The notes beneath the pieces were generated by a model. It was not told the DNA's origin, did no database searches, and was given only the letters and a program-made list of their open reading frames with translations. Below, one piece after another: positions 1-64,000 of a stretch of DNA of 64,000 bases. Position 1 is the stretch's first letter. Each line of letters starts with the position of its first letter. Source of the stretch: Myxococcales bacterium (GTDB lineage Bacteria; Myxococcota_A; Polyangia; Polyangiales; Polyangiaceae); the NCBI GenBank assembly GCA_013297655.1, contig JAAFHV010000014.1:1-64000 (forward strand), written 5' to 3'. The position numbers were made by a program, and so were the translations under genes.

Positions 1-2
1 TC

Positions 3-440
3 GACGCGACGAAGCTCGCCGACCTCGTCCCCGACTGGGCCGAGCGCCACACGATGCTTTGTGGCCCCGCGGGGATGATGGAATCCCTCGCACCCCATTG
101 GGCACGAGCGGGCCTCGCGCGTCGTCTGCAAATGGAACGTTTCGTCGCCCCGCCGCGCCCGGCTGCAGCGCCGGGTGCGACCCCGAGGGTGATGCTCACC
201 ATGCTCCCCACTGGAAAGGTCGCCGTCTCCGAAGGGGGCGCCACGCTTCTGGAGGCCCTCGAGGCCGCGGGCGAGACACCGGCTTTCGGGTGCCGAATGG
301 GCATCTGCAACACGTGCGTTTGCCGAAAAAAGAGCGGCGTCGTCGAGGACTCGGTGACGGGCGCGCTCTCCAGCGAGCCCGACGAGGACATTCGCCTCTG
401 CACGACCCGCGCGCGCTCGGACATCGAGCTGGTTTTTTGA
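3..440 (+). CDS. Ferredoxin-NAD(P)H reductase, C-terminal part with 2Fe-2S domain (5' end outside window)
   Basis: The reading frame is open from the left edge, so the N-terminal flavin domain lies outside the window. The visible part starts with the end of the NAD(P)H-binding domain (motif MLCGPAGMME). It continues into a plant-type ferredoxin domain with the cluster ligands CRMGICNTC and a later LC. This order (FAD/NAD reductase, then 2Fe-2S) is typical of oxidoreductases that feed electrons to membrane desaturases and oxygenases. The next gene, 11 bases downstream, is a desaturase, so the pair probably forms one electron-transfer unit, as described for mycobacterial Rv3230c/DesA3. The family call is firm; the partner is inferred from context. 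Confidence 0.85.
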   Translation, partial: DATKLADLVPDWAERHTMLCGPAGMMESLAPHWARAGLARRLQMERFVAPPRPAAAPGATPRVMLTMLPTGKVAVSEGGATLLEALEAAGETPAFGCRMGICNTCVCRKKSGVVEDSVTGALSSEPDEDIRLCTTRARSDIELVF

Positions 441-451
441 AGGAGCCCACC

Positions 452-1543
452 ATGACCTCGCAGAGCCGAACCTTGACCGCAGAAGAGACCGAAGCCTTCG
501 GTCGCGAGCTCGACGCCGTGCGAAAACGCGCCCTCGACGACCTGGGCCAGCGCGACGTCGATCATATGAAGTCGACGATGCGCCTATGCCGCAGAGCCGA
601 AGGGGCGGGCCGCGCGCTGCTTCACTTCGGCGTCGATCCGGTCACGTTCGTCGCCGGCACGGCTTCCCTCGCCGCCGCCAAGATCCTCGACAACATGGAG
701 ATTGGCCACAACGTGATGCACGGCCAATACGACTTCAGTCGTGATCCGGAGCTCGCCTCGCGCACGTTCGAGTGGGACATCGCCTGCCCCTCCGTCGACT
801 GGCGCCACTCCCACAACTACGAGCACCACACGTTCACCAACGTGCTCGGGCGCGATCGCGACGTGGGGTATTCGTTCTTGCGGGTCGTAAAGGAGCAAAA
901 CTGGAACCCGAGCCACCTCGCGCAGCCGATCACGGCGTCGGTGCTGGCGCTCTTTTTCCAGTGGGGCGTGGCGATGCACGATCTGCGGATCGCGGAGACG
1001 CTACGCGGCGAACAAACGGTGCGTGAGCTTTGGACACGAAGCGGCCCGTTCGCGCGAAAAGCGGTGCGCCAGCTCACGAAAGACTACGTGTTCTTCCCCG
1101 TGATCGCGGGCGTCAACGCACCACGGGTCGCGCTCGGAAACCTGGTCGCGAACGGAGTCCGCAACGTGTGGACGTTCGCGATCATCTTCTGCGGCCACTT
1201 CCCCGAAGGGGTCGCGGTTTACACCGTAGAAGAGACACGGGAAGAGAGTCGCGGGGCCTGGTACCTGCGCCAGCTCAACGGCTCCGCCAACATCGAGGGC
1301 AGTCCCGCGTTTCATCTCATGAGTGGCCACTTGAGCCACCAAATCGAGCACCACTTGTTCCCGGACGTGCCCGCCGCGCGTTACCCGGAGCTCGCCCCCG
1401 AGGTCCGCGCCATCTGCGAGCGTTACGGCCAGGCCTACAACACGGGCAGCTTCGCGAAGCAGCTCGGCAGCGTCGCCAAGCGCCTGCTCTCGAACGCGCT
1501 CCCCAGCCGCAAAGCACGGTCCGAAGTCGCGCTCGCCGCGTAG
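452..1543 (+). CDS. Membrane fatty acid desaturase
   Basis: A 363-residue integral-membrane acyl desaturase that introduces a double bond into an acyl chain using O2 and reductase electrons. All three histidine boxes are present: HNVMH (about 86-90), HNYEHH (121-126) and HQIEHH (296-301), which together hold the di-iron centre. The ATG at 452 is preceded by AAGGAG, which overlaps the stop of the upstream ferredoxin reductase, so the two genes are surely co-transcribed. A longer open frame upstream of this ATG only shadows the reductase. Substrate and double-bond position cannot be read from sequence. The gene ends just before a 25-bp tandem array that fills the junction with the convergent clp gene. 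Confidence 0.9.
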   Translation: MTSQSRTLTAEETEAFGRELDAVRKRALDDLGQRDVDHMKSTMRLCRRAEGAGRALLHFGVDPVTFVAGTASLAAAKILDNMEIGHNVMHGQYDFSRDPELASRTFEWDIACPSVDWRHSHNYEHHTFTNVLGRDRDVGYSFLRVVKEQNWNPSHLAQPITASVLALFFQWGVAMHDLRIAETLRGEQTVRELWTRSGPFARKAVRQLTKDYVFFPVIAGVNAPRVALGNLVANGVRNVWTFAIIFCGHFPEGVAVYTVEETREESRGAWYLRQLNGSANIEGSPAFHLMSGHLSHQIEHHLFPDVPAARYPELAPEVRAICERYGQAYNTGSFAKQLGSVAKRLLSNALPSRKARSEVALAA

Positions 1544-1595
1544 AGCGGAGCGAAGCGAGAACCCGAGATCGCGTCCGCGCGAAAGCCCGGGCTCG

Positions 1596-1803
1596 AGGCT
1601 CGCGCTTCCGAAGCGACACGAGGCTCGCGCCTCCGAAGCGACACGAGGCTCGCGCCTCCGAAGCGACGCGAGGCTCGCGCCTCCGAAGCGACACGAGGCT
1701 CGCGCCTCCGAAGCGACACGAGGCTCGCGCCTCCGAAGCGACGCGAGGCTCACGCCTCCGGAGCGACGCGAGGCTCGCGCGTCCGGAGCGGCGCGAGGCT
1801 CAC
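1596..1803. repeat. Tandem array of a 25-bp unit (8 full copies plus a partial)
   Basis: Units start at 1596, 1621, 1646, 1671, 1696, 1721, 1746 and 1771, with a partial copy at 1796. Each begins AGGCTCGCG, has CTCCGAAG in the middle and ends GCGACRCG; the last copies vary slightly. Each junction in the ACGCG variant forms the inverted repeat CGCGAG-g-CTCGCG. The array fills the space between two convergent genes and its partial copy runs over the stop codon of the Clp ATPase. There are no unique spacers, so it is not a CRISPR. A related 25-bp array lies at 9690-9873. A terminator, nucleoid or replication-slippage element is possible; function is unknown. Confidence 0.95.
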
Positions 1804-4361
1804 ATCATGAGCGAAAAGCCGCTCTCGACCCGCTTTTTTCCCGCTGACCGCGCGGTCACGATGATCGCGCCGTCGCGTGCGTCGACGACCGCGCCGTCGC
1901 CACGCACGATCTCGCCGCGGAGGAGCATCTCGGCCACCTTGGCCTCGACGAGGCGACCTATCGTGCGTCGCATCGGCCGCGCGCCGAGGCTCTTGTCGAA
2001 GCCGCCGAGGTCCAAGAGCGCGCCGATGGCGGCCTCCGTCACGTCGAGCGAGACGCCACGTTGCACCATGAGCTCCGCGCCGAGCCCGGTGACGATGCGG
2101 CGCGCGACCTCCGCGACGTCGTCACGTCCGAGAGGCGCGAACGCGAGCACCTCGTCGATACGGTTGTAGAGCTCGGGTGGCAGCGCATCGCGCGCCGCCT
2201 TCGACATCGCTTCCTCGTAAGCCGAAGCATCCCGCGCGACGGCCTTGTCGCCGAAGCCGATCCGCCCGCGAGGCCTCGTCTCTTCTTCGGATACGTGCGC
2301 GCCGATGTTCGACGTGAGGAGCAACACCGTATTCGTGAAGTCGACGGTGCGACCTTTTCCGTCCGTCATGCGACCCTCGTCGAAGACCTGCAAGAAGCCC
2401 TCGAGCACGTCGCGGTGCGCCTTCTCGATCTCGTCGAGGAGGATCACTTGGTAGGGCCTGCGACGCACCGTTTCGGTGAGCTGGCCACCCGCGTCGTGCC
2501 CCACGTAGCCGGGGGGCGCACCCACGAGGCGCGCTATCGCGTGCCCCTCGGCATACTCGCTCATGTCGATGCGAGTCATCGCCGACTCCGAGAAAAATAG
2601 GCATTCCGCGACGGCTTTGGCGGTCTCGGTTTTGCCCACTCCCGTCGGTCCCAAAAGCAGGAACGTGCCCACCGGGCGCTTCGATCGGAAGCCGGACGCG
2701 TTCCTTCGCAGCACGGTCGCGATCTTCGCCAGCGCGTGGCCATGGCCCACGATCCGCTCGGCGAGGAGCTCCTCGAAGCGCAACAGGCGGTCGGCGTCGG
2801 TCTCCAGGAGGCGCTCTTCCGGAACACCGGACAGCTCGCTCACCACCTCGGCCACGCCCTCCTGCGATACCGACTTTTCTCCGCGTCGACGCGCGCGTGC
2901 GCCGGCGAGATCCAAGATGCTTATCGCTTTGTCCGGGAGCGCGCGGCCAGGCAGGTAGCGCACGCTCCAGGTGATGGCGCGCGCGAGTGCCTCTTTCGTG
3001 TACGTCGCCTCGTGGTGCTTTTCGTATACGGGGCAAAGCTGCTCGATCGCGAGGAACGCGTCCTCCGGGCCGAGCTCCACCACCTCGATCGGCGAGAAGC
3101 GACGCGCGAGCGCGGGATCGTTTTCGACGTAGCGGCGGTACTCGTCCACCGTCGTCGCGCCGATGCAGGGGAGCTCCCCCTTCGCGAGCGCGATCTTGAG
3201 CTCTGCTTGCGCCTCGTCGCCGGCGTCCGGTCCGAAGAGGGTGTGGATCTCGTCGAAGAAGATCACGATGCGACCGCCCGCCTTCTTCACCTCGGCGCGG
3301 ATCTGACCGAGGCGCTCGGCGAGCGAGCCGCGCACCCCGGTGCCGGCCATGAGCTGCGAAAGCTCGATCTCGATGACCAGCCGGTCATCCAATGAAATCA
3401 CGTCTTTACGGTCGGCGATGCGCTGCGCGAGGCCGTGCACCACGCTCGTCTTGCCGACCCCCGCTTGCCCCACGAGGCAGGGGTTGTTCGAGGTCCGCTT
3501 CGCGAGCACGTCGAGGGTGCGCTCGACCTCTTCGTCGCGACCGACGACCGGATCGAGCTCTCCACGCGCCGCCATCAGGGTGAGGTTTTTCCCGATCGCG
3601 GCGAGCAGCGGGTACTCCTTCGCCGAGATCTCGAACGCGTCGGTCTTGCTCTCGCGCTTCGCCTTGGCCGGGGGCGGCGCGCTCTTCGAGGCAGGCGAGG
3701 GGGTCGGCGCGGTCACGAGCACCGGGGGCACCACGAGCACCGGCGGCGGCGGGCGCGTCATCTCCTTCGGCACGATCGACGGCGTGACGAGCGGCTTCGG
3801 CGCGGTCCACGTGGTGCGCGCGCGGTGCGGCTCGCCGGACTTCGAGGGCTGCTGGAGCCCGAGGGCCGACGGGCGCGAAAGAGGCTCGTTTCGTAGGGGA
3901 GAAGGCTCCACTTGGCGCCGCGGGAGGGTCGCGCCGGTCGCGAGCTGCAACGTCGCTGCGCGAAGCTTCGCCACGTCGGTCCCGCACTGGACCATCGCGC
4001 GGTACGCGGCAGACGTCGTGTCGTGGCAGAGCGCGAAGAGGAGATGAATCGCGGTCGGCGCGCGCTTGTCGAGCTCCCCCTTGGCGAGGGGGGCGCGCTG
4101 CACCGCGCGCTGCGCGAACTCACGCGCACGGGTGACCGCACGAGCCAACGCGTCGGGAGAAGCGTCCGTCGCCACGCGCGCCGCACGGAGGAGCGTGTCG
4201 CCATCGAGACGCCGATCGGCGAGAAGCTGCGACACGTCACCGGGTTTCCCGGAGAGCGCCGCGAGCACGTGGGCCGTCGAGAAACGCTCTCCACGATCCT
4301 TGGCGAGCCCTTCGGCGACCTTACGAATCTCGGCGAGCTCCGGCTCGGAACGACTGGTCAT
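1800..4361 (-). CDS. clpA: ClpA-type AAA+ unfoldase, ATP-binding subunit of Clp protease
   Basis: An 853-residue protein with two AAA+ modules. NBD1 has Walker A GQAGVGKT (about 298-305) and Walker B IFFDEIH. NBD2 has GPTGVGKT (571-578) and ILLDEIEKAH. The modules adjoin without a ClpB or ClpC middle domain, which fits ClpA. An IGF tripeptide at about 701-703 matches the ClpP-docking loop, so it probably feeds substrates to ClpP. The N-terminal part (1-140) looks like a Clp N domain. It is joined to NBD1 by an unusually long Pro/Lys-rich linker (about 150-245). No clpS or clpP is in the window. The symbol is a best fit; a specialised ClpA/ClpC paralogue is possible. Confidence 0.85.
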   Translation of the reverse strand: MTSRSEPELAEIRKVAEGLAKDRGERFSTAHVLAALSGKPGDVSQLLADRRLDGDTLLRAARVATDASPDALARAVTRAREFAQRAVQRAPLAKGELDKRAPTAIHLLFALCHDTTSAAYRAMVQCGTDVAKLRAATLQLATGATLPRRQVEPSPLRNEPLSRPSALGLQQPSKSGEPHRARTTWTAPKPLVTPSIVPKEMTRPPPPVLVVPPVLVTAPTPSPASKSAPPPAKAKRESKTDAFEISAKEYPLLAAIGKNLTLMAARGELDPVVGRDEEVERTLDVLAKRTSNNPCLVGQAGVGKTSVVHGLAQRIADRKDVISLDDRLVIEIELSQLMAGTGVRGSLAERLGQIRAEVKKAGGRIVIFFDEIHTLFGPDAGDEAQAELKIALAKGELPCIGATTVDEYRRYVENDPALARRFSPIEVVELGPEDAFLAIEQLCPVYEKHHEATYTKEALARAITWSVRYLPGRALPDKAISILDLAGARARRRGEKSVSQEGVAEVVSELSGVPEERLLETDADRLLRFEELLAERIVGHGHALAKIATVLRRNASGFRSKRPVGTFLLLGPTGVGKTETAKAVAECLFFSESAMTRIDMSEYAEGHAIARLVGAPPGYVGHDAGGQLTETVRRRPYQVILLDEIEKAHRDVLEGFLQVFDEGRMTDGKGRTVDFTNTVLLLTSNIGAHVSEEETRPRGRIGFGDKAVARDASAYEEAMSKAARDALPPELYNRIDEVLAFAPLGRDDVAEVARRIVTGLGAELMVQRGVSLDVTEAAIGALLDLGGFDKSLGARPMRRTIGRLVEAKVAEMLLRGEIVRGDGAVVDARDGAIIVTARSAGKKRVESGFSLMM

Positions 4362-4460
4362 CGGTGTAGGGCTCGCACGCTCCGGCCCGCCGGGCCAAAA
4401 AAAGGGCGCCGCGTTGCCTCGTAAACCGCGTCTTTACCCGAGAAATCGTCGCCGACCGGC

Positions 4461-4488
4461 TTGCCACACCAGGAACCGTGCCTATAAC
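4461..4488 (+). promoter_or_regulatory. Predicted sigma-70-type promoter of the tetR-RND operon
   Basis: TTGCCA (4461-4466) and TATAAC (4483-4488) are separated by 16 bases. Transcription would begin around 4494-4496, inside the palindrome described next and about 13 bases before the preferred ATG at 4508. The mRNA leader would be very short. Confidence 0.5.
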
Positions 4489-4503
4489 TGACCCGCCGGT
4501 CAG
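4488..4503. promoter_or_regulatory. Predicted TetR operator
   Basis: A perfect inverted repeat, CTGACC-cgcc-GGTCAG, overlaps the end of the predicted -10 box and the predicted start site. It ends 4 bases before the start codon of the TetR gene. Repressor bound here would block polymerase directly, so autorepression of the whole efflux operon is the simple reading. Confidence 0.6.
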
Positions 4504-4507
4504 AAAC

Positions 4508-5227
4508 ATGTCACGCGTCGCCGATCCACGAACCCGTATCTCGCTCCTCCGCGCCGCCGAGGAGATCTTCGCGAAGAAGGGCCTCGAAGCCGCCAAGGTC
4601 GAGGACATCGCCAAGGTCGCCGGCGTGTCGAAGGGCGCGTTCTACCTCCACTTCGAAACGAAGGAGGAGGCGTTCCTTCATGTGGTGGAGGCGTTCCTCG
4701 CTCGCTGCAGCACGCTCCTCGCGCAGCCCTGCGGCGACGACCTGCCCACGCGCCTCGAAGACTTGATGGAGCTCGGGCTCGAGCACGACATCCAGCTCTT
4801 CGAGTTCTTTTGGCAAAACCGCGCCATCCTCTCCATCCTCAACACCTGCAACGGTCCCTACGCCTACCTGATGGGCTCGTTCCGCAAGGATCTGCAGGAG
4901 AACGTGAAACGGGGAGTCGAGTTCTTCGTCGAGCGCGGGGCCTACCGCAAAGACCTCGAGCCGAACCTCGTCGCCACTCTCCTCATGGGTGCCTACAGCG
5001 AGCTCGCCACCGCGATGCTCTCGAGCGAGAAGAAGCCCCCCCTCCGGGATTGGCTCCTCGCCGCGCGGCGCATCTTTTCCCTTGGGCTCGCGTCCGATCG
5101 CTCCCCCTGGGAACGGCAAGACGTAAGCCACGTCTCCCTCCCCGATATCCCCGACGCTCTCCCGTCCGAGCCCGCCGAGAGGCCCCGCCGCGCAGCACGA
5201 GCAGGCCGCGCCCGCACCGCGAGATAA
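4508..5227 (+). CDS. TetR/AcrR-family transcriptional regulator
   Basis: A 239-residue repressor-like protein. The N-terminal helix-turn-helix contains DIAKVAGVSKGAFYLHF, the signature of the TetR family; the rest is the variable ligand-binding domain. The ATG at 4508 is preferred over a GTG at 4478 because the latter would place the promoter and operator palindrome inside the coding sequence. It is the first gene of a run with an efflux adaptor (11 bases downstream) and an RND pump. It therefore probably represses them until a pump substrate binds. The last 40 residues are Arg/Ala/Pro-rich and outside the usual fold. Confidence 0.88.
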   Translation: MSRVADPRTRISLLRAAEEIFAKKGLEAAKVEDIAKVAGVSKGAFYLHFETKEEAFLHVVEAFLARCSTLLAQPCGDDLPTRLEDLMELGLEHDIQLFEFFWQNRAILSILNTCNGPYAYLMGSFRKDLQENVKRGVEFFVERGAYRKDLEPNLVATLLMGAYSELATAMLSSEKKPPLRDWLLAARRIFSLGLASDRSPWERQDVSHVSLPDIPDALPSEPAERPRRAARAGRARTAR

Positions 5228-5238
5228 GGAAAAGAAGA

Positions 5239-6420
5239 ATGGACTCGAATCTGCCGTTGGAGCGCGCCGTGGAGCCTACCCCTGCACCACCGAAGGGCGG
5301 CCGCGCCATCGTGGTGGTGGGCCTCGTGATCGGGATCGCCTTCGCGGGGCTCATGGGCTCCAAGGTCGTCAAGGCCTTGGACAAGCGCAAAGCCACCGCC
5401 GTCGAGCGCGACACCACCGCCGCCGAGCTCGCGAAGAAGCTCCCCGTCGAGGTCGCGAGCCCCGTGCCCATGAAGTGGAAGCCGCGCGTCGAGCTCACCG
5501 GCACCCTCCGTCCGTGGCGCGAGGCCGACATCGGCTTCGAGCTCGCCGGCCGCTTGGTGAAGCTGAACGTGCAAACCGGCGACAAGGTACGCGCAGGTAT
5601 GCAGCTCGCCGTGCTCGACGCGTCGCGCGCGGGCGCCCAGGTGAACCAGGCCGTCGCGCAGACCAAGGCCGCCGAGGCGAACCTCGCCCTCGCCGAGGAC
5701 AACCTGAAGCGCACCGAGTCGCTCGTCGCTACCAAGTCGATCCCGGAGGCGCAGGCCGAACAGGCTCGTCAACAGGTCGCGCTCGCTCGCGCGCAGCTCG
5801 ACGGCGCGAAGGCCAGCACCAGCCTCGCGCAACAAGGCGCCGGCATGCACGCGATCGTGGCGCCCTTCGAGGGCATCGTCACCAAGGCGCCGACCGCGAT
5901 CGGCAGCGTGGTGAACCCGGGCGCGCCGCTGATTCGCCTCGAAGACGTGTCGCGGTTCCGCCTCAGCGCGTCGGTCACCGAGGAAGACGCGCCCCTCGTG
6001 CACGTGAACGCGCCGGTCAACATCACCTACCAAGCGCGCACCGTCGCGGGGAAGGTGGTCGCCGTCGTGCCCTCGCTCGATCAGGCGACCCGCCGCGCGC
6101 CGGTCGAGATCGAGGTCCCGAACGATCCGAAAGCGCCGCTCCTCGGCTTCGGCTTCGTGCGCGCCCACATCGACGGCCGCGACGAGGTCGACGCCCTCCG
6201 CGTGCCCTCCGCTGCTCGTCGCGCCGGCTCCCAGAACGAGGTCATCAAGCTCGTCGACGGCAAAGCGGTTCGCACCAAGGTGGCCCACTTCGTGGACACC
6301 GACGGCACCTGGATCGTGACGCACGGGCTCCTCGAGAGCGACAAGCTCGTCCTCAATCCCTCGGACGACATCCACGACGGCGACACCCTCGAAATCGCCC
6401 CCTCGAAGCCTGCCAAGTAG
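5239..6420 (+). CDS. RND efflux periplasmic adaptor (membrane fusion protein, HlyD/AcrA type)
   Basis: A 393-residue adaptor that links an inner-membrane RND pump to an outer-membrane channel. It has one N-terminal membrane anchor (about 25-45) rather than a lipobox. It then has a lipoyl-like half motif (GRLVKLNVQTGDKVRAG), a coiled-coil hairpin rich in Ala/Glu/Gln, the second lipoyl half (IVAPFEGIVTKAPTAIGSVV) and a beta-barrel region. The start at 5239 follows AAGGA, which overlaps the stop of the TetR gene. The pump gene follows after 75 bases. No TolC-like gene is in the window, so the outer-membrane partner must be encoded elsewhere. Confidence 0.9.
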   Translation: MDSNLPLERAVEPTPAPPKGGRAIVVVGLVIGIAFAGLMGSKVVKALDKRKATAVERDTTAAELAKKLPVEVASPVPMKWKPRVELTGTLRPWREADIGFELAGRLVKLNVQTGDKVRAGMQLAVLDASRAGAQVNQAVAQTKAAEANLALAEDNLKRTESLVATKSIPEAQAEQARQQVALARAQLDGAKASTSLAQQGAGMHAIVAPFEGIVTKAPTAIGSVVNPGAPLIRLEDVSRFRLSASVTEEDAPLVHVNAPVNITYQARTVAGKVVAVVPSLDQATRRAPVEIEVPNDPKAPLLGFGFVRAHIDGRDEVDALRVPSAARRAGSQNEVIKLVDGKAVRTKVAHFVDTDGTWIVTHGLLESDKLVLNPSDDIHDGDTLEIAPSKPAK

Positions 6421-6495
6421 GTCGCGTCGAGGGCTGTCTCCACGGCCCCCAGCATTGTCGCAGGCCGCTTCTTTTCCGCACGGAACAGGGACGCC

Positions 6496-9400
6496 ATGAA
6501 CATTTCCGAGATTGCGATCAAGCGCCCGGTCTTCACCGTGATGGTCACTCTGGCCCTCATGGTGCTCGGCTTCATGGGCTATCAGAACCTGGGGACCGAC
6601 CTCTTCCCGGACGTGAGCTTTCCTGTCGTCTCGGTGACCGTGCCGTATCCCGGCGCGGCCCCGGGCGAGGTGGAGCAGCTCGTCACGAAGCCTCTCGAGG
6701 ACGCGATCGTCTCCCTCAACGGCATCGATCGTCTGAAGACCTACTCGCGTGAAGGCGCCTCTCAGGTCGTCGTCATCTTCAAGCTCGACGTCGACATCCA
6801 AAAGGCCGCCACCGAGGTGCGCGAGCGCGTCGCGCAGACCCGCTACAAGCTGCCTACCGAGACGAAAGAGCCCATTATTTCTCGTATCGACGTCGGCGCC
6901 GCGGCCGTCGTCACGTACACGCTCGAGGGCGGCGGGCGCTCGCTCTCCGAGACGGCCAAGTTCGCGCGCGACGTGGTGAAGCCGTCGCTCGAGCAGGTCG
7001 ACGGCGTCGCCTCGATCAACGTGCTCGGCGGCGCGGAGCGCGAGGTCCACGTCGATTTGGACATGGCCCGCATCGACGCGCTGAAGCTCTCCCCGATTGG
7101 CATTCTCCAGCAGCTCAAGGCACAAAACCTGAACGTGCCGGCCGGCCACTTCGACGAGGGCGCAAAAGAGATCAGCGTGCGCACCGTGGGTGAGCTCACG
7201 AAGGTGGAGCAGATCCGCGACATCATCGTCGCGACGACGAAAGACGGCTCGAGCGTACGCCTTCGCGACGTCGCCACCGTGGAAGATGGATTCGAGGAGC
7301 TCCGCACCCGCATCCGCACGAACGGCCAGCCCGCGGTGTCGTTCGACGTCGTGAAGCAGTCGGGCAAGAACACGGTCGCCGTCGCGGACGCGGTGAAGGC
7401 CAAGCTCGCCGCCCTCGAGGCCACGTTCCCGAAGGGTTACAAAACGTCTGTCATCGTCGATCAGTCGAAATTCATTCGCGAAAATGCCCACGAGGTGGAG
7501 GTCGCGATCGTGTTCGGCGGCGCGATGGCGATCCTCGTCATCCTCGTGTTCATGCTCGACCTGAGGTCCACCCTCATCAGCTCGGTCGCGCTGCCCACGA
7601 GCGTCATCTCGACGTTCTTCGTGATGTACGCGCTGAACTTCACCCTCAACATGATGACGCTGCTCGCGCTCTCCCTCGCGATTGGCCTCCTCATCGACGA
7701 CGCGGTGGTCGTTCGCGAGAACATCTCCAAGCACCTCGAGCGGGGCGTCGATCCGCGCACAGCGGCCCTCGAGGGCACGAAAGAGATCTCGCTGTCCGTC
7801 CTCGCGACCACGCTCACCATCGTGGCGGTCTTCGTGCCGGTCGCGTTCATGAGCGGCATCGTGGGGCAGTTCTTCCGTCAGTTCGGGCTCACCATCACGG
7901 CGGCGGTGCTCGTCTCGCTCTTCGTCGCGTTCACCCTCGACCCCATGCTCTCGAGCCGGTTCTCGAAGGCGCACGTGCCAGGCGCGAAGGACCCCTTCAT
8001 GCCCGTGAAGCGCCCGTTCTTGTGGGTGTTCGAGAGCATCGAAGGCCTCTATCGCCGCGTGCTCAAGTTCGCTCTCTCGCACAAGATTATCGTCGGGATC
8101 GGCGCGTTTTTGGCTCTCTTCTCGATTGGCCCGGTCGCTGGGCTCATGGGCAACGAGTTCGTGAACGCGGAAGATCGTGGCCAGTTCGTGCTCGAGGCCG
8201 AGCTCCCCGCCGGCACCAAGCTCGCCGAGACGGCGCGCCTCGCCTTGCCTGCCGAGCTGAAGCTCCTCGAGGACAAGCGCTTCATCACGGTGCTCTCCAC
8301 CCTCGGCAAGAACGCCGAGGTAAACAAGGTGCACTGGCGCATCGTCACGGTGCCGAAGAGCGAGCGCACGATGGGCATCAACGAGCTCAAGGACGTCGCG
8401 CGCAAAGTCGCCTACGAGGCGCTCCCCGGCGCGAAGGTCACCGTGACCGACCCGCCGTTCGTGGAGGGCGCGAACACCGAAGCGCCGATCATGATTCAGG
8501 TCCGCGGCGCCACCTACGAAGAGCTCGCCCCCCTCGCCCACGAGTTCGAGTCGGCGATGAAGCGCATCCCCGGGATCACCGATTTGCAGGTGAAATATAG
8601 CCCCGGACAGCCCGAGCTCCGCGTCGGGGTCGATCGCGACAAGGCCGCTCGCGCGCAGATCCCGGTCGCTCAGATCGCCCTCGCGCTCCGCGCCGCCGTC
8701 GAAGGCGACGAGGCGGGCAAGATGCGGCAAGGCAAAGACGAAGTGCCCATTCGTGTGCGCCTCCGGCAGGGCGATCGCTCCACCGTGGACGAGGTGTTGC
8801 GCATGACGGTGCAGACCCCGCAGGGCCCGATGGCGCTCGAAGATCTCGCGACGGTGGAGCGCGGCGAAGGCCCGAGCGTCATCGAGCGCGAGGACCGCGA
8901 ACGTCAGATCGTGATCTGGGCTTCGACCAAGGGCCGCTCCCTCGGCGAGATCGTGCCCGAGCTCTCCACCGCGTTCGGCGCCATCAAGATGCCCCCTGGC
9001 GCCTCGTATCACTACGACGGACAAATCCGGCAGATGACGGAGACGAACGGATCCATGGGCGCCGCGATGGGCCTCGGCGTCATCTTCATCTATCTGATTC
9101 TCGCCTCTCAGTTCGAGAGCTTCATTCACCCGTTCACGATCATGCTCACTCTGCCGCTCGGGTTCGTCGGCGCGTTTTATGCGCTCTTCGTCGCCGAACG
9201 CACCATGGCGATGGGCGCCATGATTGGCATCATCTTGCTGATGGGGCTCGTGACGAAGAACGCGATTCTGCTCTTGGATCGTGCGCTCGTGCGGGTGCGC
9301 GAGCACGGGGAAACACCGCTCCAAGCCATCCTCGAAGCAGGGCCCGAGCGTTTGCGTCCTATCTTGATGACCTCGGCGGCGATGATCCTCGGCATGCTCC

Positions 9401-9609
9401 CCACCGCCACGTCGAACGGCGAAGGCAGCGAGTTCCGCTCTCCGATGGCGATCGCCGTCATCGGTGGTGTCATCAGCTCCACGATCCTCTCTCTCGTCGT
9501 CGTCCCGGTCGTGTACCTCGCGATCGAGAACAGCAAAGCGTTCTTCGCGAAGCTCTTCGGGATCAAACCGAAGACCGAAGAGCCGCACGCGCCCGCCCCC
9601 GCGGAATAG
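6496..9609 (+). CDS. RND-family multidrug/hydrophobe efflux pump (AcrB/HAE1 type)
   Basis: A full-length 1037-residue proton-driven pump with the usual N-terminal signature (ISEIAIKRPVFTVM), two large periplasmic loops and twelve expected membrane helices. The proton-relay residues are present: the Asp pair at 401-402 in GLLIDDAVVVREN and Lys 921 in GLVTKNAILLLDRA. It assembles as a trimer in the inner membrane with the adaptor encoded just upstream. Expression is probably under the TetR repressor two genes upstream. The substrate cannot be predicted. The gene is followed by the second 25-bp tandem array. A 1531-codon antisense frame across it is a GC-rich shadow. Confidence 0.93.
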   Translation: MNISEIAIKRPVFTVMVTLALMVLGFMGYQNLGTDLFPDVSFPVVSVTVPYPGAAPGEVEQLVTKPLEDAIVSLNGIDRLKTYSREGASQVVVIFKLDVDIQKAATEVRERVAQTRYKLPTETKEPIISRIDVGAAAVVTYTLEGGGRSLSETAKFARDVVKPSLEQVDGVASINVLGGAEREVHVDLDMARIDALKLSPIGILQQLKAQNLNVPAGHFDEGAKEISVRTVGELTKVEQIRDIIVATTKDGSSVRLRDVATVEDGFEELRTRIRTNGQPAVSFDVVKQSGKNTVAVADAVKAKLAALEATFPKGYKTSVIVDQSKFIRENAHEVEVAIVFGGAMAILVILVFMLDLRSTLISSVALPTSVISTFFVMYALNFTLNMMTLLALSLAIGLLIDDAVVVRENISKHLERGVDPRTAALEGTKEISLSVLATTLTIVAVFVPVAFMSGIVGQFFRQFGLTITAAVLVSLFVAFTLDPMLSSRFSKAHVPGAKDPFMPVKRPFLWVFESIEGLYRRVLKFALSHKIIVGIGAFLALFSIGPVAGLMGNEFVNAEDRGQFVLEAELPAGTKLAETARLALPAELKLLEDKRFITVLSTLGKNAEVNKVHWRIVTVPKSERTMGINELKDVARKVAYEALPGAKVTVTDPPFVEGANTEAPIMIQVRGATYEELAPLAHEFESAMKRIPGITDLQVKYSPGQPELRVGVDRDKAARAQIPVAQIALALRAAVEGDEAGKMRQGKDEVPIRVRLRQGDRSTVDEVLRMTVQTPQGPMALEDLATVERGEGPSVIEREDRERQIVIWASTKGRSLGEIVPELSTAFGAIKMPPGASYHYDGQIRQMTETNGSMGAAMGLGVIFIYLILASQFESFIHPFTIMLTLPLGFVGAFYALFVAERTMAMGAMIGIILLMGLVTKNAILLLDRALVRVREHGETPLQAILEAGPERLRPILMTSAAMILGMLPTATSNGEGSEFRSPMAIAVIGGVISSTILSLVVVPVVYLAIENSKAFFAKLFGIKPKTEEPHAPAPAE

Positions 9610-9689
9610 CTTCGCTCGAAAGCAGAGGCTTCTCGAGTCTCGTGCGTGGTGGGCGTGGTCTTCGGTCTAGAGGACCCGCTCGCCCTGCG

Positions 9690-9873
9690 AGGCTCGCGGT
9701 TCGAGAGCGACGTGAGGCTCGCGACTCGAGAGCGACGTGAGTCTCGCGGTTCGAGAGCGACGTGAGTTTCGCGGTTCGACAGCGACGTGAGGCTCGCGAC
9801 TCGAGAGCGACGTGAGTCTCGCGACTCGAGAGCGAGGTGAGGCTCGCGGTTCGAGAGCGACGTGAGTCTCTCG
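9690..9873. repeat. Second tandem array of a 25-bp unit (7 full copies plus a partial)
   Basis: Units start at 9690, 9715, 9740, 9765, 9790, 9815 and 9840, with a partial copy at 9865. Each begins AGGCTCGCG (or AGTCTCGCG), has RYTCGAGAG in the middle and ends GCGACGTG. Length and end sequences match the array at 1596-1803, while the middle bases differ. It lies in a convergent junction between the RND pump and a TlpA-like gene on the other strand. Confidence 0.95.
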
Positions 9874-9895
9874 ACCGTTCGAGGCTTGTTCTTGC

Positions 9896-10390
9896 CTAGC
9901 TCGAGGGCGCGGTGGCCGCGACCACGCTGTCGACCGAGGCGCCCGGTGCCGCGGTCCAGACGACGTGGCCTTCGCTGTCGAGGACCAGCGTGGCGGGGAG
10001 CGTTTTCACCCCCAGCTCACGACCGAGCGCGCCGCCACGATCGATCAAAAAGGGACTTTTGACTCCCCACGAGGCGAGGGCCTTCTTCGCGTCGTCCGTG
10101 CTCTCGCCGTCGGCGAGGACCGCGACGAGCACGAGCTTCGCGCCGTTCGTCTCGAGGGCCGACTGCTTCGCGACGAGCGCCGGCACGCTCTCTTTGCACG
10201 GCGCGCAGGTGGGGCCGAACGCGTCGAGCACGGTGACCCTCGCGCCGGTGATGGGCACGTGCACGAGCGAGCCGTCGCTGCTCGGGAGATCGAGGCTCGC
10301 CGCGTGCCCTTCGGCCAAGGGAGCCTTTGGCGCCCCACATCCTGCGACAGCCAACGTGAAGAAAGCCGAGAAGAGAACAGCGAGGCGCAT
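9896..10390 (-). CDS. TlpA/redoxin-like thiol-disulfide lipoprotein
   Basis: A 164-residue envelope protein with a lipoprotein signal (LAVAGC at about 13-18) and a thioredoxin-like domain. The redox-active motif is TCAPCKES, a CxxC matching TlpA/ResA proteins. The later GVKTLPATLVLD contains the cis-Pro strand of the fold. It probably reduces or shuffles thiols in the periplasm, for example in cytochrome c maturation or protection of secreted proteins; partners are unknown. The start at 10390 begins a normal signal peptide, whereas a longer upstream frame is arginine-rich noise. An OmpA-type lipoprotein lies upstream on the same strand, 74 bases away. Confidence 0.8.
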   Translation of the reverse strand: MRLAVLFSAFFTLAVAGCGAPKAPLAEGHAASLDLPSSDGSLVHVPITGARVTVLDAFGPTCAPCKESVPALVAKQSALETNGAKLVLVAVLADGESTDDAKKALASWGVKSPFLIDRGGALGRELGVKTLPATLVLDSEGHVVWTAAPGASVDSVVAATAPSS

Positions 10391-10464
10391 AGGTTTTGCG
10401 GTCGAAGATGGGTGTGGTTTCGTCGAGGCGAACCGAGCGACGGGGCGGCGAATCGTCGAATCGA

Positions 10465-11865
10465 TCACTTGGAGAGCACGAGCTCCACGCGACGATTTCT
10501 GGCGCGGCCATCTGCGGTGTTGTTGGGCGCGATCGGCTTGGTTTCTCCCCAGCCGGTGTACGAGAGGCGACCCGGCTCGACTCCCCGTTTGACGAGGTAG
10601 GCGTGGACCGCCTTCGCGCGCTCCTCGGTCATGCGAAGGTTGTACTTGTCGTCGCCGGCGGAGTCGCTGTGCACCTCCACCGAGAGGCTTTTTACCTCGG
10701 GGTGCGCGCGCAGCGAGGCGGCGACGTCGTCGAGTGCCTTCTCTGCGCTCGCGGCGAGAGCGGCTTTGCCAGTCTCGAACTCGATTGGCGCGTTGGGCAC
10801 GAGGAGACTCTTTCCGTCCGGCGAGGTCGCGGTGCGGAGCGAACGCTTGAGCGCGCCCGTGAGATCGCGGGGAGCCGGCGCTGCGGGGCCTGACGAAGGC
10901 GCAAGGGGACACCCGTTTTGCGACGGGTTCGACGAGCGCACCCCGGGCACGGTGGGGCACGCGTCCTCGCGGTCCGAGATGCCGTCGCGATCTTGGTCTG
11001 GCTCTTCCGCGGGCGTGTCGGGACGTGAAGGCGGAGGCGCGTCCGTAGCTGCCGAGGCGACGGTCGCGGGCGAGCTCGAGCCGGTCGCGACTCCGGCGAC
11101 GTTGTCGAGCGCACGGAGCCCGATTCGAAGAGGCACCGAGCACTGCGCGCTCGCGTCGCCCGTTTTTGCGGCCTTCCCGCACGCCTCCGGATCGCCCGCG
11201 CTGTCGAGCCGCTCTCCGCTTTCGCCGCCGGAATATCCTGCGAATACGCTCGCTTGCGCTTGGATGTTCGATTTTTGCCCCGCCATCATCGCGAAGCCAC
11301 CGAGGTAGATCGAGCTCACCACGTGGGTCGCGCGCTCGCAGCCCTGACCGTGGAGATCCGAGCGCGAGATCTTGGTCGCGACCGGCATCGAGGCAGTGCC
11401 GACGAGCATGTAGTCGGTGCGGATCGCGCGCTCACCGGCGAGCTTGCCGCTCAAGTGGGCGGCCCCGATGGGCAGCTCCGCGTAGAGCTCTTGTGCGTTG
11501 CGGGCCACCTTGCTCTGCGTCTCGGCGTACGGGTGATAAGCGTACTTCGTGCCGTCGCCGATGCACTCGGGGAGAAGCTCGAGCTCCACGTTGCAGCCTT
11601 GTGCCGAATAACGAACGGCGACGATTCCCTCTTGGCGAAGACGAGAGAGGTTCGCGCGGGAGCCCGGATCCCACGCCATCAAATCGGGCTCCGTCTGCGG
11701 GCGCACAGAAGAGCAGAGCACCGCCGAGGTCTCCGAGAACGCGCTGCCGGGGCCGGCCGGCGCCTTCGGATCGCCCGCGATGTTCGGAGTGAAGCAGCCC
11801 GCGCTGACGAACGAGATCATCGCGGCCACGAGCGCGAAAGGCGACGAACGGACGAATCGGGACAT
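10465..11865 (-). CDS. OmpA-family lipoprotein with TSP3-like segment
   Basis: A 466-residue outer-membrane lipoprotein. The signal ends in the lipobox FVSAGC (Cys 24). Residues 25-250 form a myxobacterial-type domain with several Cys and no family I recognise. A Pro/Ala linker and an Asp-rich stretch (DQDRDGISDRED, about 290-301) resemble a thrombospondin type 3 calcium-binding repeat. Residues 360-466 are an OmpA C-terminal domain (VHSDSAGDDKYNLRMTEERA and later GRARNRRVEL), which binds peptidoglycan. It likely ties the outer membrane to the cell wall. The start has GAAGAGG upstream. Co-transcription with the TlpA-like gene downstream is plausible. Confidence 0.85.
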   Translation of the reverse strand: MSRFVRSSPFALVAAMISFVSAGCFTPNIAGDPKAPAGPGSAFSETSAVLCSSVRPQTEPDLMAWDPGSRANLSRLRQEGIVAVRYSAQGCNVELELLPECIGDGTKYAYHPYAETQSKVARNAQELYAELPIGAAHLSGKLAGERAIRTDYMLVGTASMPVATKISRSDLHGQGCERATHVVSSIYLGGFAMMAGQKSNIQAQASVFAGYSGGESGERLDSAGDPEACGKAAKTGDASAQCSVPLRIGLRALDNVAGVATGSSSPATVASAATDAPPPSRPDTPAEEPDQDRDGISDREDACPTVPGVRSSNPSQNGCPLAPSSGPAAPAPRDLTGALKRSLRTATSPDGKSLLVPNAPIEFETGKAALAASAEKALDDVAASLRAHPEVKSLSVEVHSDSAGDDKYNLRMTEERAKAVHAYLVKRGVEPGRLSYTGWGETKPIAPNNTADGRARNRRVELVLSK

Positions 11866-12046
11866 GCCTCTTCAAGGTATCCCATTTCGAGATTGGCCAC
11901 GTCATTCTCGGGCCGACGCGTCGCGCCGCGACCAAGAAGAGGGCAGGAGCGCGAGAGGAACGAGGCGACCCGAAGCGCCGATCCGTGCCGCGCTCAGCCA
12001 GCGCCGACGGGCCGCGCGATCGCTCGTGTGATAGCGTTATCCGTAT

Positions 12047-13330
12047 ATGGCAGCGTCACGTAAGCGAGCGAGTGTCGTCGTGGCCGTCGTCGGTATCGCC
12101 GGGGCGATGATGACGTGGTCCTGCGAGGACGGCGGCGCCATCTCCCAGCCGCCGGCGGACGCCGCCGCGCTCAAGCCCCCGGCGGATGCAGGAGACGCAC
12201 GGACGACCGAGGGGCCGCCTTCGCCCGAATGTGGAACGCAGAGCTGGTCGCCGTTGTCGTGCGGAGCCACGGCGTGCGGCGCTGGGCAGGAGTGCAACGG
12301 CCAAGGCCGTTGCGAGTGCATCAACGGGATCGTCGCACGGAACACGACGTACACTTGCGATCCGACGACTTCGCGAGGCTGCGCCGACGGCGCGTGTCGC
12401 TGCAGCGTCTATGGTACGGAAGGCGCAGGCGAGCCATGCGGAGGACGGTCGCGAACGTGCTCGGTCGGCGTCGAATACGACGGTTGCACGCCGGACGGGC
12501 GCTGCATCATCGGAAACGAGATTCCGAGTGGCTGTAGCAACGGCATCACGCGCATGCGAGGATCGCGCTCGGGCATCGCCTACCAGTGTCGTGCGGGATA
12601 CAACAACGACGACCGACTCGTTCGGATCATGACGACGGCGAACGGGACCTTCACGACGGTAGCCTGTGCCGCTCAGGGCATCGACGACTTCGTCAGCGAC
12701 GGCAGCCGCATCATCGCGCGAATCGGCTCCAAGCTGATCGCTTGCGATGGGGCGGGGAGCCACGCGATCGTTTCGGGGTCACCGATCGCGCGGTTCGCCG
12801 TTGGTGGGGCGAACGTTTACTGGCTCACCGACGAAAATACGCTGTTCGTCTGCCCGACGAGCGGCTGCCAAGGAGTACCGAAGGAGCTGACCACCTTCGC
12901 CACCACGCCAACGCTCATCGAGGCCGACGCGTCGGGCGCGTACGTCGCGACGGGCTCGAGTCTCGTTCGTGTCGACGCTGCGACCGCAGAGGTGACCGAC
13001 CTCTACAGCGATGGCGCCGACACCGGCGTGATCGACGCGTTCGTCGCCGACGATGACACCATCTGGTTCGCCGAGGGAGGCGCGATCTTCTCTTGTCCGA
13101 AGGCAGGCTGCGCCGGCGCGCGAAAGAGCTTTGCGGCGGGCTCCGGCCCTCTCTCCGTCGACGCGACCCGCGTTTGGTTCGTCGAGAATCAGTTGGTGTG
13201 GGGATGCGCGAAGGCCGCACCATGCCTCTCGCCGGCGAAGGCCATCGGTTACCACGCCGACTTCTCCGCCGCCGACGAGACGACCCTGTACGACGGGGCG
13301 CTGCTCCGGTTCAAGAAGACCTTCTTCTGA
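12047..13330 (+). CDS. Secreted Cys-rich protein with repeat (propeller-like) region
   Basis: A 427-residue exported protein of unknown function. It opens with a hydrophobic signal (VVVAVVGIAGAMM) followed by WSC, a weak lipobox. An Ala/Pro linker and a Cys-rich segment (about 60-165) follow, with EGF-like spacing such as CGAGQECNGQGRCEC. The C-terminal half contains repeated short strands of the type YWLTDENTLFVCPTSGC and IWFAEGGAIFSCPKAGC. These resemble the WD/YVTN-like propeller blades found in many myxobacterial lipoproteins. It is transcribed away from the OmpA lipoprotein gene across a 181-base intergenic region, and it converges on the molybdopterin oxidoreductase gene with only 10 bases between. 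Confidence 0.7.
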   Translation: MAASRKRASVVVAVVGIAGAMMTWSCEDGGAISQPPADAAALKPPADAGDARTTEGPPSPECGTQSWSPLSCGATACGAGQECNGQGRCECINGIVARNTTYTCDPTTSRGCADGACRCSVYGTEGAGEPCGGRSRTCSVGVEYDGCTPDGRCIIGNEIPSGCSNGITRMRGSRSGIAYQCRAGYNNDDRLVRIMTTANGTFTTVACAAQGIDDFVSDGSRIIARIGSKLIACDGAGSHAIVSGSPIARFAVGGANVYWLTDENTLFVCPTSGCQGVPKELTTFATTPTLIEADASGAYVATGSSLVRVDAATAEVTDLYSDGADTGVIDAFVADDDTIWFAEGGAIFSCPKAGCAGARKSFAAGSGPLSVDATRVWFVENQLVWGCAKAAPCLSPAKAIGYHADFSAADETTLYDGALLRFKKTFF

Positions 13331-13340
13331 GCTAACGTCG

Positions 13341-15653
13341 TCAGTCGACGGGCCCCACGCTCGCGCGCACCGTCACGACGACCGACTTGGACGCGGGAGT
13401 GCCGCTGTCCTTCGCGTGGCTCTCCAGCGCGACGAGCACGTTCGCCTCGGGGAAATACGTAGCGCAGCACGTGCGGGGGAGGGGATACGGCACGACCACG
13501 AAGCGCTCCGCGACGCGTACGGTGCCGTCGTCGCCGCGGCTCTCGATGTCGACGAGATCGCCAGCAGAGAGACCGCGTTCGGCGATGTCGCCGGTGTTCA
13601 TCATGACGATCCGGCGCCCGTGGGTGATACCCCGATAGCGATCGTCGAGCCCGTAAATGGTCGTGTTGTATTGGTCGTGGCTGCGCACCGTCATCATCAG
13701 CAGCTTCCCGCCCGTCAAATCGTGGCGCGGGATCGGGTTCACGGTGAAACGCGCCTTCTCCGTTTCGGTGTGGAACACGCGGTCGCGGGCGGCGTTTCCC
13801 AGGTAAAATCCGCCGGGTTCGCGCACGCGTGCGCCAAAGCCGGTAAACCCGGGCACCACCCGCTCGATGTGCTCGCGAATGGTGTCGTAGCTCGCGACGA
13901 AGGGGCGAAAGTCGACCGTGGTGCGACCGCGGAGCGTCTTCTCGGCGATGCCGGCGACGATCGCGACCTCGCTCTTCAACGAGGCCGAAGCGGGAGGCAA
14001 GCTGCCCTCCGAGCGGCTCACCACGCTCATCGAGTTTTCGACGGTGACGAACTGCGGACCGGAGGCCTGCATGTCGATCTCGGTGCGACCGAGACAAGGC
14101 AATAACAACGCCTCTTCGCCCGTGATCAGATGACCGCGGTTCAGCTTGGTCGCGACTTGCACCGTGAGCTTGCAGCGGCGCATGCCCTCGGCCGTTCGTT
14201 CGGTATCGGGCGCGGCCGACACGAAGTTGCCGCCGAGGCCCATGAACACGTCGATTTCGCCGGCGAGCATCGCAGAGATCGTGGCGATCGTGTCGTATCC
14301 GTATTCGCGCGGGGGCTCGAACGCGAACTCGTAAGCGAGCGCGTCGAGGAACGCGGGGGGCATCTTTTCCCATATGCCCATCGTGCGATCGCCCTGCACG
14401 TTGCTATGGCCACGAACGGGGCAGGCGCCGGCGCCGGGGCGGCCCACGTTTCCGCGGAGGAGCAGAGTGCTCACGATCTCGCGCACGTTCGCGACGCCGT
14501 TTTTGTGCTGCGTCACGCCCATCGCCCAACACACAATCGTCGCTTTGGACTCGATCATCACCCGCGCCGCCGCCACGATCGTGTCGCGCGCGACGCCGCT
14601 GCCTTCCACGATCTCTTCCCAGGTGGTGCCGCGCACGTCGGCGGCGAGGAGCTCGAAGCCGTCGGTGTGCTCCTCGATGAACGTATGATCGAGCACGGTG
14701 CCGGGCGCTTCGTCCTCCCGCTCGAGCATCTCTTTCATGATGCCCTTGAAGAGCGCCACGTCGCCGTTGATGCGCACGTGCACGAAGAGCGAGGCGAGCG
14801 CGGTGCCGCCGCCGAGCACGTCGACCGGCTCTTGAGGGTGCGCAAATTTGCGGGTCCCGGCCTCGTCCATCGGGTTCACCGACACGATCGTGGCGCCGCG
14901 GAGCTTGGCCTCGCGGAGGGTGGTGAGCATGCGGGGGTGGTTCGTGCCCGGGTTTTGCCCCACCACGAAGATCGCGTCGGCGTGCGCGAAGTCATCCAGG
15001 GTGACGGTGCCTTTGCCGACCCCGAGCGCCTCCACCATGCCGTGCCCGCTCGACTCGTGGCACATGTTCGAGCAGTCCGGCAGGTTGTTGGTGCCGAAGA
15101 GGCGCGCGAACAGTTGATAAAGGAACGCCGCTTCGTTGCTCGTGCGACCAGAGGTGTAAAACGCGGCTCGGTTCGGCGACGGCATCGCGCGGAGGCGCTC
15201 GGCAATGAGCGAAAACGCGTCGTCCCAGGAGATAGGCTCGTAATGCGATTGGCCACGACGGAGCACCACCGGCTCGGTGAGACGGCCTTGCTCGTTGTGC
15301 CAAAAGTCGGATTGTTTGCCGAGCTCCTCCACGCTCCATTTGGCGAAGAACGCGCGGTCGATGCGGGCGAGGGTGGCCTCCGAAGCCACCGCTTTTGCGC
15401 CATTTTCGCAGAACTCGAACGACGAACGATGCTCCCCCGGCTCTGGCCACGCACATCCGGGGCAGTCGAAACCCTTTACCTGGTTCGTGCCGAGGAGGGT
15501 GAGCGAGCGCCGTATCCCCATGTGGCCAACGGCGTGCTTCATCGTTTGCACGATCGCGTTGCTGCCGCCCGCTCCCATCGCCGGGCTCGTGATGGTGGGC
15601 GCCTCCGACTCGAGCGGAGGTTGCGCGGACGTGCGCGGAAGCGTGACGCTCAT
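13341..15653 (-). CDS. FdhF/YdeP-type molybdopterin oxidoreductase
   Basis: A 770-residue member of the DMSO-reductase superfamily, close to the YdeP branch of formate-dehydrogenase-like proteins. Near the N terminus it has CPGC (about 64-67). It also has FYTSGRTSNEAAFLYQLFARLFG and a CHESSGHG block near the cofactor site, and a C-terminal molydopterin-dinucleotide-binding domain (HDQYNTT, ARxxGxxxGD-like strand). It likely uses a bis-MGD Mo cofactor in the cytoplasm; no electron-transfer subunits are encoded beside it, and the substrate is unknown. The ATG at 15653 overlaps the fdhD stop as ATGA, so translation is coupled. This decides the start against a longer frame beginning at 15683. Confidence 0.87.
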   Translation of the reverse strand: MSVTLPRTSAQPPLESEAPTITSPAMGAGGSNAIVQTMKHAVGHMGIRRSLTLLGTNQVKGFDCPGCAWPEPGEHRSSFEFCENGAKAVASEATLARIDRAFFAKWSVEELGKQSDFWHNEQGRLTEPVVLRRGQSHYEPISWDDAFSLIAERLRAMPSPNRAAFYTSGRTSNEAAFLYQLFARLFGTNNLPDCSNMCHESSGHGMVEALGVGKGTVTLDDFAHADAIFVVGQNPGTNHPRMLTTLREAKLRGATIVSVNPMDEAGTRKFAHPQEPVDVLGGGTALASLFVHVRINGDVALFKGIMKEMLEREDEAPGTVLDHTFIEEHTDGFELLAADVRGTTWEEIVEGSGVARDTIVAAARVMIESKATIVCWAMGVTQHKNGVANVREIVSTLLLRGNVGRPGAGACPVRGHSNVQGDRTMGIWEKMPPAFLDALAYEFAFEPPREYGYDTIATISAMLAGEIDVFMGLGGNFVSAAPDTERTAEGMRRCKLTVQVATKLNRGHLITGEEALLLPCLGRTEIDMQASGPQFVTVENSMSVVSRSEGSLPPASASLKSEVAIVAGIAEKTLRGRTTVDFRPFVASYDTIREHIERVVPGFTGFGARVREPGGFYLGNAARDRVFHTETEKARFTVNPIPRHDLTGGKLLMMTVRSHDQYNTTIYGLDDRYRGITHGRRIVMMNTGDIAERGLSAGDLVDIESRGDDGTVRVAERFVVVPYPLPRTCCATYFPEANVLVALESHAKDSGTPASKSVVVTVRASVGPVD

Positions 15654-16609
15654 GGTTGGGCTCCGATCACGCGCTCGGCGCACGTGTACACGTTGAAGTG
15701 GCCGTCGCGCACGAAGCCGAGCACGGTGAGGCCCTCCGCGCGCGCGAGCTCCACCGCGAGGCTCGAGGGGGCACCCACCGCGGCGAGCACGCCGATCCCG
15801 GCCATCACCGCTTTTTGCACCAGCTCGAAGCTCGCGCGTCCGCTCACGAGGAGCACCGTGTCACGAAGCGGAAGTGCGCCCGCGCGGAGCCGCTCGCCGA
15901 CCACCTTGTCGACCGCGTTGTGACGCCCAACGTCCTCGCGCAGCACCAAGAGCGCGCCGCTCGAATCGAAGAGCCCCGCTGCGTGGAGCCCACCCGTCCG
16001 CGCGAAGGTGGCCTGCGCGGCGCGGAGGCGCGCGGGGAGCGCGTGAATCGTCTCCGGAGCGACGCGCGGGGAGCAAAAATCGAGCGCGTCATGCGCCGCC
16101 GCCCGGACCGCGTCGAGGGAGGTTTTCCCGCACACGCCGCAGCTCGAGCTCGTATAAAAATGGCGCTCGAGCCGCTTCGGATCGAAGCCCGCGTCGCTCG
16201 CGACGGTCACGCGGACCACGTTGCTCGTGCCGTCGTCGCGTCCGTTCGCGGCAGGTCCGCAGTGGCGTGCGTCCATCACGTGCTCGCGCGTGCGGACGAT
16301 GCCCTCCGACACGAGGAACCCGAGGGCGAGCTCGAGATCGTCGCCCGGCGTGCGCATCGTCACGGACAGGGTTTTTTCCTCGCGGATCGTGCTCGTCTCC
16401 CAGCGGAGGCGGATCTCGAGCGGCTCCTCTACCGCGAGCTCGTCGTCACGCGAGACTGCCGCGTCGCCGTCGATGCGCACCATCGTGACTTTGCTCGTGC
16501 GCGTGCTCGCGGTCCTGTGGTCGCGAACCAGCTCGCGCACGAGCGAAGGATCTCGCGACTCGTGCGGCTCGTTTGCAGGCTCGGACGGCTGGATGCTCGC
16601 TTCCGTCAT
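15650..16609 (-). CDS. fdhD: FdhD sulfurtransferase for formate dehydrogenase-type enzymes
   Basis: FdhD passes sulfur from a cysteine desulfurase to the Mo-bis-MGD cofactor, an activation step for formate dehydrogenases. From the ATG at 16609 the protein is 319 residues. It contains the catalytic pair in SSSCGVCGKTS (Cys 157 and Cys 160) and the GRHNAVDKV motif. In-frame starts further upstream (16636, 16690) would add a weakly conserved leader. The gene overlaps the downstream molybdopterin oxidoreductase by four bases. That fits a maturase made together with its client. E. coli FdhD is somewhat shorter; the extra length is an N-terminal acidic tail. Confidence 0.9.
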   Translation of the reverse strand: MTEASIQPSEPANEPHESRDPSLVRELVRDHRTASTRTSKVTMVRIDGDAAVSRDDELAVEEPLEIRLRWETSTIREEKTLSVTMRTPGDDLELALGFLVSEGIVRTREHVMDARHCGPAANGRDDGTSNVVRVTVASDAGFDPKRLERHFYTSSSCGVCGKTSLDAVRAAAHDALDFCSPRVAPETIHALPARLRAAQATFARTGGLHAAGLFDSSGALLVLREDVGRHNAVDKVVGERLRAGALPLRDTVLLVSGRASFELVQKAVMAGIGVLAAVGAPSSLAVELARAEGLTVLGFVRDGHFNVYTCAERVIGAQP

Positions 16610-16874
16610 GCATGCCTCGTGTTGGTCGGTCTGCATGGGGATGCCGCTCGCTCGCAGCTCGCACGATGGGTCGTCACTCGGCGCTGGCACATGCGCTCAG
16701 CACGCTCTGTTTTTGTCATGGCTTACGCAACGATGCGAACGTGTTCTCGTGCCGCGATGCGTCCGAAAAAGGGGCGAAGCGATCCCGACGGGCAAACGAA
16801 GGCCACCGGCCCGTCGCGCGTCGCTCCTTTCTCCTCCCGGTTGCGATCGTGCGCCACCTACGCGAGGCTCGGGC

Positions 16875-17225
16875 ATGGCATCCCGATGGACGTTCGTTTC
16901 GACCGATGCGTTCGTCGGCTTCATGGAGCACGAGCGGCTGGACGAGGTGTTGCTCGCCGACATCGAGCCGCTCCCAACCCTCGGCGCGCTCCCCACCGAG
17001 GTGCGCTTCACGTGGTGGTCGCACGACAAGGGTGGCCGCGTTCCCTACCGCGCGAGGGCGAGGGGCGTCGGCGCGTGGCAGCTCACGGGCGCGCGCGACG
17101 AGGCGCCGATTGGCTTCGGCTGTGGCGCGGGCAAGGGCGTGCACCTCGTGATGACGGTGCCGAGCGACCTCGAGCTTCGATGCGACGAGCTCGAGGTCAA
17201 ACGCGGACGACGCGAGAAGCTCTGA
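16875..17225 (+). CDS. Hypothetical protein, 116 residues
   Basis: A small soluble protein with no signal or membrane segment and no family I recognise. The sequence is mixed alpha/beta in character: it opens MASRWTFVSTDAFVGFMEHE and has an acidic stretch around EVLLADIEPLPT and a Gly-rich GFGCGAGKGVHL. The open frame extends far upstream, but the part before 16875 is antisense to fdhD. The ATG at 16875 is the first credible start. It converges on the bestrophin gene, 18 bases away. The 265 bases between the fdhD start and this gene show nothing I can name. Confidence 0.6.
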   Translation: MASRWTFVSTDAFVGFMEHERLDEVLLADIEPLPTLGALPTEVRFTWWSHDKGGRVPYRARARGVGAWQLTGARDEAPIGFGCGAGKGVHLVMTVPSDLELRCDELEVKRGRREKL

Positions 17226-17243
17226 ATCGAGGAGCGACGCGGC

Positions 17244-18182
17244 CTACTCGAGGACCCCGTCTTTCGCTTTGGCGGCGGGGGGCACCTCTTTCGCGCCGAT
17301 GCGGCGGAGCAGGTTGATCTCGATCGTGCGCGAGATGGCCGAGAGCGCGAGATCGTTGATGTCGGTGCCGAAAGGCTGCTCGAGCTCGTCGCCGATCGCG
17401 TCGAGGCCGAAGAGGGCATACGACACGAAGAGCACGACGAACACGCTCATCCAGCCCAAGTCCTGCGCGACGCCGAAAGGCAGAAGGATGCAGTATGCAC
17501 CGACGATGCGGTGGAGGAGCACGGTGTACGAGTGCGGGAGCGGCGTCGACTTGATGCGCTCGCAGGCGCCCTGCACGTCGGTCATGCTCACGAGGCTCGA
17601 CTCCAGGAGCGGGGCGTGGAACGCGTGGACCCAGCCTTTTTTCCGGGCGGCGGTGAGCCGGTCGCCGAGGAGCCCCAGGATCGCGATCGGCACGTTCTCG
17701 TGCTTCGCGATGCTCTCGAGCTCGGCCTCGGAGAGCACCTTGTCGAGCCCTGCGCGGGTGTCTTGATCGCGGAGGTGGTGGCGGAACGCGTGCACGTAGG
17801 CGATGACGATGCGCACGAGCGCCTCGCGCTCGACCGCGACCTCCGCTTTGACCGACCCGTCTGCGTCCTCCGGCGCGTCGATGAAGGTGGTGAGCTGTCG
17901 CGCGAAGCTGCGGGTCGTGTTGACGAGCGAGCCCCAGAGCTTGCGGCCCTCCCAAAAGCGGTCGTAGCTCGCGTTGTTGCGGAAGCCCAAGAAGATGCCG
18001 AGCGGAACGCCGATGAGGGTGAACGGCGTGATCTTGAGGTTTAGCCACGGGAAGCGGTGGTAGCCGTATGTCGCCACCAGCGAGAGCGCCGACACGATCG
18101 CTACACGCGGCCAAATATAGGGCAGCGTGCGCCCGCCGAAGATGACGTGATAGATCCAAGACCGTCGCGTATCGACCCACAT
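17244..18182 (-). CDS. Bestrophin family (YneE/UPF0187) membrane channel protein
   Basis: A 312-residue membrane protein matching the bacterial bestrophin family, homologues of eukaryotic anion channels that form pentamers. Visible features are the first helices (LPYIWPRVAIVSALSLVATYG and ITPFTLIGVPLGIFLGFRNN), the family signature FRNNASYDRFWEGRKLWG and the late pair of helices around LLPFGVAQDLGWMSVFVVLFVSYALFG. Bacterial members have been described as cation- or anion-permeable; selectivity here is unknown. It stands alone between a small hypothetical gene and an unknown gene on the same strand. Confidence 0.88.
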   Translation of the reverse strand: MWVDTRRSWIYHVIFGGRTLPYIWPRVAIVSALSLVATYGYHRFPWLNLKITPFTLIGVPLGIFLGFRNNASYDRFWEGRKLWGSLVNTTRSFARQLTTFIDAPEDADGSVKAEVAVEREALVRIVIAYVHAFRHHLRDQDTRAGLDKVLSEAELESIAKHENVPIAILGLLGDRLTAARKKGWVHAFHAPLLESSLVSMTDVQGACERIKSTPLPHSYTVLLHRIVGAYCILLPFGVAQDLGWMSVFVVLFVSYALFGLDAIGDELEQPFGTDINDLALSAISRTIEINLLRRIGAKEVPPAAKAKDGVLE

Positions 18183-18371
18183 GCCGCGATGGTACGTGGC
18201 TATCCCGCCTGGAGGGGACGAGAAAGCGCTCGTGCAGCGCGTAAATCAGCGCGAGATCAGCGAGGCCGCGCGCTCGTCGTGTGGACTCTGGACGCGGCGA
18301 CGCCGGCGACCGAAGGGGTGAGTCTCGCGATCTCTAGCTAGCAGCCACCGGCAAACGTGTTGGCGTGCTCG

Positions 18372-19436
18372 TCAGTGTGCTGCCGCCGGCTTCACTTCGA
18401 TCTTCTCCACCTCGACGGGGAGGGTGGAGCCGTCGTGGCCATTCTCGGTCATGCGGAGTCGCTTGTCGCCGCGGTGGACCACGAACGTGCCGCCGTACTT
18501 CTTCGCGTCGAGGCCGAGCCCTTGGGAGCGCACTTCGCCTTGAAAAACCGTGGCGCGGCGAACATAGAGCGAGGTGTCGGCCTGGCCGACGCGGTTCACC
18601 GTGACGCTCGCGGTGAGGTGACCTACGCCACGATCGTCGAGCTCGGTGGCGAGGGCGCGCGCGGTGACCATCATTCCGCGAATGGCCACGAGCGCGGCGG
18701 CGGCGACCGTGGAAATGTCGACTCCGTCCTCCGTGCGTACCCCTTTGCCGGTGATGAGCGCGTAGTTGTCCTCCCCGATGTCACGGCGAATGCGACGGTG
18801 GACGAGGTTCTCGTCGGTGTAGCTCTTCAGCGCGCCGATCACGGCGCCGCAGGCGGTGCGTGCCTCACGAAAAGGGGACTCTTGTGTCACGCCGAACCGT
18901 ATTCCGTCGGCCTGCTCTACTCGTCCGACGTGGGTTTGGATGTCGATCGCGCACAGCATGAACGACTGCGAGTTCCCTCCGTAGACCCGCGTGCGAATGC
19001 CGCCGTCGGCTTTGTGCGCGGCGGTGACGTGGGCGAGGGTCGCGCCGTCGTCCGTGCCGCCGCCGGTGGGGAAGAACTGCTCGCACTTGAGGGCGCCGAT
19101 CTCGCTGATGTTCGCGAAGCGCGAGGCGATGACCTGGCGGTAGTGCTCGACCTCGCCCTGGTGCACCCGATCGCCGCACGTCGTGAACGCGAGCGTGGTC
19201 AGCACCGAGGGCACGCTGAAGTCGGCCATGCACGCGGCCATGTCGCTCTTCGCGCGGCCGTCCGCGAACTGCAGCTCGTCGCGGAGGATCTGCAGGCCGC
19301 GCATGAACTGCATGCGGTCGCTGATGATCTCCTCCATGTACGTGCGGTTCGATCCGCGCTCGATGCCGAACGCGGCCTCGAGGGCCCAGAGCGAAGCGAG
19401 ACGAGACCGAACGAGAGTGGAATCGAACGGAGGCAT
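18372..19436 (-). CDS. Protein of unknown function, 354 residues
   Basis: A soluble-looking protein without signal peptide or membrane helices and with no family I recognise. It opens MPPFDSTLVRSRLASLWALE. The middle part is rich in buried-looking strands and Gly (FFPTGGGTDDGATL, RVYGGNSQSFML). The C terminus is strand-rich (YVRRATVFQGEV, KKYGGTFVVHRGDKRLRM) and ends in EVKPAAAH. The ATG at 19436 has AGGGG upstream; an open frame continues 5' but is antisense to the SRPBCC gene region. The even composition and length argue for a real gene. The 203 bases upstream to the next gene hold a possible promoter (TTCACG-16-TATTAC on this strand) and nothing else visible. Confidence 0.7.
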   Translation of the reverse strand: MPPFDSTLVRSRLASLWALEAAFGIERGSNRTYMEEIISDRMQFMRGLQILRDELQFADGRAKSDMAACMADFSVPSVLTTLAFTTCGDRVHQGEVEHYRQVIASRFANISEIGALKCEQFFPTGGGTDDGATLAHVTAAHKADGGIRTRVYGGNSQSFMLCAIDIQTHVGRVEQADGIRFGVTQESPFREARTACGAVIGALKSYTDENLVHRRIRRDIGEDNYALITGKGVRTEDGVDISTVAAAALVAIRGMMVTARALATELDDRGVGHLTASVTVNRVGQADTSLYVRRATVFQGEVRSQGLGLDAKKYGGTFVVHRGDKRLRMTENGHDGSTLPVEVEKIEVKPAAAH

Positions 19437-19639
19437 GAGGGACCCCTGGGCTAGTGCCGGACTCGGCAGAGCTACGGAGCCTATCTTGAAGGGGTCGTAA
19501 TAATGAACCCCCCGTAAACGTGAACGCTGCGTAAGGCTGGCGCCGAGAGAGAGAAAATCAAGGGAAAACAGGGGTTTTGCGAGGTGCCTCGTTCCTCGAG
19601 GCGCACACCTGCCGGCTCGTTTTGCAGCCGCTGCGAGGG

Positions 19640-20173
19640 TCAGCGTGCACGTTTTTCGGCCGCCTTTCGGAGGGCCTCGAGAGACGCGCTCACGTCGGCG
19701 TCGAGGTCGGCTTGGCCGTAAAACGCGGTGAGCATGAAGCCGTCCATCGTCTCCTCCACGTCGACGCGGGTGCGACCCGCAGAGGGCTCCACCAGGCGCC
19801 AGACGTGAATGGCCTTCGCGATCGACACCGAGCCGGTCCACGCGATTTCTCGCTGGTCGGTCACCCGCGCGAGGGTGGAGGTGATCGCGCTGCCCTTGTT
19901 CGTCCACCGAAACGTCGCGCCGGGAGCGAGCTTCGCGGGGGCGTGCGCCTCCGTCACCGACGTCTGCCACGAGGGCCACGCGGCGACATCGGTGAGCACG
20001 GACCACACCAGTTCGCGCGGCGCTTCGATGACGACGGAGTGGCGCGCGTGGATCGGCGCGTCCGCTTGCACGTGCCCCGACGTGGCGGTCGAGTGCATCG
20101 TCGAGAGGCTCGGCCCGCAGGCCGAAGCGAGGAGGGAGAACACGGTGACGACGGCGGCAGAGAGCTTCTTCAT
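19640..20173 (-). CDS. SRPBCC-fold lipoprotein (polyketide cyclase/START-like)
   Basis: A 177-residue lipoprotein: signal MKKLSAAVVTVFSLLASAC with Cys 19 as the lipidated residue, then a Bet v1/START-like domain. The family pattern is clear: an opening strand HSVVIEAPRELVWSVLTDVAAWPSW, a middle sheet (VTDQREIAWTGS) and a closing helix (DLDADVSASLEALRKAAEKRA). Such folds enclose a hydrophobic ligand, so a lipid or hydrophobic small molecule is likely. A LysR regulator is transcribed divergently 65 bases away, which makes this gene a candidate target. The ligand is unknown. Confidence 0.82.
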   Translation of the reverse strand: MKKLSAAVVTVFSLLASACGPSLSTMHSTATSGHVQADAPIHARHSVVIEAPRELVWSVLTDVAAWPSWQTSVTEAHAPAKLAPGATFRWTNKGSAITSTLARVTDQREIAWTGSVSIAKAIHVWRLVEPSAGRTRVDVEETMDGFMLTAFYGQADLDADVSASLEALRKAAEKRAR

Positions 20174-20238
20174 GCCCTCAACTTGGCCCCATCACGGGCG
20201 TATGAACATTGGCGAAAAGTGCATGTTACCATACGCTG
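20174..20238. promoter_or_regulatory. Divergent regulatory region between SRPBCC lipoprotein and LysR regulator
   Basis: This 65-base gap serves both genes. It contains a short dyad AACAT (20205-20209) with 13 bases to ATGTT (20223-20227), the scale of a LysR-type box. The arms are only five bases, so this is weak evidence. Confidence 0.3.
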
Positions 20239-21183
20239 GTGCATATCCCTTGGGAGACCATCCAGCTCTTTTTGGCCATTCACGACGGAGGCAGCCTGAG
20301 TGAGGCCGCGAAGGCGCTGCGGGTCACCCAGCCCACCGTGAGCCGTCGCCTCGCGGAGCTCGAGGCCGACATGGGAGAGCCGCTCTTCGTGCGCACGGTG
20401 TCCGGTGCGACGCTCACGAGCTTCGGCGAGCGCCTCCTCGAGCCGGCCCGTCGGATGGCGGAGCACGCCGGTGAGGTGGAGCGCGTCGCGGCGGGAGTCG
20501 ACTCGAAGCCGCGCGGCGTGGTGCGGGTGACGGCGCCGCCGGGGATCGCGTTCGAGCTCCTCGTACCGCTGGCGGCGAAGCTTCGCGTGACGATGCCCGA
20601 GATCACCCTCGAGGTGGCCTCCAGCGTGGCTTACGTGGACCTCGTGCGGCGCGACGCCGACCTCGCGATCCGTGCGCAAAAACCCGTGCAGCGCGACCTC
20701 GTCTGCCTCGCGTCGATCGAGGAGCCGATCGCCGCGTTCGGCTCGCGCGCCTACCGGGATCGCCTCGGGAGAGCCGCGTCCATCGGTGACGTTGCGTGGA
20801 TCGGTTGGCCCCCTTCGCTCGATCACTTGCCGCCGAACCCCCAGCTCGTCGCGCGCATCCCGGGCTTCGCGCCGACGTTCGCGGCCGACGATTTTCTGGT
20901 CCAGCTCCGCGCCGCCGAGCTCGGGGTCGGCGCGCTCGTGCTCTCCGTGCTCACGAGCCGCCTCGCGCCGGAGGGCTCGCTCGTCGATCTCGGTCTCGAC
21001 CTCGGGAAGCTGAAAGCGACCCAGCACCTCGTGTGTGCGCGGAGCGCGCTCGCCACGCCGCGGGTACGTGCGGTGGCAGACCTCTTGGCCCTCGAGCTCC
21101 GGCCCCAAGCGCGAACCAAGCGCGACGCCGGCGCGAAGAAGACCGAACGCGACCACGGGGTCCGTGCTCCACGACCGCGCTGA
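20239..21183 (+). CDS. LysR-family transcriptional regulator
   Basis: A 314-residue regulator. The N-terminal winged helix-turn-helix is typical (LFLAIHDGGSLSEAAKALRV, then QPTVSRRLAELE). A periplasmic-binding-like effector domain follows (about 90-290). The GTG at 20239 is chosen because the conserved region begins within five residues of it; a TTG at 20209 would run over the dyad. LysR proteins usually control the divergent neighbour and themselves, here a SRPBCC lipoprotein. The Lys/Arg/Ala-rich last 25 residues lie outside the fold. The effector is unknown. Confidence 0.87.
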   Translation: MHIPWETIQLFLAIHDGGSLSEAAKALRVTQPTVSRRLAELEADMGEPLFVRTVSGATLTSFGERLLEPARRMAEHAGEVERVAAGVDSKPRGVVRVTAPPGIAFELLVPLAAKLRVTMPEITLEVASSVAYVDLVRRDADLAIRAQKPVQRDLVCLASIEEPIAAFGSRAYRDRLGRAASIGDVAWIGWPPSLDHLPPNPQLVARIPGFAPTFAADDFLVQLRAAELGVGALVLSVLTSRLAPEGSLVDLGLDLGKLKATQHLVCARSALATPRVRAVADLLALELRPQARTKRDAGAKKTERDHGVRAPRPR

Positions 21184-21287
21184 GGCATTGCGCGGCGCCG
21201 CGCGCTTTCCATTCGAGGCGAGCCGTTCGGGGCTTTGTGGTCGCGAGGCTGGAAAAAAGCTGGATAGACGCGCGTTTTCGGCCGACC

Positions 21288-22376
21288 ATGGGCCCCATGG
21301 AGCTCGACTTTTCGCCCCTAGAAAAGCTGTGCGGGGGCGTATGGCCAGAGTCCTCGGGGGTCGACATCACCCCGATGACCGGCGGCGCCTCCACCCGTCG
21401 CTACTTCCGCGTCACGCCCAAGTCCGGCGCGCGCGGCAGCGCCGTCGCGATGTTCGTCCCCGACGGCCCCAAGCCCGAAGAAATCCAGAACGGCGCCACC
21501 AGCGAGCGCTGGCCGTTTTTGGAGGTGCGCGACTTGCTCGAGGCGCGCGGCGTCGACGTGCCCCGCGTCTTCGAGGAGGACACCGCCCGCGGCTGGCTCC
21601 TCATCGAGGATCTCGGGGAGGACACCCTCGCAAACTACCTCACCCGCATCCCTTCCGAGAAGCCTGCACTCTACACCTGCGCGGTTCGCGACTTGGCCGA
21701 GGCGCAGGGCAGCCTCTCCGAGCTCCCCGGCGGCTGCGTCGTCTCCGGTCGCAGCTTCGATTTCGATCTGCTCCGTTGGGAGATCGAGCACTTTCGCGAG
21801 TGGGGCCTCGACGCGCGCGACAAGAAGCTCTCCGCGGAGGACGCCGCCGAGTTCGCCGCGATCGCCGATCGCCTCGCGCGGCGGGTCGCCGAGTTGCCGC
21901 GCGGGTTCACCCACCGGGACTACCAATCACGCAACCTGATGGTGCGCGAGCAGCCCACCAAACCTGGGAAAACGCACGGTCTCGTGTGGATCGACTTCCA
22001 AGACGCGCTCCTCGGCCCCCGCGTGTACGACCTCGTCGCGCTCCTCAACGACAGCTATCAAAAGTTCGATCGTGACTTCGTGGAGGCGCGCCTCGGCGAG
22101 TACGCCACCGCCGCCAAGCTCGACGCGAAGAGCCGCGAAGCGCTCGTGCGCGAGTTCGATCTCGTGACGGTGCAGCGCAAGCTGAAAGACGCGGGGCGCT
22201 TCGTCTTCATCGACCGCCAAAAGAAGAACTCCTCGTTCCTCAAGTTCGTCGTGCCCACGGTCGCGAAGGTCGGAAAGGCGCTCGAGCGCCTCGCGCCGCA
22301 CGATCCGGACATGCGCGCCCTCCACGGCATCCTCTCGCGCGTCGTCGGCGACGAGCTCCGCGGCGAATCGAGCTGA
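21288..22376 (+). CDS. AmgK-like sugar kinase (aminoglycoside phosphotransferase fold)
   Basis: A 362-residue phosphotransferase of the APH fold. It resembles AmgK, which phosphorylates the anomeric carbon of MurNAc/GlcNAc for cell-wall recycling. Key residues are visible: the catalytic loop HRDYQSRN (about 209-216) and the metal-binding IDFQDA (Asp 236). The N-terminal lobe contains MTGGASTRRYFRV, typical of this branch. The start could equally be the second ATG at 21297. No murU nucleotidyltransferase is adjacent, so recycling is inferred from similarity alone. It lies 5 bases before a broken GH35-like glycosidase gene, which suggests a shared sugar-salvage theme. Confidence 0.78.
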   Translation: MGPMELDFSPLEKLCGGVWPESSGVDITPMTGGASTRRYFRVTPKSGARGSAVAMFVPDGPKPEEIQNGATSERWPFLEVRDLLEARGVDVPRVFEEDTARGWLLIEDLGEDTLANYLTRIPSEKPALYTCAVRDLAEAQGSLSELPGGCVVSGRSFDFDLLRWEIEHFREWGLDARDKKLSAEDAAEFAAIADRLARRVAELPRGFTHRDYQSRNLMVREQPTKPGKTHGLVWIDFQDALLGPRVYDLVALLNDSYQKFDRDFVEARLGEYATAAKLDAKSREALVREFDLVTVQRKLKDAGRFVFIDRQKKNSSFLKFVVPTVAKVGKALERLAPHDPDMRALHGILSRVVGDELRGESS

Positions 22377-22381
22377 CCCTC

Positions 22382-24363
22382 ATGCAAAAGAACCGTGACG
22401 CCTCCGTCACCGTCCACCCGAACGGGCTCTTGCTCCGCGGCAAACCCGATGTCCTTCCCCTCGTCGCGGGGTCGACGCGCTCAAGGCGATGGGCACCACC
22501 CTGGTGGACATCTACGTGCCGTGGGGTGTGCACGAGATCCGCCAAAATCACTTCGATTTCGGCGCGCGCGACCCAAAGCTCGACGTCCGCGCGTTCGTGA
22601 AGATGGCCGCCGAGCGTGGCCTCTATGTCATCTTGCGCCCCGGCCCGCACATCAACGCGGAGCTCTCGTACTTCGGTATCCCGGAGCGGGTGGTGTGGGA
22701 CCCGGCGTGCCAAGCGCGCACCCCGAAGGGCAACCCCGTCGTTCTCCCGATGGTGCCGGTCGCCTTTCCGGTGCCCAGCTACGCGAGCGACGCCTTCCAC
22801 GACGAAGCGGCGGAGTGGATCCGCGCGGTAGGAAAAGAGCTCGGCGATCTCGTGTATCCGGCGGGGCCGATCGTGCTCCTCCAGATCGACAACGAGGGCG
22901 CGCTCTACTTCCGTGACGGGCCTTACGACCAAGATTACCACCCCGACGCGATCCGCCTCTTTCGCCAGTTCCTCCGCGAGAAGTACGGCAGCATCGCGGA
23001 GCTGCGCCGCGCGTGGCGCACGGACGACGAGTCTCAAACGTTCGCCAACGTGTCGCCGCCGACCCGCTTCGACGCACGCTCGCCAGACGATTTGGTGCGC
23101 CATATCGATTGGATGGAGCTCCACGAGCACCTCCTCGGCGAGGCGATGATTCGTTTCGGCGAAGTGGCCCGTGAGGCTGGTTTTTCCACGATCCCCACGT
23201 CGCACAACCTGCCGCCGGGCGAGGCCGCGACGGCGCTGAACCCGGGCCGCCTCTCGAAGCTCGTCGACCTCCTCGGGCTCGATTATTACCACCCCGCTAC
23301 GCCCGCCGCGCACATGACCCTGCTCCGTCGCACGACCGAGCTCGTGACGCGCGCGGAGGGCTTCGCGTCGCCGCCGTTCGCCGCCGAGATGGGCGCGGGA
23401 TACCCACCTATCTTCGCCCCCCTCGACGAGCTCGACTCCGTGTACACGCTGCTCGCGGCGATGGGCTACGGCCTCCGCGGATACAACCTCTACATGGCAG
23501 TCGATCGCGAGCGTTGGATCGGCGCGCCGATCGATCCGCACGGGGTGCCGCGCAAGCTCGCCGACACCTATCGTAAGATCGCGACCCTCTTCGACACGGT
23601 CAAGTTCCACGAGCTCCGCCGGCGCTCGCCGGTTCGCCTCGTGGTGCCTCGTGCCCTCCGAAGGCTCGCGCGCGCCACCCACGCCTTCGGGCCCGTCACG
23701 CCCGCGTTCTTCAATGTCATCGGGGTCGGCTTTCGTGAGTCGTGCCTCGAAGAGGAGCTCGGCACCGGCGAAGTGCCCACGATCGCGGCAGAGGCCTTTT
23801 TGCACGCGTTCGAGCGCGCCCTCCTCGCCCGCGGAGTGCCCTTTGCTTACGCCGGCGGCGACAGCTTCGAGGAGTCCACCCGCGGCGCGCAGTGGGTCGT
23901 CTGCGCGAGCGCGGTCGGCGTGAAGCCGGAGCTCGTCGACAAGCTGCAAGATGCACGCAAGTCCGGCATGATCGTCACGATGGGGCCGAAGGTGCCGCAC
24001 CGCGATGGCCATTTGCGCGCCCTCGCCGAGCCACACAAGCTCGACGGGATAGAGGTCTTCGAGGACGGCGCGCGCGCCGATTTGCTCGTCGCGGAGCGGG
24101 TGCAGAAGCTCTCCCTCCCGACCTACCCGGTGAGCCCGTCGTCGTGCCATGTCACCGTCCACGAAGACAAGCTCGGCGTCGCGCGCGTGGTCTTCGTGAT
24201 GAACCCCACCGACGCGCGGGTCGACGCTACGTTCCCCGTCGCGAAGGTCCTCGGGCTCCGCGATCTGCTCGCCGCCGGTTACGCGGAGACGCTCGTCCCC
24301 GAGTCCGGCACGTTCACGGTTCGGGTGCCCGCGCGCACCGTTCGTGTGTTCGCGGCAGAGTAG
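22382..24363 (+). pseudogene. GH35-like beta-galactosidase gene with a disrupted 5' end
   Basis: The start at 22382 reads MQKNRDASVTVHPNGLLLRG and on to LPLVAG at 22471. There the family-like reading jumps to another frame, VDALKAMGTTLVDIYVPW onward, which stays open to 24363. The stretch expected between these blocks in GH35 enzymes (the HYxR strand, about 15 residues) is missing. A loss of 1 modulo 3 bases, probably about 46, explains this. The remaining frame keeps PGPHINAELSYFG, the acid/base Glu in QIDNEG and a likely nucleophile in FAAEMGAGY. Either the gene is dead or the assembly collapsed here; an ATG at 22489 would give a barrel lacking its first strand. Confidence 0.75.
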
Positions 24364-24406
24364 CTTCGCCCGCGAATCCTTGGGAAATCACGGAGGATCG
24401 TAGCTC

Positions 24407-24943
24407 TTAGGGCTTCGTCGTGGCGATCGTGGGCCGTGCGGGCATCGTGGTCGCGGCGTGGAGCTTGCGGTCGTAGCCTCCGACGGCGAGATCGTGGAGC
24501 TCGAGGCTCGTCTTCGTGAGCGCGACGAGCTCGAACGTGCGCGCGCCGCCGGTCGCGATCGCCTCCGTTCGCCAGCCCTTCTCCTGTCGGCTCGCGCCCC
24601 AGCGATCGCCAGGGGTCGACTCCCCGAGGGAGAGCTCGCCCTTCGCGAACGACCATGTGCCGCGCCACTCTTCCCAACGCTCGGATACGTGAAAAGGCTT
24701 TTCGGCGACGACGGTGTCGTAACCCGGTATCTGCTCCACGTGCACGTAGGTGCCGTCGGCGCGGAGCTCGAGCGATTCGGCCTCTGGGGTGGGAAAGCCC
24801 TTGTCGACGACCAGGTCGGGAGGGAGCTCGCTGCGCGGCTTCCATCCCCACGTGCCGGTCATCTCCTTCGTTTTGCTCGCATCGGACTTGCACGCACACA
24901 TCGCCATGCCGAAGAGCGCGCACGCGAGGACGAAGGATCGCAT
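24407..24943 (-). CDS. Lipoprotein, possibly lipocalin-like, 178 residues
   Basis: A small exported lipoprotein with signal MRSFVLACALFGMAMCAC, the lipobox ending at AMCAC. The mature part starts with a short polar stretch and GTWGWKPRSELPP. It then alternates short strands (SLELRADGTYVHVEQIPG, EWRGTWSFAKGELSLGE, RTFELVALTKTSLELHDL), as in proteins that test a sample-like barrel fold. I do not recognise a defined family. The ATG at 24943 is preferred to a start 60 codons upstream because it begins the signal peptide. It converges on the GH35-like gene and sits downstream of an outer-membrane barrel gene on the same strand. Confidence 0.68.
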   Translation of the reverse strand: MRSFVLACALFGMAMCACKSDASKTKEMTGTWGWKPRSELPPDLVVDKGFPTPEAESLELRADGTYVHVEQIPGYDTVVAEKPFHVSERWEEWRGTWSFAKGELSLGESTPGDRWGASRQEKGWRTEAIATGGARTFELVALTKTSLELHDLAVGGYDRKLHAATTMPARPTIATTKP

Positions 24944-25007
24944 GGGCCGTTCGTCCCATCGTTCTCGAGCCCGAGCAAGCAACATCGCGGCGGCGGGCCG
25001 CGCGACC

Positions 25008-25772
25008 TCAGAATGTGTAACGAATGCCGGCGCCGACGTCCCACGCCAAACCCGGGCTGGCGTTGGCGGCGGTCTTTGCGAGGCTGGGCGCGAAGCGAGG
25101 GCCGCCGGAGATACCGAGCGCAAAATGCCGGTTCACCGCGTACCACTCAAGGCCGAGACGCCCATTGAGCGAGAGCCCGAGGGACTCCAAATCTTGGTAT
25201 CCGTAAATGGCTAACGCGCGCTCGGGCACATCGGCCACGATCGCGCCGATGCCGGGGGCGAGGAAGAGCGCGACCCGGGGCGTGACGTGCACCGTGACGC
25301 GAACGCCGCCACCGAAGCCGAAGATGGGAAACGCGCGCTTTCGTGTCTTGCCGTCGCCGCCGGTGGTGGTGAGGGCGAGCTCGGCTTGGCCGAAGACCAT
25401 GAGCCAATCGAAGATCTCGTAGCCGAGCTGGAGGCTAGCGTACGGGGCGGTCGTGGCGAGCTGCGCGAGCTCACCCGTGAAGCCGAAGACGCCGATGCGC
25501 GAGTCGAGAACGAGGCCTTTTTTGCGGGGCGGAAGGGGCGGCGCTTCGTCGGCGTCCGCGTCGAGCGGCTTCGCTTCGGCGCGCGTGTTCGCGTTGCCGC
25601 TCAGGTCGACCTTGCCGAGGTTCTCTTCCGTCGCGGGGGCCTTCGCCGTCGCGTCCGCGGGCTTGGTGGGATCGACGCTCTTGTCGTCTGCGCGCGCGAG
25701 CGAGGGCACCGCGAGGAGCGTCACGAACAGGAGTGCGAACGAAGCCTTCCACCGCACCTCGTCACCATACAC
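25008..25772 (-). CDS. Outer-membrane beta-barrel protein
   Basis: A 254-residue exported protein with a signal peptide (FALLFVTLLAVPSLARA), an Ala/Asp/Lys-rich spacer to about residue 80 and an eight-strand-like barrel. The last residue is Phe within GIRYTF, the usual outer-membrane insertion signal. Alternating strands such as YASLQLGYEIFDWLMVFGQAEL and GGGVRVTVHVTPRVALFLAPG support a barrel. A GTG at 25757 is an alternative start, giving a more usual signal length. No specific substrate or family name can be given. It is oriented with the neighbouring lipoprotein gene 64 bases downstream. Confidence 0.75.
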   Translation of the reverse strand: MYGDEVRWKASFALLFVTLLAVPSLARADDKSVDPTKPADATAKAPATEENLGKVDLSGNANTRAEAKPLDADADEAPPLPPRKKGLVLDSRIGVFGFTGELAQLATTAPYASLQLGYEIFDWLMVFGQAELALTTTGGDGKTRKRAFPIFGFGGGVRVTVHVTPRVALFLAPGIGAIVADVPERALAIYGYQDLESLGLSLNGRLGLEWYAVNRHFALGISGGPRFAPSLAKTAANASPGLAWDVGAGIRYTF

Positions 25773-25836
25773 GAATCACCCCGCGCAACGCCGAACGATC
25801 AAGGTAGGCGCCCATCCGACACGACCGGATCGCGTG

Positions 25837-27294
25837 TCAGTCCGGGAATTTCCCGTTCCACCAAATCCACGCTTCGCTCGCCCCTGCCCGCGCGACGTCG
25901 GCGAGGAGCTCGACCCGGGCGGCGGCGCCGAAGCCCGCCGTCCAAAACCACCGGAACATGAGGAGGCGGTTCATTCGGTAGCGCTCGAAGGCCGCGCCGT
26001 GCTCGCGGAACAAGTATTTGCAGCCGAGCGCCTCGCCGATCACCATCCCGGAGACGAACGCGTCCTCGTGGCTGGCGAAGGTCGTGTAGTCGCCGCAGAA
26101 CCAGACGCGGTTTTTTCCCTGAATCGCGCGGAGGTCGAGCCGCGCCTTGATCGCCGCTTCGTCCGGGATCATGTGGGAGAAGGCCTGGATCTTCTGCGTG
26201 CCTTGGTAGGGCGTCTCGCGCTCGGTGGAGATCACCGACACGAGCACGTGGCCTTCGACTTTGCCGTCGAGCTCCGCCGCGCGCTTCATGTCGTAGGTCA
26301 TCGAGCCGTCGAGCTTCGCGTTCGGGGTTGGGTTCTCGGAGCGGTAGTGGAAGAAAATGCCCGGCGCCGGGCTCGCGAGCACTTGCGGATCTTGGTGCAG
26401 GTACGCGACCGCCGGCTCGTAGCGAAACGTGCCGAGCAAGCGTGTCTCGTCGTCGCTCGGGGAGTCGAGGAGGGCGAGCGCGGTTTTGGCGTCGGTCGCG
26501 ATGACGACTTGGTCGTAGCGCTCGGCATTTCCCTTGTCGTCGCGCACGGTGACGCTGCCATTGTTGCGCACGACGGAGGTGACCTTCGTGCCGAGGAACT
26601 GGCGAAACTCGAAGCTCCGCGTGAGGCGCGCGATGTACTCGCGGGTGCCGCCGTCGATGGTGCGCCAGGTGGTGGGGCTGAAGAACGAGATCGTGCCGTA
26701 ACGAAACATCATCGAGAGTGACCACGCCGGGCTGTCGAGCAGAGTCTCCCGCGTGACGAGGAAGAGCGACAGCAGCGGGCAGAGGCCCTTCGCGATGAAC
26801 TCGGCGTCGTAGTCACCGGAGTTGGGGAGGCCGGGCACAGCGCGCTCCAAGAAGTACGAAATCGGCTTTCGTTGCATCTCGAGGGAGAGGGAGGCCACCT
26901 CGAACATGAGCTGCTCGAAGCGACTGGCCTGCTTCTCGATTCGGCGAAAGAGGTCCGTCTGCCGGAACGACGCGTCGGTGCCCCAAGTGTCGCGTTCACC
27001 CTCTTTTTCCGAGGGAAACGACACGACGAGGGTGGCCCCTGCCGCGCTGGTGCGCACCTTGTATCGCTGGAACATGCAATAAAGGTTCGGATACGCCCAT
27101 GGGAGGGTGATCATGACGCCCATATCGACGTGCGCGTCGGTGCCGGCGAACGGGTGCGCGAACGCGTGCCCACCCAGCGCCGGAAACGCCTCGTAGATGG
27201 TGACGTCGTACTTCTGCGCGAGTGTCCACGCAGCCCCGAGGCCCGCCGCGCCACCGCCCACCACCGCAACTCGCTCGCGCCTTCCAAATGCCAT
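25837..27294 (-). CDS. FAD-dependent amine-oxidase-like oxidoreductase
   Basis: A 485-residue flavoprotein. The N terminus is a Rossmann dinucleotide-binding motif (VAVVGGGAAGLGAAWTLA), followed by an acidic strand (TIYEAFPALGGHA). The C-terminal FAD contact GDYTTFASHEDAFVSGMVIGEAL is typical of the NAD/FAD-binding group COG2907 and of phytoene-desaturase-like amine oxidases. The substrate is unknown; relatives often sit beside fatty-acid-modifying genes. It is transcribed divergently from a second flavin oxidoreductase, 58 bases away. A perfect palindrome overlaps its start codon, so both genes may answer to the same regulator. Confidence 0.82.
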   Translation of the reverse strand: MAFGRRERVAVVGGGAAGLGAAWTLAQKYDVTIYEAFPALGGHAFAHPFAGTDAHVDMGVMITLPWAYPNLYCMFQRYKVRTSAAGATLVVSFPSEKEGERDTWGTDASFRQTDLFRRIEKQASRFEQLMFEVASLSLEMQRKPISYFLERAVPGLPNSGDYDAEFIAKGLCPLLSLFLVTRETLLDSPAWSLSMMFRYGTISFFSPTTWRTIDGGTREYIARLTRSFEFRQFLGTKVTSVVRNNGSVTVRDDKGNAERYDQVVIATDAKTALALLDSPSDDETRLLGTFRYEPAVAYLHQDPQVLASPAPGIFFHYRSENPTPNAKLDGSMTYDMKRAAELDGKVEGHVLVSVISTERETPYQGTQKIQAFSHMIPDEAAIKARLDLRAIQGKNRVWFCGDYTTFASHEDAFVSGMVIGEALGCKYLFREHGAAFERYRMNRLLMFRWFWTAGFGAAARVELLADVARAGASEAWIWWNGKFPD

Positions 27295-27304
27295 TCAGTG
27301 AATG
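27292..27304. promoter_or_regulatory. Palindrome in the divergent promoter of two flavin oxidoreductases
   Basis: CATTCA-g-TGAATG is a perfect inverted repeat. Its left arm is the start codon of the minus-strand oxidoreductase, and the plus-strand gene starts 48 bases away. It could be an operator. Confidence 0.35.
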
Positions 27305-27352
27305 CTAGAGTCTTCGTGGGGTGTGCACAATCACGCTCTTGGAGGAGCGGCC

Positions 27353-29065
27353 ATGGAAGAGCATTATCGGCGCGTACCGCTGTGGCCCCGGGGATACGCG
27401 CCGAACCGCGCGCGCAGGTCGGAGGGGGTCGAGATCCTCCGCGAGGAGTCGCCCGCGCGCAAAGGCACGCCCACGCCCTTCACCCCCCAGGCCAACGAGG
27501 CCGAGCTGCGCAGCTACAGCGAAATTCAGCACTGCCGCGCCACCATTTACACTCCGCAGACGGAAGAGGCCTTGCGCGCGCTCGTGCTGGAGCTCGCGAA
27601 GCCGGACCGGCGAATCACGTTTCGCGCGGGGGGCTGCTCGCTCGACGGCCAGTCGCTCAACGAGGACATCGTCATCTTTTTGGACGCGTTGGACGACATC
27701 GAGGTCGACGACGATCCGGTGCGCCCCACGGTGAAGGTGGGCGCCGGCGCGTGCTGGGGCGATATCGTGCGCTCGCTGGAGCCACGGGGCCTCGTGCCGG
27801 GAGTGGCAGTCACGGCGAGCCGCGCCACCGCCGGGGGCACCGCCTCGGTCGACGGCGTGTCGCGGTTCACGTCGACCCTCGGCAAAGAGTCCACCTTCAT
27901 CGAGCGCTTCCGTTTCCTCACGATCGACGGCGAATTTCACGAGATCCGTCGCACCGCGACCGACCCGTTCGAGCGCGCGCTCTACCTCGCCGTCATCGGC
28001 GGGTACGGGTATTTGGGAGTCATCGTGAACCTCACCTACGCGGTGCTTCGGCCCAAGGTAGAGGGCGATCCGCGCGCGCGCCTCCGTGTTCGCACGCGGG
28101 TCCGAAAATCGGAGAGCGTGGACACCTTCGCCGATCCGGGGCGTGGGGTATCGCCAGAGCTGCCCGAGGCTCCGCGCGCTGCGCTCGAGAGTCCGGGGCA
28201 CCCCGCGGTCGCGCCGAAACGGGCTGGCGCCTGCCGCACCATCGCGAGAGGGTTTCACGCGCGCTTCGAGGAGATGAAAGCCGACTTGCGCGCGTCGCTC
28301 TCGGAAGAACGCACGTTTCCAGACAACCCGCGCGCGTTCTACGGAGTGGTGTGCCCGGGGGTGCGTCCCCGCGGGCTCGCGTTCGAGTCCACCTACGTGC
28401 GCACCCACGACACCAAACCGATGCTCCAGCACATTCCCACCCACCCGCTCCGCCCCTTGGCCGAGTGGGTCGCGCGCTGGCGCTACACGAGTGAGCTCTT
28501 TTGGTGGGCCACCTATCAAATGTTCGAGGAGGGCACCGACTACGTGGACGACGTGTTCGGATACACGTTCTTCATGGACGGAAACGTGCGCACCCACGGC
28601 ATCGAGCGTCGCCTGGGGCTTCGCACCTATACCCTCCAGCAGACCTACGTCATCCCGTTCCGGCCCGATTCGCTCGAGCGCTTCTTGGAGCGTGCGCTCG
28701 CGTTCTTCGAGGTGCGCAAGCTGTTGCCGCTGCTCTTCGACGTGCTCTACGTCCCGAAGGACGACGTGCTGCTCTCCGCCAGCCGCGGGATGGATGGCTT
28801 CGCCGTCACGATCGCCTTCGAGACCCAAGACGACAACGAGCTGAAAACACGAGAGAACGCGCTCCGCGACCTTTCGCGTATTTGCCTATCCGAGGGCGGC
28901 CGCGTTCACCTCGGGAAGACGGTGTGCGTCGACCAAGACGTGCTCGCGGAGATGTACGCGCCGGTGCTCGGTGTGCTCGCCGACCTGAAAAAGAAGCTCG
29001 ATCCGGACGGTGTTCTCAAAAACGAGCTCCTCACCCGCATGTTCCCCGACCTCGCCGCGCAGTAG
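27353..29065 (+). CDS. FAD-linked oxidoreductase (PCMH-type FAD-binding domain)
   Basis: A 570-residue flavoprotein of the FAD/FMN-containing dehydrogenase family (GlcD/ALO-like). The PCMH-type domain is visible from about residue 60: RATIYTPQTEEALRALVLE, then RITFRAGGCSLDGQSLN, then GLVPGVAVTASRATAGGTAS. The C-terminal half is the substrate domain and ends in KLDPDGVLKNELLTRMFP, as in D-arabinono-lactone oxidase relatives. The ATG at 27353 has GGAGG seven bases upstream and is preferred to the frame start at 27302. The region around residues 255-300 is less ordered in composition than its surroundings. The substrate is unknown; the divergent partner is another flavoprotein. Confidence 0.82.
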   Translation: MEEHYRRVPLWPRGYAPNRARRSEGVEILREESPARKGTPTPFTPQANEAELRSYSEIQHCRATIYTPQTEEALRALVLELAKPDRRITFRAGGCSLDGQSLNEDIVIFLDALDDIEVDDDPVRPTVKVGAGACWGDIVRSLEPRGLVPGVAVTASRATAGGTASVDGVSRFTSTLGKESTFIERFRFLTIDGEFHEIRRTATDPFERALYLAVIGGYGYLGVIVNLTYAVLRPKVEGDPRARLRVRTRVRKSESVDTFADPGRGVSPELPEAPRAALESPGHPAVAPKRAGACRTIARGFHARFEEMKADLRASLSEERTFPDNPRAFYGVVCPGVRPRGLAFESTYVRTHDTKPMLQHIPTHPLRPLAEWVARWRYTSELFWWATYQMFEEGTDYVDDVFGYTFFMDGNVRTHGIERRLGLRTYTLQQTYVIPFRPDSLERFLERALAFFEVRKLLPLLFDVLYVPKDDVLLSASRGMDGFAVTIAFETQDDNELKTRENALRDLSRICLSEGGRVHLGKTVCVDQDVLAEMYAPVLGVLADLKKKLDPDGVLKNELLTRMFPDLAAQ

Positions 29066-29091
29066 CGCTCGCGTCGTCGGCGCCCCGCCCT

Positions 29092-29520
29092 TCAGCGGAG
29101 CGCGCCCTTGACCAAGTAGAGAACGAGCCCACCTCGCGCCGTCCACGCGAGCGTGCGAACCCAATTGGTGAGCACGAGGCGGGCGTGGGCGCCCGTGTCG
29201 AAGCCCGACGCGAGCTTTTCGTGCATGGGCACCTGAAGGAAGAACGTAGATGCCCATACGACGGCCAGGAGCGCCAGGCCCACGTAACGAAGGGCGCGGT
29301 CTTCCCCCGGAAGTGTGGCGAGCCAAATCGCGCTCGCGAGCTCGATGAGCATCGGCACGATGACCACCCACGTGGTGCGCTCGGTGTGCGCGCGCTCGTA
29401 GGCGGCGGAGGCCGACTCGGGCACCGCCGCGAAGAGGGGATAATGCACAATCTGGACGAACCAGATGAGGCCCACCATGAACAGCGTAGAAGCGAGTTGG
29501 ACGAGGAGCGCGGATTTCAT
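29092..29520 (-). CDS. DUF1772-like integral membrane protein
   Basis: A 142-residue protein with four predicted membrane helices (at about 5-25, 48-70, 78-98 and 118-138). It resembles the DUF1772 family, whose function is unknown. A FVQIVHYPLFAAVP stretch after the first helix and FFLQVPMHEKLASGF in the second half are typical of that group. Its start is 3 bases downstream of the stop of a DUF2237 gene on the same strand, so the two form an operon. Confidence 0.72.
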   Translation of the reverse strand: MKSALLVQLASTLFMVGLIWFVQIVHYPLFAAVPESASAAYERAHTERTTWVVIVPMLIELASAIWLATLPGEDRALRYVGLALLAVVWASTFFLQVPMHEKLASGFDTGAHARLVLTNWVRTLAWTARGGLVLYLVKGALR

Positions 29521-29523
29521 GTC

Positions 29524-30054
29524 TCAGCGCTCCGGGGCGACCACGTGCATGCGCAGGGCCTCCGCCGGCACGATAGAAGCTGCGCGCGCGTGGGTGGCCG
29601 CGACGACCACCGGAGGAGCGACCCCCGCTTCGTGGGCTTCACGCCACCGCGCCGCGCACACGCACCACCGCTGGCCGGGCGCGAGCCCAGGGAAGCCGCC
29701 TCGCGGAGTGACGAGATCGTTGCCTTGGCCGCGCGTGTAGTCGAGAAACTCGCGTGTCATCTTGGCGCACACCACGTGGCGCCCGGTGTCGGCTTCGCCG
29801 GTGGAGCAGAGGCCATCACGAAAGTAGCCCGTGAGCGGATCGCCCGAGCACGACTCCAGCTTTTGGCCGTCGAGGTTCTTGTCGTCTTCGCGCCCCACCA
29901 CCAGCGCGGGCGGGAGCGGGCACGACTCACTCGACGGCGCGGATGACGCCGCGGCAAGCGGACCACCCGCGGGCGACGAGCCGCGCGGATCACGCGCGCA
30001 GCCCGCCGCGAAGAGGAGCACCAAAGGCCACCGTGCCGACGTTCGCGAGCGCAT
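29524..30054 (-). CDS. DUF2237 domain lipoprotein
   Basis: A 176-residue protein. The start at 30054 gives a lipoprotein signal (WPLVLLFAAGC); the in-frame Arg-rich extension upstream is not credible. The mature part is a DUF2237 domain: SGDPLTGYFRDGLCSTGEADTG, then CAKMTREFLDYTRGQGNDL, then WCVCAARWREAHEAGVAPPV. DUF2237 proteins are usually cytoplasmic and uncharacterised, so attachment of the domain to an export signal is unusual. It precedes a DUF1772-like membrane protein by 3 bases. Confidence 0.78.
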   Translation of the reverse strand: MRSRTSARWPLVLLFAAGCARDPRGSSPAGGPLAAASSAPSSESCPLPPALVVGREDDKNLDGQKLESCSGDPLTGYFRDGLCSTGEADTGRHVVCAKMTREFLDYTRGQGNDLVTPRGGFPGLAPGQRWCVCAARWREAHEAGVAPPVVVAATHARAASIVPAEALRMHVVAPER

Positions 30055-30279
30055 AGATGACGGACTATTCGGCCTCGCCGCGCGAACGACAAGCCCTCTC
30101 GTGGGGAGACGTCGCCTCGGGGAGCCGAGCTCCGCGGAACCTGGTCGCGCGCGGCGCTTGGCGCGCCTCCTCCGCGGCTGGCACGACTTTCGTCGCGGTT
30201 TTGGTGACCGTGGTCGCTCCACGGGCTAACTCCTCGTGACGATGGCATTCGGGCGCGCGGCGTCTTCGGGGAGGGCACG

Positions 30280-31203
30280 TTGACGTCGTGGCCGAGGCTC
30301 GCTCGTGTGGCGTTCGGAGCCGTGCTTTTTGCGGGTCTCGTCGCTTCGTGCGTTCCGCCGGACGAGGTGGAGGCGCCGGTGGTACGTCGCACGCCGCGGA
30401 GCTCGAAGCCGTTCGATCCGTTCGGCGCGGCGGCGGGTGACGCCGGCGAGCCTACGTTCGCGTGCGGCGACACAGAGGCGGGGTTCGACGCGTTCATGAT
30501 GGACTTCGGCAGCTACGCGGTGTCGCAGCGCGTGTCGTCGCACACGGTGGAGTCTGCCCTCGGCGCGGTGACCTACGATCCCCAGGTGATCGCGCTCGAT
30601 CGATCGCAGCGCGCGTTCAAAGTCACCTTCGAAGAGTTCTACGCGAAGCACGTGACGGCGGGCCGCCTCGCGCGCGGGCGTGCGCTCTTGCAGTCGCAGG
30701 GGCCGCTGTTTGCCCGCATCGAAGCGCGCTTCGGAGTGCCGGCGCCGGTGGTGGCCGCGATATGGGGCCTCGAGACCGAGTACGGGCGCAACACCGGTTC
30801 GATGTCGTGTTTTCGTGCGCTCGCGACTCTGGCCTACGACTGCCGACGATCGGCGCGGTTCCGCGGTGAGCTGCTCGCGGCGCTCCGCATCGTCGATCGA
30901 GGGGATTTGCCGCCCGAGGCGATGCGGGGGGCGTGGGCGGGTGAGCTGGGGCAGACTCAGTTTTTGCCTTCGTCGTACGAGAAGTTCGCCCTCGACTTCG
31001 ACGGTGACCGCCGCGCGGACCTCATTGGCAGCAGCGCCGACGCGCTCGCCTCGACTGCGCATTATCTGGAAGGCCACGGCTGGAAGCCGAACGAGGGGTT
31101 CGAGGCGGGGAGCGCGAATTTCCAAGTGCTCGGCGAGTGGAACGCCTCGGAGGTGTATCGGCGCACGATCGTGGCGTTCGCGAAGAAGCTGGGCGCGAAG
31201 TAG
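30280..31203 (+). CDS. Lytic murein transglycosylase, MltB-like lipoprotein
   Basis: A 307-residue lipoprotein that cleaves peptidoglycan glycan strands, forming 1,6-anhydro-MurNAc. The TTG at 30280 is used because GGGGAGGG lies six bases upstream and it begins the signal ending in LVASC. The family order is clear: a helical N domain, the catalytic Glu in WGLETEYGRNTG, and AGELGQTQFLPSSYEKF followed by DFDGDRRADL. Compared with E. coli MltB it is close to the usual mature length. It probably acts from the outer membrane in wall growth or remodelling. Confidence 0.86.
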   Translation: MTSWPRLARVAFGAVLFAGLVASCVPPDEVEAPVVRRTPRSSKPFDPFGAAAGDAGEPTFACGDTEAGFDAFMMDFGSYAVSQRVSSHTVESALGAVTYDPQVIALDRSQRAFKVTFEEFYAKHVTAGRLARGRALLQSQGPLFARIEARFGVPAPVVAAIWGLETEYGRNTGSMSCFRALATLAYDCRRSARFRGELLAALRIVDRGDLPPEAMRGAWAGELGQTQFLPSSYEKFALDFDGDRRADLIGSSADALASTAHYLEGHGWKPNEGFEAGSANFQVLGEWNASEVYRRTIVAFAKKLGAK

Positions 31204-31353
31204 AGGCGCTTCGGCGGTGGGGCAGGGCGTGACTCGCTCCTCGTCCTCGCCGAGCGGAGCGGTAAAACCGCGGGATCCATCGCGCGCCTCGGCCGGGTAC
31301 AGCGTGGCCAGGGGGCCTGCCTTGCGGCACTCGCGGCCCATGGTACCGTGCCA

Positions 31354-33054
31354 ATGGCCCGGATGAAGACGCGGTTTGCCCAGCGCTCGAGGCTCGCGTC
31401 GGTCCGGCGCCGCCTCATCACGACCTCCGTGGGCATCGCGTTGGGGCTGCTCACCGGCGCATGTGGCGACGACGAGCGCGCGCGCGTCACCGAGCAGGTA
31501 CCCGAGCTTCCCTTCGTCGTTGGCCCTTCGCCGCTGCGCCGCCTCTCGAACAGCGAGTACGCCAACGCGCTCGCCGACCTCTTCCCGAGCGTGCACGTCG
31601 ACACCCCCGGCCTCCCGAACGACACCGTCGTCGCCGGGTTCGAGAACGCAGCCGAGGCGCAGAAGCCCTCCGACGTTCGTGTCGCGCGCTACGAAACCAT
31701 TGCCAATCTCTATGCGCGCGAGGCCACCCTCGATAGCCAACGAACACGCGCGCTCTTGGGCTGTACTTGGGAATCGCCGAGCAAGGCAGAAGCCTGCGCG
31801 ACCGCGTTCGTCGAGACGTGGGGCGAAAAGACCTTCCGCCGGCCTCTCACCAGCGGCGAGCGTGATCGGTTGTCCGTCAATTTCCAACGTTGGCGCGCGT
31901 CGATCGACTTCGAGGGGGCGGTTCGCCTCACGCTCGCGACCATGCTCCAAGCGCCACAATTCCTCTATCGCGCCGAGCCGGAGCCCGAAGGCGCGGCGCC
32001 GGGGACCATCGTCCCGCTCGACGGTTACGCGATGGCGAGCCGACTCTCGTTCTTCTTGTGGGAGAGCACTCCAGACGAAGCGCTGCTGGAGGCGGCACGA
32101 AAGAACGAGCTCTCTACCGCGACCCAAGTGCGCGCCCAGGCGACGCGCATGTTGGCCTCCCCGCGCGCGCGACGAACCTACTGGAGCTTTCATCGGCAGT
32201 GGCTCGGGCTCGGCCGGATATTGGAAGAAGAGCACGCGGCGCGCACGGCAGAGGTGGACCCGGCGTGGACCTCCGCGACGGCCCTCTCCGCGCAGCAGGA
32301 GTCGCGCCTCTTCGTGGAGAACGTGCTCGCCGACGGTGGCTCGTTCGGAGATCTCATGACGAGCCGAAGGGCCTGGGTCGACGGCGAAATGGCTCGTATT
32401 TATGGCCTCCAGGCGCCTTCGGGGGCGGGCTTCGTGGAGGCGACCCTGCCGCTCGGCGAGCGCGCCGGCATCCCCACGCGGGCGGCGTTTTTGGCGGCCA
32501 CCTCCCACCGCGGGAGCACGTCGCCTCCGATTCGAGGAAACGCGATTCAGCTTCGCATGCTCTGCCAAGCTGCCACCCCTCCGCCCCCTGACGCCGATCT
32601 CTCCGTGCCGGCGCCGAAACCGGGAGACGAGCCGAAGACCACGCGCGGGCTCTTCGAGCTTCGAACGAGCCCCCCGTCTTGCCAGACGTGCCATGCCTCG
32701 CTCAACGGATTCGGGTTCGGGTTCGAGAGCTATTCGGCCTCCGGCGCGCACCGAAAGAGCGAGCACGGGCTCCCCGTCGATACCCGAGGATCGATCCTCT
32801 ATACCGATGTCGACGGGGAGTACGAAGGCCCCGTCGCCCTCGTGGGGAAGCTCGCGAAGAGCCGCGCGGTGAAGCGCTGCGCGACGTTGCAGTGGATGCG
32901 CTACGCGATGGGCCGCGCGCCCGCGGACGACGAAATCGCGGTCGCCGATGCGCTCACCGATCGCTTCGTCGCGGGTGACGACGTGCGCGCCCTCCTCGTC
33001 GATGTGGTGACCACGAACAGCTTCCGCATGCGTCGGATTCGAGGCACGAAATGA
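31354..33054 (+). CDS. DUF1592/DUF1588/DUF1585 lipoprotein (planctomycete-type, cytochrome-like motif)
   Basis: A 566-residue exported protein with a lipobox (GLLTGAC). It contains the domain chain often annotated DUF1587-DUF1592-DUF1588-DUF1585: LRRLSNSEYANALADLF, then FRRPLTSGERDRL, then FFLWESTPDEALLEAA, then HRGSTSPPIRGN, and a CQTCHASLNGFGFGFE block. The CQTCH is a c-type heme motif, so heme attachment is possible. Start options are ATG 31354 and 31363. A DUF1552 gene follows after 49 bases. The two families almost always occur together in planctomycetes and myxobacteria; their role is unknown. Confidence 0.85.
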   Translation: MARMKTRFAQRSRLASVRRRLITTSVGIALGLLTGACGDDERARVTEQVPELPFVVGPSPLRRLSNSEYANALADLFPSVHVDTPGLPNDTVVAGFENAAEAQKPSDVRVARYETIANLYAREATLDSQRTRALLGCTWESPSKAEACATAFVETWGEKTFRRPLTSGERDRLSVNFQRWRASIDFEGAVRLTLATMLQAPQFLYRAEPEPEGAAPGTIVPLDGYAMASRLSFFLWESTPDEALLEAARKNELSTATQVRAQATRMLASPRARRTYWSFHRQWLGLGRILEEEHAARTAEVDPAWTSATALSAQQESRLFVENVLADGGSFGDLMTSRRAWVDGEMARIYGLQAPSGAGFVEATLPLGERAGIPTRAAFLAATSHRGSTSPPIRGNAIQLRMLCQAATPPPPDADLSVPAPKPGDEPKTTRGLFELRTSPPSCQTCHASLNGFGFGFESYSASGAHRKSEHGLPVDTRGSILYTDVDGEYEGPVALVGKLAKSRAVKRCATLQWMRYAMGRAPADDEIAVADALTDRFVAGDDVRALLVDVVTTNSFRMRRIRGTK

Positions 33055-33103
33055 AAACGAGCCTGAAGAGCCCGATTTCGGCGGGGAAAAGCGGGGGGAC
33101 GGC

Positions 33104-34531
33104 ATGACACCGACGCGGCGCCAGCTCCTCCGCGCGCTCGGCTTGGGTGGCCTCGCTGCGCTCCTCGGCAATGGCAGCTCGGCGCTCGCCGACCCCGCTC
33201 CCGCGCCGAAGCGGGTGGTCTTCTTCGTGACGCCCCATGGTCACGTGCCCAAGGCCTGGACGCTCCCGATCCCCGGAGGCTCCACGACCGAGGTCGCGAC
33301 GCGCTCGCTCTCGGCGCTCGCGCCCGTCGAGATGAGCACCGTGCTCCGGCCGCTTCACCCGTTCCGCGATCGTCTGATCGCGATCGAGGGGCTCTCCCAC
33401 ACGTCCGTCCTCGCCGACGTGGCGGGGATCATGCGCGAGGGTGGCGATTTGAACAGCCACTCGATCTCGGTCGCGGGCCTCCTCACCGGGGGTCGTGCAC
33501 TGCAAAGAAACGGCGCGCCGTGCACCGGCGGTATGCGCTCGATCGATCAGGAGATCGCGGCGCGCATGGCGGCGCCGGGGCGCTTTGGTTCTCGTGTGTA
33601 TGGCGCAGATTACGTCCCGAACCAAACCATCGCGCCTTTCTCGTTCCTTGGCCCCGGGCAGGCTTCGCCGATCGTGAACGATCCGACCACGGCGTTCGCG
33701 GATCTGTTGGGCCGGGGCACGCCGCGACCCGGCTCTGGCGCGCGGGAGGACATGATCGCGGCGCAGCGCTCGTCGGTGCTCGACACCGTCGCGCGCGAGT
33801 ACGAAGCGCTCGCCCCGCGCCTCGACGCAGAAGGGCGCGCGCGCCTGGAAGACCACAAAAACCTGGTCCGCGACCTCGAAAAGAGCCTCGCTGTGCCCGC
33901 GCCGAAGTGCGAAGGAGCTCTCGACAAATCCGGGCACTCCACCACGCAGTTCATGCGCCTCGTGAAGCTCGCGTTCGCCTGCGATCTCACGCGCGTCGTC
34001 ACCTACGTGGCGCCCGTGCCCCCGTGCTCCGAGATTGGCCACTCGCCGGCGCAGAACATCCATGGGTATGCCCATCAGTCGATCGAGGGCGACACCTCCT
34101 GCGGGCAAATGTACGACCCTGTCGCCGAACGCGCGCTCACCGATCTCGGCGTGTTCTATGCCCAGCATTTCGCGTTTTTGCTCGCGGAGCTCGACTCGGT
34201 AAAAGAAGGCGCCGGCACGGTGCTCGACAATACGGCGGTGCTTTGGCTCACCGAGCTCGCGACCCCGACTCATCAAATGCACGACGTGCTCACGGTCGTC
34301 GCCGGCGGCCTCGGTGGTGCCTTTCACACTGGGCGATACGTGCGTTATCCACGTATCCACGCGAACCCGATCAAGGCCAAGCCGAGCACGGGGCCGGGCC
34401 ATAATCGCCTCTTCGTCAGCCTGCTTCAGGCCCTCGGCGAGCGCGACGAACGCTTCGGCGACGAGACCGTGCAAGGGGCCGACGGCTCGTCGATCTCCCT
34501 CCGCGGTAGGCTCGACGAGCTGCACCGCTGA
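33104..34531 (+). CDS. DUF1552 protein with Tat signal
   Basis: A 475-residue exported protein. The N terminus TRRQLLRALGLGGLAALLG has the RR motif and hydrophobic run of a twin-arginine signal, so it may be folded with a cofactor before export. The rest is a DUF1552 domain, seen in FFVTPHGHVPKAWTLP and SIDQEIAARM. The domain is related to the alkaline-phosphatase/sulfatase-like fold. A strong Shine-Dalgarno (GGGGGGAC) precedes the ATG. It follows its usual DUF1592 partner and converges on a membrane protein gene 27 bases away. Function is unknown. Confidence 0.87.
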   Translation: MTPTRRQLLRALGLGGLAALLGNGSSALADPAPAPKRVVFFVTPHGHVPKAWTLPIPGGSTTEVATRSLSALAPVEMSTVLRPLHPFRDRLIAIEGLSHTSVLADVAGIMREGGDLNSHSISVAGLLTGGRALQRNGAPCTGGMRSIDQEIAARMAAPGRFGSRVYGADYVPNQTIAPFSFLGPGQASPIVNDPTTAFADLLGRGTPRPGSGAREDMIAAQRSSVLDTVAREYEALAPRLDAEGRARLEDHKNLVRDLEKSLAVPAPKCEGALDKSGHSTTQFMRLVKLAFACDLTRVVTYVAPVPPCSEIGHSPAQNIHGYAHQSIEGDTSCGQMYDPVAERALTDLGVFYAQHFAFLLAELDSVKEGAGTVLDNTAVLWLTELATPTHQMHDVLTVVAGGLGGAFHTGRYVRYPRIHANPIKAKPSTGPGHNRLFVSLLQALGERDERFGDETVQGADGSSISLRGRLDELHR

Positions 34532-34558
34532 AAGGCATTCGCGCGGTCGCCTCGTTCT

Positions 34559-35257
34559 TCACGGCGGGCGCGTCACGCTCGCGTTCCACACCGCGGAGCC
34601 GAAGAGCGGCACGAGCCGCACCGCGCGCGCGATGCGGCTCTCGCCCGTGAAGCCGGTCTGCGCTCGTGACTCCTCTACCAGCACGAACAAGAGCGCAGTG
34701 CACACCATCAGATCGAGCGTCATCACGTGAACGAGGGCGGCGCTGCGAAAGGCCGCCGCGTAGATACCCGGGTTTCCCGCGATGAAACCCCAGGCCGATA
34801 ACGCGACGAGCGCGACGACGATTCCCACTTTGGCGACGATGTGGGCGAGCCCGCGGCGCACAATGCTCGCGCGGCGAACCTCGGCGCGGGGCCCGCCGAC
34901 GCGCCGGAGCGCGAGATAAGGCAAGATCGCAAACGCGCCGATCGCGAAGCTCGCGAGCGCGAAGGGCCACGCCGGCAGCCTCCGCGTCGCGCCATCACGA
35001 AGGAGGAAAGAGCTCACGAGCACGGGCACCACGCCGAGCATGGAGAACACCGCGGCGATCGACGGATCGGTGGACCCGAAGCTCCCTGTGAATGCCCCCT
35101 TCACGAGCGCCTTCGTGAGGGCTGCGTCCTCCGGCGGCGCGAGGAGAGCGGCATACGTCGCGAACGCGAGCCAGAGCACCAGCCAGCCCCACGCCACACC
35201 GCGCCCCGCGGGAGGTCGTGTGCTCGGCGAGGCCGAGTCTTGGTGCGCGCCGGCCAT
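34559..35257 (-). CDS. Multi-pass membrane protein, unknown function
   Basis: A 232-residue protein with about five hydrophobic segments (at about 22-42, 68-88, 100-120, 148-168 and 180-205). They include WGWLVLWLAFATYAALLAPP and IVVALVALSAWGFIAGNPG. It has no recognised domain; the arrangement recalls DUF2834-like or small transporter-like proteins, but I would not name one. The start at 35257 opens with a short polar tail before the first helix; a longer frame upstream is arginine-rich and antisense to the adjoining kinase gene. It converges on the DUF1552 gene. Confidence 0.68.
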   Translation of the reverse strand: MAGAHQDSASPSTRPPAGRGVAWGWLVLWLAFATYAALLAPPEDAALTKALVKGAFTGSFGSTDPSIAAVFSMLGVVPVLVSSFLLRDGATRRLPAWPFALASFAIGAFAILPYLALRRVGGPRAEVRRASIVRRGLAHIVAKVGIVVALVALSAWGFIAGNPGIYAAAFRSAALVHVMTLDLMVCTALLFVLVEESRAQTGFTGESRIARAVRLVPLFGSAVWNASVTRPP

Positions 35258-35349
35258 TGGCGGAGAGTACACGATCCGATTGCGCGGGCCGGCCTCCGGA
35301 ATGCTCGAGCGCGATTCGGACCACGCTTTCGACGATGCGCCGCGAGCGT

Positions 35350-36942
35350 TCAGCGAATGTACAAGTAGGCCGTCGCCGCCGCGGACAGCGCTGCCACGAA
35401 CCCGAGGGCCGCGAAGACGACGGTGCGGGCTCGGTCGGTGCGGCGATGGTTCCCGAGCGCCCGCTCGAGCGCGGGGTCGTCGCGTCGGAGCTGCCCCAAA
35501 CGAAGCGCTGGCGCGGTCGCGGCGGCTCGGTCGTTGGTGGTGCTCGAGTGGTTGCCTCCCGGGAGCGGGATCCGATTCGACGATCGGCTCGCCTCGTCCA
35601 CCCTGCGCGCGCTCGGAGGCGGGGAGAGAGCGCGCCCTGATGACGGCGGGGGCTGCGGAGTGACGTTCGGCAGCGCGCCATGCGGATGCGAGGTTGGCCG
35701 GTCCGAGCGCGGAGCGGCGTGGCCCGGGGAGGCGGACGCGTTGGAAGACGGATCTCGCGCCGCGCTCCACGACGCGGCGGACGGGCCCGCTTGGACTGGC
35801 GCGGCCATCCGGGCGGTCTGTTCGGAGGGTTCGAGCGGTACCAGCGGGACCAGAGGCGCCAGTCCGGCGAGCGGGTCACGCGCGCTGGCTTCTGCTGCGC
35901 GCGCGATCGAACGGCTCGAGATCGCCCGCGGCATGGTCTCGGCCTCCGAAGGCGCGGCGAGGCGTTTGCCTTCGCTCGGCCGGATGATGCGCGGCTCGGT
36001 GACGCCCTCTTCGGGTGGCTCTGCCGTGGGCGCGTCGAACGGAGCGGGCAGGTGGGACGAGGGACTGGCACTTTCGCGGATCGTGATGTCCGACATCGTC
36101 GAGTGTCGCAGCGCCGCGCGGCCCTTGCCCTCCCTGCACGCGAGCAGCGCGACCCGCATCTCTTCGGCGCTCGCGAACCTGTCGCCGGGGTCGCGCTCCA
36201 GCGCCCGCTGGACCGTCGCCGAGAGCGCGGGGGAGAGCGACGGCACGCGCTGGGAGAGAGGCGTTGGCCGCTCGTTGAATTGGAGGAGCAAGTCCTGCAC
36301 GGTCGCGGCGTCGAAGGGCTTCACGCCGGAGAGCAGCATGTACATGCAGACGCCGAGCGAATAGAGATCGGTGCGGCCGTCGACCTCTTTTTGAAAGAGC
36401 TGCTCGTGGGCCATGAACGAGTAGCTCCCGACCACGTCCCCGGGGTTGGTGAGGCCCGTTAGGCTCTCTCGCGTGGGCCTCTTCGCGATGCCGAAATCGA
36501 GCAGCTTGACGGTGGTGGAGCCGTCTGGGCGAACGCATAAGAAGACGTTCGCGGGCTTGATGTCGCGATGCACGATCCCGCACGCGTGGGCGCTCCCCAA
36601 CCCGAGCAACGCCCCGTCGACGATGTCGAGCACGACGGATGGAGGCAGGGGGGCCTCGCGCCGCGCGAGGTCCAAGAGCGTCTCCCCACGGAGGAGCTCG
36701 AACGCGATGAACGGCCCCGACTCGTCGACTCCGCTGTCGTGCACGGTGGCGACGTTGGGGTGGTTCAGGCTCCCGCACACCTGGGCCTCACGAGCGAAGC
36801 GCTCCACCATGCGCGCACGGCCCCGCAGCTCCGGGCGCAGGCGCTTCAGCGCGACCCGACGCTTGAGCTCGACCTGCTCGGCCTCGAAGACGATGCCGTG
36901 GCTGCCCTCACCTAGCTTTCGAATGACCTCGTACGTCGCCAT
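35350..36942 (-). CDS. Tail-anchored Ser/Thr protein kinase
   Basis: A 530-residue Hanks-type kinase. The glycine loop is GEGSHGIV (11-18), Lys 33 is the ATP-binding lysine, the catalytic loop is HRDIKPAN (125-132) and DFG is 149-151. The APE motif is replaced by AHE (178-180) within SYSFMAHEQ. After the kinase domain (to about 275) comes a long Ser/Pro/Ala-rich linker. The only membrane helix is at the very end (about 507-527), leaving three residues outside. So there is no extracytoplasmic sensor: the kinase is held on the inner face of the membrane by a C-terminal anchor. Targets are unknown. Confidence 0.88.
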   Translation of the reverse strand: MATYEVIRKLGEGSHGIVFEAEQVELKRRVALKRLRPELRGRARMVERFAREAQVCGSLNHPNVATVHDSGVDESGPFIAFELLRGETLLDLARREAPLPPSVVLDIVDGALLGLGSAHACGIVHRDIKPANVFLCVRPDGSTTVKLLDFGIAKRPTRESLTGLTNPGDVVGSYSFMAHEQLFQKEVDGRTDLYSLGVCMYMLLSGVKPFDAATVQDLLLQFNERPTPLSQRVPSLSPALSATVQRALERDPGDRFASAEEMRVALLACREGKGRAALRHSTMSDITIRESASPSSHLPAPFDAPTAEPPEEGVTEPRIIRPSEGKRLAAPSEAETMPRAISSRSIARAAEASARDPLAGLAPLVPLVPLEPSEQTARMAAPVQAGPSAASWSAARDPSSNASASPGHAAPRSDRPTSHPHGALPNVTPQPPPSSGRALSPPPSARRVDEASRSSNRIPLPGGNHSSTTNDRAAATAPALRLGQLRRDDPALERALGNHRRTDRARTVVFAALGFVAALSAAATAYLYIR

Positions 36943-37102
36943 GCGTTCGATCGCAGCCTCGCGAGATCTCGAGGGTATCGGGAAAATGCCCTTCGCGATG
37001 CAAGAGACCCGACGAACTTTCGAGGAGCGAACGATGCCTGAGGAGGCGAGAGATCCTTTGATGCGTTCGCGCGAGCCAGGTCCCGAACGGGCGAGGGCGT
37101 GC

Positions 37103-38167
37103 TCACGCGCAGTCCCAGTGCGCGCGATGCTTTCGGCACTGCGGACAGTGAAAGACGTACATCGAGATACGCCCGTTCAACACTTGGTGCGTGCGCTCGT
37201 GCGCCTCGCGAGTGCCGCTTTGCAGGAGCCGGCCCACGACCTCTTCTTGGGTCTCCTCGGCTTCACGGAGGCGTGCGAGGAGCGGCTCCTTCATGGGCCC
37301 CACGAAGACCATCGGTCGCTGACAGCAAAAGAGCCACTTTTCGCCCTGCCACGTCTCGTACTTGGGAGTGTGAAGGAGCTCGGTGAGGGCGGCTCCGTCG
37401 ACCCGAACGCGTACCCACGGTTCGGCGTCGCCTGCGGCAGTGCCCATCTCGACGAGCTCGTATCCCCGAGGCGCCGCCGACCTTGGCGCGGCATGCAAGA
37501 GGCCCTCTTCGGCGTCCTCCGCGCGCACCATTCCGAGCTCGGTATCCATAACGTAGGCGGCCACTTTTCCAGCGCGAAAGCACGCAAAACAGGCCTTGGA
37601 GAAGCGAACGTCGACCACCTCCTCGCAGTGCGCACAAGGGCCCGCTTCGTCGACGTTCGCGCTCTCGAGAGAGGCCTCGAAGAGCGGAAAGGGGTAGTCG
37701 CCGGTTACCGCGGGGGTGGGCTTCGATTCGGCGAGCAGCGTACGAGGTCTGACGAACGCCGCCGCGAGCTTGGCCCTCTCTCGCGACGCGATCGCCGGGA
37801 GGTAATCGAGCAACGCCGCGTGCACGATTTTGTCGAGCTCGTCGTCGTCGACGAAGAGCTCGTCCACGTGCTCCGAGTCGAGCAAGAGCTGCGAGAGCTG
37901 GTCGACCATGTCGGGCAGAGCGACGTCGTCGAGGGGCACGTCGGCTTCCACCGAGCGTCGATCGAGCTCGGTTTGTGCGCCGGCGAGCGACGTGGCCTCC
38001 ACGAGCACGGCCGCAGTAACGGCTTCGAGGGAACGCTCGTAGCGCTCGAGAGCCTCCACGATCTCGGCTTCGACCGCTTCGGGCTGCGCGGACTCGATGC
38101 CGCCTTTCGCCGCGAGGCGACGCAGAATGGCGTGGGCGGCCTTCGCGGCAGCCTTTTCTTCGGACAT
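37103..38167 (-). CDS. CbrC-like (UPF0167) protein with N-terminal extension
   Basis: A 354-residue protein. Residues from about 195 match the CbrC/UPF0167 family, with a CxxC pair (CAHCEE), a second pair (CFACFRAG) and the diagnostic ELLHTPKYETWQGEKWLFCC. A final CPQC is near the C terminus. The cysteines suggest zinc binding. E. coli CbrC is linked to colicin E2 tolerance, and its molecular role is not clear. The first 150 residues are an acidic helical extension not usual in the family. The ATG at 38167 has AAGGGG upstream and is preferred to a frame start at 38239. Confidence 0.72.
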   Translation of the reverse strand: MSEEKAAAKAAHAILRRLAAKGGIESAQPEAVEAEIVEALERYERSLEAVTAAVLVEATSLAGAQTELDRRSVEADVPLDDVALPDMVDQLSQLLLDSEHVDELFVDDDELDKIVHAALLDYLPAIASRERAKLAAAFVRPRTLLAESKPTPAVTGDYPFPLFEASLESANVDEAGPCAHCEEVVDVRFSKACFACFRAGKVAAYVMDTELGMVRAEDAEEGLLHAAPRSAAPRGYELVEMGTAAGDAEPWVRVRVDGAALTELLHTPKYETWQGEKWLFCCQRPMVFVGPMKEPLLARLREAEETQEEVVGRLLQSGTREAHERTHQVLNGRISMYVFHCPQCRKHRAHWDCA

Positions 38168-38245
38168 GGCCCCTTCTACTCCGTGGGAGCGCGCAGGTCG
38201 CCAGCTTCCGCGCGAAGGCCAGGTTGCCCTGCGCGCCAACCATGC

Positions 38246-38830
38246 TCACCGCGTCGATCGCGAGAGGACCGGCAGGTCGAAGGAGAAGACCCAGGACAGT
38301 ACTGTCATCCGCAGGTCGTCGCCCGTGAAGTGACTCACCTCGATGCCGGGACCGAAGCGAAACCGACGCATAGGGAACAAGAACGAGAGGCGTGCGATCA
38401 CGCCGAAGAGCGGCCCGCGGAAGGCGCCAATGAGTGGCCCGGCCGTAGCCTCGATACCCGACCACGGCCGGAGTGAAACCATAGGCGCCAGGTAAGGCGC
38501 AACGACATCCCGCGGGCGAGGAGGCCGTCCAGTCTCTGACGGCGGAGCCTCGGGACGAGAGAATCCAGCGGTGACGCCGGCGTCGAGGTAGAGGCCCGAA
38601 TACCATGTCGGCTGGCCCCCGAGTCTCAATCCGAGCATCACGGCGGCGACGGATGGAGCGCCACGCGCGGCCAACACCTTGCCCACCGAAACATGTGGAG
38701 CGACCGAAAAGCTGAACGCGCGCTCCGATTCATCGACGAGCCCGCTCGCCTTCGCGGGGACGGCGCAGAGGAGCGTTCCGACGCTGACGAGAGTCGCCAA
38801 GGTGGTTCGCGCTATCGTCCGAGCACGCAT
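38246..38830 (-). CDS. Secreted barrel-like protein, paralogue 1
   Basis: A 194-residue exported protein. The signal is LATLVSVGTLLCAVPAKA and the mature part begins GLVDESERAFSFS. Alternating strands suggest an outer-membrane barrel. It shares the landmarks GGQPTWYSG, ...GPGIEVSHFTG and a final FSFDLPVL with the protein encoded at 39162-39749, so the two are tandem paralogues. The ATG has GAGGG upstream. Base composition in this and the next genes seems less GC-rich than in the core genes nearby, which fits an accessory region. Function is unknown. Confidence 0.72.
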   Translation of the reverse strand: MRARTIARTTLATLVSVGTLLCAVPAKASGLVDESERAFSFSVAPHVSVGKVLAARGAPSVAAVMLGLRLGGQPTWYSGLYLDAGVTAGFSRPEAPPSETGRPPRPRDVVAPYLAPMVSLRPWSGIEATAGPLIGAFRGPLFGVIARLSFLFPMRRFRFGPGIEVSHFTGDDLRMTVLSWVFSFDLPVLSRSTR

Positions 38831-39161
38831 GGTAACCCTCACTTTCGAATTAAGCCCGTCAGGAATGGTCGGCGGCCCAAGCGTAGAACGTTTCACCCGA
38901 ATCACGCCGCCCAAAGTAGGAAACCTCGGGGATCCCACCGGTATCGGCGACACGCGCGCCCAAACGAGCTGGCTTTTCACCCAGAGCCCATCGAGCATAG
39001 GCAGCCCAGCCTCGCCCGGCACGTTCCATCCCATGCCATCGGAGACGCACCGCGCGCACCGAGCCGTTGTCTTGACTGAGGACGACGACGCCGGCGTTTA
39101 CCACGGGTCGATAGCCGCTGAGGGAGCGCCCGTACACCCAAATAGCCAGACGATGGCGGAG
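38831..39161. other. Intergenic region between the two paralogues
   Basis: These 331 bases hold the 5' region of paralogue 1 and the 3' region of paralogue 2. A 92-codon minus-strand frame (38859-39137) has no signal peptide, family resemblance or good ribosome binding site and is not called. No repeat or RNA gene was seen. Confidence 0.4.
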
Positions 39162-39749
39162 CTACTCACTCGTCTGGGCTACTCTTCGTTCAAGAATGGC
39201 CAGTTCAATCGAGAACACGAACGACACCATCGTCAGGCTCACGTTTTCGCCCCTAAGATGACAAACCTCCACCCCAGGTCCCAAGCGCGCATTCATCACT
39301 GGGACAGGAAATCCTAGCCTCCCCACCGGACCGGCGAGCACACCTCCGAGCACTGCAAGACGAGGCCCTCCAGAGAGCTCCACCCAGGAGCCGGGTCGCA
39401 ACGCTCCCAGCAGCGAGAAGAATGGATACGTGCCGTTCAAAGCGGGCTTCTCGAACGGCAGAATGGTCGCCACGGTCTGTCCTGACGTAGCGAGCACCGC
39501 TCCCCCCTCGACGTAAATCCCGGAATACCAAGTGGGCTGCCCACCGAAACGGGCGCCAAGCGTAAACGCGCCGCCGCTCTCCACGCCGAGCGGCGCTACG
39601 ACAGCTCCGAAACCGAAGAACGGCCCCGTCGAGAGCGAGAACGCGCGCCGGGATTCATCCGCAAACGGGGAGCGTGCGCTCGCGCTCGCAGGAACAACGG
39701 CAAGCGCCACGGCAATCAAAGCGGCCACGGGAATCGCGCGTGGAGGCAT
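39162..39749 (-). CDS. Secreted barrel-like protein, paralogue 2
   Basis: A 195-residue exported protein. Its signal is MPPRAIPVAALIAVALAVV up to ASASA. Its mature start PFADESRRAFSLS, the GGQPTWYSG motif and the closing RLGPGVEVCHLRG...FSIELAIL align with paralogue 1 at 38246-38830. An in-frame ATG at 39773 would add eight residues before the signal and cannot be excluded. Both proteins look like small outer-membrane barrels. No function can be assigned; tandem duplication suggests a surface role under diversifying pressure, which is inference. Confidence 0.72.
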   Translation of the reverse strand: MPPRAIPVAALIAVALAVVPASASARSPFADESRRAFSLSTGPFFGFGAVVAPLGVESGGAFTLGARFGGQPTWYSGIYVEGGAVLATSGQTVATILPFEKPALNGTYPFFSLLGALRPGSWVELSGGPRLAVLGGVLAGPVGRLGFPVPVMNARLGPGVEVCHLRGENVSLTMVSFVFSIELAILERRVAQTSE

Positions 39750-39985
39750 TGGTGACACTTGCGGTTTCCTCATCGATGCGGTGCGCTCGGCGGTTGGCTT
39801 GAGCTCACGCGCGGCGCCATCTTGCGAAGGGCGTGGGCTCGACTGTGACGTGCCAGTGCGCCTTGGACGCACGCAGACGCGAACGAGCCGCACCGGGTGG
39901 GAAATCGGCACGCCACGCCCGCGCATGGCACATCTTTGGAAGGCGGAGCGCGTCGTGCTCGCCGATCGCGATCGCAGCGCGATAG

Positions 39986-40270
39986 CTAGTGACTACACAC
40001 GAAACCCGCTCCGTCGCCCGAGAGCTCGCCGGAGGAAGATGACGGTCCCGTGCACAACCCCTTGCAACACGGTAGGGTGCCCGTGCCCCTGCACGGCTCT
40101 CCCTTGGCGAGGCAAGCGGTCGCATCTTGCGCCGGCGAGCTCGAGTCTCCCTCGCCACCGGCTTCTCGGCCAGCGTCCGCCTCGGTTGGGTTCGAGGAGC
40201 TACACGCGGCGAAACCAAACGGGCTCAGGGCGACCGCGATGAAGAAGACTCCTCCGAAAACCACTCGCAT
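39986..40270 (-). CDS. Small Cys-rich lipoprotein, 94 residues
   Basis: A short lipoprotein with signal MRVVFGGVFFIAVALSPFGF and lipobox FAAC. After an acidic/Ser linker it has a compact Cys cluster (CLAKGEPC, then LPCCKGLC, then a Cys three residues from the end). The spacing recalls knottin-like or toxin-like disulfide folds, but no family is recognised. It is 3 bases downstream of a second Cys-rich lipoprotein gene on the same strand, so the two are translated from one message. They probably work together at the cell surface. Confidence 0.7.
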   Translation of the reverse strand: MRVVFGGVFFIAVALSPFGFAACSSSNPTEADAGREAGGEGDSSSPAQDATACLAKGEPCRGTGTLPCCKGLCTGPSSSSGELSGDGAGFVCSH

Positions 40271-40273
40271 CGT

Positions 40274-40594
40274 TCACCTCCGACGTAGACCACGGCTTCG
40301 CCAACAGACCCCCTGCTTCGCACTCTGCACCTCGAACGCCCCCCCCGTACAAGCGCCCACCGGCAAAAAATTGCAGGCGTATCCGTCGTCGCATATGCGG
40401 TATGTCGCTGCGATCGGATTGCAACTCCTCACACCGTCTGCAAGCGTGCACACGGCGCCCGAGCCCTCTCCGCGACACGATGCGACTACACGATCGCGGC
40501 ATACCGGGGAAAGACACGCATCGACCACCGTCAGCTTCTCGCAATCCTCCTTCGTAGCCGACTCGTAGCCCTCAATCTTCCCACCGCAGGACAC
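40274..40594 (-). CDS. Cys-rich lipoprotein with unclear start codon
   Basis: From the GTG at 40594 the protein begins VSCGGKIEG and has about ten Cys (for example DACLSPVC, VVASC, YRICDDGYAC). That GTG lies inside a lipobox: reading the open frame upstream gives WRFAAALAWLAICVSC, a convincing lipoprotein signal. Yet no ATG, GTG or TTG precedes it in frame. A CTG at 40637-40639 would start LGWRFAAALAWLA and is the best candidate. Either a rare start is used or the 5' end is damaged. The gene is 3 bases upstream of a smaller Cys-rich lipoprotein. Unknown function. Confidence 0.55.
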   Translation of the reverse strand: MSCGGKIEGYESATKEDCEKLTVVDACLSPVCRDRVVASCRGEGSGAVCTLADGVRSCNPIAATYRICDDGYACNFLPVGACTGGAFEVQSAKQGVCWRSRGLRRR

Positions 40595-40639
40595 GCATAT
40601 GGCGAGCCAAGCGAGCGCGGCGGCGAACCGCCAGCCCAG

Positions 40640-41138
40640 CTGCTCAGGGGAAGAGCGTTGGCGCTGTGGTTGGGCCCCAGGCCCAGACGGAGACCGCGAA
40701 CGGCTCGAAACCAGGAGTGAAGCTCGAACAGCCCGGAGAGTTTGCTGGAAAGTCTTGGATGTGGCGGGGATGGAGCCGGCCGCGGAAACTCACCGCCGCC
40801 GGGTGGATGCCGAGCGGCAGGGCGACCCCCACGCCGACTCAGTACCTCGGGGCGAGTAGATGGCTGCGGAGGACCGAAGCCCTCCGCGCCGTGTGTGGAG
40901 GCAGCAGCGACACGTCCGAGGGACGCGAGGCATCCGAGGACCGAGACAAGCGTTCGAGACTGGGCGTTCGATACGCGCGAGACCGTGACCAGACCGAGAG
41001 ACACGTCGAGAACAGAAAAAGGTGCGGAGTGAGTCCCGTCCGAGTTTCCCCCTCACTCCGCGCATCCCCTTGAGCACGATCCGTTCCATCGCTCCGGGGC
41101 CCGATTTCTCGGGGTTTCTCGATCCGTCGAGCCACGGA
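40640..41138. other. Intergenic stretch without a recognisable gene
   Basis: About 500 bases between the Cys-rich lipoprotein and the sigma-54 regulator. Several overlapping frames exist on both strands, but none has a credible start, family motif or consistent composition. It is less GC-rich than core genes here. I see no tRNA or clear repeat. It could contain the 5' part of a decayed gene or an unrecognised RNA. Confidence 0.35.
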
Positions 41139-41141
41139 TGG

Positions 41142-41177
41142 CGCGCCAAAAGTGGCGCGACTACGCCAAAGTGGCGT
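41142..41177 (-). terminator. Two tandem hairpins after the sigma-54 regulator gene
   Basis: CGCGCCA-aaag-TGGCGCG (41142-41159) and ACGCCA-aag-TGGCGT (41163-41177) begin 3 bases past the stop codon. There is no U-tract, so a rho-independent role is uncertain. The same CGCCA/TGGCG dyad occurs upstream of the gene, so they may instead be protein-binding sites. Confidence 0.4.
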
Positions 41178-41180
41178 GAT

Positions 41181-42581
41181 TCACTCGTCGCCGCGGGGCT
41201 TCAGACCGAGGGCCTTCAGCTTGCGGACGAACGTGCGGAGGGGCATCTCCAGGCGCTTGGCGGCCTCGGTCTGGTTGCCTCGCGCGGCCTTGAGGGCCTC
41301 CTCCATCATGCGCCCCTCGAGCCCCACCATCCGCGCCTTGATGTCCTTCGCGTTGAGCGAGCTCGGCGAGGGATCGTAGGTGATCGACGTGTTGCGAATC
41401 GCCTGGATACGCTCCGGCAAATCCTCCGCCGTCACCTCGTCGCTATTGGCGATCACCACCGCGCGCTCGATCGCATTCCGTAGCTCGCGCACGTTGCCCG
41501 GCCACGGATACGCCTCGAGCAAACGCAGCGCGCGCTCGTCTACCCGCCGAAGCTCCCTCCCGTGCGCCTGGTTCGCGCGACGGAAAAAATGGCGCGCGAG
41601 CGGACGAATCTCCTCCCGTCGCGCGCGGAGGGGCGGAACAATCAGGCTTATCCCGTTCAATCGGTAGAGAAGATCGGCGCGAAACTGCTGCTGCTGCACC
41701 ATCGACTCGAGATCACGATGGGTCGCCGCCACGATGCGCACGTCGACCGGGATCTCGCGCGTGGAGCCCACCCGCATCACCTTGTTCGTCTCGATCACAC
41801 GCAGCAACGCCGCCTGCGCGCTGAGCGAGAGCTCGCCGATTTCGTCGAGCAGCAACGTGCCGTCGTGCGCGTCCTCGAACGCACCTCGCCGCGACGAATC
41901 CGCGCCCGTGAACGCCCCGCGCTCGTTCCCGAAGAGCGTGGTCTCCACGAGGTGGGTCGGGATCGCCGCGCAGTTCAAGCACACGAGCCGCGCCCGCCGC
42001 CGCCGCCCACGATCGTGGAGCGCGCGCGCGAGCACCTCTTTGCCGGTCCCCGTCTCGCCCTGGAGGAGCACCGGGATGTTGCTGTTCGCGACCCGCTCGA
42101 GCTGGGCCAAGATGTCCTTCATCGCGCCGCTCTCGACGAAGGCCTCCGCGCTCGCGGCCGAGGATTTTCGCGTGCGCTCGATGCGCTTTTCCTTGTCGTT
42201 CACGCCGCCACGGGCGTGAAGCGCGACCACGACGCCGCCGAGCAAACACTCGGATCCGACCCGCAGCTCGGCCTTCGAGATCGTCTTCCCGCCGACGACG
42301 GTGCCGTTCCGCGAGCCGAGGTCCTCCACCTCCACCGTGGCGCCACCGCCGCGCGTGAACCGCGCGTGCTGACGAGACAACGTCGCGTCGTCGATCACAC
42401 AGTCCGAGGGGGCCTCGCGCCCGATGATGACGGAGCCGTTCGGCTCGAGCGGCAGCGCGTCGACGCCTTCGCGATGGTAAACCAGCAGCACGAGGCTCTC
42501 TTGAGATGCCGAGCGCGCCTCCGCGACGAGGTTCCGGACCTCCTCGTTTATCGGCTGCGTCTCCTTCGAGTCGGTACCCAC
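41181..42581 (-). CDS. FHA-domain sigma-54-dependent transcriptional activator
   Basis: A 466-residue enhancer-binding protein. Residues 30-125 form an FHA domain (SVIIGREAPSDCVIDD, LSRQHARF, LGSRNGTVVGG) that reads phosphothreonine from Ser/Thr kinases. The AAA+ domain has Walker A GETGTGKE (175-182), the sigma-54 contact loop GAFTGA (222-227) and Walker B LLLDEIGE. The C terminus is a Fis-type helix-turn-helix (GNQTEAAKRLEMPLRTF). It starts with GTG at 42581 behind AGGGGAG. It likely couples kinase signalling to sigma-54 promoters. A candidate target, with a matching promoter and dyad, is the divergent lipoprotein gene. Confidence 0.92.
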   Translation of the reverse strand: MGTDSKETQPINEEVRNLVAEARSASQESLVLLVYHREGVDALPLEPNGSVIIGREAPSDCVIDDATLSRQHARFTRGGGATVEVEDLGSRNGTVVGGKTISKAELRVGSECLLGGVVVALHARGGVNDKEKRIERTRKSSAASAEAFVESGAMKDILAQLERVANSNIPVLLQGETGTGKEVLARALHDRGRRRRARLVCLNCAAIPTHLVETTLFGNERGAFTGADSSRRGAFEDAHDGTLLLDEIGELSLSAQAALLRVIETNKVMRVGSTREIPVDVRIVAATHRDLESMVQQQQFRADLLYRLNGISLIVPPLRARREEIRPLARHFFRRANQAHGRELRRVDERALRLLEAYPWPGNVRELRNAIERAVVIANSDEVTAEDLPERIQAIRNTSITYDPSPSSLNAKDIKARMVGLEGRMMEEALKAARGNQTEAAKRLEMPLRTFVRKLKALGLKPRGDE

Positions 42582-42732
42582 CTCTGCTCCCCTAAGTATA
42601 GTTCACAAACGGACCGACGTTCGCCAGAAGTGACCGGAAGGCCTCGCTGCTCGAAGCTCACGAGCACCGCGACGAAACCAGGGAGAGCCAGATTGCCGTT
42701 GCCCGGTGTGGGGTCGGAACACCCCGCGATCA

Positions 42733-42751
42733 CGCCACAAATGGCGCGCCA
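42733..42751. promoter_or_regulatory. Predicted enhancer site (CGCCA/TGGCG dyad)
   Basis: CGCCA (42733-42737), four bases, TGGCG (42742-42746), the latter inside the palindrome TGGCGCGCCA (42742-42751). It is centred about 85 bases upstream of the start site expected from the sigma-54 promoter at 42801. That is the normal place for a bacterial enhancer. TGGCGCGCCA recurs at 41139-41148 beyond the regulator gene. Confidence 0.45.
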
Positions 42752-42800
42752 CAATCGGCTCGACCGCCAGTATTTACGGGATATCACACGCAACATCCGT

Positions 42801-42815
42801 TGGCACGACGCTTTC
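42801..42815 (+). promoter_or_regulatory. Predicted sigma-54 promoter
   Basis: TGGCACG (42801-42807), four bases, TTTC (42812-42815). The -24 element is perfect; the -12 element has TC where GC is usual. It faces the lipoprotein gene starting at 42900, beside a sigma-54 activator gene. The altered -12 element lowers confidence. Confidence 0.45.
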
Positions 42816-42899
42816 CGGTGCGAGGACCGGTTCGACGCGTGGGTGCCGAACGTGTGCGCGTGGTGTGTCGCGACGCGAACCCCGTGTACCCTCGCCGAC

Positions 42900-43814
42900 A
42901 TGAGACGAACACTTTCGACCCTCGTCGTGGCTCTCGTCGCTTCCCTCGTCGTGGGGTGCGGGGGCAGCGGCAACGCGCGCGCTCCCTTGCCGAGCGCCGC
43001 CGATCAAGCGAGCTACGCCGCCAAATATCCGGCTGAGCTGGACCGTCTCTCGAAAGATCTCGCGCAGAACGAACAAGACGCGCGCGCGATCATGACCTCG
43101 TGGGACACCATGCCCGCCGACGTCGCGGGAGCGAAGGACCTCGACGTGAAGGGCCTCGTCGCGAAGGCCGATCGCGCTGGGAAGAGCGACGGCTACGCGA
43201 ACGAACGCAAGAGCTACGACGTGGTGCGCGCGTTCCACAAGGACGAGCAGGGTGAGATCGGCAAGAAGGTCTTCGGTTACGTCGACTTCGCCGCGAAAGG
43301 AAAATGCCACGAGGGCGAGTCGCTCGGCGGCGCGGCGGTGGCCGGCGTGAAGGACGGCGTCGACAAGAGCCTCGAGCGCCGCATCCGCGACGCGAACGAA
43401 GCGACCGCGTTCCTCGAGGACGAAAAGGGCCTCGACAAGGCCACCCACGACAAGCTCGCGAAGCGCCTCGATGACGTCGCGTACGCGAGCTACCTCGTGC
43501 ACGTCGCGATCGGCGACACCAAGGCCGCCCTCGTCCAGCGCTCCGGCGAGGCCTCACAAGTGCGCAGCACCCTCGACCAGGCCGTCAAAGAGCAGAAGGC
43601 CCGCGCCGACGACACCTCCCGCCCCGAGCCCGCGCGAAAAGCGAGCGCCAAACGCGCCGAGGAGCTCGGCCAAGCCCGCGCCTCGATCGACGCCCTCGCC
43701 GAGCGCGCCAAGGTGGGCCTCGAGCAAGCCGACGCGCGCATCCAGCAGCTCACCAAGGACTACGACGCCAAGCTCTCCGAGCTCAGCCAGAAGCTCCCGA
43801 CCGGGAAAAAATAG
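42900..43814 (+). CDS. Coiled-coil lipoprotein, 304 residues
   Basis: A lipoprotein with signal LVVALVASLVVGC (lipobox VVGC). The mature protein is almost all charged helix, with coiled-coil-like runs in both halves (ELDRLSKDLAQNEQDARAI; LGQARASIDALAERAKVG) and a central part DVAYASYLVHVAIGDTKAAL. It resembles murein-lipoprotein-like or spacer proteins only in general character; no family is recognised. It lies divergent to the FHA/sigma-54 activator, with a candidate sigma-54 promoter 85 bases upstream of the ATG. It may therefore be induced through that activator. A hairpin terminator follows. Confidence 0.75.
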   Translation: MRRTLSTLVVALVASLVVGCGGSGNARAPLPSAADQASYAAKYPAELDRLSKDLAQNEQDARAIMTSWDTMPADVAGAKDLDVKGLVAKADRAGKSDGYANERKSYDVVRAFHKDEQGEIGKKVFGYVDFAAKGKCHEGESLGGAAVAGVKDGVDKSLERRIRDANEATAFLEDEKGLDKATHDKLAKRLDDVAYASYLVHVAIGDTKAALVQRSGEASQVRSTLDQAVKEQKARADDTSRPEPARKASAKRAEELGQARASIDALAERAKVGLEQADARIQQLTKDYDAKLSELSQKLPTGKK

Positions 43815-43825
43815 GCGCCTCGGGT

Positions 43826-43859
43826 GCGAGGGCGTGGCCGCTCGTGGTCGTGCCCTCGC
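43826..43859 (+). terminator. Stem-loop after the coiled-coil lipoprotein gene
   Basis: GCGAGGGC (43826-43833) pairs with GCCCTCGC (43852-43859), and the stem can extend inward with wobble pairs. It starts 12 bases past the stop codon. There is no clear U-tract. Confidence 0.5.
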
Positions 43860-44021
43860 CGTCCCGCGCTCGGTCCATCAACCCCGTTCGTCGCTTGAAG
43901 TGCCGCCAGCGCTCGTGAATTCAGGCACGCACGGTCGCGCGAGACGCGGGTTTTGGCCTAGCCACGAATTTGGTCCGGTCGGGCTTGCCGCGCTGCTTCC
44001 CACGCAGCTAGCCTCCGACGG

Positions 44022-47810
<3,789 letters not shown>

Positions 47811-47909
47811 CCGTAGCTCGCGATTCATGCAGAGTGCATGCGCCAAACGAGGGCCGCGCTTTGCCGACGTGCGGTGACGACGCGCGCTGGTAGGCTCGAC
47901 CGCGATCCC

Positions 47910-48449
47910 ATGCGCATCCAGACCGACATCGACGCGCTCGTTCTCCGCCCCTGGCGCGAGGACGACAAACCCTCGCTCGTTCGCCACGGGAACAACCGGG
48001 AGATTTGGCGCAACCTGACCAACATGTTTCCGCACCCGTACACCGCGGCCGACGCCGATGATTGGATTGGGATCGCGAACGGCTCCGGCGACGCGATCCA
48101 CCTCGCGATCGTGCACGAAGGCGAGGCGATCGGCGGGGTAGGCATTATCCCGGACGACGACATTCATCGTCATAATGGCCAGTTCGGGTATTGGATCGGC
48201 GAGGCCCACTGGGGAAAAGGCTTCGCCACAGCGGCCGCGCGCGCCATCGTCCGCCACGCGTTCGCAGGTCCACGGTTCCAGCGCCTCGAGGCGGAGGTCT
48301 TCGCCTGGAATCCGGGCTCGATGCGCGTCCTCGAGAAGCTCGGTTTCACCCGCGAAGGGGTTCACCGCAAGAGCGTCTTCAAGGACGACCAGTTCGTCGA
48401 CTGCGTGATGTACGCCCTCCTCCGTGAGGACGTGGCGAGCGGCTCGTGA
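47910..48449 (+). CDS. GNAT N-acetyltransferase, RimJ/RimL type
   Basis: A 179-residue acetyl-CoA-dependent acetyltransferase of the RimJ/RimL group. The opening strand is ALVLRPWREDDKPSLVRHGNN, the CoA-binding segment is IGEAHWGKGFATAAARAIV, and the closing motif is EAEVFAWNPGSMRVLEKLGFTREG. Members acetylate protein N termini or small amines; the substrate here is open. The ATG at 47910 begins the domain. The stretch from the frame start at 47838 to 47910 is unlike the family. It ends 27 bases from a convergent redoxin lipoprotein gene. Confidence 0.87.
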   Translation: MRIQTDIDALVLRPWREDDKPSLVRHGNNREIWRNLTNMFPHPYTAADADDWIGIANGSGDAIHLAIVHEGEAIGGVGIIPDDDIHRHNGQFGYWIGEAHWGKGFATAAARAIVRHAFAGPRFQRLEAEVFAWNPGSMRVLEKLGFTREGVHRKSVFKDDQFVDCVMYALLREDVASGS

Positions 48450-48476
48450 GCTCGTCGATCTCGCGCCGCCGATAGG

Positions 48477-49169
48477 TTACTTCGCGAGCGCGCTGTCGAT
48501 CTGCTCCAGCACTTGGGCGCGCGACAGGCCATGCTCTTTGAACGTGACGACCCGGTTTTTGTCGAGGAAAACGGACGGCGCGGTGTAGCTCTCGGCCTTT
48601 AGCTTGTCGAACGCTACCCCCTTCGGGTCGTCGTACACATACACGTTCGTGAGGCCGGCGAGCTTGTACGCGGCCTTCCACTCGGCGCACGACGTGCCGT
48701 TGTCGTCGTAGACCAGGTGAACCACGGCGACGTCTTTGCTCGCGACGGCATTGGCAACTTCGTCGGTGAACCCGGCCGTGCTGCGGCAGGTGGGGCAGTG
48801 GGTGTGGGCGGCGAAGATCCAGGTCGCCTTCGCACCGCACGTGTCGGACACCGAAGCGGGCGCGCCCGTCTCGCAGTCGCGCACGCCGAGATCGCCGAGC
48901 GTCTGCCCTACCGCGAAACCTGGGTTCGTCGCCGAAGGGCACGCTTGTGGACCCCAACCCGCGGGCCGGCCTCCGGGCGCGGTCGTCGAGGGCGGAGTCG
49001 TCGGCGTGGTGGCGGCGGGGGGCGAGCTCGTGGGGGCCTGACCAGGGACGGTCGGGCTCGCGGTCGGCTGCTCGGCAGGCTCCGCGGGAGGGACCGGCTC
49101 CGTTGCGGCGCAGGCAACGAGCACGAGAGAGAGCGCGACGAGAGGGATCGACCCGAGACCGATTCGCAT
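48477..49169 (-). CDS. Thioredoxin-fold lipoprotein
   Basis: A 230-residue exported protein. The signal LGSIPLVALSLVLVAC gives a lipidated Cys. A Pro/Thr/Ala-rich linker of about 50 residues is followed by a thioredoxin-like domain with the redox pair in HTHCPTCRS and the cis-Pro strand SYTAPSVFLDK. Unlike standard TlpA proteins the mature domain contains extra Cys (QACPSATN, RDCETG, DTCGAK, TSCAEW). It probably transfers electrons or isomerises disulfides at the envelope. It converges on the GNAT gene and is divergent from a lipoprotein gene with 93 bases between. Confidence 0.78.
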   Translation of the reverse strand: MRIGLGSIPLVALSLVLVACAATEPVPPAEPAEQPTASPTVPGQAPTSSPPAATTPTTPPSTTAPGGRPAGWGPQACPSATNPGFAVGQTLGDLGVRDCETGAPASVSDTCGAKATWIFAAHTHCPTCRSTAGFTDEVANAVASKDVAVVHLVYDDNGTSCAEWKAAYKLAGLTNVYVYDDPKGVAFDKLKAESYTAPSVFLDKNRVVTFKEHGLSRAQVLEQIDSALAK

Positions 49170-49262
49170 GCACCCGCTACGCGAGGGGCTCGCTTTGGTA
49201 TCGGCGGCGGCGCTTTTTCTTCGCGCGCGAAACCGGGCGCAGGTTTCGACGTAGGAGAGCCC

Positions 49263-50138
49263 ATGCGCTTCATGGTCCTCGGTTTCTTGGCTCTCGCCGC
49301 CTGTTCGTCCGCTCCGGTCGAGGGCACGCTCGACGCCGGAGCCGGCAACATGGGCGACGCGGCGACGAGCAAGGTGTGCGGGCCGCCGCCGGGCGGGGCA
49401 CCCTCCGAGAACGCGCGCTGCGTGCGCGACGTGGCCGGCACGATCACCGACGACCGCGGGAGCCCGGTGCGCGATCTCACGATCACCGTATGTGGCGTCG
49501 TGTGTTTCGCCGCGCTCTCGGACGGCGCGGGCGCGTTTCGTGTTCCCGTCGACGCGCACCTGCCCGAGGGCGGATATGCCATGACCGCGAACGGCCGCCC
49601 CACGCTCGGGGGCACGTACCTCCGATTGCCCGCGATGGCAGAAGGCAACGTGCGACTGCCAAAGACGCTCGTGCTCCCTCGGTTCTCGAGCGAGACCGCG
49701 CGACTCCCGGACGACGGCGCGGCGGGGCTCGTGCGCAGCGGCCCGCTGACACTCGACGTTCGAGAGGGCACCTCGTGGGAGCTCGACATCGAAGATCTCA
49801 CCGACGAGGTCGAGGGGCGCAAGCTCCGTCAGGCCGAGGTCGGCGAGGGGGCACGACCCGATTTTGCCGCTGGCGCCGTCAGGGTGTTCGCGCTCGGCCC
49901 CTTCAAGGCCAAACCCTCGAAGCCGGTCGGTGTCGTGATCGCGAACGCGGGGTTGCCCGCGGGCACGAAGGTGAGCTTCGTCGTCATGACCGACTCGTCT
50001 TCTTCGCTCACGAACGACGCTGGCAAAGGCAAGGCCGTCGCGAAGGGCAGCGTGTCCGCCGACGGCACCACGATTCGTACCGACGAGGGCGAGGGCATCG
50101 ACCGGCTCACGTGGTTGGCGGTCGTCCCCGAGCGCTGA
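49263..50138 (+). CDS. Lipoprotein with carboxypeptidase-regulatory-like domain
   Basis: A 291-residue lipoprotein with a short signal (MRFMVLGFLALAAC). Residues 55-115 resemble a CarboxypepD-regulatory (Ig-like) domain: VAGTITDDRGSPVRDLTITVCG, then LSDGAGAFRVPVDAHLPEGGY. The second half is strand-rich and unassigned. AGGAG precedes the ATG by five bases. Such proteins are common on the myxobacterial surface. No partner is evident; it runs in the same direction as the next gene, 160 bases downstream. Confidence 0.72.
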   Translation: MRFMVLGFLALAACSSAPVEGTLDAGAGNMGDAATSKVCGPPPGGAPSENARCVRDVAGTITDDRGSPVRDLTITVCGVVCFAALSDGAGAFRVPVDAHLPEGGYAMTANGRPTLGGTYLRLPAMAEGNVRLPKTLVLPRFSSETARLPDDGAAGLVRSGPLTLDVREGTSWELDIEDLTDEVEGRKLRQAEVGEGARPDFAAGAVRVFALGPFKAKPSKPVGVVIANAGLPAGTKVSFVVMTDSSSSLTNDAGKGKAVAKGSVSADGTTIRTDEGEGIDRLTWLAVVPER

Positions 50139-50298
50139 GCGATGCCGGGCGCGCCCCGAGCGCGCCCCGCCGAGCCGCAGGTGCGACCGATTGCAAGTGC
50201 CCGAAATGACTTAATAACTGTCGTGGTGGGAGGTGGCGCTTCGTTTGCAAAACGGGGTGTCGACGCCGGATCTCGGCGCTGAGGGAGACCCACCAACC

Positions 50299-50919
50299 AT
50301 GTTCAAGAAAGCCACCGTTCTCGTCGTCGTTTCCGCCGCCATCGCCTCCGTCGCGCTCACGCAATCTGCGGGCGCGAGCGAGTCACCGGAGTGGTCGCTC
50401 GAAGACTGTGTCGACGCCGCCGGCAGGCCCGTGACGAAGCTCTCTTCTGGCGCGGTGTGCGAGCTGAAAAACCGCAAGAACAACCAGTGCCTCATCCGCG
50501 TGAGCCACATGGGCCAGGTCGACTGGGACTTCGCGAGCTGCGACAGCCACCCGAAGAGCGCTCGCTTCGTAAAAGAAGGTGGCGGCGACCTCAAGTGCGA
50601 CGACACCTTCGCGCTCGAGCTCGGCGTAGGTGGCAGCAAGACCGAGTGGTTCCGCAAGTGCGTAAACCCGCAGACCGTGGGAATCGGCATTTGCTCGGAG
50701 GACGTGAACAAGCCCGAGAAGAAACACTTCGATTGGAAGTTCAAGGGCTGCAACGCGGGCCAGCTCGAAGCAGGCAAGCCGTTCGCGCTCTTCAACGTGA
50801 GCAAGGGCGACAGCGTGGTGTTCGCGAAGCGCGCGAGCAAAGTGGTCGATACGTGCTGGAACGACGTGATGAAAGAAATCCCGCGCGTCGGTCGGCAGTG
50901 CCCCGCGGTTCGTGACTGA
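50299..50919 (+). CDS. Secreted Cys-containing protein, 206 residues
   Basis: A protein with a classical signal (FKKATVLVVVSAAIASVALT up to SAGA) and about nine Cys in the mature part. Repeated short blocks combine a Cys with strand residues, as in VCELKNRKNNQCLIRV and WFRKCVNPQTVGIGIC. Disulfide bonding outside the cytoplasm is likely. The family is not recognised. The ATG at 50299 has GAGGGAGA upstream and begins the signal; a frame start at 50233 is too early. A strong hairpin lies 27 bases past the stop. Confidence 0.7.
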   Translation: MFKKATVLVVVSAAIASVALTQSAGASESPEWSLEDCVDAAGRPVTKLSSGAVCELKNRKNNQCLIRVSHMGQVDWDFASCDSHPKSARFVKEGGGDLKCDDTFALELGVGGSKTEWFRKCVNPQTVGIGICSEDVNKPEKKHFDWKFKGCNAGQLEAGKPFALFNVSKGDSVVFAKRASKVVDTCWNDVMKEIPRVGRQCPAVRD

Positions 50920-50946
50920 ACGAACGAGACGTCGATCGAACACGGA

Positions 50947-50970
50947 GCCCGTGGACGACCGTCCGCGGGC
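50947..50970 (+). terminator. Stem-loop terminator after the secreted Cys protein gene
   Basis: GCCCGTGGAC and GTCCGCGGGC form a ten-pair stem (one U-G pair) around a GACC loop. It lies 27 bases past the stop codon. Only two T residues follow directly. Confidence 0.55.
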
Positions 50971-51025
50971 TTCGCGCGTCTGGCTCTCGACACGAAATGG
51001 CCGGAATTTTGGCTTCGGGTCGACC

Positions 51026-51048
51026 GAGCAAGGAAGAGTTGCGCTCTC
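51026..51048 (+). repeat. 23-bp direct repeat, copy A
   Basis: GAGCAAGGAAGAGTTGCGCT plus CTC is identical to 52553-52575. Looser similarity continues for about 40 bases on the right, to the shared ACGAGCT near the esterase stop codon. Confidence 0.85.
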
Positions 51049-51086
51049 CCCGTCGAACGCAGATCGGTGTGAGGCGCTCTACGAGC

Positions 51087-52229
51087 TCAGGGGCCCACGA
51101 TCGCGGCGAGTGCCCCACCGAGCCTCCGACCCCACGAGATCTCTTCGTGCTCGCCCCTCGGATCTTCCACGGTGAAAAGATCGCGTCCCCTCACGTACCC
51201 GTAGGGAGCCCCTTCGAGCAACGTGGCCATCTCACGACCACGAGCGGTCGCACGCTCTTCGATCACCGCGTTGTGGAAGCCGCCGTCGCGCACGAGGCCC
51301 CAGTCGAGATAGAGCCGCGGCTTGTTCGAGGCGGCGAGGCCCGCACCCACTTGCGCAATGAGGGCCGACCCCGAGAGAGGCCCTCCTATCGAGCCGGTCA
51401 CACGATCGTCTTGGCCGACCCAGAACGAGGAAGACATCGCGATCGCGCCTCCGAAGACATCCGGCCGGCGTGCGGCTACGAAAAACGCAGACAACCCGCC
51501 GTGCGAGCTTCCAAGGACGAACGTGTCGGCGCGGCCCTTTTTGGTGCGGTATGCCGCATCCACGAAGGGCACGAGCGCGTCGCCGAGGAGTGACGCATAG
51601 ACCGAAGCACCACAGCAAGCCTCGCCGGGCAGCCAAGGCGTATGCGTGTACTCGCGGTTTCGCTCCACAGGTTCGATGGCCACCACGATGACCTCGCGCA
51701 CGGTTCGTTTCGTGTACGCGTCGCCCAGAACCTCGGCCACGCCCCACGTCTTGTTCGCGGCTCCGCCAGGCCAAAACGACGTGTTACCGTCATTCATGTA
51801 GACTACAGGATAGCGCTTGCAGCCACCTCCCGCGTATCCGCGCGGCAAGAACACGTGAACCTTGTGGGCTGCGGTCCCTGCCTTCGGAACGAGCGCGTCG
51901 TACGTGTGGAAGTAGCCGGCTGCTTTTTGATCGTCGTGGACCCACGCGGTTTGTCCGGAAACCAAGATCGAGAACGACGCGTTCTTCGGCGCTACATCCG
52001 TCGGAGTGAGGGGACCAGGCACGCAGGGAGAGTCTGCATCGACAGGCGCTGGCGAGGCATCCTTCGTCGCCCCTGTATCGTTCTCAGCCCCTAGAGAGCC
52101 GTCGGGCGTTCGCCCCGCGTCGTCGGTCACGGCGGGCACGCTCGCATCGACCGCTTGGGGATCGGCAGGGGCGAAGGCAGAGTCGAGGCCACACGCCGGA
52201 GCAGCGCAGGCGAAAAGGGCGGCGGCCAT
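51087..52229 (-). CDS. Putative esterase (Esterase D/PF00756-like) lipoprotein
   Basis: A 380-residue exported alpha/beta hydrolase. The N terminus AAALFACAAPAC gives a short lipoprotein signal, preceded by GGGGGAAGCG. An Ala/Asp/Pro linker runs to about residue 85. The hydrolase domain resembles the PF00756 esterase family: RYPVVYMNDG, VIVVAIEPVERNREYTH and the nucleophile elbow GSSHGGLSA. The catalytic His could be in EEISWGRRL's neighbour GEHEE; this is uncertain. It is bracketed by 23-bp identical direct repeats 1.5 kb apart, and codon use looks less GC-rich than in neighbours, both hinting at insertion or duplication. Substrate unknown. Confidence 0.8.
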   Translation of the reverse strand: MAAALFACAAPACGLDSAFAPADPQAVDASVPAVTDDAGRTPDGSLGAENDTGATKDASPAPVDADSPCVPGPLTPTDVAPKNASFSILVSGQTAWVHDDQKAAGYFHTYDALVPKAGTAAHKVHVFLPRGYAGGGCKRYPVVYMNDGNTSFWPGGAANKTWGVAEVLGDAYTKRTVREVIVVAIEPVERNREYTHTPWLPGEACCGASVYASLLGDALVPFVDAAYRTKKGRADTFVLGSSHGGLSAFFVAARRPDVFGGAIAMSSSFWVGQDDRVTGSIGGPLSGSALIAQVGAGLAASNKPRLYLDWGLVRDGGFHNAVIEERATARGREMATLLEGAPYGYVRGRDLFTVEDPRGEHEEISWGRRLGGALAAIVGP

Positions 52230-52437
52230 CCGCTTCCCCCAAAAACCAAGTGTTCGAGGGCGCGGATTCTGCACCTCGATTGTGTGCCACCTCAGAGGTG
52301 AGGCGTCAAGACGCGGGGGCCTAGGGGCGATCCGTACGTCCACCACGGCGCGCAAAGCACGTAGAAATGCAAAGGCGTCGTTCGTCGCCTAGCAGCAACT
52401 GGTTGCTAAGGCATGAACATGCAGAGGAGCAACTCCC

Positions 52438-52521
52438 GAGCGTCCTTACAACACCTCGGTGCTCTTCGATCGCGAGGGCAAGCTCGTCGGTCGCTACCGC
52501 AAGATGCACCTCTTCGCTTGA
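52438..52521 (+). pseudogene. Remnant of a carbon-nitrogen hydrolase (nitrilase family) gene
   Basis: A 27-codon stretch reads YNTSVLFDREGKLVGRYRKM and then HLFA before a stop. It matches the internal nitrilase-family block in which the catalytic-region Lys (YRKxHLF) occurs. No family-like sequence is readable on either side, and an in-frame stop lies about 24 bases upstream. It ends 31 bases before copy B of the 23-bp repeat, so this is a truncated leftover. Confidence 0.7.
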
Positions 52522-52552
52522 GGTGATCCGTACCGAGACCGTCGGCCCTCGT

Positions 52553-52575
52553 GAGCAAGGAAGAGTTGCGCTCTC
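52553..52575 (+). repeat. 23-bp direct repeat, copy B
   Basis: Identical to 51026-51048 and in the same orientation. It lies between the nitrilase remnant and the next gene. No transposase or inverted terminal repeat was seen between the copies. Confidence 0.85.
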
Positions 52576-52639
52576 GTGGTCGTACACAGGACGGAAGGTC
52601 GGCGCTCACGAGCTACGTGCGCCATGAGACACTCGCCCC

Positions 52640-53860
52640 ATGAGCCCCACCGAAAGCTCGCGTCCTCGCGCTCGACCCGTGCTCGCGTGCGTCGCCTCTG
52701 CCCACGTGCACCTCGTCTACGACGACGGCACGAGCGAGAAGGTCGATAGCAAATATGCGTCCGAAGTTCGCTCTCGCGCGGCGCAGATCGATCGTCGCGG
52801 GGCCTGGAAAAAAGGCGGTTCGGGCGCGGCGTTCATGGGCGGCGGCGCCGGCATGCTCTGGGCCGAGGACCGCGACGACATGCCGATCGTGGCCACTTCG
52901 GTCGCGCGTGGTCGCACCAAGAACGAGATCCTCTACACGCTTCGTACCCCCGCGGTAGGCGGGCTCTTCGCCCTCGACCTCACGAGCCACGAGGAGGCGC
53001 GTGTCTTTCACGGCACCGGCCACGACTTTCAAGGCCTCTCCTCGAGCGAGTTTCACACCGTGCTCGCCACCGCGACGATGCAGGGGAAGATGAGACGCGG
53101 GATCGCGGTGATGAAAGACGACGGCACCGAGCTCGCCCAGATCACCGAGGGCGACTCCTTCGACGACGATCCGAGCTGGGTGCCCACCCCGCCCGTCGGA
53201 GGCAAATGTGTCCACGAGCTCGTGTACTCGTCGGCCGGCATCGGTCGCGACGAAGCAGGGCAATTTGCTGGCCTCGGGCCGCGGAGCGTGGTCCTCCTCG
53301 ACGCCGAGCACGGCACCATGAAGACGCTCCTCGAAGACAAGGATCACGACTACGTGTGCCCGCGAATGAGCAGCGACGGCACGCTCTACTGCGTGCGTCG
53401 GCCCTACGTGTCGCCCTTCGAAAAGCCCTCCGCGACCGCTTCGGTGAAAGACGCGGCGCTGCTCCCGTTTCGCCTCGGCACCGCCGTCTTCAACTACCTC
53501 GACTTTTTCAGTATGCGCTACACGGGCAAGCCGCTCGCGTCTTCGGGCTCAACGAAAGATCGCGCCGCCGACGCGCGCCGCATGTTGGAGCTCGGGAACC
53601 TCGGCCGTGGCGTCGCGAGCCTCGAGCGTGGCCTCACGAACGACACCCCCAGCGACGTGCGTGTCCCCGCCGCGTGGGCGCTCGTGAGCATGACCCCGCG
53701 CGGTACGCCGAAGGTGCTCGCCGAGCGCGTCGCGGCGTTCGATCTCTCGCCGTCCGGCACCGTCGTGCTCACCGACGGCGCGTCGCTCTTCCGCCTCGAG
53801 GGCAGCAAAGAGAAGAAGCTCGCCGACCTGCCCTACGTCACCGATCTCGCGGCGCTTTAG
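52640..53860 (+). CDS. TolB-like/propeller-type protein of unknown function, 406 residues
   Basis: A soluble-looking protein whose repeats resemble TolB/WD40-like propeller blades: DGTELAQITEGDSFDDDPSW, then YVCPRMSSDGTLYCVRRP, then DLSPSGTVVLTDGASLFRL. Each pairs a Ser-Asp-Gly turn with a strand. An N-terminal signal is unclear (RPVLACVASAHVH). The central segment LPFRLGTAVFNYLDFFSM is hydrophobic but short. It could bind proteins or polymers at the cell surface or in the periplasm. It starts at ATG 52640 after the repeat-rich gap. Family not recognised. Confidence 0.7.
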   Translation: MSPTESSRPRARPVLACVASAHVHLVYDDGTSEKVDSKYASEVRSRAAQIDRRGAWKKGGSGAAFMGGGAGMLWAEDRDDMPIVATSVARGRTKNEILYTLRTPAVGGLFALDLTSHEEARVFHGTGHDFQGLSSSEFHTVLATATMQGKMRRGIAVMKDDGTELAQITEGDSFDDDPSWVPTPPVGGKCVHELVYSSAGIGRDEAGQFAGLGPRSVVLLDAEHGTMKTLLEDKDHDYVCPRMSSDGTLYCVRRPYVSPFEKPSATASVKDAALLPFRLGTAVFNYLDFFSMRYTGKPLASSGSTKDRAADARRMLELGNLGRGVASLERGLTNDTPSDVRVPAAWALVSMTPRGTPKVLAERVAAFDLSPSGTVVLTDGASLFRLEGSKEKKLADLPYVTDLAAL

Positions 53861-53926
53861 TTAGCTCGCAAGCGCCCATGGCGGTGCCATCCCGCGATCG
53901 TAAAGTCCAATCGATCGAGAGCACGC

Positions 53927-54739
53927 TCACGAACCTAAGAGGGACTCGAGGGCGGCGGTGTGTGGGCTCGTGGGGTAGGCCTCGCGGAACGCGCGGAGCT
54001 TGGTGGCGGCCTCCGCGCGGCGACCGGAGGCGACGAGCGCGCGAACGCGGAGGGCGTCGGCCTCTTGGCGGAGCTTTCCGCGTGGGTGCGCGGCGGCGTA
54101 CGCGTCGAGGGTGACCAGCGCTTCGGCTCCTCGGCCCCCGTTGACCGCGTTTCTTGCGGATTCGATGCGCGAGACCTCGTCCGCGAGGGCGGAGGGTTTC
54201 GCCGCGCTCGAGGGCTCCACGAGCGTCGTCGGGGCCGTGACCTCGGCGGTCGGCCCCGTGGCGCTCGTCGCGCTCGCGCTCGGTGCCGGCGCAACGAGGG
54301 GAGCGCGAGAGGTTTCACGTGGCTTCGTCGGGTTCACCTGCGCAGCCGCGATCTCCGCGCTCGTCGCGGGCGCGAGAATGGCACTCTCGGTGGGTATCGT
54401 CGTGGGCAATGCCGGCGCGCTCTTCGGGCTTTCGCGGAGTGCAGTCTTCGCGGGGGCGACGAGGGTCGAAGGCGCTGCGAGGCGGGCGTCGTGCTCGTGG
54501 ATCGCGACGCCGGTGGAGATCCCGATCGCGACGACTCCGAGGCCGACGATGCCCTTGAGCCAGCCAAAGGAAGCGACGCTCGTCGCCGCGGCGGTGCTGG
54601 TCGTGGAGAGGGCGGACGCGGCCAACGCCACGCTCGCGAGCGCTCGTTTTCGTGCCCGCGAAGGTGCCTGTCGCCCGCTCGCGGCGCGGAGAAACGCGGC
54701 CTCGGCGCTCTCGGGGCGTTCGTCGACGATTCGTTTCAT
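53927..54739 (-). CDS. Single-pass membrane protein with C-terminal TPR-like repeat, ECF-linked
   Basis: A 270-residue protein at the end of the ECF operon. One membrane helix (about 59-80, GWLKGIVGLGVVAIGISTGVAI) splits a short cytoplasmic N terminus from an outer part. The outer part is a Pro/Thr/Ala linker followed by a TPR-like tail (RIESARNAVNGGRGAEALVTL, ADALRVRALVASGRRAEA). The ATG overlaps the sigma-factor stop as ATGA. Its position is that of an anti-sigma factor, but the HxxxCxxC zinc motif is absent. It may be an atypical membrane anti-sigma factor or a partner of the exported upstream proteins. Confidence 0.72.
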   Translation of the reverse strand: MKRIVDERPESAEAAFLRAASGRQAPSRARKRALASVALAASALSTTSTAAATSVASFGWLKGIVGLGVVAIGISTGVAIHEHDARLAAPSTLVAPAKTALRESPKSAPALPTTIPTESAILAPATSAEIAAAQVNPTKPRETSRAPLVAPAPSASATSATGPTAEVTAPTTLVEPSSAAKPSALADEVSRIESARNAVNGGRGAEALVTLDAYAAAHPRGKLRQEADALRVRALVASGRRAEAATKLRAFREAYPTSPHTAALESLLGS

Positions 54740-55323
54740 GATGCCACCTCGTCGTCTCGGACATCGCTTCGGTAGTGCGCGAAGCTCTTCGTGAAAATCT
54801 CTCGCGCGCGTCGCAGCCGGGAGGCCACCGTGCCGCTCGCGATCTCGAGGAGCGACGCGATCTCGGCCATCGTTCGCTCCTCCAGCTCGTGGAGCACGAA
54901 CACCGCGCGCAGATCGAGCGGCATGTCCTCGAGCACCCGATCGAGCTCCTCTAGCGCGCGTCGCTGATCGAGCGCCGCGGTCACGTCGGGAGAAGAGTCG
55001 AGTCGCTCGTCGAGGTGATCGGCGCCAATTTCGTTCTTTCGTTTCTTCCGCTTTCGCGCGTCGGCCGACATCTTGTAAGTCGTGGAAAAGAGGAAGCTTT
55101 TTTCGGCGCCGGGGGTGATGTCGGAGAGGCGCTTGGCTACCACCATGATGGCCTCTTGCACGAGATCGTCGACGTCGCCTTCGGGCACGCCGAGCCTGCG
55201 GACGAAGAGCCAAACCGCGTCGAGGTGAGGTGTCACCGCGGCGCGCAACCGAGCCTCGGCAGTGGCACGCGTCTCTCCCGTCGTCGCGGTCAAAAAGCCT
55301 CCCTCGGCGATCGTCGTCCTCAT
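54736..55323 (-). CDS. ECF RNA polymerase sigma factor
   Basis: A 195-residue ECF sigma factor. Region 2 lies at about 30-95 (VWLFVRRLG, DVDDLVQEAIMVVAKRL) and region 4 at about 130-180 (LPLDLRAVFVLHELEERTMAEIA type, with SGTVASRLRRARE as recognition helix). It overlaps both neighbours by four bases, as ATGA on each side. The product is thus made in fixed ratio with the exported proteins upstream and the membrane protein downstream. A candidate ECF promoter ahead of the first gene suggests autoregulation. Confidence 0.9.
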   Translation of the reverse strand: MRTTIAEGGFLTATTGETRATAEARLRAAVTPHLDAVWLFVRRLGVPEGDVDDLVQEAIMVVAKRLSDITPGAEKSFLFSTTYKMSADARKRKKRKNEIGADHLDERLDSSPDVTAALDQRRALEELDRVLEDMPLDLRAVFVLHELEERTMAEIASLLEIASGTVASRLRRAREIFTKSFAHYRSDVRDDEVAS

Positions 55324-56348
55324 AAGCGCAAACCCACGAAGGCCCCCAGGTTGCCGGCCACCGCCGAGGCACGGTGAACGAAGATCTCGGGGCGCACGAA
55401 CACGAGCTCGTCGCGGGTGAGGGGTACCTCGAGCGACGCTCGGATACCGAAGAACGTCGCGCGCCCGAGCGACACCGTCGTCACGAGCGCGCCCTCGAGA
55501 TGCGACCAGAAGCGCATTTTTGCGCTCGGATTGGCCGCGCCCTCGCCCTCGAACCTCACGAGCCCAGCGCCCACGCCGCCGCACAGCTCGGACACGAGCG
55601 GCCCCGCGTGCCCCCGCAAGGGACAGAGCGAGAGCACCGCCATCGCACGGACCGTGTCGGCCGACGGCGTCGCGACCACGAACACGGTCTTCTCGAACGC
55701 GGCCCGCGCGTGCCCTGCGAACGTGAACGCGAGGCCAGGCCCCGCACCTTCGCTCCCGCTCCGTTCGAGCGCCAAGTCGAGCCCCGCGCCCACCGTGGTG
55801 CTCGGCGCGACGCCGGCCCCCACGACCCCTTCGATCGCGATTCGTGTCGTATACGACGCCGAGCGTGGAGGCATGGTCGGAGCGGGGCGGGGGGGCACGG
55901 GAGCGCTATTTTTCCTAGGGATCGGAGGCGCTGGCGCGGGTGTTGGTGACGCCGCGATCACGGCCTTCGCGTTCGGATCGATCGTGAGCGCGACGACGAG
56001 AGACACCGCGTCGGCGACCTCGTCGCAGGTGGTCCCGTCGACGTCGCGCGCCGAGCGTTTGCCGTTCTCCTCGACCACGAGCGACGCGAGATAGGGCCCC
56101 TCGTCGCGAGCGCGCGCCGCTCCGAGCACGACGTGGAACGCGCGCCCACGAGAGCCCTCCTCGAAGCGCGCGAGCGACGTGCGCGCCGCCACGCTCGCGA
56201 CGAAGGTCTCTCGCGAGGGGCACCCCGGCGCTGCCTCGTACGAGAGCGTGTCGGCGCGCACGAGGCGGGGGACGAAGAGAAGGCACAGGAGGGCCGCCAC
56301 GCCGGACGCGCGTTCGATGGAGCCAGCTCTTCGTCCACCGGACCTCAT
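55320..56348 (-). CDS. Exported barrel-like protein of the ECF operon
   Basis: A 342-residue exported protein. The signal is GVAALLCLLFVPRLVRA. An early domain contains two Cys (APGCPSRETF, GTTCDEVADAV) and a family-like strand pattern seen in many myxobacterial proteins. A Pro-rich linker (about 130-165) is followed by a barrel-like region ending in FVGLRL with a Leu terminus. It overlaps the sigma factor gene by four bases and sits 3 bases after a lipoprotein gene. No specific function is known; the context suggests an envelope sensor or substrate of the ECF system. Confidence 0.75.
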   Translation of the reverse strand: MRSGGRRAGSIERASGVAALLCLLFVPRLVRADTLSYEAAPGCPSRETFVASVAARTSLARFEEGSRGRAFHVVLGAARARDEGPYLASLVVEENGKRSARDVDGTTCDEVADAVSLVVALTIDPNAKAVIAASPTPAPAPPIPRKNSAPVPPRPAPTMPPRSASYTTRIAIEGVVGAGVAPSTTVGAGLDLALERSGSEGAGPGLAFTFAGHARAAFEKTVFVVATPSADTVRAMAVLSLCPLRGHAGPLVSELCGGVGAGLVRFEGEGAANPSAKMRFWSHLEGALVTTVSLGRATFFGIRASLEVPLTRDELVFVRPEIFVHRASAVAGNLGAFVGLRL

Positions 56349-56351
56349 GAC

Positions 56352-57308
56352 TTACGGGACGACGAGATCGCCTCCGACCATGGCGTTGAGGATCGTTGCG
56401 TCGACGGTGGTGTTGCCCACACTCGTCGTGCCGTGCGACTCGCTCGACGTGGAGACACGATGGGTGCCCGATCCGAGCAGCGCGATCGCCGCGGCGGGGA
56501 CGACAAAAGAGCCCGCGCTCGCCTGCGCTTGGCAGTGCACGAAGGGCCCTACGTTCGAGCCATTGGTGCCTTTTCTGTTGAGATGGAGCAGCACCTCGCC
56601 CCTCGCCGGCCCGTTCACCGTCCACCCGAACGTGAGGTCGGACGAACCCGAAGCGCTCGTCGGGAGCGCGACCGCGACGTTCGAGGGAGTGGGCACGATC
56701 ACCGTGAACGGGGGAAGCTCGCTCGTGGCGTTCGAGGCGATACGAATGCTCTCGTTGCCAGTCGACCACCAAGGCGTATTGCTGCCGAAGGTCGCCGCGG
56801 CGCCGCTCGGCTGAATCGGCGCGAGCACCATCGGCGAAGGAAACGAGCCGCCGCTGATGACGAGGCCGGTGGGCGGAGCGATCACCGTCTCGGAGCCGGC
56901 GACAGGACCGCAGTGCTTCGTGAACACGCTGCACGCGCCGATCGCGGTGGGGGTGCAATCGGGCGACGTATCGAACACGGCGCCGTGGCCCGCCGAGGTG
57001 AACGCGACGTACTTCGTCGCCGCGAGCGGGCTCTCGTCGTTGCGAACGAGAATGGACACCTTGGTCCGCGCGAGGCCGGCATCGGTGGGCGTGGGGATGG
57101 GCGTGGTCCCCGCGTCGGTTGGCGTGGGCGTGAGGCCCGCGTCGGTGGGGTTCGGCGTGGGGGTGGTGCCGGCATCGGTGGGCGAGGGCGAAATGCCCGC
57201 GTCGTCAGCGGCGGGCGCGCCGCTCCCGATCTCTACCCGGCCCGTGCACGCCGCGGAGAGCACGCCGATGGCCACGCTAGGAATCGCGAAAAGATAAAGC
57301 TTTTTCAT
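56352..57308 (-). CDS. Lipoprotein with PTDAG repeats, first gene of the ECF operon
   Basis: A 318-residue lipoprotein: signal MKKLYLFAIPSVAIGV ending in LSAAC. Residues 40-80 are a low-complexity linker in which PTDAG recurs with TP and PNP spacers, probably a flexible spacer on the surface. The rest is strand-rich with three Cys and no known family. GGGAG six bases before the ATG abuts a perfect 16-base palindrome. The gene starts the four-gene operon and is followed after 3 bases by the barrel-like protein gene. Confidence 0.75.
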   Translation of the reverse strand: MKKLYLFAIPSVAIGVLSAACTGRVEIGSGAPAADDAGISPSPTDAGTTPTPNPTDAGLTPTPTDAGTTPIPTPTDAGLARTKVSILVRNDESPLAATKYVAFTSAGHGAVFDTSPDCTPTAIGACSVFTKHCGPVAGSETVIAPPTGLVISGGSFPSPMVLAPIQPSGAAATFGSNTPWWSTGNESIRIASNATSELPPFTVIVPTPSNVAVALPTSASGSSDLTFGWTVNGPARGEVLLHLNRKGTNGSNVGPFVHCQAQASAGSFVVPAAAIALLGSGTHRVSTSSESHGTTSVGNTTVDATILNAMVGGDLVVP

Positions 57309-57318
57309 AGGTTACTCC

Positions 57319-57334
57319 CGAGACGCGCGTCTCG
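57319..57334. promoter_or_regulatory. Palindrome against the ribosome binding site of the ECF operon
   Basis: CGAGACGC-GCGTCTCG is a perfect inverted repeat of 16 bases. In the mRNA it ends at the GGGAG of the first gene. It could be a hairpin that controls translation or an operator. Confidence 0.45.
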
Positions 57335-57391
57335 TTCGGTGCGTCGTTCGGGAGCTAGATGGCGGCGGCGCGCGAATTGATCACGGGGGCG

Positions 57392-57419
57392 GTACGAATT
57401 TTCGGAGAGGCCCGGGTTC
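57392..57419 (-). promoter_or_regulatory. Predicted ECF-type promoter
   Basis: On the minus strand GAACCC (57419-57414) is followed after 17 bases by CGTAC (57396-57392). This matches the GAAC...CGTN pattern of many ECF sigma factors. It would give a leader of about 80 bases before the lipoprotein gene. Confidence 0.4.
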
Positions 57420-57511
57420 GAGCACGATCGCGGGTCGACCGGCGAGCACCGCGCGCTCGAGTGGGTCGCGCCGCGCCCGATGCTCGTGGCGCGAAACGGA
57501 GGTCACGATGT

Positions 57512-58306
57512 TCAGGCCTCCACCACGCCGCACACGCGCGGAGCGCGGTACTCCGCGTCGCCGGTGCGCACGAACAGGTTCTCGCCAAAGGTGACCTCGC
57601 CTTTGCCGTGCGTGTGTCCGCAGAGCACCTCGAAGCTTACCTGCGGGTTGGCGTGTGCTTTCTCGAGCAGCATCTCGCCCATCACCTTCGAGCTCATCCA
57701 CGGGAGCCAATGGCCATCGGAGCCGGCGCCTTCGTGCCACGCGGCCTCGGCGAAGGGAGGCACGTGGGTCGCGAACACGACCCGCTTCGGGCCCCGCGCG
57801 AGCGCCTCGTCGATTTTCGCGGAGGCGCGCCTCGCCGCTTCGTCGGCGATCGTTTGGATTCGATCGAGGAGCGCCGATCCTGCTCCCGCGAGCTCTTCGA
57901 TGTACATAAAGTCGCTCAACACGACACTGGACTTTACGCCGAGGCCATAGCGCCCATCGTAAAAGCCGTCGTCGCCGACGAGCCACGCGCCGCTCGTGCC
58001 TAGCTCCACGGGCTCGCTCGAAGGGAGCCAGCGCGCGAGCCCATCGAGCCCTGCCGCTCGCGCCTGCGCCTTGGCGACCGAGCCGCCATACGCGTCGTGA
58101 TTGCCGAGTACGAACCACACGCGGGCGTTCGCGCCTTTGGCGAAGCGCTCGATGTGGTCACCGAAGTTCGCGTACTCGCCGATATCGCCCGTGACGACGA
58201 TCGCCTGCAAGTCGGGGTGCTCGCGACGCACCCGCGCGCCGAAGGCGTGGTCGCCGCCGTTCTTCAAGAAGCTGAGGTGAGGATCGGTCACCCAGACGAG
58301 CTTCAT
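57512..58306 (-). CDS. Calcineurin-like metallophosphoesterase
   Basis: A 264-residue cytoplasmic phosphoesterase with the complete binuclear metal motif set: TDPHLS (Asp 8, His 10), TGDIG, GNHDAYGG and GHTHGKGEV. The ATG at 58306 begins directly with the first motif strand (MKLVWVTD) and overlaps the stop of the DNA-glycosylase-like gene as ATGA. The overlap suggests a joint function, perhaps in processing damaged DNA or nucleotides, but many family members act on other phosphodiesters. A frame start at 58375 is not credible. Confidence 0.88.
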   Translation of the reverse strand: MKLVWVTDPHLSFLKNGGDHAFGARVRREHPDLQAIVVTGDIGEYANFGDHIERFAKGANARVWFVLGNHDAYGGSVAKAQARAAGLDGLARWLPSSEPVELGTSGAWLVGDDGFYDGRYGLGVKSSVVLSDFMYIEELAGAGSALLDRIQTIADEAARRASAKIDEALARGPKRVVFATHVPPFAEAAWHEGAGSDGHWLPWMSSKVMGEMLLEKAHANPQVSFEVLCGHTHGKGEVTFGENLFVRTGDAEYRAPRVCGVVEA

Positions 58307-59460
58307 CGCTTCTTCTCCCTCGGCAACTCGAGCTCGAACGCGCCGCGGCCGACGCTGACGCCATTCACCCGGCACTCGATCTCGTGACGACCCTCATAGT
58401 AGCGCCGCGTCGTGATCGGGCGAACCGGGTGCGTGCGCGACAGCGAGCGTGACTCGCGTGGACCGAGCACGAGCGACCAGCCCTTGAACGTCTTCGGCGA
58501 GAGCCCCCCGTTCGCCCGTACGTGGTGCACCACGTAGTCGATGACGAGCTTCTGCGGCGCATCGGACGACGACACGAGGGCGAGCTCCATCGGTACCCCG
58601 TCGCCGAGCACGATCGCCTTTTTCCCGAGCCGAAACGTGGCTTTGCCTTCAAGTGATCGATCGAGCCCGAACACGCGCAGCACGCGCGGATCGCCTGCCT
58701 TCACGAGGGTGCGGCTCGCGTGCGAGAGCAGCCTCCGTCGCTCGGGGGTCGCGCCTTTCATCCATCGCTCGAGGATCTCGGCGAACGTCGCGGGGTGGTC
58801 CTTCGCGACGTCGTTCAGGTGGTTCGCGACGCTGCGCCGCACGTACTCGCTCTCGTCGTCGCGAAGGGCCTCGAGGAGGGGGAACGTGGGGGTCGGATCG
58901 GCGACGAGGCCATCGAGGCGTGTGCCCCACGGGAGCCTCGGTCGTGTGCCTTCGCTCACCAGGCGTCGCACGTGAACGTTCGGATCACGTGCCCACTTTG
59001 CGAGGGTCGCGAACGTGACCTTCGGGTGGTGCGTGACGAACGGGCGAATCGCCCACTCCGCTGTGAAGCGCATCGTCATCTCGCGGAGGGCGGCGAGGGC
59101 CCGTTTCGGGTTGTCGATTCCCTTGCGCGATACATAGATCGTGAGCGGCCAAACGATCCATCCCGCGACGCCCTTCGGCCCTGCGGAGAACGCGAGCTCG
59201 TCGGTCGTGAACGCGGGCGCGAGGGTGCCTTCCAGGATCGTCGCTGCGTCGTCGAACGAGTCGGGGAGGAACGCGACCAACGCCTCGGCGAGGTGCTCCG
59301 CGCGCGCCTTCATCTCGAGCGCTTCGAGGCCCTTCTTGCCTCGCGCCGCGAACGCCTTCGCGTCGAGGGGGTGCCCCTTGGCCTTCGCCGACTTGGCGAG
59401 GTGTCCCGCCAGCACGTCGACGAGCGAGGGATTCAGGAGGTTCTTGAACGGCTCGGCCAT
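58303..59460 (-). CDS. AlkC/AlkD-family DNA alkylation repair glycosylase
   Basis: A 385-residue HEAT-like repeat protein of the DNA alkylation repair family. Family blocks include FVTHHPKVTFATLAKWARDPN, RLVSEGTRPRLPWGTRL and VANHLNDVAKDHPATFAEIL. The C-terminal part (about 270-380) adds a strand-rich Ig-like domain (VIDYVVHHVRANGG, KTFKGWSLVLG), as known for the AlkC branch. AlkC enzymes excise 3-methyladenine and 3-methylcytosine from DNA. The residues that would separate AlkC from AlkD activity cannot be checked without alignment. It overlaps the downstream phosphoesterase gene by four bases. Confidence 0.85.
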   Translation of the reverse strand: MAEPFKNLLNPSLVDVLAGHLAKSAKAKGHPLDAKAFAARGKKGLEALEMKARAEHLAEALVAFLPDSFDDAATILEGTLAPAFTTDELAFSAGPKGVAGWIVWPLTIYVSRKGIDNPKRALAALREMTMRFTAEWAIRPFVTHHPKVTFATLAKWARDPNVHVRRLVSEGTRPRLPWGTRLDGLVADPTPTFPLLEALRDDESEYVRRSVANHLNDVAKDHPATFAEILERWMKGATPERRRLLSHASRTLVKAGDPRVLRVFGLDRSLEGKATFRLGKKAIVLGDGVPMELALVSSSDAPQKLVIDYVVHHVRANGGLSPKTFKGWSLVLGPRESRSLSRTHPVRPITTRRYYEGRHEIECRVNGVSVGRGAFELELPREKKR

Positions 59461-59619
59461 CCGCCGACCTTAGCCAAATTCCTTGCGCTCTCCTCGACGA
59501 ATTCGCCCCGCGTTTCGCGCCTTTCCGAGCGCGCCGTGCGTGCGTGCACACCGCGCGAGCGAGGCCCCAATCTCACACGGTGCGTGGCCCTCCTTGGCGC
59601 TCGGTGGTTAAGTAGCGAG

Positions 59620-60723
59620 ATGATTCGCGCGCTCTCGGCTCTGGGGCTCTACGGCTCACTCGTGCTCGTCGCGTACGGGTGCAGCTCCACCGCGGAGGCC
59701 CCTCCCGCCGACGCGGGCGCCGACGCGGCACCGGAAGAAGACGCGGCGCCCGTGTGTCCCGTCGCGCCGACGCCCGCGCCGTTCGTAAAGGGCACCACGA
59801 CGTTGCCCATGGACGGCACGCTTCGCGTGAACCACATCCAAGCCAAAGCGACGCACAACAGCTACCACCGCATCCCGAAGGCGACCGTCCCGGAGTGGCA
59901 ATACGATCACGTGCCGCTCGATAGGCAATTCGACGAACAAGGCGTGCGCGGAGTGGAGCTCGACATCCACTGGGACGACGAGTGCGGTCGCTACAAGGTC
60001 TTCCATATTGGCCTCTTGGACGATCTCACCTCGTGCACGTACCTCGTCGAGTGCCTCGTCGCGATGCGCGGCTGGTCCGCTTCGCACCCCGGACACCACC
60101 CGATCTTCGTTCAGATCGAGCCTAAATTTACGTCGTCGGCGGCCGATGGTGAGCGCCTCGCCGCGCTCGACAAAGAGATCCTCTCCGTCTTCGAGAGGCC
60201 GTGGCTCGTGACACCGGACGAGCTGAAGGGCAGCGCGGGTTCTGTCGCGGAGGGGCTCGCGCAGCGTGGCTGGCCCACCCTCGGGGAGGCTCGCGGGCGG
60301 TTCGTCTTTTATCTGAATACCGGCGGCAGCGTGCGTGACGCCTACACGTTCGGGCGTAAGAACCTCGACGGTCGCCTCATGTTCGCGGAGGGAAATCTCG
60401 ACGAGCCGTTCGTCGCGATCCAAGTCTCGAACGATCCCATCGGCGATGCGGACGCGATCAAGCGGGCGCTCGCGAAGAACCTCATCGTGCGGACGCGCGC
60501 CGACTCGGATCCGTCGACGGCGAAGACCAACCAGACCGCGGCACGCGAAGCCGCCTTCGCGAGCGGCGCGCAGATCGTGAGCACCGATTTTCCAGCGCAG
60601 GTCCCGAGCGTTCCCTATTTCGTCACGGTCCCGGAGGGCACGCCGTCACGGTGCGCTCCCACCGTCGCGCCGCAAGGGTGCACCTCGTTGGCGATCGAAG
60701 ATCCGTCGAAGCTCGCGCGCTGA
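59620..60723 (+). CDS. PI-PLC-like (Ca2+-dependent) phosphodiesterase lipoprotein
   Basis: A 367-residue lipoprotein (signal ending VLVAYGC, then an Ala/Asp linker). The domain resembles the calcium-dependent phosphatidylinositol phospholipase C family: IQAKATHNSYHRI near the first catalytic His, GVRGVELDIHWDD, IFVQIEPK, and the later GRFVFYLNTGG. Such exported enzymes cut phosphodiester headgroups of phospholipids or related molecules. The ATG at 59620 starts the signal. Cys residues in the C-terminal tail (SRCAPT, GCTSL) may form a disulfide. It converges on the dipeptidase gene after 9 bases. Confidence 0.8.
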   Translation: MIRALSALGLYGSLVLVAYGCSSTAEAPPADAGADAAPEEDAAPVCPVAPTPAPFVKGTTTLPMDGTLRVNHIQAKATHNSYHRIPKATVPEWQYDHVPLDRQFDEQGVRGVELDIHWDDECGRYKVFHIGLLDDLTSCTYLVECLVAMRGWSASHPGHHPIFVQIEPKFTSSAADGERLAALDKEILSVFERPWLVTPDELKGSAGSVAEGLAQRGWPTLGEARGRFVFYLNTGGSVRDAYTFGRKNLDGRLMFAEGNLDEPFVAIQVSNDPIGDADAIKRALAKNLIVRTRADSDPSTAKTNQTAAREAAFASGAQIVSTDFPAQVPSVPYFVTVPEGTPSRCAPTVAPQGCTSLAIEDPSKLAR

Positions 60724-60732
60724 GCCGCCGAT

Positions 60733-61815
60733 CTAGCTCGGTCGTAACTGCCGGAGAGCACGAAGGAAATTGCGTCCCAGAATCTTCTGGATCGTCTCGT
60801 CGCGCATGCCACGACGGAGCAGGTGCTCCACGAGCTTGGGGAGCTCGAGGCAGGTGGGCATGTCGAGCGGCGGCACGATCGCGCCGTCCCAGTCGCTGCC
60901 GAGCGCGGCGTGGTCCTCGCCCACGGTCTTCACGATGTGATCGAGGTGCGCGGCGATCGCGGTCGCACGCCCGCGCCACATCGAAGGTCCGAGGAAGCTC
61001 GCTTGGTACATGACCCCCACCACGCCGCCGGTGTCGGCCACGGCGCGGAGCTGCTCGTCGTCCAAGTTTCGCCAGTGGCGATGCACGCCATTCACGCCGG
61101 TGTGGGTCACGATGAGGGGCTGCGAAGGATCGTGGACCCGGACCGCGTCGAAGAAGCCCCGCCGCGCGATGTGGGCGAGGTCGACGAAGGTGCGCTTTTG
61201 ATTGAGCTGCTTCACGTAGTCGAGGCCGCGGGTGGTGAGCCCGAAGTGACCGCCGGCCGACGTGTGCACCGGCGCGCTCGTGACGCCGATCGACGACGTG
61301 GACAAGTGCACGAGCGTGATGCGCACGATGCGAGGATCGAGGTCGTCGAGCGCGCCGTCTGCGTCGAGCGCGTTGCCGCCTTGAATGCCGAGGAACGCAG
61401 CGTGTTTTCCCTGCGAAACGGCCGCGGTGTACTCCGCCGCGTCTTTCACGATCGCGACCTCGTCCGGTACCGAGCCGAGCACCTCGGTGAGACGGGCGAG
61501 GTTCTTCTCGAACGTGCGGCGTCGGCTCTCTGCGCCGCGGAGGGGGTTCGTCGTGATGACCCAAATGCCGCCCGTGACGCGCGCCTCGCGGAGCCGCGGG
61601 ATGTCGGCTTGGCTATAGAAGCGAGCCCCGAGCGCGCCGGGCCCGTGCCGCTTCGTGAGGTCGTAGCCGAAGACGCGTGTCCAAATGAACGAGTCGATGT
61701 GGAGATCGATGACGTCGCTCGCGAGGTAGAGGTCCACCGCCTCGCGTGAAATCCCGAGCGTCTTCGCCCACCCCGCGGGATCTTCGCGCATGTCGCGGTA
61801 CTCGAGCTTGCTCAT
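60733..61815 (-). CDS. Membrane dipeptidase (peptidase family M19)
   Basis: A 360-residue zinc dipeptidase. The motif VIDLHIDSF contains the first metal ligands, followed by the strand FLGIQGGNALD; THTGVNGVH and LGSDWDG complete the site. No signal peptide is present, so it is cytoplasmic. Family M19 enzymes cleave dipeptides, often with a D-residue at the C-terminal side. The gene follows the fold-III PLP gene with 2 bases between, and that gene is related to D-amino-acid enzymes. A shared path for D-containing dipeptides is a reasonable inference. Confidence 0.88.
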   Translation of the reverse strand: MSKLEYRDMREDPAGWAKTLGISREAVDLYLASDVIDLHIDSFIWTRVFGYDLTKRHGPGALGARFYSQADIPRLREARVTGGIWVITTNPLRGAESRRRTFEKNLARLTEVLGSVPDEVAIVKDAAEYTAAVSQGKHAAFLGIQGGNALDADGALDDLDPRIVRITLVHLSTSSIGVTSAPVHTSAGGHFGLTTRGLDYVKQLNQKRTFVDLAHIARRGFFDAVRVHDPSQPLIVTHTGVNGVHRHWRNLDDEQLRAVADTGGVVGVMYQASFLGPSMWRGRATAIAAHLDHIVKTVGEDHAALGSDWDGAIVPPLDMPTCLELPKLVEHLLRRGMRDETIQKILGRNFLRALRQLRPS

Positions 61816-61817
61816 AT

Positions 61818-63041
61818 TCACCCCAAGAACGCGTGACCAAGACCACGGTACGTCTTCGCGCGACCCACCACCGCGTCGCCGCTCACGAGAAGGTACTCCA
61901 CGAAGTGCTCCGCGAGCTCGCCTGCCTTCGCGTGTCGGAAAAATACGGGATCGCCGATCCGCAGCGGGCTCGTCGTCGAGGAGGTCACGAGCGGTGTTTG
62001 CACCTCGCCCGCTCCTTCCATCGCGAGCAGCAAGAGACCCTTCGGGAGCGCAGGCAGCGGCAACCGGTCGACCCCTGCGGCCCCCGATGCCGCGTATCCG
62101 CCGCCCGCACACGTGACGAACGAGGGGCCCGGCCGCCTCACCACGTCGAGCGCGAAGTACGCCGCCGGCTCGGGGGTCACGTCGCGGTACCGGTCGAACA
62201 GGTGGCTGCACAGGAACCCCGAGCCCGCCGTCACCTCGGTGAGAGTCGATTCGGCCGCGCACCAGCGCAGGTTTCCGGTGCCCCCTCCGTTCACGATCGC
62301 CAAGCTTTTGCCCTGCCGTTCGATCGCGCGCACGAGCTCACGGCGCGTTCGCTCCACGTCGCGACGCGAGAGATCCCTCATCGCACCCAGGAGCGCCGAG
62401 CGCACGCGCTCACCCGGGTGCTCGTCACCCAGCCCTGCGATTTGGGCTTCGTAGGCCATGATCCCGCCGAGCTCGAGGTGAGCGCGTTTGGCGATCCGGT
62501 CGACGAACGCGATCGCGTCTGCGCCCCGAAGCGGGCTCCTTCTGACGCCGAGGTGGAGCGCGAAGGGCAGCGGACGGTACGCGACGTCCACGTCGACGAT
62601 CACACGAAGGATCGTATTTTCCCGTGCCGCGGCGGCGTCGAGGAGCTCGAGGTGGGCCTCGTCGTCGACCACCACAGCGAGCTTCGCGCCCGCCCGCGCG
62701 AGCCCGGCGAGCACCTCCGCGCTCGATCGCGAGGCGACGGGGTACGCGAGCAAAAAGTCGTCGAGCCCCTGCTCGTGGAGGAAACGTGTCTCGTGTGCGC
62801 AGTACGTCATGAACGAGACGCGCGGCTGCCCACGCGAGGCTGCGCGCTTGGTGATTCGCGCGAGAAGCGCCGGGCAGCGCACCGACTTCGTCGCGACACG
62901 GAGCGGTTTTTTCCCCGCGATCCCGAGCAGCAAATCCGTGTTGCGATCGAACGCCTCGACGTCGACCAGCGCGCACGGGCGCGGCTCGTCGCGGAGAGCG
63001 TGCGTGTATCTTGCATACGCCGTCGAGTCGTCCCGTCCCAT
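61818..63041 (-). CDS. Fold-type III PLP enzyme (D-threonine aldolase / alanine-racemase-like)
   Basis: A 407-residue enzyme related to D-threonine aldolases and D-serine dehydratases. The N-terminal TIM barrel carries the likely PLP lysine in LRVATKSVRCP. Other conserved blocks are FLLAYPV, VIVDVDVAYRPL, VNGGGTGN and EVTAGSGFLCS. The C-terminal domain (about 315-400) would hold a metal site in D-threonine aldolases, ending near GDPVFFRHAKAGELAEHF. The reaction on a D-amino acid is a family inference. It is translated together with the M19 dipeptidase downstream. Confidence 0.8.
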   Translation of the reverse strand: MGRDDSTAYARYTHALRDEPRPCALVDVEAFDRNTDLLLGIAGKKPLRVATKSVRCPALLARITKRAASRGQPRVSFMTYCAHETRFLHEQGLDDFLLAYPVASRSSAEVLAGLARAGAKLAVVVDDEAHLELLDAAAARENTILRVIVDVDVAYRPLPFALHLGVRRSPLRGADAIAFVDRIAKRAHLELGGIMAYEAQIAGLGDEHPGERVRSALLGAMRDLSRRDVERTRRELVRAIERQGKSLAIVNGGGTGNLRWCAAESTLTEVTAGSGFLCSHLFDRYRDVTPEPAAYFALDVVRRPGPSFVTCAGGGYAASGAAGVDRLPLPALPKGLLLLAMEGAGEVQTPLVTSSTTSPLRIGDPVFFRHAKAGELAEHFVEYLLVSGDAVVGRAKTYRGLGHAFLG

Positions 63042-63112
63042 CGTGTCGGCATCGTGCCCGCTGCGCGGCCGGGGCGGTAGCTGCGACGTCGAGATCTCGC
63101 TAATAGAAGAGG

Positions 63113-63535
63113 GTGCGTACGTTCGTCGTCTCGGTGCTCCTGTTCGTGTGCGGCTGCGGTGCGGGCGCGGTCGTGCCCGCGAGCGTTGCCCCGGCGCCCG
63201 CGCCAGATGCGATCCCGGCCTCCCGCGTCGATGGCCAAGCCGATCTCGAGAAGTCGATCTACAAAGCGATCGACGCGCGTCGGGTCGAGCTGTGGAGCTG
63301 CTATCGCAAGGGTCTCACGGAGTCGTCCCCGGGCGAGGGCCACGTGATCTTGGTGCTCGAGATCGCGCAAGACGGCCGCGCGGTCCACGTGCTCGAGGGG
63401 CACCGCACCGGCATCGGGGACGACGAGATCAAATGCATGTCGCGGGTGCTCAAGGCCCGTCCCTTCCACGACGGGGCCGCGTCGACCATGCGTCTTCGTG
63501 TGCCACTCACGTTCACGCGGGAGGGCGGCGCGTGA
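63113..63535 (+). CDS. AgmX/PglI C-terminal-like lipoprotein
   Basis: A 140-residue lipoprotein starting with GTG (MRTFVVSVLLFVCGC) and followed by an Ala/Pro linker. The C-terminal part matches the AgmX/PglI C-terminal domain known in myxobacterial proteins linked to gliding motility: CYRKGLTESSPGEGHVILVLEIAQDG early, then ECMSRVLKARPF-like IKCMSRVLKARPF and a strand. The Cys pair probably forms a disulfide. GAGG lies just before the GTG, closer than normal. Its stop overlaps the next gene start as GTGA. Its function here is unknown. Confidence 0.7.
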   Translation: MRTFVVSVLLFVCGCGAGAVVPASVAPAPAPDAIPASRVDGQADLEKSIYKAIDARRVELWSCYRKGLTESSPGEGHVILVLEIAQDGRAVHVLEGHRTGIGDDEIKCMSRVLKARPFHDGAASTMRLRVPLTFTREGGA

Positions 63536-63990
63536 GCTCACTGGCCACGAAGGCGCGCGATCTGGTCGAAGCGGGCTCTTCTGGCGCGCTGTCTACCCTC
63601 GCCGAAGATGGCGCGCCATTCGGCTCACTGGTCACTTACGCGACCACCTCGTCGGGTGACGTGATCCTCCATCTCTCGAAGCTGGCGGAGCACACGAAGA
63701 ACCTCGCTCGCGACCCGCGCGCGTCGCTTCTCGTGACGGCCCCGGCGGGGGACCCGATGGCCTCACCACGCGTCACGCTCGTAGGTATTTTCACGCTCGC
63801 CCCGCCGGACGCACGCGACGCGCTGCTCGCGACGTTCCTCGCGAAGCACCCGAGCGCGGCACGTTATGCAGCGTTCGCAGATTTTGCGCCGTGGGTCCTC
63901 GTCCCCCGCCTTGTCCGCGCGATAGAGGGGTTTGGGGCGATGGGCTTCATCGAGGCGCAAGCGTGGCTTGCGGCCTGGACCGCGGGCTGA
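63532..63990 (+). CDS. PPOX-fold flavin/heme-binding protein (pyridoxamine oxidase-like)
   Basis: A 152-residue split-barrel protein of the pyridoxamine-5'-phosphate-oxidase superfamily. SGALSTLAEDGAPFGSLVTYA and VILHLSKLAEHTKNLARDPRASLLVT are typical of the HugZ/PPOX group that binds FMN or heme. It lacks the DUF2470 domain usual in longer HugZ proteins, so the function is open. The GTG at 63532 overlaps the stop of the AgmX-like gene as GTGA and decides the start. The frame extending upstream to 62488 is antisense to the PLP enzyme. Confidence 0.78.
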   Translation: MSSLATKARDLVEAGSSGALSTLAEDGAPFGSLVTYATTSSGDVILHLSKLAEHTKNLARDPRASLLVTAPAGDPMASPRVTLVGIFTLAPPDARDALLATFLAKHPSAARYAAFADFAPWVLVPRLVRAIEGFGAMGFIEAQAWLAAWTAG

Positions 63991-64000
63991 CGCACGAGCT

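Follow-up and report, generated by a model that had tools for sequence, protein, structure and literature searches.

Two tandem arrays between convergent genes

The window, the whole stretch of 64,000 nucleotides from a Polyangiaceae draft genome (hereafter the host genome) that we analyzed, contains two tandem arrays of 25-bp units, array 1 with the consensus GAGGCTCGCGCCTCCGAAGCGACAC and array 2 with the consensus GAGGCTCGCGGTTCGAGAGCGACGT. Both lie in convergent junctions, as an earlier note on this DNA had stated, the first between genes for a desaturase and a ClpB-like AAA protein and the second between genes for an RND transporter and a redoxin (Table 1). TRF placed array 1 at 1594-1801 (period 25, 8.3 copies, 95% matches) and array 2 at 9689-9870 (period 25, 7.3 copies, 87% matches). 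Each array is closed by an additional copy, exact or degenerate, of the first six bases of the unit, so that array 1 ends in GAGGCT followed by CACATC and array 2 in GAGTCT followed by CTCGAC. The terminal GAGGCT of array 1 overlaps the stop codon of the ClpB-like gene on the reverse strand by one base: its last T opens the TCA of that codon.

Table 1. Arrays, terminal motifs, and neighboring genes in the window
Feature	Position	Strand	Basis and remarks
Fatty acid desaturase, left of array 1	437..1543	+	PF00487; stop 51 bp before array
Array 1, eight 25-bp units	1595..1794	+	TRF, unit listing, PWM matches
GAGGCT at the end of array 1, repeating the first 6 bp of the unit once more	1795..1800	+	sequence
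ClpB/ClpC-like AAA+ ATPase, right of array 1	1800..4361	-	PF07724, PF10431; stop codon overlaps terminal GAGGCT
AcrB-type RND transporter, left of array 2	6496..9609	+	PF00873; stop 79 bp before array
Array 2, seven 25-bp units	9689..9863	+	TRF, unit listing, PWM matches
GAGTCT at the end of array 2, a degenerate form of GAGGCT	9864..9869	+	sequence
Redoxin/thioredoxin-like protein, right of array 2	9896..10391	-	PF08534

The two consensus units are identical at 18 of 25 positions when aligned in register, whereas the 49 alternative combinations of register and orientation give at most 14. When the letters of the consensus units were shuffled, 18 identities were reached at the best rotation and strand in 4 of 20,000 trials. 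These results confirm that the two arrays are related, as had been proposed from their sequences, and that their similarity exceeds that of shuffled sequence. Two further features of the window were noted. A terminator-like hairpin with a T-rich tail, TCTCGACCGTTCGAGG, occupies positions 9869-9884 of the + strand, right at the end of array 2; it may be the RND gene's own terminator, preceded by array 2. TRF also detected a tandem repeat at 57068-57204 with a 60-bp period and 27/33-bp sub-periods.

A dispersed repeat family and its placement

We searched the host genome, a 9.9-Mb draft in 546 contigs that is 97.6% complete, with the pattern GAGGCTCGCGNNTCNNNAGCGAC at up to two mismatches and obtained 427 copies, versus 7 for the reversed pattern. 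A PWM applied to 1.38 Mb of the same genome gave 190 matches of at least 10 bits versus 3 for the control. Thus, the repeat is not confined to the window.

The unit consists of a 24-bp core, GAGGCTCGCGCCTCC(A/G)GAGCGACG, and a spacer of 1-4 nt, and a locus takes the form (GAGGCTCGCGCCTCCRGAGCGACG + 1-4 nt)n + GAGGCT-like motif. At 43 of 47 independent host loci, whether single copies or arrays, exactly one nucleotide (mostly C or T) separates the last core from the GAGGCT-like motif downstream, which often matches GAGGCT at only four of its six bases. Similarity among host loci ends after this motif, and the upstream side and control positions carry no such match. The 25-bp period that the earlier note called fixed holds for both arrays of the window and for 154 of 175 unit spacings in the sampled host genome, but 17 spacings are of 23 bp, and 24, 30, 34, and 35 bp also occur.

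All 27 arrays of at least three copies are purely head to tail, with mixed orientation in none. Identity between copies within these 27 arrays is 0.936, compared with a mean of 0.889 and a maximum of 0.900 for shuffled copies, which substantiates the local homogenization suggested earlier; the idea that the arrays form a family descended from a common ancestor is likewise supported. The unit has neither terminal inverted repeats nor a GTAG tag, and the best hairpins within a single unit have stems of 4-5 bp that differ between variants. Read on the reverse complement, CGTCGCTCCGGAGGCGCGAGCCTC, the core starts with CGTC, and the units of array 1 mostly start with TGTC. The direct repeat flanking the units has a left copy fixed as GAGGCT and a right copy that varies; it is therefore not a simple target-site duplication.

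We then placed the arrays relative to genes, using our own gene calls, which are based on codon usage and uncurated. Ten of 21 arrays of at least three copies lie in convergent junctions, against the 15% expected from the share of intergenic bp (p = 4e-4), so the association with convergent ends proposed from the two arrays holds in the host genome. Moreover, 17 of the 21 adjoin a gene 3' end at a distance of 3-69 bp, six of seven co-directional arrays share the orientation of the gene, and no array of this size lies inside a gene in the sampled host genome. The host sample comprises 1.68 Mb taken in stretches, part of them picked for carrying arrays; it consequently gives no estimate of copy density, and the picking should not bias the type of junction. 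Several array-carrying host contigs, among them C42, C65, and C164, begin inside arrays, and the first 300 bp of 79 evenly drawn host contigs contain 0 copies of the repeat. Because several contigs start in this way, arrays probably break the assembly, and their true lengths may be underestimated. Two 18-mers, GACGAGCGCAGCTCGGAC and AAGTCCCTGACGAGGGAC, each recur at 5-6 loci in the host sample and possibly represent other small repeat families.

Outside the host genome, the distribution is narrow. A search of 107 further genomes from the same taxonomic family found the repeat in one, the MAG Polyangiaceae bacterium P-RSF-IL-17, which belongs to another genus. In a pattern search of a wider contig collection, the matches listed came from contigs of this MAG alone. 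A 377-genome sample of the phylum held the repeat in no genome beyond the host, and IMG/VR, phage, and plasmid collections yielded 0 copies.

Single copies inside genes of a second genome

The unit in MAG P-RSF-IL-17 is mostly 27 bp long (range 25-28). Of the 110 copies in this MAG, 71 stand alone and 82 have cores identical over 24 bp. The bases 3' of the copies read GGA and then R-A-G-G-Y-T. GAGGYT, at no more than one mismatch, occurs at offsets 1-3 for 28 of the 71 single copies, compared with 0-2 copies at every other offset on the downstream side and at upstream positions. Loci fall inside genes more often in the MAG (15 of 24) than in the host genome (8 of 59; p = 2e-5). When both sides of a copy are clearly coding on one strand, the copy leaves the gene in frame and open in 15 of 18 cases (p = 2e-5), and two of the three frame-shifted copies lie at a TGA stop to which the core contributes GA.

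One copy in the MAG is a clean insertion. A LysR-type gene of the MAG encodes EVKRSLS-RRSGGASLS-LERF, and eight of nine homologues have an exact nine-residue gap at the element. The closest empty sites, CTG TCG CTC GAG, match the flanks of the insert, where the empty site is taken from homologues 40-63% identical to the MAG protein and not from a near-identical allele. Three other genes show gaps consistent with insertion at the element: Aat (14 aa), EgtB (12 aa), and an esterase, in which most homologues have a gap of 8-21 aa at a site of varying length, one homologue being longer.

Several copies, at loci L141, L146, L151, and L223, lie just past a start codon and encode (S/F)RRSGGASL before a hydrophobic stretch. 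Such inserts would lengthen or alter what appear from sequence to be signal peptides, with a possible effect on export. We considered whether RRSGGASL near N-termini is itself a conserved signal-peptide motif and rejected this, since all 24 nucleotides are conserved, third positions included, and copies in other frames and on the other strand occur. An adapter or assembly artefact in the MAG is disfavored both by the retention of frame and by the diverged arrays with the same core in a separate genome. An older variant copy (L143:9803-9826) falls in the activation loop of a Ser/Thr kinase (TETASARRRSGGAGLVIGTPGYMSPEQ), and most homologues are shorter there.

Origin of the repeat and comparison with known elements

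Based on these observations, we consider it probable that these repeats form a family of tiny mobile elements that insert at targets resembling themselves and grow into head-to-tail arrays. One whole unit would be inserted directly 5' of a chromosomal motif like the six bases at its own start (GAGGCT, loosely RAGGYT). Since the inserted copy starts with GAGGCT, every insertion would leave a new target, and head-to-tail arrays would follow; growth of the arrays would combine repeated insertion with slippage or unequal crossing-over between identical units. Self-similarity may drive the choice of target, and insertion may continue today, although the resemblance of target to unit could in part represent decayed second units. 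Selection would sort the sites after insertion. A 27-bp unit would survive within genes as an in-frame insert of nine codons. The 25-bp unit shifts the frame, and for this reason host arrays would persist almost only in intergenic DNA by gene 3' ends, chiefly convergent ones. Unit length may in this way explain the difference between the two genomes, a link drawn from two drafts, one of them a MAG. The arrays themselves are probably without a dedicated function. We propose more tentatively, at a little under even odds in our judgment, the fuller statement that a self-targeting unit of 25-27 bp, which would rank among the smallest known, needs no Y1 transposase for its spread and that its length modulo 3 decides between genes (27) and intergenic arrays (25).

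How such a unit might move was approached through a search for machinery. The Y1/RAYT transposase (PF01797) gave 0 matches in the host genome and three weak matches in the MAG, and the host genome carries no more reverse transcriptases or IS110 transposases than do repeat-free relatives. One form of the mobile-repeat reading dispenses with an enzyme, in keeping with the lack of a candidate in these searches: microhomology template switching during replication would copy an array unit to junction-like sites, and slippage would expand it. Such copying would accommodate a target that resembles the junction between units, the gain of one whole unit every time, and the exclusively head-to-tail orientation. 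However, the looseness of the target match sits poorly with it, and presence in just 2 of 108 genomes would go unexplained without a specific factor; we regard this route as rather unlikely.

A functional cis-element, as a bidirectional terminator, a 3'-UTR stabilizer, or a site for a chromosome-organizing protein, appears improbable. The earlier note had named a terminator or chromosome organizer as a possibility, and the enrichment by gene 3' ends and in convergent junctions, the shared orientation of co-directional arrays, and the folding of array 2 RNA, which is better than that of shuffles (z -3.5), would all suit such a role. Array 1 RNA, however, folds with a z of only -1.6, and the hairpins of the unit are not conserved between arrays and variants. 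No intrinsic terminator (GC-rich stem plus T run) lies inside the arrays, the region holds 6 versus 5.1 in shuffles, and an Rfam scan gave no match. The placement itself needs no function, since REPs are reported with the same placement and without a shared function (PMC3733652). Moreover, 106 of 107 family relatives lack the repeat, and its MAG copies are mostly single, many of them in frame within genes. A dispersing, mobile-looking element fits these facts better than a terminator or organizer, and that part of the earlier proposal is not upheld.

We also doubt strongly that the repeat is a REP-like element, that is, a degenerate CGTC-tagged REP moved in trans by a tyrosine (Y1/RAYT) transposase. 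The reverse complement of the core does carry the CGTC tag, and genes and convergent junctions also host CGTC-REPs (PMC3733652), but the stem of 4-5 bp compares with 8-9 bp in CGTC-REPs, the repeat is head to tail only whereas CGTC-REPs form head-to-head dimers with a negligible head-to-tail fraction, and the Y1 transposase is absent from a host genome that is 97.6% complete. Ordinary minisatellites, arising by independent local duplications of similar GC-rich sequence, would give tandem homogenized arrays typical of slippage but are highly implausible because a single 24-bp core recurs at dozens of unrelated loci and is shared by a second genus, isolated copies are precisely bounded, and one insertion within a gene is clean.

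The very small mobile repeat that we favor ranks among the smallest DNA elements that look mobile. Elements of this kind are already known in a few phyla, and the movement of pieces too small to code is an old open question. The present system is a simple one, with one core, defined boundaries, a recognizable target, and two genomes at different stages, one with dispersed near-identical copies and the other with amplified arrays. Enzymes and regulators can gain nine in-frame residues from such repeats, and tandem arrays may come from a dispersing element, beyond local slippage alone. Our searches of the open-licence literature found no earlier description, in keeping with the suggestion that the family may be undescribed.

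Among known systems, CRISPR arrays differ by their unique spacers of a size similar to the repeat, whereas the units here abut, with a spacer of 1 nt in the host and 1-4 nt in the MAG. IS elements and MITEs differ in that this unit has no terminal inverted repeats and no simple target-site duplication. Bacterial minisatellites (VNTR) share the homogenized head-to-tail arrays, but here one core is common to dozens of unlinked loci and two genera and is found in single precise insertions. Like the REPIN/RAYT system (PMC3116915, PMC3733652), the repeat is tiny, non-autonomous, and present in hundreds of copies per genome; unlike that system, it shows no inverted pairing of units, and the host genome has no Y1/RAYT transposase. 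The RAYT-mobilized GTAG REPs are set apart by both their tag and this transposase. CGTC-REPs are defined by a stem of 8-9 bp, a loop of 4-5 nt, a CCA-like tail, and a CGTC (or TGTC/CCTC) tag (PMC3733652), and of the features of this superfamily the repeat has the tag but neither the long stem nor the head-to-head dimers. Rickettsia RPEs and intragenic CGTC/GTAG REPs (PMC3733652) resemble the MAG copies as short in-frame inserts in unrelated protein genes, and their intergenic copies also favor gene 3' ends and convergent junctions. RPEs and REPs, however, are clear palindromes, with stable stem-loops in RPEs, while the Polyangiaceae unit is hardly palindromic, stands head to tail, and adds 25-27 bp per insertion.

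The repeat also behaves like the SDRs of cyanobacteria, which are not known to have a transposase. SDRs are described as about 20 bp long, tandemly repeated, and possibly mobile (PMC2884548). Taken from such descriptions (PMC2884548, PMC3116915), the two share a size of about 20-27 bp, dispersal, variable-number tandem copies, and apparent mobility, and differ in sequence and phylum. The Polyangiaceae repeat, for its part, shows an insertion in the MAG, in-frame copies within genes, and a GAGGCT target that resembles the unit itself.
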